From Flavobacterium sp. (GTDB taxonomy: Bacteria; Bacteroidota; Bacteroidia; Flavobacteriales; Flavobacteriaceae): a stretch of DNA of 35,721 nucleotides. Below are positions 1 to 35,721 of the stretch, piece after piece; the stretch's first letter is position 1; each line of letters opens with the position of its first letter. The notes under the pieces were generated by a model. It did not search any database, was not told the origin of the DNA, and saw nothing but the letters and a program-made list of their open reading frames with translations. The DNA lies in assembly GCA_012270005.1 (NCBI GenBank), contig JAAXJD010000113.1:1-35721 (forward strand). The letters are read 5' to 3'. The position numbers were made by a program, and so were the translations under genes.

Positions 1-2
1 GC

Positions 3-35
3 TTTAGTGGCGGCGGTGCCGGAGGAAGCTGGTAG
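3..35 (+). CDS. C-terminal end of a probable TPM-domain membrane protein (partial)
   Basis: Only the last ten codons are inside the window. Frame 3 reads FSGGGAGGSW and then TAG. A Gly/Ser-rich tail ending in Gly-Ser-Trp is characteristic of TPM-domain (YgcG-type) proteins, whose C terminus after the last membrane helix ends this way. A strong terminator hairpin follows about 30 bases later, which supports this being a real gene end. Because only ten residues are visible, the family call is an inference; another Gly-rich tail is possible. Confidence 0.5.
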   Translation, partial: FSGGGAGGSW

Positions 36-65
36 TCTAAAAAGAATAATTTTTATATTATATTG

Positions 66-87
66 CAGCCGGGTATGAGCCCGGCTG
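66..87 (+). terminator. Hairpin terminator after the TPM-like gene
   Basis: The 8-bp GC-rich stem cagccggg / cccggctg (66-73 with 80-87) closes a 6-base loop. A weak T-containing stretch (tgttattt) follows. It lies between the stop at 35 and the next start at 109, so it most likely ends the upstream transcript. Confidence 0.6.
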
Positions 88-108
88 TGTTATTTAACCG
101 CATTTTGC

Positions 109-846
109 ATGAAAAAGTTTTTGATTTGCTTTATTGGTTTGTTTTCAATGGTGTCCTGCGGGCGTATGTTGGTTAAGGCGGCTTTGCTTACGTTTAAGCA
201 CCCTACACCGCATTATTATACAAACGGGGATAAAACGATAGTGTTTATCCCTATGATACACCTTAATAAAAAAGAGTTTTATGATGAGGTAAAGCAGTTA
301 AATGATTCGCTTCGTAAGCAAGGCTATGTGTTTGTATACGAAAGTGTGGCGGCGTCTAAATCGTTAGACAGCGTTACGCTGGATACCTACAAGCGAAAAT
401 TCAGGCGGGTTGTGGGCTTTAATCTTACCAGCTATACCGATAAAAATAATGATGCCATGAAGCGCTATAGGGTAAAGGGTGCCATAAGTCAAACCATGAG
501 CAATACCGGACTTAGCTTAGACACGGATATTAAGGGCGATGTAAGTATGGACTCATTAGTACGCCGTTACGAAAAAGAAAAAGGCGAAATTGTTTTGTAT
601 GAGTACGATCGCGAAACGCCGCTAAATAAAAAGTACAAAGGTAAACGCCTGCCGTCGTCGGAAAAAGAATACCTGTTAATGACCGTGCGAAACGAGGCCC
701 TTGCCAATAAAATAACCGCGTTGCAGGATAAGAAAATCGTAGTATTGTATGGAGCACTGCACCGTAAAGGTATGTACGACAATCTTAAGAAAATTGACCC
801 GAAGTGGAATGAGGTAAAGGCGGAAGATTTAAGGCAATCAGATTAA
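109..846 (+). CDS. TraB/GumN-like lipoprotein
   Basis: The N terminus has a basic start, a hydrophobic core and a lipobox ending at Cys17 (MVSC), so a lipoprotein is predicted. Features of the TraB/PrgY/GumN (Tiki-like) fold are visible: an N-terminal strand with His51 (IPMIHLN), a glutamate in VYES (Glu78), an arginine-bearing helix RNEALAN (from Arg194) and a C-terminal GALH motif (residues 215-218). In this family these His, Glu and Arg positions are proposed to form a metalloprotease-like site; activity here is not shown. The 245-residue length is on the short side for the family. The gene stands alone: a terminator precedes it and the next gene is convergent. Assignment rests on motifs and is fairly good; substrate is unknown. 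Confidence 0.65.
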   Translation: MKKFLICFIGLFSMVSCGRMLVKAALLTFKHPTPHYYTNGDKTIVFIPMIHLNKKEFYDEVKQLNDSLRKQGYVFVYESVAASKSLDSVTLDTYKRKFRRVVGFNLTSYTDKNNDAMKRYRVKGAISQTMSNTGLSLDTDIKGDVSMDSLVRRYEKEKGEIVLYEYDRETPLNKKYKGKRLPSSEKEYLLMTVRNEALANKITALQDKKIVVLYGALHRKGMYDNLKKIDPKWNEVKAEDLRQSD

Positions 847-850
847 ATTA

Positions 851-869
851 CAACAATAACGTATTGTTG
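851..869. terminator. Small hairpin between convergent genes
   Basis: The 8-bp stem caacaata / tattgttg (851-858 and 862-869) has a 3-base loop and lies in the 51-base gap between two convergent stops. It has no clear T-tract on either strand, so terminator function is only a guess from position. Confidence 0.3.
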
Positions 870-897
870 CAGGGTTGCCCACCTTTTGCAATCATGT

Positions 898-1629
898 TTA
901 TTTAATGCAGAGTTTTTTTAAGCCGGAGAGGTTGCCGTTATAAATATTAGCATCTACTTTGCCTTCTATACCTATAATAGAGGCTTTGTCTGTAAATTGC
1001 CAAAAATCCCACTCTTTACGTATTTCGTCTTCAAAAAAACTATAATTGGCTATCCATAACGTGTAGCCTTTAAATTCTTTTTTAAGGAAATCCCCATGAA
1101 AACTTTGCCCACTGTATAATATGGGTTTTACACCATAGTGATTTTCTACCAGTTTTAACCAGCGTTTCAGTCCGCTTTTCAGGCTGTCTATGCTTTGTCC
1201 GTTAGGCATTTTTTCTATGTCTAGTACCGGCGGAAGATCGCCCTTGCTTAGCGTTACTCGTTTTATAAAATTTTCGGCTTGTTTTACAGAGTTTTCATCT
1301 GGGCGGTAATAGTGGTATGCCCCACGAATAAAGCCTGTGCGTTTAGCATGTTTCCAGTTACGTGCAAATTCATTGTCGCCGCGGCGTTTTCCGGCAGAAG
1401 CACGTATAAATACAAAGTCCAGAGGAAAATCGCCTTGATTTCGCTCTATACTGTCCCAATTTATTTTCCCTTGGTAGTGCGATACATCAAACCCAAAAAT
1501 ACGGTCTTTATGGCGGCTTACAATTTCATAAATACGCAGGTCGGCTATCTTTCGCTCTTCCTTTGTAAGTACAGTAATTTGTTTGTTGTTTATTTTGTTG
1601 AACCCCAGGTACACTAAAACCCCGTGCAT
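898..1629 (-). CDS. GH25-family lysozyme (catalytic part of an interrupted gene)
   Basis: This is a glycoside hydrolase family 25 (muramidase) domain. It has GFDVSHYQG with Asp48 near the N terminus, FIRASAG, GAYHYYRP, the catalytic-type LDIE (Asp137, Glu139) and a late WQFTDKA motif. Such enzymes cleave the MurNAc-GlcNAc bond of peptidoglycan. The first ATG after an upstream in-frame TGA is at 1629, giving 243 residues without a signal peptide. The reading frame continues upstream of that TGA (1642-1644) with a basic tail and a membrane helix, which are normally fused to the catalytic domain in flavobacterial relatives (family knowledge). As it stands, the product would be cytoplasmic and probably useless or restricted. 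It lies just downstream of pssA on the same strand and is likely co-transcribed. Confidence 0.7.
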   Translation of the reverse strand: MHGVLVYLGFNKINNKQITVLTKEERKIADLRIYEIVSRHKDRIFGFDVSHYQGKINWDSIERNQGDFPLDFVFIRASAGKRRGDNEFARNWKHAKRTGFIRGAYHYYRPDENSVKQAENFIKRVTLSKGDLPPVLDIEKMPNGQSIDSLKSGLKRWLKLVENHYGVKPILYSGQSFHGDFLKKEFKGYTLWIANYSFFEDEIRKEWDFWQFTDKASIIGIEGKVDANIYNGNLSGLKKLCIK

Positions 1630-1641
1630 AAAACGGTACGT

Positions 1642-1809
1642 TCAGCAAATAATAAATGTTATAAGCACCATATATACCGAGTATTTCAGTATGTTGAACG
1701 GGGTAAGTCCCTGCTTTTTTTTAGCGGTTTTTTTTCTAGGGGCGGCAGTCCTTTTAGGGGTAGCATTGCCTTGCACCGTTTTTGCAGGTGTACGTTTTGG
1801 GGCGGGCAT
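1642..1809 (-). pseudogene. Severed N-terminal membrane anchor of the GH25 gene
   Basis: Reading the minus strand from ATG at 1809 gives a Pro/Ala/Lys/Arg-rich cytoplasmic tail. It is followed by a hydrophobic helix (YMVLITFIIC) that runs straight into TGA at 1642-1644. The same frame then resumes with TYRFMHGVLVYLGF and the GH25 domain, with no frameshift. The stop sits inside the membrane helix, where a Trp (TGG) codon would fit, so a single G-to-A change could explain it. The start is 15 bases after the pssA stop, as expected for the second gene of an operon. Either a real nonsense mutation or a base-call error. Confidence 0.7.
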
Positions 1810-1824
1810 GTTTAAAAAAGAAAT

Positions 1825-2568
1825 TTATGCTTTGTGCCAAAGTTTATTTGTAACCAGCGATACCAGTACATATAAGATAATGATAAGCGGAATGGCAAGA
1901 TAGTTAAGGAAAAACAACAGCAGTATAGAAAGGATAAGGAAGCTAAACTGTACTTTATTGGTTTTCCAGTTAAAGTACTTCAGCTTTAGCGAAAATAAAG
2001 GTATGTTACTGTTTAGCATAAAGGCACTGATAAAGCTTATAGCTACCAGTACGTATGGGTTGCTCAGTAGTTCAAATAGTACGCCGTCTCCATCGCTGTA
2101 GGCTTGTATAACCGGCAGGCTCATTATAAAAAGAGCGTTAGCAGGCGTAGGCAGGCCAATAAAAGAATTGGTCTGTCTGGTATCTACATTAAATTTAGCG
2201 AGCCTGTATGCCGAACCCAGCGTGATGATAAAACCTGCATAAGGCAGCAGGCCAAGGTAAAAGTTATCGCTTTCCAGGTTTAGTTCGGCCTGCATTTCGG
2301 CAATGCCGGCCAGCATCTGGAAAATTGCCATACCCGGTACCACACCGCTCGTAACCATGTCTGCAAGCGAATCTAACTGCAGGCCTATAGGGCTGGATAC
2401 CTTTAGTGTACGGGCAAAAAAACCATCCCAAAAGTCAAAGAAAATACCCATGCATACCCAAAAGAATGCCATTTGCCAGTTGTTATTAAAAGCGTAAACA
2501 AGAGCTACAAGGCCCGATGCAAGGTTTAAAAGGGTAATAAAATTAGGAATGTGCTTTTTCAATGCCAT
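1825..2568 (-). CDS. pssA: CDP-diacylglycerol--serine O-phosphatidyltransferase
   Basis: This integral membrane enzyme makes phosphatidylserine from CDP-diacylglycerol and serine, the first step to phosphatidylethanolamine. The full CDP-alcohol phosphatidyltransferase signature is present: Asp45-x2-Asp48-Gly49-x2-Ala52-Arg53-x8-Gly62-x3-Asp66-x3-Asp70. Several hydrophobic helices follow, ending with a long C-terminal pair. The N terminus (MALKKHIPNFITLLNL) is typical of the type II PssA branch, and the length (247 residues) fits. It is first in a minus-strand unit with the GH25 gene and shares its upstream region with the divergent PorV/PorQ-like gene. Confidence 0.9.
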   Translation of the reverse strand: MALKKHIPNFITLLNLASGLVALVYAFNNNWQMAFFWVCMGIFFDFWDGFFARTLKVSSPIGLQLDSLADMVTSGVVPGMAIFQMLAGIAEMQAELNLESDNFYLGLLPYAGFIITLGSAYRLAKFNVDTRQTNSFIGLPTPANALFIMSLPVIQAYSDGDGVLFELLSNPYVLVAISFISAFMLNSNIPLFSLKLKYFNWKTNKVQFSFLILSILLLFFLNYLAIPLIIILYVLVSLVTNKLWHKA

Positions 2569-2588
2569 TTTGGTTTAATTTTTCAATG

Positions 2589-2596
2589 CAAATGTA
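2589..2596 (-). promoter_or_regulatory. -7 promoter element for pssA
   Basis: The minus strand reads TACATTTG here, matching the Bacteroidota -7 consensus TAnnTTTG, 20 bases upstream of the pssA ATG. No perfect -33 TTTG was found at the expected spacing. Confidence 0.5.
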
Positions 2597-2641
2597 ATAC
2601 AATAAAGTTAATAGAAACGGAGTTTAGTAATTGAGATTTTT

Positions 2642-3742
2642 ATGTCATATTTGCACAAATTTACCACCTTGGGACGATTACTAACTGCTATAGCCGTTTT
2701 TGCCGTATTTTCTGTAACTGCACAAACTACCCGTAAATATTCTAACGAATTTATGAGTATAGGTGTAGATGCGGCTGCTATGGGTATGAGTAATGCCGTT
2801 ACCGCAAGTACCGGCGATGTTACATCCGGGTACTGGAACCCTGCCGGGCTTATGAACCTTACCGATAGCCAGGCAGCGCTTATGCACGCCAGCTATTTTG
2901 CAAACATAGCCCAGTATGATTATGCCGCTTATGCCCAGCCTATAGACAACAGCAGCGCATTTGCAGTATCGGCCATACGTTTTGGGGTAGATAATATAAT
3001 GAATACCACCCAGCTTATAGATAGCCAGGGAAATATAGATTATAACCGGATAAGCCTGTTTTCGGCGGCAGATTACGGGTTTCTTTTAAGCTATGCGCGC
3101 AAGGCACCTATGAAGGAGCTAACGTATGGTGTAAATGCTAAGGTAATACGCCGCGTAATAGGAAAATTTGCCGATTCATGGGGGTTCGGGTTCGATTTTG
3201 GTTTGCAATATCGCACCAGGGGCGACTGGAAAATGGGTTTTATGCTGCGCGATATTACCACAACCTATAATGTGTGGGCCATAAATAAGGCCGAGTACCA
3301 AAAAGTAATGGACGCCGTGCCGGGGCAAAACCAGGAACTGCCGGAAACTACCGAAATTACATTGCCAAAAGCACAACTTGGCGTATCTAAAAAGTTTGAA
3401 TTCCATGGCGATTACGCGCTATTGGCTTCGGCTAACCTAAATATGCAGTTTGCCAAAACAAACGACCTTGTAAACCTTGATTTTGTAAGCATAGACCCGG
3501 CTGTCGGGTTTGAGTTCAGTTACCTTGACCTTGCATTTTTACGTGCCGGCACCGGTAACTTTCAGTATGAGCAACAGCTGGATAGCAGCCAGCGTCTTAC
3601 CTTTCAGCCTAACATAGGAGTAGGGTTTAAGTACCGCGGCGTGCAGATAGACTATGCCCTAACTGATATTGGCGACCAAAGTGCAGCGTTATATTCAAAT
3701 ATTTTTTCTCTTAAAGTAGATTTGGGTATCTTTAGGCGTTAA
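2642..3742 (+). CDS. PorV/PorQ family outer-membrane protein
   Basis: The protein has a signal peptide ending near SVTAQ, then a long beta-strand-rich region with the FadL-like hallmark GDVTSGYWNPAGL. It ends in an outer-membrane-type terminus (SLKVDLGIFRR). PorV/PorQ family proteins are outer-membrane barrels; some members act as carriers for type IX secretion substrates, but this one need not. The start is uncertain. ATG at 2642 gives a longer n-region, but a -7-like element (catatttg, 2646-2653) overlaps it. TTG at 2669 would give MGRLLTAIAVFAVF, closer to the signal peptides usual in relatives. The next gene follows after 19 bases and may be co-transcribed. Confidence 0.8.
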   Translation: MSYLHKFTTLGRLLTAIAVFAVFSVTAQTTRKYSNEFMSIGVDAAAMGMSNAVTASTGDVTSGYWNPAGLMNLTDSQAALMHASYFANIAQYDYAAYAQPIDNSSAFAVSAIRFGVDNIMNTTQLIDSQGNIDYNRISLFSAADYGFLLSYARKAPMKELTYGVNAKVIRRVIGKFADSWGFGFDFGLQYRTRGDWKMGFMLRDITTTYNVWAINKAEYQKVMDAVPGQNQELPETTEITLPKAQLGVSKKFEFHGDYALLASANLNMQFAKTNDLVNLDFVSIDPAVGFEFSYLDLAFLRAGTGNFQYEQQLDSSQRLTFQPNIGVGFKYRGVQIDYALTDIGDQSAALYSNIFSLKVDLGIFRR

Positions 3743-3761
3743 AAATCAATACCGCAAAACC

Positions 3762-4913
3762 ATGCGTTTTATACCCCGTTTTTCATTTTTACTTCTTGTT
3801 TTATTGTATATGTTTCCTGTTTCTTTAAAAGCACAGGGGCAGTTGTCTGACCGCGCATTTGTATCGTTGCTTACCTGCGGGCCGGGCGAGGAGCTGTACT
3901 CGGTATTTGGGCACACCGCGTTGCGCGTTGCCGATCCCGAAACCGGTATGGATGTGGTGTTTAATTACGGTATGTTTGATTTTAATACCCCTTTGTTTTA
4001 CCTTAAGTTTATAAAGGGCGACCTTAAGTATTTTGCATCCGCCGGCTCTTACCAGGATTTTGTATACACGTACCAATATTATAACCGCGATGTTTTTGAA
4101 CAGCGCCTTAACCTTACCCAGGCGCAAAAACAACAGATTATAGATGAGCTTGCAGCTACTTTAAATTCAGATAAAAAATATTACACCTACCGCTATTTTG
4201 GGCGCAACTGTACCACTATGGTGGCCGATGTGCTTAACAACAGCCTGAACCCAAAGATTTCTCAGCAAAACGCAGATACCGGGAAAACTTATCGTAAAAT
4301 AGTCTGCGAAAGGTTGCATAACAGCTTTTATGAGAGCCTGGGTATCAATCTTATTTTTGGTGCCAAGACAGATAATGTGCTTGGCGTGCCTTTTTTACCG
4401 GAGCAGCTTATGCAGGGGGTAAACCATTCTAAAACTGCTACAGGACAAGCGTTGACCCCCGGCACCGACACGGTGTATAAAAGTACAGCCGCACAAAGAA
4501 TGTCCGGCTGGAATAATATATATACGTTTTTAGCGGTGTGCATCCTGCTTATATTTATTTCAAAAAACATAGTGGTAAGGCGTTCGCTTTATGCGCTATT
4601 AGGGCTTTTGGGCTTGTTTTTTTGTTTCGTGGGGCTGTATTCTTACCACACCGAAATAACGTGGAATTACAATGCGCTTCTGATTAATCCACTGCTGTTG
4701 TTGCTGTTGTATTTTAGCTTTGCCAAAAATCAGGAAGCCATTAAAAAGACAATCATTGTTATTGCTGTTTGTATTTTGGTGTATCTTGTTTATATGCTAA
4801 ATAAACCACATTTACTTATGGTGCTTCCGATAGTGGTATTGGTGCTGTCTATGTTAGCACGAGAAATGCTGCCGTTTGTAAAACAAAAATTTCCCTCAAG
4901 GAGAAACGCGTAA
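3762..4913 (+). CDS. Lnb N-terminal-domain (DUF4105) membrane protein
   Basis: After a signal peptide (cleavage probably after SLKA, about residue 24) comes the domain known as Lnb N-terminal periplasmic domain, formerly DUF4105. It shows VFGHTALRV with His51 and FGRNCTT with Cys150, a Cys/His pair resembling NlpC/P60-like thiol enzymes. Residues about 250-375 contain five hydrophobic segments, so the catalytic-like domain is periplasmic and anchored by a polytopic C terminus. The biochemical role is unknown; thiol hydrolase activity is an inference from the motif pair. It lies 19 bases after the PorV/PorQ-like gene. Confidence 0.8.
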   Translation: MRFIPRFSFLLLVLLYMFPVSLKAQGQLSDRAFVSLLTCGPGEELYSVFGHTALRVADPETGMDVVFNYGMFDFNTPLFYLKFIKGDLKYFASAGSYQDFVYTYQYYNRDVFEQRLNLTQAQKQQIIDELAATLNSDKKYYTYRYFGRNCTTMVADVLNNSLNPKISQQNADTGKTYRKIVCERLHNSFYESLGINLIFGAKTDNVLGVPFLPEQLMQGVNHSKTATGQALTPGTDTVYKSTAAQRMSGWNNIYTFLAVCILLIFISKNIVVRRSLYALLGLLGLFFCFVGLYSYHTEITWNYNALLINPLLLLLLYFSFAKNQEAIKKTIIVIAVCILVYLVYMLNKPHLLMVLPIVVLVLSMLAREMLPFVKQKFPSRRNA

Positions 4914-4967
4914 TCCTGCCTTTGTTTTTTTGTTAAATTTGTAGCGTAACGCCAAAACTATATCGCC

Positions 4968-5714
4968 TTGTTCTCATTTTTCAGTAAAAAACAAAAAGCT
5001 ACTTTAGCAAGCCTCATACCCTCAGGGTTTGTAGACATACACTCGCACCTGCTGCCGGGTATAGACGACGGCGCCAAAGACCCCGATGACTCCCTTACGC
5101 TGATTAATACGCTGAAAGGTTATGGTTTTTCGCAATTTATTACTACGCCGCACGTGCTTACAGGCGTGTGGAACAACACGCGCGATGGTATATTGGCTAC
5201 AGTAGAACAGCATAAGGCATTTTTACAACAACAAGGCATAAACGAACCGTTTAAGGCTGCGGCCGAGTATTTAATCGACGATGTTTTTTTAAAGCGGATT
5301 AAACAAGAGCCTCTGCTTACCTTAAAGGATAACTATGTACTGGTGGAAATGAGTTACCTCAATGCGCCCATGCAGTTGTATGAAGCCCTTTACGAAATGC
5401 AGCTGGAGGGTTACCAGCCCATACTGGCACACCCCGAGCGTTATTTGTTTTACCATCATAAGCAGGAAGAATACCAAAAGCTGAAGCGAGTGGGGTGCAA
5501 GTTTCAGGTAAACCGCCTTTAGGTTACGGGCGATTATGCTAAGCACGTTTGCGATATTGCACAAAAACTGCTCGATGAGGGGATGATAGACTTTGTGGGC
5601 AGCGATACCCACCATGAGCGTCATACAGCTGCTTTTCTTAATCCCGTGCTACTTAAAGATACTGCCCCGCTTGTTAAGGCAATGGAAAATAATGCCATGT
5701 TTGGCGGGGCGTAA
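4968..5714 (+). pseudogene. CpsB/CapC-type tyrosine-protein phosphatase, interrupted by TAG
   Basis: PHP-fold metallophosphatases of this family dephosphorylate the tyrosine kinases that control capsule or exopolysaccharide export. The metal-binding motifs appear in order: DIHSHLLPGIDDGA near residue 25, TTPHV, then AHPERY near residue 155. At 5520-5522 the frame hits TAG. It continues without shift for 63 codons (VTGDYAKHVCDIAQKLL and onward), including the last motif GSDTHH, to TAA at 5712-5714. The 184-residue product up to the TAG lacks this final metal-ligand motif and is probably inactive. The only start that fits the family N terminus is TTG at 4968. One nonsense change of a sense codon such as TCG or TTG explains the break; a sequencing error is the alternative. 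Confidence 0.75.
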
Positions 5715-5731
5715 GCCTAATTAACGCCTTT

Positions 5732-5763
5732 TTTGCCTTTCACAATAAATAACAATACCTTTG
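5732..5763 (+). promoter_or_regulatory. Promoter for era
   Basis: A -33 TTTG (5732-5735) and a -7 TACCTTTG (5756-5763) are separated by 20 bases, a full match to the Bacteroidota primary-sigma consensus. Transcription would start near 5770, about 50 bases before the era ATG. Confidence 0.7.
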
Positions 5764-5775
5764 CACCTGCAATAC

Positions 5776-5802
5776 AAGCCATTGTAACAATGGCTTTTTT
5801 TA
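5776..5802 (+). terminator. Hairpin with T-tract in the era leader
   Basis: A 9-bp stem aagccattg / caatggctt (5776-5784 and 5788-5796) with a 3-base loop is followed directly by a run of T. It may end the cpsB transcript (stop at 5714). However, it lies downstream of the predicted era promoter, so it could also attenuate era. Confidence 0.65.
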
Positions 5803-5820
5803 TTAAATGCAGTTTTAACT

Positions 5821-6705
5821 ATGGCACATAAAGCAGGATTTGTAAATATTATAGGTAACCCAAACGTAGGTAAAAGCACGCTTATGAACGCGTTTGTGGG
5901 TGAGCGCCTCTCTATTATAACCAGCAAGGCACAAACTACCCGCCACCGTATACTGGGCATTGTAAATGGCGAAGATTTTCAGATGGTACTAAGCGATACC
6001 CCGGGTATTATAAAGCCCGCATACGAGTTGCAAAACAGTATGATGGACTTTGTAAAGACGGCCTTTGAAGATGCCGATGTACTTATATACATGGTAGAGA
6101 CCGGTGAAAAGGAACTGAAAGATGAAGCGTTTTTCAGGAAGATTATCAATGCCAAGGTGCCGGTATTGTTGCTTTTAAATAAAATTGACAAGTCTAATCA
6201 GGAGCAATTAGAGGAGCAGGTAGCATTGTGGACAGAAAAGGTTCCGAATGCGGAAATTTTCCCGATAAGTGCGCTTGAAAATTTTAACGTGCAAAACGTA
6301 TTCAGCCGTATTTTAGAGTTGCTTCCGGAGTCGCCTCCATACTACCCTAAAGACGCGCTTACCGATAAGCCGGAACGCTTCTTTGTAAACGAAACCATAC
6401 GCGAAAAAATATTGCTTAACTACGATAAGGAAATCCCTTATGCCGTAGAGATAGAAACCGAGGAGTTTATAGAAGATGATAACATTATACGTATCCGTGC
6501 CGTAATTATGGTAGAGCGCGATACACAAAAGGGTATTATCATAGGCCATAAAGGCGCCGCCATTAAAAAAGTAGGCACCCAGGCACGCGAAGACCTGGAA
6601 AAGTTCTTTGGCAAACAAATCTTTATAGAAATGTTTGTGAAGGTAAATAAAGACTGGAGGACTAATAACTACCAGTTAAGAAGATTTGGGTATAACCAGA
6701 AGTAA
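5821..6705 (+). CDS. era: GTPase Era, 16S rRNA-binding ribosome assembly factor
   Basis: Era binds the 3' end of 16S rRNA and is needed for 30S maturation. The GTPase motifs are complete: G1 GNPNVGKST (residues 12-20), a Thr-Thr pair in the switch region (39-40), G3 DTPG (59-62) and G4 NKID (120-123). The C-terminal KH domain carries IIGHKGAAIKKVG and a conserved FIEMFVKV strand. Length (294 residues) is normal. A consensus promoter lies upstream. der follows after 126 bases that hold a long inverted repeat. Confidence 0.96.
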   Translation: MAHKAGFVNIIGNPNVGKSTLMNAFVGERLSIITSKAQTTRHRILGIVNGEDFQMVLSDTPGIIKPAYELQNSMMDFVKTAFEDADVLIYMVETGEKELKDEAFFRKIINAKVPVLLLLNKIDKSNQEQLEEQVALWTEKVPNAEIFPISALENFNVQNVFSRILELLPESPPYYPKDALTDKPERFFVNETIREKILLNYDKEIPYAVEIETEEFIEDDNIIRIRAVIMVERDTQKGIIIGHKGAAIKKVGTQAREDLEKFFGKQIFIEMFVKVNKDWRTNNYQLRRFGYNQK

Positions 6706-6724
6706 TTTCAGATTTTAAATATTT

Positions 6725-6788
6725 GTTTCAGGTTTCAGGTTTAAAGTTTCAGGTTGCCACTCAGAACTTTAAACCTGAAACCTGAAAC
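6725..6788. repeat. Perfect 24-bp inverted repeat built from the word caggttt
   Basis: The left arm at 6725-6748 is the exact reverse complement of the right arm at 6765-6788, with a 16-base spacer. Each arm contains two tandem copies of gtttcag followed by gtttaaagtt. There is no T-tract after it on the plus strand, so it is not a standard terminator. It fills most of the era-der gap, ending 15 bases before the der -7 element. Confidence 0.85.
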
Positions 6789-6803
6789 TTGAAACAAAAT
6801 GAC

Positions 6804-6811
6804 TACTTTTG
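6804..6811 (+). promoter_or_regulatory. -7 promoter element for der
   Basis: TACTTTTG matches TAnnTTTG and is followed by CA, 20 bases before the der ATG. No TTTG at -33 spacing is present, because the upstream sequence is the inverted-repeat arm. Confidence 0.5.
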
Positions 6812-6831
6812 CAAAAAATTAAAATAAGCTG

Positions 6832-8142
6832 ATGAATAATATCGTAGCCATAGTGGGGAGGCCTAATGTAGGGAAGTCTACCTTTTTTAACCGTTTGATA
6901 CAGCGCAGAGAAGCTATTGTAGACTCTGTAAGCGGTGTTACGCGCGACCGTAACTACGGTAAAAGCGAATGGAACGGAAAGGAGTTTTCTGTTATAGATA
7001 CAGGTGGATATGTAAAAGGTAGCGATGATGTTTTTGAAGGTGAAATCCGCCGCCAGGTAGAACTGGCGTTAGATGAAGCCGACGTAATTGTATTTGTTAC
7101 CGATGTTGAGGAGGGTATTACCCCTATGGACGAGGAGGTTGCTAAGTTACTGCGTAAGGTTACCAAGCCGGTTATCCTTGCCATAAATAAGGTGGATAAC
7201 GCCATGCGCGAAAAAGACGCGTTTGAGTTCTATAACCTGGGCCTTGGCGACTACTATACTATATCAAGCGCCAGTGGTAGCGGTACAGGTGAGTTGCTGG
7301 ATGCCATTATAGAGGCACTGCCAGACCCGCAACCGGTAGATGAAAATGCCGAGGTGCTGCCACGTTTTGCTGTGGTAGGCCGCCCTAATGCCGGTAAGTC
7401 GTCGTTTATAAACGCGCTTATTGGCGAGGATCGTTTTGTGGTGACTGATATAGCCGGTACTACCCGAGATGCTATAGACACTACCTACAACCGTTTCGGG
7501 TTTAAGTTTAACCTTGTAGATACCGCCGGTATCCGTCGTAAGGCAAAGGTTAAGGAAGATCTTGAATTTTACAGCGTTATGCGCTCGGTGCGAGCCATAG
7601 AGCATAGCGACATTATATTACTGGTTATAGATGCTACCCGTGGTTTTGAAGGCCAGGATCAAAGTATTTTTTGGCTTGCCGAGAAAAACCGTAAGGGTAT
7701 AGTAATCCTGGTTAACAAGTGGGATCTTGTAGAAAAAGATACCATGACTACCCGTGATTACGAACTTAAAATACGCGAACAGCTGCAGCCGTTTACCGAT
7801 GTGCCTATTTTGTTTATCTCTGCACTTACAAAACAGCGTTTGCTTAAAGCGCTTGAAACTGCTGTAGAGGTATACGAAAATCGCAAGCAACGCGTATCTA
7901 CCAGTAAGTTTAACGAGCTTATGCTGCCAATTATAGAAAACTATCCGCCGCCTGCGCTAAAAGGTAAGTACATAAAAATAAAATACTGTATGCAGCTGCC
8001 TACGCCTGTGCCACAGTTTGTGTTTTTCTGTAACCTGCCGCAGTACGTTAAAGAGCCATACAAGCGTTTTATAGAAAACAAGCTGCGTGAGCATTATAAC
8101 TTTAGCGGAGTACCTATAGATATTTACTTCCGCCAGAAATAA
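6832..8142 (+). CDS. der: Ribosome-associated double GTPase Der (EngA)
   Basis: Der carries two tandem GTPase domains and a C-terminal KH-like domain and is required for 50S assembly. Domain 1 has G1 GRPNVGKST (residues 9-17), DTGG (56-59) and NKVD (119-122). Domain 2 has G1 GRPNAGKSS (183-191), then DTAG and NKWD. The KH-like end contains [19 protein letters not shown]. The 436-residue length is standard. It is read in the same direction as era, with its own -7 element. A symmetric hairpin shared with the convergent serine hydrolase gene ends it. Confidence 0.96.
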
Positions 8143-8143
8143 A

Positions 8144-8184
8144 AAACAAAAAAGCGAATAGATTATCTATTCGCTTTTTTGTTT
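8144..8184. terminator. Bidirectional terminator between der and the serine hydrolase
   Basis: This is a 41-base perfect palindrome (arms 8144-8163 and 8165-8184) with A-rich and T-rich flanks in both directions. It starts 2 bases after the der stop. It contains the last codons and stop of the minus-strand hydrolase (stop 8167-8169), so it can serve both convergent genes. Confidence 0.85.
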
Positions 8185-9798
8185 AATAAATTCGAGGTTT
8201 TTGGCCCTTTCGTGATTATATGTAAAGCCGGTTACATTTCCGGCTAAATCTCTTTTAAAGTTAATATCACCATATCTTGTGCCAAAATTGTCTTCTTCGG
8301 TTTGAACTATCCAGTCGGTTTTTCCATTGGAAAGGCTAATGTAAAGCAAACCTTCTTTAGTGAAGAAGGAGATGTTCTTTTTTAGTGCATTACAATGATA
8401 CGAACCTTCGTATACCTTATAAGCAGGGTTTTCCGGCATTTTTTCAACACGACTGAAATCAGTTATTTCTTCGCCTTCAATACTTTTTATTTTCTGGGCT
8501 TTTCCGTCTTTAATATCGCTGAATACTATTGATATTGTTGTGTCTTCTAATGTAAAACGATGCTTTTCTGCCGTAGGGTTTAGTGTGGCGTTTACAGCTT
8601 CTGCAAGATAATTAAGAACAAGTTGTCCGTGGTTTTCCTCTATTAGTACATATTGGTTTTCACCCAATGTATACTTGCCGGTATAAACCGTAAAATCAGT
8701 TTTTACAACTGATGCAGCTTCGGAGGTCTTGGACGGATAGCGGTATGGAAAACCCAATATTTTGTTTGCCGAGGCTTTTAAAATATCATTTCGCTTAAAG
8801 TTGTCGTCGTTAGTAAGTATAATGGTTCCTACTTTGTCCTCGGGTAAATAACCTAAAAACGGGTGGTAACCCGAAACGTCGCCACCGTGTTGTATTATGG
8901 TTTTGGTTCCGTAGGGTGAAATAAATAAACCTTTTGTATAGGTAAGGTTTTCGTTTTTATAGGCATCATCTTCAGTCATGGATTTCCAAAACGCATCACC
9001 AAAAACACGGTGCGACTGCATTTCTACCAGCCATTTTTCTAAATCGTCCAGGGTACTGTATACACCTGCACCCGCTACGGCACGTTCATCCGGATTGGTA
9101 GGAGAAAACACATTGTTGTTTTTAGCATAGCCAACGGCCTTGTTTTTAATATTGTTTGCAGGTCTAAGGTAATAGGCAGTGTGCTTCATTCCTAACGGTT
9201 TGAATATGTTTTTACGCGCAAATTCGCCAATGTTTTTACCCGACACTTTTTCTGCAATCTGTGCCAGACACCAGTAGCCGGTATTACTGTAGCTCCATTT
9301 CTCACCCGGGGCAAAGTCAGGCTGTAGCCCCACCATCAGTTCTTTAATCTGAGCATTGGTGTATTCCTCACTTTCGTCACCCTGTATGGTAGCAAGTATG
9401 GGGAAATCTTTTAGCCCGCTGGTGTGGGTAAGCAGGTGTAATAGTGTGATTTTTTCTGCGTAGGCAGGAAATTCAGGGATATACTTGCGCAGGTTGTCGT
9501 TTAGGTTTAGCTTGCCTTGTTGTTGTAGTAATACAATGCATGCGGCGGTAAACTGCTTTGATGTTGATGCAAGGCTAAAAACCGTATTATCAGTGATTTT
9601 GATGTGCTTTTCAAGGTTGGCATAACCCGCATGGTTGTTGTATACGGTTTTGCCATCTTTAAGGATGCGTACCGAAAACCCGGGCACGTCTTTACCTTCA
9701 TACGTTTTTACAATAGAATCTACCGGAGCGAAATAATCTTGCGCATGGGCAAAGAAAGAGGAGGCAAGCAAAGTTACCACCAACTGGGATTTGTTCAT
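8167..9798 (-). CDS. Secreted serine hydrolase of the class C beta-lactamase family
   Basis: A signal peptide (about 19 residues, ending FAHAQ) is followed by a beta-lactamase/transpeptidase-like domain. It has SxxK at Ser78-Thr-Ser-Lys81, YSN at Tyr170-Ser-Asn172 and HGG at His304-Gly-Gly306. These give the nucleophile, the second catalytic motif and the third-strand motif of the family, so the enzyme is probably active on a peptide or ester bond. A further C-terminal region (about 365-540) is beta-rich and resembles the lipocalin-like extensions seen in such hydrolases. True beta-lactamase activity is not implied; most relatives are esterases or D-peptidases. It is a monocistronic gene with its own consensus promoter. 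Confidence 0.85.
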   Translation of the reverse strand: MNKSQLVVTLLASSFFAHAQDYFAPVDSIVKTYEGKDVPGFSVRILKDGKTVYNNHAGYANLEKHIKITDNTVFSLASTSKQFTAACIVLLQQQGKLNLNDNLRKYIPEFPAYAEKITLLHLLTHTSGLKDFPILATIQGDESEEYTNAQIKELMVGLQPDFAPGEKWSYSNTGYWCLAQIAEKVSGKNIGEFARKNIFKPLGMKHTAYYLRPANNIKNKAVGYAKNNNVFSPTNPDERAVAGAGVYSTLDDLEKWLVEMQSHRVFGDAFWKSMTEDDAYKNENLTYTKGLFISPYGTKTIIQHGGDVSGYHPFLGYLPEDKVGTIILTNDDNFKRNDILKASANKILGFPYRYPSKTSEAASVVKTDFTVYTGKYTLGENQYVLIEENHGQLVLNYLAEAVNATLNPTAEKHRFTLEDTTISIVFSDIKDGKAQKIKSIEGEEITDFSRVEKMPENPAYKVYEGSYHCNALKKNISFFTKEGLLYISLSNGKTDWIVQTEEDNFGTRYGDINFKRDLAGNVTGFTYNHERAKNLEFIKQKSE

Positions 9799-9823
9799 TT
9801 AGTTGATTTTCTTGATTGATGCG

Positions 9824-9855
9824 CAAATATAGGTTGTGGATAATGGCGCGGCAAA
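9824..9855 (-). promoter_or_regulatory. Promoter for the serine hydrolase gene
   Basis: On the minus strand, TTTG (9855-9852) and TATATTTG (9831-9824) are separated by 20 bases, a full Bacteroidota consensus. The predicted start point is about 17-20 bases before the ATG at 9798. Confidence 0.7.
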
Positions 9856-9891
9856 TAATTAACAGGGGTTACTACTTTTTAGTACTTTGGT

Positions 9892-9925
9892 AAAAATAAA
9901 AACCGCCTTGAGAAATCAAGGCGGT
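9892..9925 (-). terminator. Rho-independent terminator of the FAD dehydrogenase gene
   Basis: A 10-bp stem accgccttga / tcaaggcggt (9902-9911 and 9916-9925) is followed, reading the minus strand, by a T-rich run (9903-9892). It lies 30 bases past the stop of the FAD-dependent gene. Confidence 0.85.
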
Positions 9926-9955
9926 CTGTATAATATTGGTGTTAATCTCTATAGT

Positions 9956-11512
9956 CTACTCAGCACACTTTAATGCGCACTTTTCTCCATCTATCGCAGC
10001 TGAGATAATTCCACCGGCATATCCCGCTCCTTCGCCACAAGGGTATAAGCCTTTTATGTGGAGGTGTTGCAGTGTTTCGGCATCGCGTGGTATACGTACC
10101 GGAGATGAGGTACGTGATTCCGGGGCGTGCAGTATGGCTTCGTTAGTAAAGTACCCTTTCATGGATTTGCCAAATTCACGGAAACCCTCACGCATGGTTT
10201 GGGTTAAAAAGCCCGGGAATACCTGCCCTAACTCTACCGAGGTAGTCCCCGGTACATACGATGTTTTAGGGATATCTGCTGAAACTTTAGTTTGCGAAAA
10301 ATCAACCATACGTTGGGCTGGCACGCGCTGTGTGCCACCTGCCATGTGGAATGCTTTCTGCTCTATTGCCTTTTGAAATTCCATACCGGCAAGCGGGCCA
10401 AATTTAGCATACGGAGCAAAGTCTTCCAGCTTAAGCTCTACTACTATACCACTGTTTGCGGTATCCTGGTCGCGTTTACTGGGGCTCCAGCCGTTAGTAA
10501 CCACCTCACCGGGGCTGGTGGCACATGGAGCGATAACACCACCGGGGCACATACAGAACGAGTACATACCGCGTCCGTTTACCTGTTTTACTATAGCGTA
10601 TGCGGCTGGTGGCAGAAACTCGCCACGACCCTGGTTGTAATCGCAACTGTATTGTACGCTGTCTATAAGCTTCTGCGGATGCTCGGCACGAACGCCCAGA
10701 GCAAACGGTTTGGCTTCTATAAATATTTCTTTTCTGTGTAGTAGTTCAAAAATGTCACGTGCCGAATGGCCTGTGGCAAGGATGAGTTGCCTCGCATGAA
10801 TGGTGTCGCCTTTTTGGGTCACTACGCCGTCTACCTCATTGTTTTTAATCAGTATATCTACTACTTTGGTGTCAAATAATACCTGCCCGCCAAACTCAAT
10901 AATCTTTTCGCGCATTGCCTTGATTATTTTAGGGAGCTTGTTGGTTCCTATATGCGGATGTGCTTCCACCAGTATTTCAGGCGATGCCCCAAAGCCTACA
11001 AACAGTCTTAGTATACGGTCTACATCGCCGCGTTTTTTACTGCGTGTGTATAGTTTGCCATCGCTATAGGTACCAGCACCACCTTCGCCGTAGCAGTAGT
11101 TGCTTTCGCCGTTTACAATGTGGTCGCGGTTTATGGCTTTCAGGTCACGGCGGCGTTCCTGTACGTCTTTACCACGTTCCAGTACTATGGGTTTTAAGCC
11201 GAGTTCTATCAGTTGCAGCGCGGCAAACAAACCTGCCGGACCTGCGCCCACTACAATAACCTCGCGGGCATTACTCACGTCCTTGTAATCGGGTAGGGGC
11301 ATGGTGGTTTCGTGGTATTCCTCATTGTGGTATACCGCTACTTTTAGGTTTACTTTAATGGTACGCTGGCGCGCGTCTATACTGCGCTTCAGTATGGCTA
11401 CATGTTTAATGTCGGAAGGGCTCACGTGCATCAGTTTCGCTACGTGTGCGGTAAGCAAAGGCATTTGTGCAGCCACTTCGGGCGCCACCTGAAATAGAAG
11501 TTCTTTCGGCAT
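9956..11512 (-). CDS. NAD(P)/FAD-dependent dehydrogenase (COG2509 type)
   Basis: A dinucleotide-binding motif VVGAGPAGLFAA (Gly89-x-Gly91-x2-Gly94) starts the FAD domain after an N-terminal segment of about 80 residues, as in the uncharacterised FAD-dependent dehydrogenases of COG2509. Further conserved features are the Gly-rich stretch YGEGGAGTYSDGKLYTRS, a second nucleotide-type segment QLILATGHSARD, and the C-terminal GLYPCGEGAGYAGGI that closes the FAD site. Length (518) is typical. The substrate is unknown. A -7 element only five bases upstream of the ATG suggests a leaderless or very short 5' end. It is monocistronic, with a clear terminator. Confidence 0.85.
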   Translation of the reverse strand: MPKELLFQVAPEVAAQMPLLTAHVAKLMHVSPSDIKHVAILKRSIDARQRTIKVNLKVAVYHNEEYHETTMPLPDYKDVSNAREVIVVGAGPAGLFAALQLIELGLKPIVLERGKDVQERRRDLKAINRDHIVNGESNYCYGEGGAGTYSDGKLYTRSKKRGDVDRILRLFVGFGASPEILVEAHPHIGTNKLPKIIKAMREKIIEFGGQVLFDTKVVDILIKNNEVDGVVTQKGDTIHARQLILATGHSARDIFELLHRKEIFIEAKPFALGVRAEHPQKLIDSVQYSCDYNQGRGEFLPPAAYAIVKQVNGRGMYSFCMCPGGVIAPCATSPGEVVTNGWSPSKRDQDTANSGIVVELKLEDFAPYAKFGPLAGMEFQKAIEQKAFHMAGGTQRVPAQRMVDFSQTKVSADIPKTSYVPGTTSVELGQVFPGFLTQTMREGFREFGKSMKGYFTNEAILHAPESRTSSPVRIPRDAETLQHLHIKGLYPCGEGAGYAGGIISAAIDGEKCALKCAE

Positions 11513-11516
11513 GGCG

Positions 11517-11524
11517 CAAAGGTA
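11517..11524 (-). promoter_or_regulatory. -7 promoter element of the FAD dehydrogenase gene
   Basis: The minus strand reads TACCTTTG, followed by CGCC and the ATG at 11512. This is a perfect TAnnTTTG, but so close to the start that transcription would begin at or next to the ATG. Confidence 0.5.
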
Positions 11525-11535
11525 ATTATTTTTGG

Positions 11536-11563
11536 TTGATGGTGGTCGGTTGTTAGTTGTTGG
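11536..11563. repeat. Intergenic short-word sequence (ttgatggt ... ttagttgttgg)
   Basis: ttgatggt at 11536-11543 and ttagttgttgg at 11553-11563 resemble ttgatggt and ttagttattgg at 31498-31518, another intergenic site. Here there is no complementary arm. Probably one copy of a degenerate intergenic repeat family. Confidence 0.4.
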
Positions 11564-11640
11564 TTAAGATATGTGCAAAATTAGGTGTGCTGCCCACCCT
11601 TTTTGTGTTTTACGCTATCTTTAACGATAAAAGGATTTCC

Positions 11641-12096
11641 ATGAAAAAGTTTTTGTTAGTGATACTTGTTTTGGTTTTCGGTTGTAGTACCGGAGGAAGG
11701 AAACTTGCGCTTGGAACATACCGAATTAAGTATGCTTCCTACGGAATGTTTGGAACAACCATAGACCTTAAAGCAGACAGTACTTTTGTGAAAAACTTCA
11801 GCGGAGATATGATGAATGATAACTCCTATGGGAAGTGGTTCGTTGTAAAAGATACCCTCGTGCTTTCGTTTGACACAATAAACCATCCCAAAAGCAGATA
11901 CAAGGAGCAAGAGAAATACGGTATTAAAGGGAATAAGCTTATTTCGCCTAATATGCTTGTTGAGTTGTTTAAAAAAAGAGGTATTTGGGATACGCTATCT
12001 CCAAAATACAAGAGGATGGTTAAGAAATACAAGGATAAAACCATGATAGATTTTAAAGGAACAATGCGCAAGAATTATTACATATTAGTTGAATAA
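11641..12096 (+). CDS. Small lipoprotein of unknown function
   Basis: I do not recognise a family. The ATG at 11641 gives 151 residues beginning MKKFLLVILVLVFGCSTGG, a lipoprotein signal with the lipid-accepting Cys at residue 17. The frame is open further upstream to 11557, but that extension is not signal-like and is unlikely to be translated. The mature part reads like a short beta-rich domain: a GTYRIKY strand, a KADSTFVKNFSGD turn and a central GKWFVVKDTLVLS. This resembles the single-domain 'copper resistance/lipocalin-like' lipoproteins of Bacteroidota, but no specific motif proves it. It is flanked by minus-strand genes on both sides, so it is monocistronic. Confidence 0.65.
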   Translation: MKKFLLVILVLVFGCSTGGRKLALGTYRIKYASYGMFGTTIDLKADSTFVKNFSGDMMNDNSYGKWFVVKDTLVLSFDTINHPKSRYKEQEKYGIKGNKLISPNMLVELFKKRGIWDTLSPKYKRMVKKYKDKTMIDFKGTMRKNYYILVE

Positions 12097-12131
12097 TTCT
12101 TCCGGAATGCGCCTTTTAGCTGAAAACTTAG

Positions 12132-12147
12132 ACTGCGACTGAAAACT
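12132..12147 (-). repeat. Copy of a 16-mer shared with the idi-PTPS intergenic region
   Basis: The minus strand reads agttttcagtcgcagt, identical to 33663-33678 on the plus strand. It sits directly after the DUF2891 gene, overlapping its stop by two bases. No long complementary arm was seen here. Confidence 0.6.
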
Positions 12148-13201
12148 ACTCTCCCTTCTCCTCAAAAGCATGTAGCGCAAAACTCGCTAACCAGTGTTCG
12201 CCTTCGTAATTACCATCTACAATGGCGGGTAATGAATAGGTAAGGTGCCTATCGGCAAGGTCTTTAAGATGTCCCAGTTGCTTAGGGTATTGGTGGACAA
12301 GGCGGTAAAAATTCCAGGCACGACTAAAGTTAAGTCCGTCCAGGTGTACCAGGTGGCCGTCGGTGCGGTCTGAGACTACGCCGGGTTCCCATGTGTATTT
12401 TTTGTCGAACAGCCTTGGGGCAAAATCCTTCAGCCATTTTATAAAATCTTTTTCAGGGAGTATGCGTTGCATAATACCAATTTCCTCAAGGCAGGGCGAC
12501 AGGAAATCGGTGCCGCTGGGTTCCCAGTCAAACGGACAATTGGCATCGTTTTTAAACAGGCGCAGCGCGTTTTCGCGAATGCTGTTTTGCAGGGCGACAT
12601 TGTTTGCATGTACGGCATAATCCCACGCCAGCGACAACCCGAAAGCGGTATTGGTATGCGTACCTACCCGCAGTGCGTAGTTAAGTTTTGGCAAAAACTC
12701 TATATATCGTTCTGCTAATAAATCAGTAAGCGGTTGCAGGTTTTGCGCCAGCTGTTGTGCAAAGGGTTCGTTATAGGTGTCCAGCTCCTGTTGCAGCTTT
12801 AGCAACCATGCCCAGCCGTAGGTGCGCTCGTATGATTTTTCGTGTTTTTTGTTGAGGTAGGCAATTTCCTGTGCTATATTTTCCTTACTAAGGTTTACGG
12901 TAAGTTTGTTGATAATTTCCTGCCTGTTGTCAAGGTTAGGGAAATGCTTTAGCAAGTACACCAGGCTCCAGTGCCCGTGTACCGACGAGTGCCAGTCGAA
13001 ACACCCGTAAAATACAGGATGCAGTGTTCTAGGGCTGCCCAGCTCGGAGGCATCGGCAAGGAGCTGGCTCAGTTTATTGGGGTATTCCTGTTGCAGGCAT
13101 TTTAGCGGCAAGCGGGCAAGACCGTTGGCGCGCTCTGGGGTAAGCTGTTGTGCAAACGATGTGGTTACAGTAAAAAGCAGGGCAGGAAAAAGGTATTTCA
13201 T
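12146..13201 (-). CDS. Secreted DUF2891 protein
   Basis: A signal peptide (ending TSFAQ, about residue 18) precedes an alpha-helical protein of the DUF2891 family. Conserved features visible are YGCFDWHSSVHGHW (residues 65-78), ERTYGWAWLLKL, a GTHTNTAFGLSLAWDYA segment near residue 190, and the Cys-containing DCPFDWEPSGTDFLSPCLEE. Conserved His, Trp and Asp clusters in an all-helical fold suggest an (alpha/alpha)-toroid enzyme acting on a sugar, but the family has no established function that I know of. The 351-residue length is typical. It is transcribed from a region shared with a divergent small gene. Confidence 0.85.
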   Translation of the reverse strand: MKYLFPALLFTVTTSFAQQLTPERANGLARLPLKCLQQEYPNKLSQLLADASELGSPRTLHPVFYGCFDWHSSVHGHWSLVYLLKHFPNLDNRQEIINKLTVNLSKENIAQEIAYLNKKHEKSYERTYGWAWLLKLQQELDTYNEPFAQQLAQNLQPLTDLLAERYIEFLPKLNYALRVGTHTNTAFGLSLAWDYAVHANNVALQNSIRENALRLFKNDANCPFDWEPSGTDFLSPCLEEIGIMQRILPEKDFIKWLKDFAPRLFDKKYTWEPGVVSDRTDGHLVHLDGLNFSRAWNFYRLVHQYPKQLGHLKDLADRHLTYSLPAIVDGNYEGEHWLASFALHAFEEKGE

Positions 13202-13218
13202 TATGCTGAGTTTGTTTT

Positions 13219-13226
13219 CAAAAATA
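13219..13226 (-). promoter_or_regulatory. -7 promoter element for the DUF2891 gene
   Basis: The minus strand reads TATTTTTG, matching TAnnTTTG, 17 bases before the ATG at 13201. A TTTG lies at 13254-13251 with 24-base spacing, slightly long. Confidence 0.45.
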
Positions 13227-13240
13227 GTGAATAAACTCGC

Positions 13241-13248
13241 TACCTTTG
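13241..13248 (+). promoter_or_regulatory. -7 promoter element for the 80-residue orphan gene
   Basis: TACCTTTG followed by CA lies 15 bases before the ATG at 13264. It interleaves with the divergent DUF2891 promoter, so the two may compete for polymerase. Confidence 0.5.
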
Positions 13249-13263
13249 CACAAACATTTTACC

Positions 13264-13506
13264 ATGAGCAGACAAATCAAGTTAATTTGGGATTTTCGCG
13301 GGCCTGGTGCAGCGCGTACAGCAGAGCATCATGAAATTCATCTTAAAGAATACATTGCCATAGAAAAACTGCCGCTAAACATAACCGGTTACACCGAAGT
13401 TAACGATATGTATGCTACGGCATGGATGGTGGTAACCGACGAATACATGATTGCCGTGCGCGATGCCCTAAGGCCGCACAGAGGAGAAGTATATTCTGCC
13501 GAGTAG
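13264..13506 (+). CDS. Small conserved-looking protein of unknown function
   Basis: This 80-residue soluble protein starts MSRQIKLIWDFRGPGAARTA, preceded by a good -7 element 15 bases upstream, so the ATG at 13264 is preferred over the longer open frame. Notable features are a His-rich run AEHHEIHLKEY and a C-terminal MYATAWMVVTDEYMIAVRDALRPHRGEVY. It looks like one compact alpha/beta domain. Codon usage matches the neighbours and there is no signal peptide. I do not recognise a named family. Confidence 0.7.
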   Translation: MSRQIKLIWDFRGPGAARTAEHHEIHLKEYIAIEKLPLNITGYTEVNDMYATAWMVVTDEYMIAVRDALRPHRGEVYSAE

Positions 13507-13665
13507 TTCCCGAGTGCGTAATATTGATGGTAAATCCGATTGAAAAATGCCTGCGAATGTTAAATTTAGCTATTCGGCTGTATATTAACGGGTATTTTTT
13601 TGCAGGGTGTGTACTAAAAGTATTATTTCGCAGTTAAAATAATACCAATCTTACAAAAACCATCA

Positions 13666-16476
13666 ATGCGCCACATCTTACTTATTGTGTTACTGGCAGT
13701 ACCATGCCTTTTATTTAGCCAGAATGTTACCCTTAGCGGAAAAATTATCGACTCGCAAAAGCTACCGGTTGAAGCAGCTACCGTGTACCTTAATTCGGCT
13801 AAAGATTCTACCCTGATTGATTACACCATTACCGATAAAAACGGGCAATGGCATCTTAAAACCAAAGCGCTAAAAACAGCGGCTACCCTAAAAGTTTCGT
13901 TTGTAGGCCTTAAAACTTACGCTAAAAAGCTCGATGCCATTACTGCTGATGTTGATTTTGGTACCGTTACCCTGGAGGATAATGCCAAGGTACTGGGCGA
14001 AGTAGTAGTAGAAGGCGAAATCCCGCCGATACGGGTAAAAAAAGATACTCTGGAATTTAACGCCGCCTCTTTTAACGTAAAGGCCGATGCTAACCTTCAG
14101 GAGCTGCTTAAACAGCTGCCGGGTCTTGAAATTGCTGCCGATGGCAAAATGACCATTAACGGTAAGGAGGTAAACCAGATATTAGTAAACGGTAAACCGT
14201 TTTTTGATAAAGACGGCAAAGTAGCCTTACAAAACCTCCCCGCAGAAATAATCAATAAAATACAGGTAACCTCTACCAAATCAAAGGAGGAGGAGCTTTC
14301 GGGGCAAAAGGCTACCGGAAATAACGCCAGTATTAATGTAACTATAGATGAGGATAAGAACAAGGGTATGTTTGGCCGGGGAACGGTAGGGTTTGGTACC
14401 AGCGGGCGGTACGAAAACAGCCTTTTGGCCAACTACTTTAAAGGCGACCGTAAGGTAAGTGTATTGGCTAGCTCTAATAACATAAACGCCATAGGTTTTT
14501 CTATGGACGAAATTTTTGACAACATGAGTGGTGGCCGCAACCAAAGTATGTGGAGTAACGGCAGTAGCTTTAATATTAACGGCATGCAGTTTGGCGGCGA
14601 TACCGGTATAACCCGCTCTAATATTTTCGGGCTTAATTATGCCGATAAATGGGTAAAAGGTTTTGACGGTGGCGGCAGTTATTTTTATTCTGATGGTAAA
14701 ACAGATAACACAAACAGGTCTACCGAAACCAACTTTGTAACCAAAGAAAATGAAAGCGACGAGGACCTGAGCTACGTTAACAAAAACGAAAATGTATCAA
14801 GGGCTTACCGATATTCCCACAATTACAATACAAACTTTAGCATTGCCGCCGATTCTACGTTGTCGGTATATTTTGAACCGAAATTTGTAAGGGGATATAC
14901 CCGTAACAATACACAGGCACAGCAAACGGTAAACCGACTTACATCGGGCTTATTGCTTACCGATACACGTGGTGAATATGCTAATGAAACCGATAACAAA
15001 TCGTTTTCTAATATGCTGGTGGTTAACAAGTCATTCCGTAAAGATAAAAGCAGTGGTGTAAGCCTTGATGTGCGGAATGAAAACACCCTGGCAGATGGTT
15101 ATGTGCTTAACAACACCGCTACAGACAGCTATGATTACACAGGCGGTACTCCTACAGTATCTCAGATTGGCAGAAATATTTTGCGCCGTAACCGTCAGAA
15201 GAAAGATGAGTACATTGCTGAGGCTAAGGCGTACACAAAACTAAAAGATAGTATTGCGCTAAGCGTGTCTATGGTATATAACAATGTGCGCAATACAGAA
15301 AACAGGCGCGGCTTTAATTACAATGGCACCGACGTTGATTATACTTCGTTTAACGACGCCATGAGCGGCTTTTTACGTGGGTCCGAACAGCGTTTTTCGC
15401 CAAGGATAGGCGTTGGCAGGGAAACTTCTAAAATGTGGGCAAATGTAGAAGGTGGTATGCGTTTTATAGATTTTAAAGCCGATGGCGTGTATACCGGTAC
15501 CGTAACGGCAATAAATAAGGATTATCTTAGACCTTATGCCGTTGCTCAGTTAAGCTACCATCTTACCAAAACCAAGTCGATATGGGCCAGCTATAATTAT
15601 GATGTTACCCTGCCGCAGGCATCGCAACTATTACCGGTTCAGGACATATTTAACCAGTTATCGTCTAACACCGGATACCTGGATTTAAAACCAAGCGAAA
15701 CGCATAACGTTTATTTGAATTTCAATGATTATGACTATGCCAACCGTAGCGGTTATTCCTTTTATGGAGGGTTTAATTACAACACGAGGGCAATAGTGGG
15801 CTATTCTGAAATTAATAACAATGCCATTTCTCAAAACAGCTACCGCAACGTAACCGATACATACAATAGTTGGTTTGGGGGCTATTGGTCTAAATCGTTT
15901 AAAAAAGAGGCACATTCGTTTAAACTTAATATGGGTTTATACGGCGGTTACAGTGCCGATAAAGGTTACTTAAACACTAAGCCTTATGAGGGCAAATCAC
16001 TGTCGTTAAGCCCTAATGTTAATGTTACCTACAAGTATGGCGAACTGCTTACCGTAAACCCGTTTTATGAGTTTGAAATGAATAAGACTAACTACACCAA
16101 TTACGCAGTTAGTTCGGCATCATCGAGCATACATAAACTGGGTATAAATACCACCAGCTATTGGCCGAAGCATATAGTAATGGGGCACGATTTAGCGTAT
16201 TCTTACAACCCGCAACAGGCATCGTTCCGTAAGCAATACTATTTGTGGAATGCCAGTATAGGGTACAGTTTCTGGAAAGACCAGCTTACCTTTAAAACTA
16301 AAGTGTATGACTTGCTGAACCAAAACCAGGGGATAACCCGTACGGTTTCGGCGCGTTCTATATCGGAACAGGAAAATACCGTACTAAAACGCTACGTTAT
16401 GTTCTCACTGAGCATTAAACTAGATAAGTTTGCGGGTAAAAAGCAGGCCGCAGAGGGTAGTGTTATAAGTTTTTAA
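13666..16476 (+). CDS. Outer-membrane beta-barrel protein, first tandem paralogue
   Basis: A signal peptide (ending LLFSQ, about residue 19) is followed by a carboxypeptidase-regulatory-like beta-sandwich (about 20-105; VTLSGKIIDSQKLPVEAATV). Next comes a plug-like domain (about 115-230) with IPPIRVKKDTLEFNAASFNV, LLKQLPGLEI and VNQILVNGKPFF. A long barrel with many aromatic-terminated strands follows. This is the TonB-dependent-receptor-like 'outer membrane beta-barrel family protein' architecture. No SusD partner is adjacent, so glycan uptake is not supported; a peptide, metal or siderophore ligand, or a non-transport role, is possible. It is closely similar to the next gene along the whole length, indicating a tandem duplication. 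Confidence 0.85.
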   Translation: MRHILLIVLLAVPCLLFSQNVTLSGKIIDSQKLPVEAATVYLNSAKDSTLIDYTITDKNGQWHLKTKALKTAATLKVSFVGLKTYAKKLDAITADVDFGTVTLEDNAKVLGEVVVEGEIPPIRVKKDTLEFNAASFNVKADANLQELLKQLPGLEIAADGKMTINGKEVNQILVNGKPFFDKDGKVALQNLPAEIINKIQVTSTKSKEEELSGQKATGNNASINVTIDEDKNKGMFGRGTVGFGTSGRYENSLLANYFKGDRKVSVLASSNNINAIGFSMDEIFDNMSGGRNQSMWSNGSSFNINGMQFGGDTGITRSNIFGLNYADKWVKGFDGGGSYFYSDGKTDNTNRSTETNFVTKENESDEDLSYVNKNENVSRAYRYSHNYNTNFSIAADSTLSVYFEPKFVRGYTRNNTQAQQTVNRLTSGLLLTDTRGEYANETDNKSFSNMLVVNKSFRKDKSSGVSLDVRNENTLADGYVLNNTATDSYDYTGGTPTVSQIGRNILRRNRQKKDEYIAEAKAYTKLKDSIALSVSMVYNNVRNTENRRGFNYNGTDVDYTSFNDAMSGFLRGSEQRFSPRIGVGRETSKMWANVEGGMRFIDFKADGVYTGTVTAINKDYLRPYAVAQLSYHLTKTKSIWASYNYDVTLPQASQLLPVQDIFNQLSSNTGYLDLKPSETHNVYLNFNDYDYANRSGYSFYGGFNYNTRAIVGYSEINNNAISQNSYRNVTDTYNSWFGGYWSKSFKKEAHSFKLNMGLYGGYSADKGYLNTKPYEGKSLSLSPNVNVTYKYGELLTVNPFYEFEMNKTNYTNYAVSSASSSIHKLGINTTSYWPKHIVMGHDLAYSYNPQQASFRKQYYLWNASIGYSFWKDQLTFKTKVYDLLNQNQGITRTVSARSISEQENTVLKRYVMFSLSIKLDKFAGKKQAAEGSVISF

Positions 16477-16487
16477 CCCTGATGATT

Positions 16488-16563
16488 TAAATTTGGGATA
16501 AAAAAATTGAAATGCCCGTTAAACCACCGGGCCTAAAATAGGTCTTTATTAAACAAGACCTAT
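16488..16563 (+). promoter_or_regulatory. Possible promoter and structured leader between the tandem barrel genes
   Basis: TAAATTTG at 16488-16495 matches the -7 consensus. Two hairpins follow: gcccg / cgggc (16514-16518 with 16528-16532), and a 9-bp stem ataggtctt / aagacctat (16538-16546 with 16555-16563) ending 15 bases before the ATG. Together they suggest separate transcription of the second paralogue with a folded leader. No -33 TTTG was found at the right spacing, so promoter use is tentative. Confidence 0.4.
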
Positions 16564-16578
16564 AACAAAACCTATCGA

Positions 16579-19419
16579 ATGAAAAAACTATTCCTTTTTA
16601 TCCTGCTCCTGGCAGGCTGTGTCTTTGGCTACAGCCAGTCGGTTACCTTTAAAGGCAGCGTACAGGATCCGGGCGGCTTACCCCTTGAGGCTGCTACGGT
16701 ATATATACGCTCTGCTAAAGATTCTACCCTTATAGATTACACTATTACAGACAATAAGGGTAACTGGCAAATGAAATCCCGCGGGGTATCCCAACCGTTT
16801 TTGCTTAAAGTTTCGTTTGTGGGGTTTGGCAATTACGAAAAACGCTACGAGCCTTTAGCGAAGGATACTGATTTTGGTGTAGTGAAACTTACGGATAAGA
16901 GTACCGAGCTTAAAGAACTGGTAATACAGGCAGATATACCACCTGTCAGGGTAAAGAAAGATACACTTGAGTTTGATGCTGCATCGTTTAAAGTACGGCC
17001 TGACAGTAATGTGCAAACCCTGCTAAAACAGCTGCCCGGCGTAGATATAGATGCTTCTGGTAAAATTACAGTAAACGGAAAGCAGGTAAACCAAATACTG
17101 GTAAACGGTAAGCCGTTTTTTGACCGTGATGGAAAAATAGCACTACAGAGCCTGCCGGCAGAACTGATTAAAAAAATCCAGGTTTCGGATTTTAAGACCA
17201 AAAAAGAGGAACTGCAAAAAAAACAGGCCGATAGCGATAATGCCAGCATTAATCTTACTATAGACAAGGATAAAAATAAGGGTGTATTCGGTAGGATTAC
17301 GGGTGGGTACGGTACTAATGACCGCTATGAAGCAAACGGACTAATTAACTACTTTAAAAACAACCGTAAGATTAGCCTGTTAGCGTCGAGTAATAACATT
17401 AACGCCTCGGGCTTTAGTAACGACGATATTTTTGACAGTATGGGTGGCGGCCGTAATATGATGATGTGGACTAACGGCAGTGGAACCACGTACGTTAACG
17501 GCGTTCCGGTAGGTGGTGGCGGTAATGGTATTACGGTAACCAATATTGCCGGTGTAAATTACAGCGATGAGTATAAAAAAGGGTTTGACCATTCGGCAAG
17601 TTATTTTTACAATGATACCGATACTAAAAATAACACCCGCAGCCGTAACGAAACCTTTCTTACCGATGCAAACGGAGCGGCCACAGGCGAAAGCCAGATA
17701 ACAAACAGCGCGTCTGACAGCCGTAGCATAAACACTTCTCATACCGCTAATACAGAGTTTGACATTAAGCCTGATAGTACATCCACAAATAATTTCAGGC
17801 CAAAATTTGTACGTACCGATACAAGCCGTGCTACAAGGAATACACAAAATACCACAGACCAGTTGGGCAACCTGCTAAACGAGAGTAGTGGTACTACCAG
17901 TAACGATGCGCTTAGTACGGCCTTTAGCAGTACCCTTACGTATAACAAAGTGCTGGGCAAGCGCGGGCGCGCATTTAGTGCGGAGTTTAGCAACAGCAAC
18001 AATAATACAGATAGTGACTACTATAACATTACTAATACTTCGTTTTACAACACAGGTACCACAGATAACAGGAACCAGCTTCAGCGAAGCAGAAGCCTGC
18101 GGGATAATTATAACATAGACGTATCTTATACAGAGCCCGTAACCGATTCTTTAAACCTGGAAATAGGTTCGGTCTACAAATGGTCTTCAAGCACAGACGA
18201 CCAAAAGGGGTACAATTTTAATCCGGCTACAGGCGCCTATGATAACGAAGCCGATGTTATTACCACTTATTTAAATTCTACCACGGTTACCACAAATCCG
18301 TATGCCAGCCTGCGCCTGGATAAGAAAAAGTACAACATTACCCTAAAGGCAGGTACAGGTATTTACAGTTTTGATAACTACGGCACCTACATGGGTAGCG
18401 ATTATAAAGTGAATAAAAACTACGTGCTGCCCACCGCTAATGCACGGTTTAGGTACAATTTTGCCAAAAGTAAGCGCCTTACGTTAAGTTATAATTTTAA
18501 TACCTCGTTTGCTTCAGCATCGCAGTTGTTGCCAATTTCAGATCTTGGTAATGCGCTAAGTACCACAGTAGGTAACCCTGACCTGTCTCCCGAAAAAAGC
18601 CATAACATATCGTTGTACTTTAATAACTACAACTTTGCCACGCGTTCGGGCTATTCGTTATACGGCGGAGGTACCATTAACGAAACCCAGATTGTAAACT
18701 ACACCAGCCTGGCCGATAACGGTAAGCGTACTACTACCTACGAAAATATAAACGGAGGGTATTCCAGCTATTTTGGTGGTAATTATAATAAAAATGTAAA
18801 GTCAGAATCGGGTAACAATCTACGGTATACCATTGGTTTAACCGCTAACTACAGCCGCAGCCTGGGGTATCTAAACACCCGCCTGTACAGTGCTAACCGG
18901 TTTTCGTTAAGCCCAACGGTAAACGTTAACTATGATTTAGGCGAAGTACTGACCATTAACCCAAGTTATACCTACAATATTAACGATGCCCAGTACACCA
19001 ATTATTCGGTGGGGCAGGTGAGTAATTTTGTGCATAAGGCATCGCTTATTATAACCAATTACTGGCCTAAGAACTTTGTAATGGGTAATGACTTTACCTA
19101 TACCTACAACTCTCAGCTTTCGGCAGGGTACAGGCGAGATTTCTTTTTGTGGAATACCAGCATTGGCTACAACTTTTACAAAGAACAGTTTCTGTTTAAG
19201 GTAAAAGTATACGATATACTCAACCAAAACCTTGGCAACAGCCGTACCATAAGCGCTTCCGGTATTACTGATTTACAAAATACGGTGCTTAAGCGTTACG
19301 CCATGTTCTCTCTTACGTGGAAGATAAACAACTTTGGCAATAAAAAACGCGGCTCTCAGGGAGGTATGCCGGGCAGGGGAGGCATGCCGGGTGGCGGCCG
19401 TATGCGCCGTATGCCTTAA
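16579..19419 (+). CDS. Outer-membrane beta-barrel protein, second tandem paralogue
   Basis: It has the same layout as the preceding gene: signal peptide (to about GYSQ, residue 20), regulatory-like domain with SAKDSTLIDYTITD, plug-like domain with PPVRVKKDTLEF and NQILVNGKPFF, then a large barrel. Identity is highest in the N-terminal 300 residues and in the last strands (VLKRYAMFSLTWKINNF). The barrel middle is more diverged, as expected if surface loops recognise different ligands. The C terminus differs: it ends in a Gly/Met/Arg-rich tail (GGMPGRGGMPGGGRMRRMP) absent from the first copy. Ligand unknown. Confidence 0.85.
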   Translation: MKKLFLFILLLAGCVFGYSQSVTFKGSVQDPGGLPLEAATVYIRSAKDSTLIDYTITDNKGNWQMKSRGVSQPFLLKVSFVGFGNYEKRYEPLAKDTDFGVVKLTDKSTELKELVIQADIPPVRVKKDTLEFDAASFKVRPDSNVQTLLKQLPGVDIDASGKITVNGKQVNQILVNGKPFFDRDGKIALQSLPAELIKKIQVSDFKTKKEELQKKQADSDNASINLTIDKDKNKGVFGRITGGYGTNDRYEANGLINYFKNNRKISLLASSNNINASGFSNDDIFDSMGGGRNMMMWTNGSGTTYVNGVPVGGGGNGITVTNIAGVNYSDEYKKGFDHSASYFYNDTDTKNNTRSRNETFLTDANGAATGESQITNSASDSRSINTSHTANTEFDIKPDSTSTNNFRPKFVRTDTSRATRNTQNTTDQLGNLLNESSGTTSNDALSTAFSSTLTYNKVLGKRGRAFSAEFSNSNNNTDSDYYNITNTSFYNTGTTDNRNQLQRSRSLRDNYNIDVSYTEPVTDSLNLEIGSVYKWSSSTDDQKGYNFNPATGAYDNEADVITTYLNSTTVTTNPYASLRLDKKKYNITLKAGTGIYSFDNYGTYMGSDYKVNKNYVLPTANARFRYNFAKSKRLTLSYNFNTSFASASQLLPISDLGNALSTTVGNPDLSPEKSHNISLYFNNYNFATRSGYSLYGGGTINETQIVNYTSLADNGKRTTTYENINGGYSSYFGGNYNKNVKSESGNNLRYTIGLTANYSRSLGYLNTRLYSANRFSLSPTVNVNYDLGEVLTINPSYTYNINDAQYTNYSVGQVSNFVHKASLIITNYWPKNFVMGNDFTYTYNSQLSAGYRRDFFLWNTSIGYNFYKEQFLFKVKVYDILNQNLGNSRTISASGITDLQNTVLKRYAMFSLTWKINNFGNKKRGSQGGMPGRGGMPGGGRMRRMP

Positions 19420-19444
19420 ATTCCCGAATCTTTACCGGTTCCTC

Positions 19445-19474
19445 GCTGCTATTTAAATATAGCGGCTATATTTG
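19445..19474 (+). promoter_or_regulatory. -7 element with an adjoining inverted repeat, upstream of the MBOAT gene
   Basis: TATATTTG (19467-19474) is a full -7 consensus ending six bases before the ATG. Immediately upstream is an 8-bp inverted repeat gctgctat / atagcggc (19445-19452 and 19459-19466). It would occupy the promoter spacer and might be an operator, or the end of the upstream transcript. Confidence 0.45.
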
Positions 19475-19480
19475 CATTGT

Positions 19481-20929
19481 ATGCTGTTTACAACCACAAC
19501 TTTTGCAGTATTTTTCCTTATTGTTTTCGCGGCTTATTACCTGGCCGGTGAAAAAAGAAGGCATTGGCAAAATGTACTACTGCTTGCCGCCAGCTATGTT
19601 TTTTATTGCTGGTGGGATTGGCGTTTTGGTTTTTTACTTGCGTTTTCTACCGTACTGGATTTTGCCTGTGCGCATGCCATAGTAGTGCATTCAAAAAACA
19701 GGAAAGCATGGCTTGGTATAAGTATTACGGCAAACCTTTTGTTGCTGGGGGTATTTAAGTACTATGATTTCTTTGCGTCTTCGTTGGCGGGGCTAATCAC
19801 AGGCATGGGCTTATCGGTACACCTACCGTTGCTAAAACTAATTTTGCCGGTAGGTATTTCATTTTATACATTTCATGGTCTTTCCTATATAATAGATGTG
19901 TATAATAAACGCCTTAATCCGTGCCGGAATATAGTAGACTATAGCCTTTTTGTAAGTTTTTTTCCGCTACTGGTTGCTGGCCCTATAGAAAGGGCTACCC
20001 ACCTGCTTCCTCAGATACAAGCCAAACGTAGCTTTAATTACGGTTTGGCAGTTAATGGCTTACAGCAGTTGTTGTGGGGCTTGGTAAAAAAACTTGTAAT
20101 AGCCGATAACTGCGCTTATTTTGCTAATTACATCTTTGGGCACTACACCACACTTCCTGCTAGTAGCCTTTTACTTGGCGCGTTGTTTTTTTCGTTTCAG
20201 ATATATGGAGATTTTTCCGGATATACAGATATAGCCTCAGGAGTAGCCAAATTACTGGGTTTCCGTTTGCTGCGTAATTTTGATTTCCCGTACTTTTCAA
20301 GGAGTATAGCCGAGTTTTGGCGTAAGTGGCATATTTCGTTAACCTCCTGGTTCAGGGATTATTTATACATACCGCTGGGCGGTAGCAAGGAGGGCAGGGC
20401 ACGTACAGTACGAAATGTATTTATAGTATTTTTAGTAAGCGGCCTTTGGCACGGGGCGGGATTTACCTTTATAATATGGGGTTTACTGCACGCCCTCTAT
20501 TTTTTGCCCGGATTATTTTTGTCCCGAAATCGCGAATATGCCAGCCAGCCTGTTGCCGAAGCTAAAGTATGGCCTTCGTGGATAGACCTGATAAAAATGA
20601 GTACAACGTTTGGTTTGGTCACCCTGGCATGGATATTTTTCCGGGCGGAGAGTTTGGTGCAGGCAGCAGGCTACTGTAAAGGCTTGTTGAGCCTTTCTTT
20701 GTTTTCGGTACCATTACTTTATAATTTTCCGTATGCTGCTACTACGCTGTTACTGTTGGTAGGTTTCATAATAATAGAATGGCGCGGGCGTAACCGCGAG
20801 TTTGCAATTGAAGGAATGGCAAAAGATAAACCAAAGCTTCTACGCTGGGTACTGTATTGTTTTTTGGTTTTTGCGGTACTGTTTTTTATGAATACAGATA
20901 AAACTTCATTTATTTATTTCAGGTTTTAA
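19481..20929 (+). CDS. MBOAT family O-acyltransferase
   Basis: This is a polytopic membrane acyltransferase of the AlgI/DltB type. It transfers acyl (often acetyl) groups across the membrane onto an extracytoplasmic polymer. Visible hallmarks are WRKWHISLTSWFRDYLYIPLGG and the MBOAT active-site histidine in SGLWHGAGFTFIIWGLLHALY, within about ten hydrophobic segments. ATG at 19481 is preferred over a TTG nine bases upstream. The SGNH-like gene follows after two bases, the usual pairing of an MBOAT with its periplasmic acceptor-side partner. Polymer unknown. Confidence 0.9.
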   Translation: MLFTTTTFAVFFLIVFAAYYLAGEKRRHWQNVLLLAASYVFYCWWDWRFGFLLAFSTVLDFACAHAIVVHSKNRKAWLGISITANLLLLGVFKYYDFFASSLAGLITGMGLSVHLPLLKLILPVGISFYTFHGLSYIIDVYNKRLNPCRNIVDYSLFVSFFPLLVAGPIERATHLLPQIQAKRSFNYGLAVNGLQQLLWGLVKKLVIADNCAYFANYIFGHYTTLPASSLLLGALFFSFQIYGDFSGYTDIASGVAKLLGFRLLRNFDFPYFSRSIAEFWRKWHISLTSWFRDYLYIPLGGSKEGRARTVRNVFIVFLVSGLWHGAGFTFIIWGLLHALYFLPGLFLSRNREYASQPVAEAKVWPSWIDLIKMSTTFGLVTLAWIFFRAESLVQAAGYCKGLLSLSLFSVPLLYNFPYAATTLLLLVGFIIIEWRGRNREFAIEGMAKDKPKLLRWVLYCFLVFAVLFFMNTDKTSFIYFRF

Positions 20930-20931
20930 GT

Positions 20932-21879
20932 ATGAAAAAGTTTCTGAAAAATATAGCCTTGTTTACTCCGCTGTGTGTGGTGCTTTATTTTCTGTTATTA
21001 ATTATAATGGGAGAGTTTGCGCCACACTGGCTGTACAGTAACCTGAGATATACAAGGGGATATAGCGACACGGGTTTACGTATTGCCGATATAAATAATA
21101 CGCCACCGCCCGATATTTTGGTTTTAGGATCATCTCATGCTTATAGGGAATTTGATCCGCGTATTTTTCGTCAATACGGTTACACCATGTTTAATCTGGG
21201 TTCCAGTTCGCAAACGCCGGTGCAAACCGGGCTGCTGTTGCAGCGTTATTTAAAGAAATTAAAACCACGTTGTATTATATATGAAGTTTATCCCGGTACA
21301 TTTTCTGTAGACGGTGCTGAGGGCGCTGCCGACCTGATTTCTAATGATACTGTTAAGGCCGATATGCTTAACATGGCATTTGGGATAAACGATATTGTGG
21401 TGTACAATACCCTCGCCTTTGCATGGTATCGTCAGGTTACCCACCGGGATCATACAGAAATGCAACAGATATTAGATAAGAACGATACCTATGTGCAGGG
21501 TGGCTATGTGGAACGAAAGATGGAATTTTACACTCCCGATATACCTAAGGGTAAACCCATAAAATGGAAGTTAAAAAACAAGCAGTTTACTGCCTTTGCG
21601 CAAAACCTGGCTTTTATAAAATCGCAGCGCATACCTTATGTACTGGTATATGCTCCCATACCGCGTGTAAGTTACAGCCGTTGCAAAAATAACAATGAGT
21701 TTAGCGAGAGAATGGCTACTTACGGGCCTTATTACAACTTTAACGGTAAGGTGCCGCTTAATGACTCATTGCACTTTTTTGATAACAACCACCTTAATCA
21801 GCAGGGGGTAGCGTTGTTTAACAAAGCACTCCTTTCGGCAGAGACTGTATTGCCTTTAAAGCAAAAGCCGCTTAAGTAG
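20932..21879 (+). CDS. Membrane-anchored SGNH-like protein, MBOAT partner
   Basis: An N-terminal membrane helix (about residues 7-26) anchors a periplasmic domain with SGNH-hydrolase blocks. Block I is LVLGSSHAYREFD (Ser67-Ser68-His69) and the C-terminal block is FFDNNHLNQQG with Asp284 and His287. In DltD, AlgJ and AlgX-like proteins these residues form the Ser-His-Asp site that completes acyl transfer started by the MBOAT protein. The GSSH form, in place of the classical GDS, is usual in this sub-branch. The two-base gap from the MBOAT stop strongly implies a joint complex. A terminator overlaps the stop codon. Confidence 0.75.
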   Translation: MKKFLKNIALFTPLCVVLYFLLLIIMGEFAPHWLYSNLRYTRGYSDTGLRIADINNTPPPDILVLGSSHAYREFDPRIFRQYGYTMFNLGSSSQTPVQTGLLLQRYLKKLKPRCIIYEVYPGTFSVDGAEGAADLISNDTVKADMLNMAFGINDIVVYNTLAFAWYRQVTHRDHTEMQQILDKNDTYVQGGYVERKMEFYTPDIPKGKPIKWKLKNKQFTAFAQNLAFIKSQRIPYVLVYAPIPRVSYSRCKNNNEFSERMATYGPYYNFNGKVPLNDSLHFFDNNHLNQQGVALFNKALLSAETVLPLKQKPLK

Positions 21880-21895
21880 CGGCTTTTGTGTTTTT
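21862..21895 (+). terminator. Terminator of the MBOAT-SGNH operon
   Basis: An 11-bp stem caaaagccgct / agcggcttttg (21862-21872 and 21878-21888) with a 5-base loop is followed by a T-rich run. The stem overlaps the last codons and the stop. It may also act on the convergent lptB transcript, since it is A-rich on the other side. Confidence 0.85.
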
Positions 21896-22728
21896 TATTC
21901 TTGGGTTGTTGTAGTACTATCTGTTGCGGTGTCGGTAGTTGCGTCTACAGTTTCTGCCGCAGTTGTTTCTTTACCGGGCCTTGGCGCATAAAAGTCGATT
22001 TTCTTTTTACGAAGCTCAAAATTTTGCCCCAGGTATACTTTACGTACCATTTCGTCGCTGGCCAGGTCTTCCGGTATACCGGCCTTAAGTATACCTCCTT
22101 CAAACATAAGGTAGGTTTTATCTGTTATGGCTAAGGTTTCCTGCACGTTGTGGTCTGTAATCAAAATACCTATGTTGCGGTCTTTTAGCTGGGCTACAAT
22201 ACGCTGAATATCTTCTACCGCTACGGGGTCTACACCTGCAAACGGTTCATCGAGCAGAATAAACTTAGGGTCTGTAGCCAGCGCACGGGCTATCTCTGTA
22301 CGGCGGCGCTCGCCACCGCTTAGCAGGTCGCCACGGTTAGTACGAATGTGCCCCAGTGAAAACTCATCGATAAGCGCTTCCATTTTTGCTTCCTGTTCTT
22401 TTTTAGAAAGGTTAGTAAGTTGCAGCACGCTCATAATGTTATCTTCAATACTCAGCTTACGGAATACCGATGCTTCCTGGGCAAGGTACCCTATGCCGTA
22501 TTGTGCACGCTTGTACATAGGGAAATTAGTAATCTCGGTCTGGTCCAGGTATATTTTGCCGCTGTTAGGCTTTACAAGCCCTACAATCATGTAAAACGAA
22601 GTGGTTTTACCGGCACCGTTGGGCCCCAGCAAACCCACGATTTCGCCTTGGTTTACCTCAACCGAAATGCCTTTTACCACACTACGGCCCTTATATGTTT
22701 TGATTAAATTGTCTGCCCTTAACTTCAT
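21895..22728 (-). CDS. lptB: LPS export ABC transporter ATP-binding protein LptB
   Basis: LptB is the cytoplasmic ATPase that powers LPS extraction by LptFGC. It shows Walker A GPNGAGKTTS (residues 35-44), the Q-loop region YLAQEASVFRKL, the ABC signature LSGGERRR, Walker B FILLDEPFAGVDP and the switch TDHNVQET. The core ends near residue 245 with YLGQNFELR. About 30 more residues follow, rich in Thr, Asp and Ala (ETVDATTDTATDSTTTTQE), which I do not know from LptB in general. It is the last gene of the kdsD-tatC unit, after an 88-base gap with an inverted repeat. Confidence 0.93.
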   Translation of the reverse strand: MKLRADNLIKTYKGRSVVKGISVEVNQGEIVGLLGPNGAGKTTSFYMIVGLVKPNSGKIYLDQTEITNFPMYKRAQYGIGYLAQEASVFRKLSIEDNIMSVLQLTNLSKKEQEAKMEALIDEFSLGHIRTNRGDLLSGGERRRTEIARALATDPKFILLDEPFAGVDPVAVEDIQRIVAQLKDRNIGILITDHNVQETLAITDKTYLMFEGGILKAGIPEDLASDEMVRKVYLGQNFELRKKKIDFYAPRPGKETTAAETVDATTDTATDSTTTTQE

Positions 22729-22734
22729 GGTTGT

Positions 22735-22802
22735 AATTGTTTAATGTAGCAATTTTTAAATGTACCAATTAATACGCTAACGCGTTGCTACATTAAATAA
22801 TT
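22735..22802. repeat. 18-bp inverted repeat (word aatgtagcaa) upstream of lptB
   Basis: The arms aattgtttaatgtagcaa (22735-22752) and ttgctacattaaataatt (22785-22802) are complementary except at one position. The spacer holds the related word tgtaccaatt. The flank to 22816 repeats the theme (ttgatacactgttacatta). It lies between the AhpD-like gene and lptB and could fold in the transcript. Confidence 0.75.
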
Positions 22803-22816
22803 GATACACTGTTACA

Positions 22817-23170
22817 TTATTTTGATGCATTTTCCTCTAGCGCTTCCCAAAACTCGTAAGCGCGGCGCAGGTGCGGTATTACTATGGTGCCACCTACAAG
22901 GGTAGCTATGCTTAGCGCTTCCATAACCTCAGCTTTTGTAAGCCCTTCTTTATAACTGGTTTCCAAGTGGTATTTTACACAATCGTCGCAGCGTAGTACG
23001 GCACTAGCCACCAGCCCCAGAAGCTCCTTGGTTTTTACATCAAGCGCGCCTTCCATGTAAGCATTGGTATCCAGGTTAAAAATACGCTTAATTACTTTAT
23101 TATCATCTGCCAGAAGCTTTTCGTTCATTTTCTGGCGGTAGTCGTTAAATTCGTTTACTAAGTTTGCCAT
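22817..23170 (-). CDS. Carboxymuconolactone decarboxylase/AhpD-like protein
   Basis: This 117-residue all-helical protein has the AhpD-type redox motif Cys61-Asp-Asp-Cys64-x3-His68 (RCDDCVKYHLE), followed by GLTKAEVMEALSIATLVGG. The family includes decarboxylases and alkylhydroperoxidase reductants. The CxxC-x3-H form points to a thiol peroxidase or disulfide-handling role rather than ring decarboxylation. Its start shares one base with the tatC stop, so translation is coupled. That link suggests, but does not prove, a role in redox protection of exported or envelope proteins. Confidence 0.85.
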   Translation of the reverse strand: MANLVNEFNDYRQKMNEKLLADDNKVIKRIFNLDTNAYMEGALDVKTKELLGLVASAVLRCDDCVKYHLETSYKEGLTKAEVMEALSIATLVGGTIVIPHLRRAYEFWEALEENASK

Positions 23171-23988
23171 TATTCAGCAGTTTTAGGGGTTTTATTAGTT
23201 CGGGCCGCTATAAGTATACTGGCCTCATATAAAATTACAAGCGGTATGGTTACGGTCATTTGGCTCACTACATCGGGCGGGGTAACTATAGCAGCTACAA
23301 TAAGTATGATAACCAGTGCATAGCGCCTGTATTTTCTTAAAAATGCTGCGGTAACCAGTCCCATTTTTGCAAGGAAATAAATAATCACCGGTAACTCAAA
23401 CGCTAGGCCGCACGATAGTACCGTGGTTTTAACCAGGCTAAGGTACGAGTCTAGGTCTACGTTATTTACAACAATGTCACTGATCTTATAGTTAGCCAAA
23501 AAGTTTATTGAAAGCGGCATAATCAGGTAATACCCAAAAACCACACCAAGGAAAAACAACAGCGAAGTACCGGTAATAAAAGACACTGCGCCTTTACGTT
23601 CTTTTTCATATAGTGCCGGACTTATAAACTTCCATATTTGATACAGGATGTACGGAAATGCTATGATAATACCTGCCACAATAGCCGTCCAGATGTCTGT
23701 AGTAAACTGCCCGTCCATATTACGGCTAATGATGGTAACCGGAATTTCGGTAACGCAAAAGCTTTTATCGAGGTCGTATTTGTTAGCGGCGTCGCAAAAA
23801 ATACGGTATGTAACAAAGTCGCCCTTAAGCGGCGCGAAAATTACATCGTCAAAAATTTCGCGGCTAAACGTAAAGGCTATTATCGCGCCTATAAGTATAC
23901 CTGCGCTGCTGCGTACCAACAGCCATCGTAATTCTTCTAAATGATCCAGGAACGACATTTCGCCTGTACTGTTCTTTTCTTTTGCCAT
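23170..23988 (-). CDS. tatC: Sec-independent (Tat) protein translocase subunit TatC
   Basis: TatC recognises twin-arginine signal peptides and builds the translocase with TatA. The N-terminal signature MSFLDHLEELRWLLVRS (from residue 11) and the SPALYEKERKGA loop are present with six hydrophobic helices. The first periplasmic loop (about 55-100) is enlarged and contains two cysteines (FCDAANKYDLDKSFC), as commonly seen in Bacteroidota TatC. Length 272. tatA/tatB are not in the window. It lies 8 bases after the upstream 510-residue gene. Confidence 0.94.
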   Translation of the reverse strand: MAKEKNSTGEMSFLDHLEELRWLLVRSSAGILIGAIIAFTFSREIFDDVIFAPLKGDFVTYRIFCDAANKYDLDKSFCVTEIPVTIISRNMDGQFTTDIWTAIVAGIIIAFPYILYQIWKFISPALYEKERKGAVSFITGTSLLFFLGVVFGYYLIMPLSINFLANYKISDIVVNNVDLDSYLSLVKTTVLSCGLAFELPVIIYFLAKMGLVTAAFLRKYRRYALVIILIVAAIVTPPDVVSQMTVTIPLVILYEASILIAARTNKTPKTAE

Positions 23989-23996
23989 AAATGCAA

Positions 23997-25529
23997 TTAT
24001 CCTTTTTTATATTTTGCCATGCGCTCGTATACACGTGCCGGCACCTTGTTCATATCCTTGCCCTGAACCTTCATGAGCTCCAGGTATTTTTTGTAGGTAT
24101 CAGCGGCAAGTTCCCTGTACCTTTCATTAATATACATATCCCAATGCACATCGGCAAGGTTAAGCCATGCCACCGCCCTGTCCGGGAACTTACGGGTTAT
24201 ATCGCCCCGCAAAGTTACGCAAGAAGAGCCAACCCCACGCTCTCCTTTTAAATCTGAAAGCAAAAATTCTGACATATAATACGCAATATCGTTGTATTGC
24301 TGCACATTAGCCCTAGTTAATGGAGTTGTATCCTGCAAAGCGAGTATTTCACCATAATCCGGCAAAAGCGCACAACCGTTGCGAAAACAGCCCGGGCTTC
24401 CCTTGTCAGAAAGCCGTTTAAGCAACCCCTGCAATGTAAACTTTCGCTTAAAACTGTAGCTGTGAAATGCATAATCTCCCGATAATTCAAACCGTTCAAG
24501 CGCATATAAATAATTAGTATCTGCGGGGTAAAAATCCTCCTCAAAGTTACAGATTGCTTCAGGTACGCCCTTATTACCTTTTCTACTGGTATGGGTGGTA
24601 TAACGGTATTTTACAAGGCCCGCAGTATTGTACTTTTTTGAAAGCACAAAATAGTAGGTATAGGTTTTTACATCTGTTCCCCTATATACAGGTGTGGCTA
24701 CCAGAAGCGTATCGCCGCTAAAACGAATATAATTTTTCGCGTTTTTATCCTTAAGCAGCCACATGGCGTCGGTATTGCCGTAAGTAATTTCTTTTTTCGT
24801 CCAGTCTATGTTGTACATTTCAGGCTCACCATCGGCATTAAGGTCTAATGTTTTTTTATATTTAGTGGTGGGTACAAATCCTGATTTCCAGTTAAACGCA
24901 GGAGCCTTTACTTTTAAAACCGGGTCTACATACGTGTCATAGTCGGTAAGCGGTTCAGTACGCACAAATTTGTGAAACTCCAATAATGTTTTACCGGTTT
25001 GGTCTATGAAGGATAATGAAGGTTTATTGTTGTTACGGGCAACACTCATAATATGCTGATTATTCAACCAGTCATTAATGTAGTACGTATTTGCCTGCTC
25101 TGAATCAGGATCGAAATAACCGTCATCCACAAACTTGTCTCCTGATATGTAGTACAAACTAAACGCCTGGTATTCTTCCACATATTGCTTGTAAACAACG
25201 CAATACGCCTTTGCAGATTCAGAATAAAACAGATTCAGTTCGTTCTGAGGGTCATCAGTACCATCCATTATCCACTCGCTGATGGGTTTGCCGTTCATGG
25301 TAAACCGCGACATTGACCAGCAGGTAAAAGCGCAAGCCTCATCATGAATAGCTATCTGAATGCTAAGCTGCCCGTGTTTAACCTGGCAGTATATAACATC
25401 GTCCTGCGCCCTGTATTCATAGGTAGGCGTTACCCTCTTAAAATCGGTAATATTTTGGGCAAAGGCAAAAGGGATGGCAAAAAGCCAAAGCAGGGTAATC
25501 AAAATAGTTACAACCTTTCTTTTTGCCAT
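23997..25529 (-). CDS. Secreted 510-residue protein of unknown function
   Basis: I do not recognise a family. A clear signal peptide (VVTILITLLWLFAIPFAFAQ) ends near residue 25. The body is beta-rich with several cysteines (DEACAFTCWSMS near 65-72, CFRNGCALL near 390). Residues 229-237 (DLNADGEPE) match the DxNxDGxxE calcium-loop pattern of EF-hand-like or FG-GAP-type repeats. The last 70 residues look helical and TPR-like (FPDRAVAWLNLADVHWDMY, then an AADTYKKYLELMK helix). The gene sits between kdsD (9-base gap) and tatC (8-base gap), so it is translated from the same operon mRNA. A periplasmic or surface location is inferred from the signal; no catalytic motif is evident. Confidence 0.75.
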   Translation of the reverse strand: MAKRKVVTILITLLWLFAIPFAFAQNITDFKRVTPTYEYRAQDDVIYCQVKHGQLSIQIAIHDEACAFTCWSMSRFTMNGKPISEWIMDGTDDPQNELNLFYSESAKAYCVVYKQYVEEYQAFSLYYISGDKFVDDGYFDPDSEQANTYYINDWLNNQHIMSVARNNNKPSLSFIDQTGKTLLEFHKFVRTEPLTDYDTYVDPVLKVKAPAFNWKSGFVPTTKYKKTLDLNADGEPEMYNIDWTKKEITYGNTDAMWLLKDKNAKNYIRFSGDTLLVATPVYRGTDVKTYTYYFVLSKKYNTAGLVKYRYTTHTSRKGNKGVPEAICNFEEDFYPADTNYLYALERFELSGDYAFHSYSFKRKFTLQGLLKRLSDKGSPGCFRNGCALLPDYGEILALQDTTPLTRANVQQYNDIAYYMSEFLLSDLKGERGVGSSCVTLRGDITRKFPDRAVAWLNLADVHWDMYINERYRELAADTYKKYLELMKVQGKDMNKVPARVYERMAKYKKG

Positions 25530-25538
25530 AAAATGGTT

Positions 25539-26504
25539 TTATACAACTCCTTCTTTTAAAATATCGTGCAGGTGCAGTATGCCTTTATATTCGCCGTTAT
25601 CTATAACAACCAGCTGTGTAATGGCGTGGTTTTCCATAGTGTTAAAGGCATCAATAACCATGGCTGCAGCACTTACTGATTTTGGATTTTTTGTCATTAT
25701 GTCTGCTGCTGTAACCCCCGCAATGTTATCGCGGTCGTTAAGCATGCGGCGCACGTCGCCATCGGTAATCACACCCACTACTGTTCCGTTTTCTATAACC
25801 GCAGTAACCCCCAGCCTTTTGTCTGAAATTTCGTGTATGGCCACCTTTACGCTGTCGGTAGGTTTTACCATAGGTTTGCGTGTTACATCGAGCAGGTCTT
25901 GTACGCGGAGCAACAGTTTTTTACCCAGTGCACCCCCTGGGTGGTATTTTGCAAAATCATCGGGCGTAAATCCTCTTAGCTCCATAAGGCAGGCTGCCAG
26001 CGCATCGCCTATAACCAGCTGTGCCGTGGTGCTGTTCATGGGTGCCAGGTTTAGCGGGCACGCCTCTCGTTCTACATACGAATGAAGTACAAGGTCGGAT
26101 TCTTTTGCGAGGAAAGAATTTTTATTCCCCGTCATGCCCACCAGTGTATTGCCAAAACGCTTAATAAGCGGGGCAAGGGCTTTTATCTCGGGGCTGTTGC
26201 CGCTGTTGCTTATACAAATAACCACATCGCCGGGCTGTACCATGCCCAGGTCGCCATGAATGGCTTCTGCGGCGTGCAAAAATAACGATGGGGTGCCGGT
26301 GCTGTTTAGCGTAGCCACTATCTTGGCAGCTATAAGTGCGCTTTTACCAATACCGGTAATTACGGTACGGCCTTCTGATTTGTATATGCGGTTTAAGGTT
26401 TGTGTAAAGTCGTCTTCCATGTAGCTGGCAGGTTCAGCAATGCTCTCACGTTCAGAAAGTTTGGTTTTCCTGGCAGTAGCCAGTATTGCTTCTGTATCAG
26501 TCAA
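25539..26504 (-). CDS. kdsD: D-arabinose 5-phosphate isomerase (KpsF/GutQ type)
   Basis: The enzyme converts ribulose 5-phosphate to arabinose 5-phosphate, the first step to the LPS core sugar KDO. An N-terminal SIS domain shows GRTVITGIGKSALIAAKI, a sugar-contact segment LHAAEAIHGDLGM and the SNSGNSPE motif. Two C-terminal CBS domains follow (ITDGDVRRMLNDRD and the final LHLHDILKEG). The frame is open upstream to an ATG at 26708, but that ATG lies inside recQ. TTG at 26504 gives 321 residues, the usual length, beginning (M)TDTEAILATARKTK. So TTG is the likely start. It leads the operon with tatC and lptB, linking KDO synthesis with LPS export. Confidence 0.92.
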   Translation of the reverse strand: MTDTEAILATARKTKLSERESIAEPASYMEDDFTQTLNRIYKSEGRTVITGIGKSALIAAKIVATLNSTGTPSLFLHAAEAIHGDLGMVQPGDVVICISNSGNSPEIKALAPLIKRFGNTLVGMTGNKNSFLAKESDLVLHSYVEREACPLNLAPMNSTTAQLVIGDALAACLMELRGFTPDDFAKYHPGGALGKKLLLRVQDLLDVTRKPMVKPTDSVKVAIHEISDKRLGVTAVIENGTVVGVITDGDVRRMLNDRDNIAGVTAADIMTKNPKSVSAAAMVIDAFNTMENHAITQLVVIDNGEYKGILHLHDILKEGVV

Positions 26505-26595
26505 TCGATCGAAATATTTAAAGTAAGTTGCTGTTATAAAAGATTTTTGTATCTTTATTCTCTGCAAATTTATGTAAATTACTATTATTGAAATA

Positions 26596-28791
26596 ATGAA
26601 ATCGACCGAAATTGACTTACATAAAGAGTTAAAAAAATATTTTGGTTTTGACACGTTCAAAGGCCTGCAGGAAGATGTGGTGCGCAGTATAATATCAGGC
26701 CAGAACACTTTTGTGATTATGCCTACCGGCGGAGGTAAGTCGCTATGCTACCAGCTTCCCGCCCTTGTGCTACCCGGTACTGCCATAGTGGTTTCTCCAC
26801 TTATAGCCCTTATGAAGAACCAGGTAGATGCCATACGAGGCCTTTCGGCTGAGCAGGGCATAGCACACGTGCTGAACTCATCCCTTACGAAAACAGAAAT
26901 AAACCAGGTAAAGCAAGACATTACAAGCGGCATTACCAAGCTGCTCTATGTAGCGCCGGAATCGCTTACCAAGGAAGAATATACTACGTTTTTACAGACC
27001 GTACCGTTGTCTTTTGTAGCCATAGACGAAGCCCACTGTATATCAGAATGGGGGCATGATTTCCGTCCGGAATATCGTAACCTCCGCAATATTATACGCA
27101 ATTTGGGCGATGTGCCTGTAATAGGCCTTACCGCTACAGCCACGCCTAAGGTGCAGGAAGACATCCTTAAAAACCTTGATATGCCCGATGCCAATACCTT
27201 TAAGGCGTCGTTTAACAGGCCAAACCTGTACTATGAAGTACGTCCTAAGCAAAAAACGGTAGAGGGAGACATTATTCGCTTTATTCGTCAACACAAAGGC
27301 AAAAGCGGTGTGATTTATTGCCTTAGCCGTAAAAAGGTAGAGGAAATAGCGCAGGTGCTTCAGGTAAACGGGATTAGTGCCGTGCCGTACCATGCGGGGC
27401 TCGATGCTAAAACACGTGCCCGCCACCAGGATATGTTCCTTATGGAAGATGTAGATGTGGTGGTGGCTACTATAGCTTTTGGTATGGGTATAGACAAGCC
27501 CGATGTGCGTTTTGTAATTCATCATGACATTCCTAAGTCGCTGGAAAGCTATTACCAGGAAACGGGCCGCGCCGGCCGTGATGGCGGCGAAGGGCACTGC
27601 CTGGCGTACTACAGCTACAAAGACATAGAAAAGCTTGAAAAGTTTATGAGCGGTAAGCCGGTGGCAGAGCAGGAAATAGGCTATGCGCTGCTTCAGGAAG
27701 TAGTAGCTTATGCCGAAACTTCTATGAGCCGCCGTAAATTTTTGCTGCACTATTTTGGGGAAGAATTTGATGAGGTTAACGGCGAAGGTGCCGATATGGA
27801 CGACAATGTGCGTAATCCTAAAAAGAAAACCGAAGCTAAAGACCAGGTGGTTACCCTGCTAAAAGTAGTACGCGATACAAAACAGCTTTATAAAGCAAAA
27901 GAAATTATTTTTACCCTTACCGGTAAAATAAACGCCGTTATTAAGGCACACAAGACCGATACCCAGCCGTTTTTTGCGTCGGGTAAGGATTTTGACGAAA
28001 AGCACTGGATGGCGCTTGTACGCCAGGCGCTTGTAGCCGATTTGCTGGACAAGGATATAGAAACTTACGGGATCATAAATCTTACTCCAAAAGGTGAAGC
28101 GTTTATAGATAACCCGGTTTCGTTTATGATGACCGAGGATCATGACTTTACCGAAACGGAAGATGATACCAGTACAACAGCTTCTAAAAGTAGCGGTGTA
28201 GCCGATGAGGTGCTTATAAGCATGCTGAAGGACCTGCGCAAAAAAGTAGCTAAGAAACTGGGTGTACCGCCGTTTGTGGTGTTCCAGGATCCGTCGCTGG
28301 AAGATATGGCGCTAAAATACCCTGTTAATCTTGAGGAGCTGGGTAGCGTGCATGGTGTGGGCGAAGGCAAGGCTAAAAAGTACGGTAAGGAGTTTGTAGA
28401 TTTAATTGCACGATATGTGCAGGATAACGACATTACCAGGCCAGATGACCTTGTGGTGAAAACTACCGGGGCTAACAGCAGCCTTAAGTTATACATTATC
28501 CAGAATATAGACCGTAAGCTTTCGTTAAACGACATAGCCCGTGCCAAAGGACTCGATATGGATGCGCTGCTTAAAGAAATGGAGCAGATTGTATATAGTG
28601 GCACTAAGCTAAATATTAAGTATTGGGTAGACGAAATACTGGATGAAGACCAGCAGGAGGAAATCCACGATTACTACATGGAAAGCGAAAGCGATAGCAT
28701 TAAAGACGCCCTTAAGGAGTTTGATGGTGATTACGATACCGAGGAGCTTAGGCTTATGCGTATTAAATTTATAAGCGAAGTAGCTAATTAA
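26596..28791 (+). CDS. recQ: ATP-dependent DNA helicase RecQ
   Basis: A superfamily 2 3'-5' helicase of recombination and repair. It shows Walker A PTGGGKSL (residues 43-50), DEAH (144-147) in IDEAHCISEWGHDFRPEY, motif V/VI with YQETGRAGRDG, then a winged-helix RQC region. An HRDC domain (about 530-605: DEVLISMLKDLRKKVAKKLG and GVGEGKAKKYG) and a C-terminal helix-turn-helix-like tail follow. The segment after the helicase core (SMSRRKFLLHYFGEEFDEVN, continuing to DMDDNVRNP) has no cysteine, although classical RecQ holds four zinc-binding Cys there. Full length (731 residues) and divergent from kdsD with a 91-base intergenic region. Confidence 0.94.
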   Translation: MKSTEIDLHKELKKYFGFDTFKGLQEDVVRSIISGQNTFVIMPTGGGKSLCYQLPALVLPGTAIVVSPLIALMKNQVDAIRGLSAEQGIAHVLNSSLTKTEINQVKQDITSGITKLLYVAPESLTKEEYTTFLQTVPLSFVAIDEAHCISEWGHDFRPEYRNLRNIIRNLGDVPVIGLTATATPKVQEDILKNLDMPDANTFKASFNRPNLYYEVRPKQKTVEGDIIRFIRQHKGKSGVIYCLSRKKVEEIAQVLQVNGISAVPYHAGLDAKTRARHQDMFLMEDVDVVVATIAFGMGIDKPDVRFVIHHDIPKSLESYYQETGRAGRDGGEGHCLAYYSYKDIEKLEKFMSGKPVAEQEIGYALLQEVVAYAETSMSRRKFLLHYFGEEFDEVNGEGADMDDNVRNPKKKTEAKDQVVTLLKVVRDTKQLYKAKEIIFTLTGKINAVIKAHKTDTQPFFASGKDFDEKHWMALVRQALVADLLDKDIETYGIINLTPKGEAFIDNPVSFMMTEDHDFTETEDDTSTTASKSSGVADEVLISMLKDLRKKVAKKLGVPPFVVFQDPSLEDMALKYPVNLEELGSVHGVGEGKAKKYGKEFVDLIARYVQDNDITRPDDLVVKTTGANSSLKLYIIQNIDRKLSLNDIARAKGLDMDALLKEMEQIVYSGTKLNIKYWVDEILDEDQQEEIHDYYMESESDSIKDALKEFDGDYDTEELRLMRIKFISEVAN

Positions 28792-28815
28792 AACGCTGCA
28801 CTTTCAATAGAAATT

Positions 28816-28855
28816 AAAAAGTCCTGAACGGTTTATGGTTCAGGACTTTTTGTTT
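28816..28855 (+). terminator. Terminator of recQ
   Basis: A 14-bp stem aaaaagtcctgaac / gttcaggacttttt (28816-28829 and 28838-28851) with an 8-base loop is followed by gtttt, 24 bases after the recQ stop. The remaining bases to 28978 show no gene and no clear promoter match. Confidence 0.9.
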
Positions 28856-28978
28856 TAGTTTACATGGCTGCGTTACGGTGTTTATTTGTGTGTTCTAGTG
28901 TTCATCTATTATGTATATCAATTTAACATGCGCAACAAACGTTTTTAATTAAATTAGCTTATTTCAAATACTACAAAG

Positions 28979-30628
28979 TTGGATAACCTTATATCATATT
29001 CATACGCCAGCGGTACTTCAGAACAACCGCTTTTAGGTCAAACCATAGGCCAAAACCTTGCTATAACAGCACAGCGCTTTCCTGATAACGATGCTTTGGT
29101 GTGTGTGCAACAGGGCTACCGTGCCACATATAAAGAATTTTTCCATCAAACTACTGCCGTGGCCAAAGCATTACTGGCCAAAGGCCTTAAAAAGGGTGAC
29201 AGGGTAGGTATTTGGTCGCCAAACCGTGCCGAATGGGTGCTGCTGCAATATGCTACGGCTCGCGTGGGTGTTATTCTGGTAAATATTAATCCGGCATACC
29301 GCAGCAGCGAGCTGGAGTTTGTGCTGAATCAAAGTGGGGTTAGCCTGCTGGTATCGGCACTTACTTTTAAAACCAGCGACTATGCTAAAATGGTAGATGG
29401 GGTAAAATCAAAATGCCCTGAGCTTAAAGAAACCATTTTCCTGGACAGGGATTGGGACACGTTCCTTACCCAAACAGGCGGCATCTCTGATGAAGATTTA
29501 GAGGCGTTAGAGGTGGCTGTTCAGTTTGATGAACCGGTAAACATTCAGTATACATCGGGTACTACAGGTTTCCCTAAAGGGGTTATGCTTACCCACCACA
29601 ACCTACTAAACAATGGTTACTTTATAGGTGTACGCCTTAAATATACCAGTGCCGACAGGGTATGTATACCCGTGCCGTTTTACCATTGTTTTGGTATGGT
29701 AATAGGGAATTTGTGCTGTACCAGCCATGGTGCGGCCATGGTTATCCCGGCAGAAAGTTTTGATCCTTCGTTTACGCTTAAAGCGGTAGAGAAAGAAAAA
29801 TGTACATCGCTTTACGGGGTGCCTACCATGTTTATAGCCGAGCTGGCGCTGCCTGATTTTGATAGCTATAACCTTACCAGCCTTCGCACAGGTGTTATGG
29901 CCGGTTCGCCCTGCCCGGTTGAGGTAATGAAACAGGTGCAAAGCAAAATGTATATGAAGGAGGTTTCCATTTGCTATGGCATGACGGAGACATCACCCGT
30001 TAGTACGCAAACCGTTATAGGTGCCCCGTTAGAAAAACAGGTAGGCACGGTGGGTACCGTGCAGGACCATCTCGAAATAAAGATTATAGACCCTAATACC
30101 GGCGAAATAGTACCGAGAAACACACCGGGCGAGCTGTGCACGCGCGGCTATAGTGTAATGCTTAAGTACTGGAACAACCCGCAGGCTACATCAGCTGTTA
30201 TAGACAGTGCCAGATGGATGCACAGCGGCGACCTTGCCGTAATGGATAATGAGGGCTATATAAACATATCGGGCCGTATTAAAGACGTGATTATACGAGG
30301 TGGAGAAAATATTTCGCCAAGGGAAATAGAGGAGTTTTTATATTCGCACCCCGAGATTGAAGATGTACAGGTAATCGGCGTGCCAAATGAAAAATATGGC
30401 GAGGTTATTATGGCCTGGGTAAAGCCGCGCCCTAACCACAGCCTTACCGAAGATAATTTAAAGCTGTATTGTAAAGACCGTATAGCACACTATAAAGTAC
30501 CGCAGTACTGGAAATTTACAGATGGTTTCCCGATTACTATAACCGGGAAAGTGCGCAAAGGAGAAATGCGTGAGATTTCGATTAAAGAGCTGGGATTAGA
30601 GAAATTACTGGAAATTAAAACGTCTTAA
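28979..30628 (+). CDS. Acyl-CoA synthetase (AMP-binding, FadD-like)
   Basis: An adenylate-forming ligase that activates a carboxylic acid, most likely a medium- or long-chain fatty acid, to acyl-CoA. The ATP-binding P-loop-like motif YTSGTTGFPKGVMLTH is at residues 191-206. YGMTETSP, the hinge GRIKDVIIRGGENISP and the C-terminal catalytic lysine region ITGKVRKGEM are all present. Length (549) is right. An in-frame TAG at 28955 blocks any upstream ATG, and the next internal Met is about 138 residues in. TTG at 28979 is therefore the start. It may be functionally linked to the TetR gene downstream, 186 bases on. Confidence 0.88.
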   Translation: MDNLISYSYASGTSEQPLLGQTIGQNLAITAQRFPDNDALVCVQQGYRATYKEFFHQTTAVAKALLAKGLKKGDRVGIWSPNRAEWVLLQYATARVGVILVNINPAYRSSELEFVLNQSGVSLLVSALTFKTSDYAKMVDGVKSKCPELKETIFLDRDWDTFLTQTGGISDEDLEALEVAVQFDEPVNIQYTSGTTGFPKGVMLTHHNLLNNGYFIGVRLKYTSADRVCIPVPFYHCFGMVIGNLCCTSHGAAMVIPAESFDPSFTLKAVEKEKCTSLYGVPTMFIAELALPDFDSYNLTSLRTGVMAGSPCPVEVMKQVQSKMYMKEVSICYGMTETSPVSTQTVIGAPLEKQVGTVGTVQDHLEIKIIDPNTGEIVPRNTPGELCTRGYSVMLKYWNNPQATSAVIDSARWMHSGDLAVMDNEGYINISGRIKDVIIRGGENISPREIEEFLYSHPEIEDVQVIGVPNEKYGEVIMAWVKPRPNHSLTEDNLKLYCKDRIAHYKVPQYWKFTDGFPITITGKVRKGEMREISIKELGLEKLLEIKTS

Positions 30629-30631
30629 AAT

Positions 30632-30661
30632 AGTCAAAAGGCGAAAGTCAAAAGTCAAAAG
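30632..30661. repeat. Three copies of agtcaaaag in the ligase-TetR gap
   Basis: agtcaaaag occurs at 30632-30640, 30646-30654 and 30653-30661, the last two overlapping. This simple direct repeat lies right after the ligase stop. Similar word-type sequences occupy several other gaps in this window. Confidence 0.6.
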
Positions 30662-30780
30662 TAGAAATGGAAAAAGAGGGAGTGCGTAATGAACTATAAG
30701 ACATAAACCGCGAAGCGCTCTTTCATTTTTTTTGAACGATTATTAACAAATGTATGTACAGTGTTTGGCACTACAGTTGT

Positions 30781-30788
30781 TAAATTTG
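30781..30788 (+). promoter_or_regulatory. -7 promoter element for the TetR-ABC1 operon
   Basis: TAAATTTG matches TAnnTTTG, 26 bases before the ATG. A TTTG is present at 30764-30767, but only 13 bases upstream, closer than usual. Confidence 0.45.
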
Positions 30789-30814
30789 TATGTGTTGATT
30801 AAATCAGTAAAGTT

Positions 30815-31483
30815 ATGGCAACCAAGAAAGTAAAAGAACCAACAGTGCCTACCCGTGCAGAGATTATAGAGCAATATGCAGACTACTGCCTTACTCATGG
30901 CAGCAAGCCGGCAACGGTGTATAAATTTGCCAAAGACAACGGCTATAACGAAGGAGAGTTTTACAAGCATTTCCCTTCGTTTGAGGTGCTGGAACACTCG
31001 TATTTTGTAGAAATGTTTAACCATGCGGTAGAGCTTCAGGAACAATCGCCTGCGTATGCCGCTTACACCGGAGTTGAAAAACTTTCGGCTATATATTTTA
31101 CCTTTTTTGAAATCGCTACAGCAAACCGCAGCTTTGTGGTATACAGCCTGGGCGAGGGCAGCAATGCACTTAAAAATCTTATGAAGCTACGCGAACTTCG
31201 CAAGGTATTTACAGAATATGCTGCTGCAGTGTTAGAAAACCCTGTAGACCTTAAACATCCGCGCGCCGAGAAAATACAAAAAGACGCCCTTAAAGAAGGT
31301 GCATGGGTGCAGTTCCTAAGTATTTTTAAATTCTGGATGGGCGATACTTCTGCCAGCTTTGAAAAAACCGATGTGTTTATAGAAAAGTCGGTTAAGGCAA
31401 GTAATGATCTTGTGTATAATTCGCCGATTAACAGTCTGGTAGATCTGGGTAAATTCCTTTGGAAGGAAAAGTTTACGGTGTAA
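30815..31483 (+). CDS. TetR/AcrR family regulator
   Basis: The N-terminal helix-turn-helix is recognisable from PTRAEIIEQYADYCLTHG, then the recognition-helix region KFAKDNGYNEGEFYKHFPSFEVL, matching the TetR pattern of a Tyr-x-His-Phe end. The rest (about 75-222) is an all-helical ligand and dimer domain with many aromatics, of the kind annotated as a TetR C-terminal domain. DNA-binding residues are somewhat atypical, so target sites cannot be predicted. It is likely co-transcribed with the ABC1 kinase 91 bases downstream and may sense a lipid or acyl-CoA, given the ligase upstream; that is inference. Confidence 0.75.
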   Translation: MATKKVKEPTVPTRAEIIEQYADYCLTHGSKPATVYKFAKDNGYNEGEFYKHFPSFEVLEHSYFVEMFNHAVELQEQSPAYAAYTGVEKLSAIYFTFFEIATANRSFVVYSLGEGSNALKNLMKLRELRKVFTEYAAAVLENPVDLKHPRAEKIQKDALKEGAWVQFLSIFKFWMGDTSASFEKTDVFIEKSVKASNDLVYNSPINSLVDLGKFLWKEKFTV

Positions 31484-31493
31484 AACCCGGTTG

Positions 31494-31548
31494 TTGTTTG
31501 ATGGTTTTTAGTTATTGGGATACTCCCTTTGCTAATAACCATCAACAA
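31494..31548. repeat. Imperfect inverted repeat (word ttgatggtt) between TetR and ABC1 genes
   Basis: ttgtttgatggtt (31494-31506) pairs with aaccatcaacaa (31537-31548) with one bulged T. The sequence between includes ttagttattgg, which recurs in near-identical form near 11553. It lies in the TetR-kinase gap and could fold in the shared mRNA. Confidence 0.55.
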
Positions 31549-31574
31549 TTAGCCGATAGCTAAATCAAAGAAAC

Positions 31575-32882
31575 ATGAAAAGATTAGACAGTATACCCAC
31601 CAATAAAATTGAGCGGGTCAGTAAACTCGTGTCTACCGGTGTAAAAATAGGCGGTAATTATCTTAAGTATTACGGGCAAAAGATAGTGAACCCCGAAACC
31701 AGTAAAGATACCCTGCACGAAAATAACGCCGCCGATATATACGACAGCCTTAAAGAGCTGAAAGGCAGTGCGCTAAAAGTAGCCCAAATGCTGAGCATGG
31801 AGAAAAACCTGCTGCCGCAGAGCTATGTAGAAAAGTTTTCGCTAAGCCAGTTCTCGGTGCCGCCATTATCAGGGCCGTTAGTTACTAAAACCTTCAGAAA
31901 GTATTTTGGTAAAGAACCTTATGAACTGTATGACAACTTCAACCCCGAAAGTATTAACGCGGCAAGTATAGGGCAGGTGCATAAGGCTACAAAAAACGGT
32001 AAGGAGCTCGCTGTAAAAATACAGTATCCGGGGGTGCGCGAAAGTATAGGTACAGATATAGCCATGGTAAAGCCTATAGCAGTACGTATGTTTAACCTGC
32101 AGGGCACCAGCGATGAGTATTTTGATGAGGTAGAGGGCAAGCTGATTGAGGAGACCGATTATTCGCTGGAGCTTTCGCAAAGTGAAACGGTGCGCCGGGA
32201 ATGTGCCAAACTGGAAAATATCCGTTTCCCGAAATATTACCCGGACCTGAGTTGTGAAAAAATCGTAACCATGGACTGGATGAAGGGCCGGCACCTTTCG
32301 GGATGGTGTATAGCAGACCACAACCTGGAAGAACGGAACAAGGTAGGCCAGGCGTTGTATGATTTTTATATGTACCAGATTTACGGGCTGCATAAGTTTC
32401 ATGCCGATCCGCACCCGGGTAATTTCCTGGTAGATGACAACGCTAACCTCATAGCTATAGACTTTGGCTGCATGAAGGCGCTTCCGGCAGATTTTTATGT
32501 GCCCTACTATAACATGATTAAGCCCGAAACCATGGAAAACCATGTGCGGTTTAAAGAGTTGCTGTATCAGCTACAAGTATTACGAAATGATGACTCGCCT
32601 GAAGAAGAAGCGTATTTCTTTAACCTGTTCCATGATTTGCTTGGCGTGTTTGTAGAACCTTACAGGTACGAGCATTTTGATTTTGGCAACCCTGCGTTTA
32701 GCAATGCGATTGCCGCACTAAGCGAGAAGTTTGCCAATGACAAAGTGTTGCGAAAAATGAACGGTAACCGTGGTAGCAAGCATTTTATTTACGTAAACCG
32801 CACCTTTTTCGGGTTGTATAGCCTGTTGTTTGACATAGGTGCACAGATAGATATTTATGCCTTCAGGAAATACATCGCATAA
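31575..32882 (+). CDS. ABC1/AarF/UbiB-family atypical kinase
   Basis: The ABC1 atypical kinase family supports quinone or isoprenoid lipid metabolism in bacteria and mitochondria. Visible features are the family's KxGQ-type helix, here Lys68-Val-Ala-Gln71 with Ala in place of Gly, the Ala-rich loop NAASIGQVH, and nucleotide lysine Lys148 in LAVKIQYPG. The catalytic [11 protein letters not shown] (Asp278, Asn283) and the metal-binding DFG at Asp296 follow. Length (435) is normal. It forms a unit with the TetR regulator upstream and overlaps the DUF2256 gene downstream. Substrate unknown. Confidence 0.88.
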
Positions 32883-33009
32883 AGGGAACAAATCCTATTT
32901 GCCGGTAAAGACCTGCGTAGCCTGCGGAAGGGAATTTTCCTGGCGCAAAAAGTGGGAAAAAAACTGGGAAAACGTAAAGTACTGCAGCGATAAATGCAGG
33001 AAGCTTTAA
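32857..33009 (+). CDS. DUF2256-type small zinc-finger protein
   Basis: A 50-residue gene starts at ATG 32857 inside the end of the ABC1 kinase gene (26-base overlap, different frame). The product is basic and reads [18 protein letters not shown], then CSDKC, giving four cysteines in a CxxC...CxxxC pattern and ending RKL. This matches DUF2256, a family of very short proteins often ending in such a finger. Zinc binding is inferred. The overlap implies translational coupling to the kinase, and a strong terminator follows 12 bases after the stop, so the gene closes the operon. Confidence 0.85.
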
Positions 33010-33021
33010 TAAACAAGGTTG

Positions 33022-33049
33022 CGGCGCAGAAATTTCTGCGCCGTTTTTT
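33022..33049 (+). terminator. Terminator of the TetR-ABC1-DUF2256 operon
   Basis: A 22-base perfect palindrome (33022-33043; core cggcgcagaaa / tttctgcgccg) is followed by six T. Clear rho-independent type. Confidence 0.9.
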
Positions 33050-33112
33050 ATAAGGCAAAGCAAAACAAAAGATAACAAAACGTTAATGGGTTATTTTCCG
33101 CAAAACTTTTCT

Positions 33113-33120
33113 TATTTTTG
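33113..33120 (+). promoter_or_regulatory. -7 promoter element for idi
   Basis: TATTTTTG matches TAnnTTTG, 16 bases before the idi ATG and after the upstream terminator, so a promoter is needed in this gap. No TTTG at -33 spacing was found. Confidence 0.5.
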
Positions 33121-33136
33121 AAAGCTAAGAAACACT

Positions 33137-33664
33137 ATGGCTGAAGAAAAGGTAATACTGGTAAACGAAAAAGACGAGCCTATAGGGCTGATGGAAAAAA
33201 TAGAAGCGCATGAAAAAGCTTTGCTGCACCGTGCATTTTCGGTTTTTGTGCTAAACAGCAAGAATGAGATTATGCTACAGCAGCGCGCTGCTCATAAATA
33301 CCACTCGCCCTTGTTGTGGACTAATACTACCTGCAGCCACCAGCGCGAAGGCGAAACCAACATACAGGCCGGTACGCGCAGGCTTATAGAAGAAATGGGG
33401 TTTACAACGGATTTAAAGGAGCTTTTTTCTTTTATTTACAAAGCACCATTTGACAACGGGCTTACCGAGCATGAGTTTGACCACGTACTTATAGGGCGTT
33501 ATGAAAATGACCCGGTACTGAACCCTGATGAAGCCGAAAGCTGGAAATGGATGGCCATAGAAGATATAAAGGCAGATATGGCACTACACCCGGAACAATA
33601 TACCATTTGGTTCCGTATAATATTTGAAGAATTTTATCACTTTTTAGAAGAACATAAAATATAG
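33137..33664 (+). CDS. idi: Isopentenyl-diphosphate delta-isomerase, type 1
   Basis: This Nudix-fold enzyme interconverts IPP and DMAPP, supplying both isoprenoid building blocks. It has the catalytic-type cysteine Cys66 in WTNTTCSHQREGE, the Nudix-like helix AGTRRLIEEMGF and a catalytic Glu in LTEHEFDHVL (Glu113 by motif). A conserved tryptophan in ESWKWMAIEDI follows. Length (175) is normal. It begins a plus-strand group with the PTPS-like gene and manA. The gap to the next gene (73 bases) carries an inverted repeat, so read-through is possible but not certain. Confidence 0.94.
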   Translation: MAEEKVILVNEKDEPIGLMEKIEAHEKALLHRAFSVFVLNSKNEIMLQQRAAHKYHSPLLWTNTTCSHQREGETNIQAGTRRLIEEMGFTTDLKELFSFIYKAPFDNGLTEHEFDHVLIGRYENDPVLNPDEAESWKWMAIEDIKADMALHPEQYTIWFRIIFEEFYHFLEEHKI

Positions 33665-33726
33665 TTTTCAGTCGCAGTTTTAAGGGAGCTACCTGAAAAC
33701 CGTGAATGCGACTGCGACTTAAAACT
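33663..33726. repeat. Inverted repeat (word agttttcagtcgcagt) between idi and the PTPS-like gene
   Basis: agttttcagtcgcagt (33663-33678) pairs with actgcgacttaaaact (33711-33726) with one mismatch across a 32-base spacer. The left arm is identical to the reverse complement of 12132-12147, after the DUF2891 gene. It spans almost all of the gap and touches the idi stop. Confidence 0.8.
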
Positions 33727-33737
33727 GATAACCAAAG

Positions 33738-34148
33738 ATGAAAGTAACCGTAAGCCGCACTGCGCATTTTAATGCCGCACACCGCCTTTATCGTAAGAAC
33801 TGGAACGACGAGCAAAATTTTAACGTATTCGGTAAATGCAGTAACCCTAATTTTCATGGGCATAACTATGAGCTTATAGTAAGCGTAACCGGTGAAATAG
33901 ATCCGGAAACGGGTTTTGTAATCGATGTAAAGGTGCTGAAGGATATTATTAAGCAGGAAGTAGAAGAGCCTTTTGATCATAAAAACCTTAACCTCGAGGT
34001 AGCTGATTTTGCTAACCTTAATCCTACTGCCGAAAATATAGCGGTAGTAATATGGAACAGGATACGCCCGCACATAGCTGCCGAAAACGCCCTGGAAATT
34101 ACCTTGTACGAAACACCAAGAAACTTTGTAACCTATAAAGGACATTAA
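33738..34148 (+). CDS. 6-pyruvoyl/6-carboxy-tetrahydropterin synthase family protein
   Basis: This T-fold zinc enzyme acts on dihydroneopterin triphosphate. The zinc histidines are His15 (FNAAHRL) and His40/His42 (NFHGHNY), and the catalytic cysteine is Cys34 in FGKCSNPNFHGHNYEL. DHKNLN and the late ETPRNFVTYKGH complete the site. In bacteria such genes are usually called queD (queuosine precursor). Here the Cys-x5-HGH spacing and neighbouring residues resemble the animal-type pyruvoyl-tetrahydropterin synthase, so biopterin-type chemistry is also possible. No other queuosine gene is nearby. manA follows after 13 bases. Confidence 0.85.
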   Translation: MKVTVSRTAHFNAAHRLYRKNWNDEQNFNVFGKCSNPNFHGHNYELIVSVTGEIDPETGFVIDVKVLKDIIKQEVEEPFDHKNLNLEVADFANLNPTAENIAVVIWNRIRPHIAAENALEITLYETPRNFVTYKGH

Positions 34149-34161
34149 CCATTACACAATT

Positions 34162-35127
34162 ATGGAATTAAATTACCCGCTTATTTTTACCCCTATACTA
34201 CAAGACAGGATTTGGGGCGGAACAAAACTGAGAGATGATTTAGGTAAAGACATACCTACACCTACAACCGGCGAAAGCTGGGAACTATCGGCAGTGCCGG
34301 GTAATGTAAGTGTGGTTAAAAACGGTGCTTTTGCCGGCAAGCCACTAACGGATTTACTGGAGCAGTTCCCGGATGAGGTGCTTGGTACTGCGGTACACGC
34401 ACGTTTTGGAAAGCAGTTTCCGCTGTTGTTTAAATTTTTAGATGCGCGCGAAGACCTGAGTATACAGGTACACCCTAACGATGCCCTGGCAAAGGAGCGA
34501 CATAACTCATTTGGTAAAACCGAAATGTGGTACGTAATGCAGGCTGATGAGGGCTCGCGTATTATTGTAGGGTTTAACCACAAATCAAGTGCTGAGGAGT
34601 ATCTGGAAAAACTGGAAAGCAAACAGCTTATAGATATACTTAACCAGGTGCCTGCTAAAAAAGGAGATGTGTACTTTTTAGAAACCGGTACCATACACGC
34701 CATAGGTGGGGGTATTGTAATTGCCGAAATACAGCAAACAAGTGATATTACGTACCGTATTTACGACTGGGACAGGGTAGATGCTAACGGTAATGGCCGC
34801 GAACTGCACGTAGAACTGGCGCTTGATGCTATGAACTACGACCTTACCCATACCGAAAAACAGTATGAAAAGGTAGAGAATAAGAGTAACACCATGGTAG
34901 ATTGTCCTTACTTTACTACTAACTACCTGCCACTAACCGATACTGTAGAAGTGAATAAAACCGGCGAGAGCTTTACGGTTTATATATGCACTGAGGGCGA
35001 ATATATCCTTACGGCAGATAATGCAGCACACAGCTTTAAAAAAGGCGATACCATACTGGTTCCTGCCGCTTTAAAAGGCTATACGCTTAGCGGTAATGCT
35101 ACTTTGCTGGAAATATACATTTCCTAA
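34162..35127 (+). CDS. manA: Mannose-6-phosphate isomerase, class I
   Basis: This zinc enzyme interconverts mannose 6-phosphate and fructose 6-phosphate, feeding GDP-sugar and surface-glycan synthesis. Zinc ligands appear as Gln102 and His104 in IQVHPND, Glu121 in KTEMWYV and His179 in TGTIHAIG. The catalytic Arg is in TYRIYDWDR (about 199). Length (321) fits the short bacterial form. It is likely co-transcribed with the preceding gene. Confidence 0.93.
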   Translation: MELNYPLIFTPILQDRIWGGTKLRDDLGKDIPTPTTGESWELSAVPGNVSVVKNGAFAGKPLTDLLEQFPDEVLGTAVHARFGKQFPLLFKFLDAREDLSIQVHPNDALAKERHNSFGKTEMWYVMQADEGSRIIVGFNHKSSAEEYLEKLESKQLIDILNQVPAKKGDVYFLETGTIHAIGGGIVIAEIQQTSDITYRIYDWDRVDANGNGRELHVELALDAMNYDLTHTEKQYEKVENKSNTMVDCPYFTTNYLPLTDTVEVNKTGESFTVYICTEGEYILTADNAAHSFKKGDTILVPAALKGYTLSGNATLLEIYIS

Positions 35128-35149
35128 CCCGTATATCGGGAGGAAGTTG

Positions 35150-35157
35150 TACTTTTG
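35150..35157 (+). promoter_or_regulatory. -7 promoter element for the 88-residue orphan
   Basis: TACTTTTG followed by CA matches the consensus, 29 bases before the ATG at 35187. Confidence 0.5.
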
Positions 35158-35186
35158 CACTTAATAAATTTTAAACAAAACGAACA

Positions 35187-35453
35187 ATGGCAAACGTAAG
35201 AAACCTTAAAAAAGACATCAACTTTGTACTGGGTGATATTATTGAAGCAGTATACATTAATGAGCTTGCAACAGGCGGAAAACCTACAGAACAGGGTGAA
35301 GCTATTGTAACAGAAGCTATTGCGGCTTTTGATGATCTTATGAAAGATGTAAACGCTAAAAATGTAGAAAATAAGAAGGCTCATTTTAAGCAAATCAACC
35401 AGAAACTGGAAGAAACTGCTACTCAGCTTATTGAGAAATTAAATGCGCTGTAA
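35187..35453 (+). CDS. Small helical protein of unknown function
   Basis: The 88-residue product is Lys/Glu-rich and almost certainly all-helical (a first helix RNLKKDINFVLGDIIEAVYI, a middle AFDDLMKDVNAKNVENKKAH and a C-terminal helix ending LIEKLNAL). It may form a small helical bundle or coiled coil. It has no signal peptide, membrane segment or catalytic motif. It has its own -7 element and stands between manA and the tRNA genes. I recognise the sequence style as widespread in flavobacteria but know no function. Confidence 0.75.
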   Translation: MANVRNLKKDINFVLGDIIEAVYINELATGGKPTEQGEAIVTEAIAAFDDLMKDVNAKNVENKKAHFKQINQKLEETATQLIEKLNAL

Positions 35454-35486
35454 GCAAAAAAAATCATTAAAAAGTGCAAATTTTGT

Positions 35487-35517
35487 TTTGGAAAATTAAA
35501 AAACGCTCTTATATTTG
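35487..35517 (+). promoter_or_regulatory. Promoter of the tRNA-Thr/tRNA-Tyr operon
   Basis: -33 TTTG (35487-35490) and -7 TATATTTG (35510-35517) are separated by 19 bases, a full consensus match, 18 bases before the tRNA-Thr 5' end. Confidence 0.75.
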
Positions 35518-35535
35518 CACTCGTAAATGAGTCGC

Positions 35536-35609
35536 GCCGGTGTAGCTCAGCTGGCTAGAGCAGCTGATTTGTAATCAGCAGGTCGTGGGTTCGAGTCCCT
35601 CCATCGGCT
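35536..35609 (+). tRNA. tRNA-Thr (anticodon TGT)
   Basis: The acceptor stem gccggtg pairs with catcggc. The anticodon stem gctga / tcagc closes the loop tttgtaa with anticodon TGT, and a ttcgagt T-loop is present. The T-stem has one T-T mismatch. CCA is not encoded. It is the first gene of a tRNA cluster. Confidence 0.95.
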
Positions 35610-35667
35610 CAAAAAAACTTAGTTCATTTACATATTGGAACTGACTAGAAGAAGCAAAAAAAGGTTA

Positions 35668-35721
35668 GGGGAGATACTCAAGCGGCCAACGAGGACGGAC
35701 TGTAAATCCGTTGGGAAACCT
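35668..35721 (+). tRNA. tRNA-Tyr (anticodon GTA), partial at the window end
   Basis: From ggggaga the sequence gives a D-arm (actcaagcggccaacgag), then acgga-ctgtaaa-tccgt, with GTA as anticodon in the loop. The start of a long variable arm, expected for tRNA-Tyr, follows. The 3' half lies beyond the window. The 58-base gap from tRNA-Thr suggests one transcript. Confidence 0.9.

Follow-up and report, generated by a model that had tools for sequence, protein, structure and literature searches.

The locus described here lies on contig JAAXJD010000113.1 of a Flavobacterium sp. genome, in a stretch of 35,721 nucleotides that was analysed as a whole and is called the window below. The following features were assigned:

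25539..26708, minus strand: kdsD-like gene (KpsF/GutQ family, TIGR00393), the upstream neighbour; its true start lies inside the listed open reading frame
23997..25529, minus strand: gene of a proposed orphan T6SS immunity protein with a putatively exported 510-aa product (from the open reading frame, the context of relatives and a genome without TssC)
25458..25529, minus strand: signal-peptide-like N-terminus, residues 1-24, cleavage AFA/Q (read by eye)
24819..24845, minus strand: DxNxDGxxE calcium-loop-like motif, residues 229-237 (counterparts in L131 and L133)
24345..24851, minus strand: region colinear with a subfamily found beside M23 effectors (L131, L133, L048, L126), residues 227-395 (from hhalign over 227-506 and a conditional shuffle test; not significant without the TPR part)
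24015..24344, minus strand: C-terminal TPR-like module, residues 396-505, common to proteins of T6SSiii islands (sequence and profile matches)
23170..23988, minus strand: tatC, the downstream neighbour (TIGR00945 above cut-off)
22817..23170, minus strand: CMD-family gene of the same operon (PF02627)
21895..22728, minus strand: lptB (TIGR04406 above cut-off)
25521-25529 (gene start), 24012-24020 (near gene end) and 23980-23988 (tatC start), minus strand: copies of the 9-mer ATGGCAAAA

The reading frame at 23997-25529 is intact, with 510 codons between an ATG start and a TAA stop. It begins 9 bases past the kdsD-like gene and ends 8 bases before tatC, on the same strand as both, which agrees with the preliminary description of this DNA. 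The names given there to the neighbours hold for tatC and lptB; the product of the third gene scored above the cut-off of TIGR00393 but below that of the KdsD equivalog model, and is a KpsF/GutQ-family sugar-phosphate isomerase. The signal peptide reported earlier corresponds to a hydrophobic N-terminus that ends in AFA/Q and, by eye, reads as such. The calcium-loop-like motif was found where it had been placed, with the sequence DLNADGEPE at residues 229-237; similar motifs align with it in L131 and L133 and are absent from L048 and L125. Two of the cysteines that had been pointed out, C327 and C386, are kept in all five rows of the closest-subfamily alignment, and the C terminus, previously called helical, is TPR-like. 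The protein was also said to match no known family, and we found none in Pfam or NCBIfam at E<=1 (no Pfam family falls in the N-terminal part) and no PDB sequence at E<=10. An AlphaFold2 model computed from three sequences had a mean pLDDT of 39.9; at most its TPR tail can be used. An XAC2610-like fold for the DxNxDG region was considered and dropped, as profile searches of PDB sequences returned TPR proteins and marginal matches only. Searches of phage, plasmid and viral contigs revealed no relative.

To see how the operon is arranged elsewhere, tatC loci from the same genus were compared. TatC was present in 144 of the 150 genomes sampled, and the best 30 of these 144 loci, one of them the window itself, were examined. 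In all 29 others kdsD adjoins tatC with no gene between them. The distance from the kdsD stop to the tatC start is 4 bases or less in 24 of the 29 and 80 bases in L039; in the remaining four the tatC start was left unresolved by our script, and the BLAST matches abut or overlap. The closest locus among those examined, from genome G547, encodes a TatC 79% identical to that of the window. The window gene occupies the kdsD-tatC site in none of the 29, and a search with the whole protein in 100 related genomes yielded two partial matches (G056 and G088) and no full-length relative. With 29 empty sites and partial matches only, the gene is best read as an insertion in the lineage of the window. It had been taken for an integral member of the kdsD-tatC-lptB operon, a view against which its absence from this locus in relatives was to count; absent it is, as far as we looked, and we regard that view as very improbable.

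The slot between tatC and lptB varies too, since the CMD-family gene is missing from it in nine of the 29 loci (L024, L029, L030, L031, L033, L034, L035, L037 and L042). Besides the three copies of ATGGCAAAA listed above, a plus-strand copy is found at 25474-25482. The window holds seven copies versus 0.91 expected, a number reached in none of 100 shuffles, the 9-mer having been picked after sight. The copies that flank the inserted gene and mark the tatC start are a possible insertion scar. Base composition was tried as a sign of foreign origin and gave no signal (G+C 0.419 in the gene and 0.418 in tatC).

The part of the protein that does have relatives is the TPR-like module formed by the last ~110 residues. 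Against a profile of the group, in which the window protein is itself one row, its C-terminal module scored E values of 3.3e-38 to 3.1e-41. The first relatives came from the same genus (L002/L047 and L006/L046), the same order (L003/L048), Fulvivirga sediminis (L004) and the same class (L007/L049). At E<=1e-9 the module was detected in 16 of 398 genomes of the genus (the genome of the window and 15 others) and in 33 of 246 genomes of the family of G088. A search of the class at E<=1e-8 returned 10 of 395 genomes, namely the window's own, G291, G145 and seven with weaker matches. The proteins of these seven resemble generic secreted TPR proteins, and inspection by eye of their 1.5-kb flanks revealed no effectors. 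Judged by sequence, then, secure homology of the window protein is limited to the C-terminal TPR-like module, and there is no sharp line between such modules and those of generic secreted TPR proteins. The alignment also places a 9-residue and a 4-residue insertion in the TPR tail of the window protein relative to its relatives, which could reflect drift.

Among genomes with the module at E<=1e-9 in the genus and in the family of G088, TssC was found in all 48 other than that of the window. Within the genus, 15 of 15 carriers have TssC versus 67 of 396 sampled genomes (binomial 2.7e-12, relatedness ignored). T6SSiii, as stated in excerpts of PMC10781749, is the sole T6SS type of the phylum, patchy in Flavobacterium and quite ubiquitous in some genera of the family of G088. 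TssC is interrupted by one internal TAA in three genomes of the genus, the carriers G614 and G630 and also G663, and is split in two in G667; these sheath genes may be broken or recoded.

The genome of the window (93% complete) contains no TssC, no DUF4280 and no match at E<=0.001 to the one M23 and one GH19-like effector that were used as queries. By these marks the gene is an orphan, and it stands between kdsD and tatC rather than beside an effector, unlike the immunity gene of a cognate effector-immunity pair. The three nearest genomes tested likewise lack TssC, which leaves a recent loss of T6SS without support; DUF4280 and matches to those effectors are absent from them as well. The distant carrier G145 also has no TssC. 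The absence of DUF4280 alone proves little, since G579 has TssC and lacks DUF4280.

The surroundings of the first relatives were read with Pfam and our own profiles, over 17-18 kb for L046-L049 and 8.6 kb for L004. Enzymes of the GH19-like, lysozyme or M23 type were found near the module gene in L046, L047, L048 and L004. Genes for DUF4280, a PAAR-like domain (assigned to the PAAR type in an excerpt of PMC8651086), were found in L046-L048, and L047 contains TssC as well. In L049 no effector, DUF4280 or TssC was seen within 17 kb. The carrier protein there (L049:8646-9902), from genome G145, is another orphan or else a TPR protein of the generic kind. In the T6SSiii island of L048, the gene beside that of the TPR-tailed protein (L048:10511-11308) encodes a protein that looks exported and has an SH3_3 domain and a weak match to FG-GAP.

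Another 57 stretches, each 4.5 to 20 kb long, brought the relative loci to 62 with these five seed loci included; in none of the 62 were kdsD, tatC, CMD or lptB matched. L124 has no module-bearing reading frame and was dropped, so that 61 loci were counted. DUF4280 was found in 31 of the 61 and a GH19-like, lysozyme or M23 protein in 36; at least one of these markers was present in 47. The effector profiles were built from the seed loci (the GH19-like label, in particular, is our own profile on three of them), and with the five seed loci left out the last count becomes 43 of 56. By chance, DUF4280 would be expected in roughly 2.6% of loci, if a genome has 8 copies per 5 Mb, as did the richest of nine genomes. 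Fourteen of the 61 loci had no marker, three of them at contig ends (L138, L140 and L167). Pfam matches above cut-off were obtained for M23 in L048, L125, L131 and L121, for lysozyme in L047, for YkuD in L113 and for GH19 in L116 and L135; the remaining GH19 matches were below the curated cut-off, most of them just under it.

Several other proteins at these loci deserve mention. The protein at L113:2988-5609, near a TPR-tailed protein, is an effector candidate of a T6SS island, with its YkuD (L,D-transpeptidase) domain above the Pfam cut-off. Upstream proteins at L127:8876-10144, L156:5566-6990 and L163:4360-6015 share a C-terminal domain that has no Pfam name and is perhaps a toxin domain. 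The L156 protein carries DUF4280 at its N-terminal side, found by Pfam and additional to the 47 loci counted above.

The make-up of the relatives was analysed by clustering their two parts separately with BLAST at E<=1e-4, N-terminal parts being taken from the start of the protein when longer than 100 residues. The 66 C-terminal modules, that of the window included, formed one cluster, joined by matches to 65 of 65 other module-bearing proteins. The 61 N-terminal parts, again with the window, fell into 14 clusters, and the window protein was a singleton. Membership in an N-terminal cluster was related to the type of neighbouring effector, crudely chosen as the closest protein upstream with 400 or more residues: over 47 pairs, the adjusted mutual information was 0.229, and the largest value in 2000 permutations was 0.172 (genome relatedness ignored). 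One cluster of tails with many heads is the pattern expected of modular immunity proteins with a variable effector-binding head.

Whether the window protein resembles any one subfamily ahead of its tail was studied in several comparisons. In hhalign, residues 227-506 matched the long relatives with a probability of 99.2 and an E value of 1.4e-19, and hmmsearch aligned residues 223-504 to them; in both cases the score came largely from the TPR part. With that part removed, residues 215-398 scored 12.2 against the M23 subfamily, below the 12.9 that shuffles averaged; pairwise shuffles of the N-terminal part were negative as well. A one-sequence hmmsearch with residues 25-395 reached 3.6 bits (E 0.0027) and is given no weight here. 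In a conditional test the TPR part was kept, residues 25-395 were shuffled 200 times and 60 relatives were ranked. Members of the M23-linked N-terminal cluster came out at ranks 1 (L131), 2 (L133), 3 (L048), 5 (L126) and 11 (L125), and the real score was reached by 0, 1, 1, 1 and 21 of the 200 shuffles, respectively. Full-length homology to L003/L048, suggested by eye, was favoured by the conditional test only; neither the pairwise shuffles nor the TPR-free profile comparison backed it, and we claim it weakly.

In this cluster, the genes of L131 and L125 each share 4 bases with the end of an effector gene, across its stop codon, and Pfam assigns an M23 domain to both effectors; the gene of L126 overlaps in the same way an M23 effector recognised by our own profile. 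In L048 a lipoprotein-like gene lies between effector and module gene, and L133 has no recognised effector. An M23 effector is also found in L121, upstream of a member of another N-terminal cluster, which counts against an M23 target. Beyond its tail, the window protein appears to extend best, if weakly, towards the subfamily found beside M23 effectors.

We consider it probable that the gene, set into a housekeeping operon, codes for an orphan T6SS immunity protein that would act in the periplasm, most likely against an effector of the M23-endopeptidase type. In T6SSiii-bearing Flavobacteriales, relatives of the protein mostly lie in islands whose genes encode injected effectors, and peptidoglycan is the target of many of these; an immunity protein of this kind would be exported and block its effector in the periplasm. 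The variable N-terminal head would bind the injected peptidoglycan hydrolase and so protect the cell from lysis, and the constant TPR-like tail may serve as a scaffold or a second contact. One such gene would have been inserted between kdsD and tatC in a genome with no detectable TssC or DUF4280 and no match to the two effectors searched for. From this setting we infer that the gene is transcribed with kdsD and tatC, and that its product, once exported, may bind its target and offer protection against T6SS-armed neighbours. The choice of target is more tentative than the general role: an M23-type endopeptidase leads the candidate effector types, at low confidence and with odds clearly short of even.

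An alternative, unlikely in our judgement yet the most serious one, is a secreted TPR protein that serves the envelope of this lineage in some way other than immunity and would have only the TPR tail in common with the island proteins. It would accommodate the restriction of secure homology to the tail, the singleton status of the N-terminal part by BLAST, the generic secreted TPR proteins among the weaker relatives, and the protein of G145, which occurs without TssC or effector. Against it, the strongest matches lie mostly in T6SSiii islands, matches at E<=1e-9 outside the genome of the window come only from TssC-bearing genomes, and in the conditional test the N-terminal extension favours one immunity-type subfamily. 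Less probable still is a functionless relict, that is, an immunity gene left over or captured after T6SS loss and now drifting. The insertions in the tail and the lack of TssC, DUF4280 and the tested effectors in the genome fit such a relict, but the reading frame of 510 codons is unbroken and fits neatly between its operon neighbours, and the three nearest genomes tested are also without TssC. An operon member that takes part in KDO, Tat or LPS biology, as suggested by the shared strand, the tight spacing and the exported-looking N-terminus, is very improbable given the 29 empty sites in 29 of the closest relatives examined, the lack of a full-length relative in 100 related genomes and the other contexts of the C-terminal relatives; of the envelope role put forward in the preliminary description, an exported periplasmic protein stays plausible and the tie to KDO, Tat or LPS export is not supported.

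Orphan immunity has precedents. Such genes are documented in gut Bacteroidales as the AID-1 and rAID systems (PMC12247911, in excerpt), which likewise consist of immunity-type genes without cognate effectors and are presumed to defend against the T6SS of neighbours. As described in that excerpt, these systems form arrays; those of rAID include a recombinase, and their genes are short, at about 100-300 codons. In our case, in another order, a single gene of 510 codons for a putative, TPR-tailed immunity protein stands by itself among kdsD, tatC, CMD and lptB.

The TPR-tailed proteins of T6SSiii islands (L131, L125, L126, L048, L046 and others) resemble the window protein in their C-terminal module and exported-looking N-terminus, and the L131 group also, with weak support, in a colinear middle region. 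They differ in lying beside effectors and DUF4280 in TssC-bearing genomes, whereas the window protein has no effector next to it. By a crude pattern, 40 of 60 TPR-tailed relatives are lipoprotein-like, whereas the window protein appears to have a non-lipoprotein signal.

Repeats of the TPR superfamily also occur in Sel1E, the immunity protein of VgrG4 in Klebsiella (part of PMC7108748). Going by the description there, Sel1 repeats make up much of Sel1E, whereas the window protein consists of a long variable part with a short TPR-like tail at its end. A similar make-up, with immunity domains fused to TPR repeats, is described for polymorphic toxin systems (PMC3482391, in part); the domains there belong to named Imm families, whereas the N-terminal part of the window protein has no Pfam family. 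In the literature on T6SS immunity in Bacteroidetes and Flavobacterium, of which our search covered few subscription papers, no description of a TPR-tailed family was found. Orphan immunity, a Sel1/TPR-like immunity protein and immunity-TPR fusions are already known, and the lone TPR-tailed copy in a housekeeping operon would be a further form.

It is conceivable, though we would not put it at even odds, that Bacteroidota possess an unnamed class of modular immunity proteins, with exchangeable, exported, effector-recognising heads on a constant TPR tail, and that in an unarmed Flavobacterium relative one such protein gene has become fixed within the kdsD-tatC-lptB operon, so that cell-wall defence is coupled to the steady expression of envelope biogenesis. 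If so, a lone copy in a housekeeping operon of an unarmed relative would be another route by which targets of T6SS gain defence. With the TPR tail as a sequence handle, immunity proteins could also be found across Flavobacteriales, and effectors by way of them; immunity proteins of this kind otherwise match no family there.

Elsewhere in the window, convergent with lptB, the plus strand at 19472-21879 encodes an MBOAT O-acyltransferase (PF03062) followed by a 315-aa protein that belongs to no family; the two may form a polysaccharide acylation pair.
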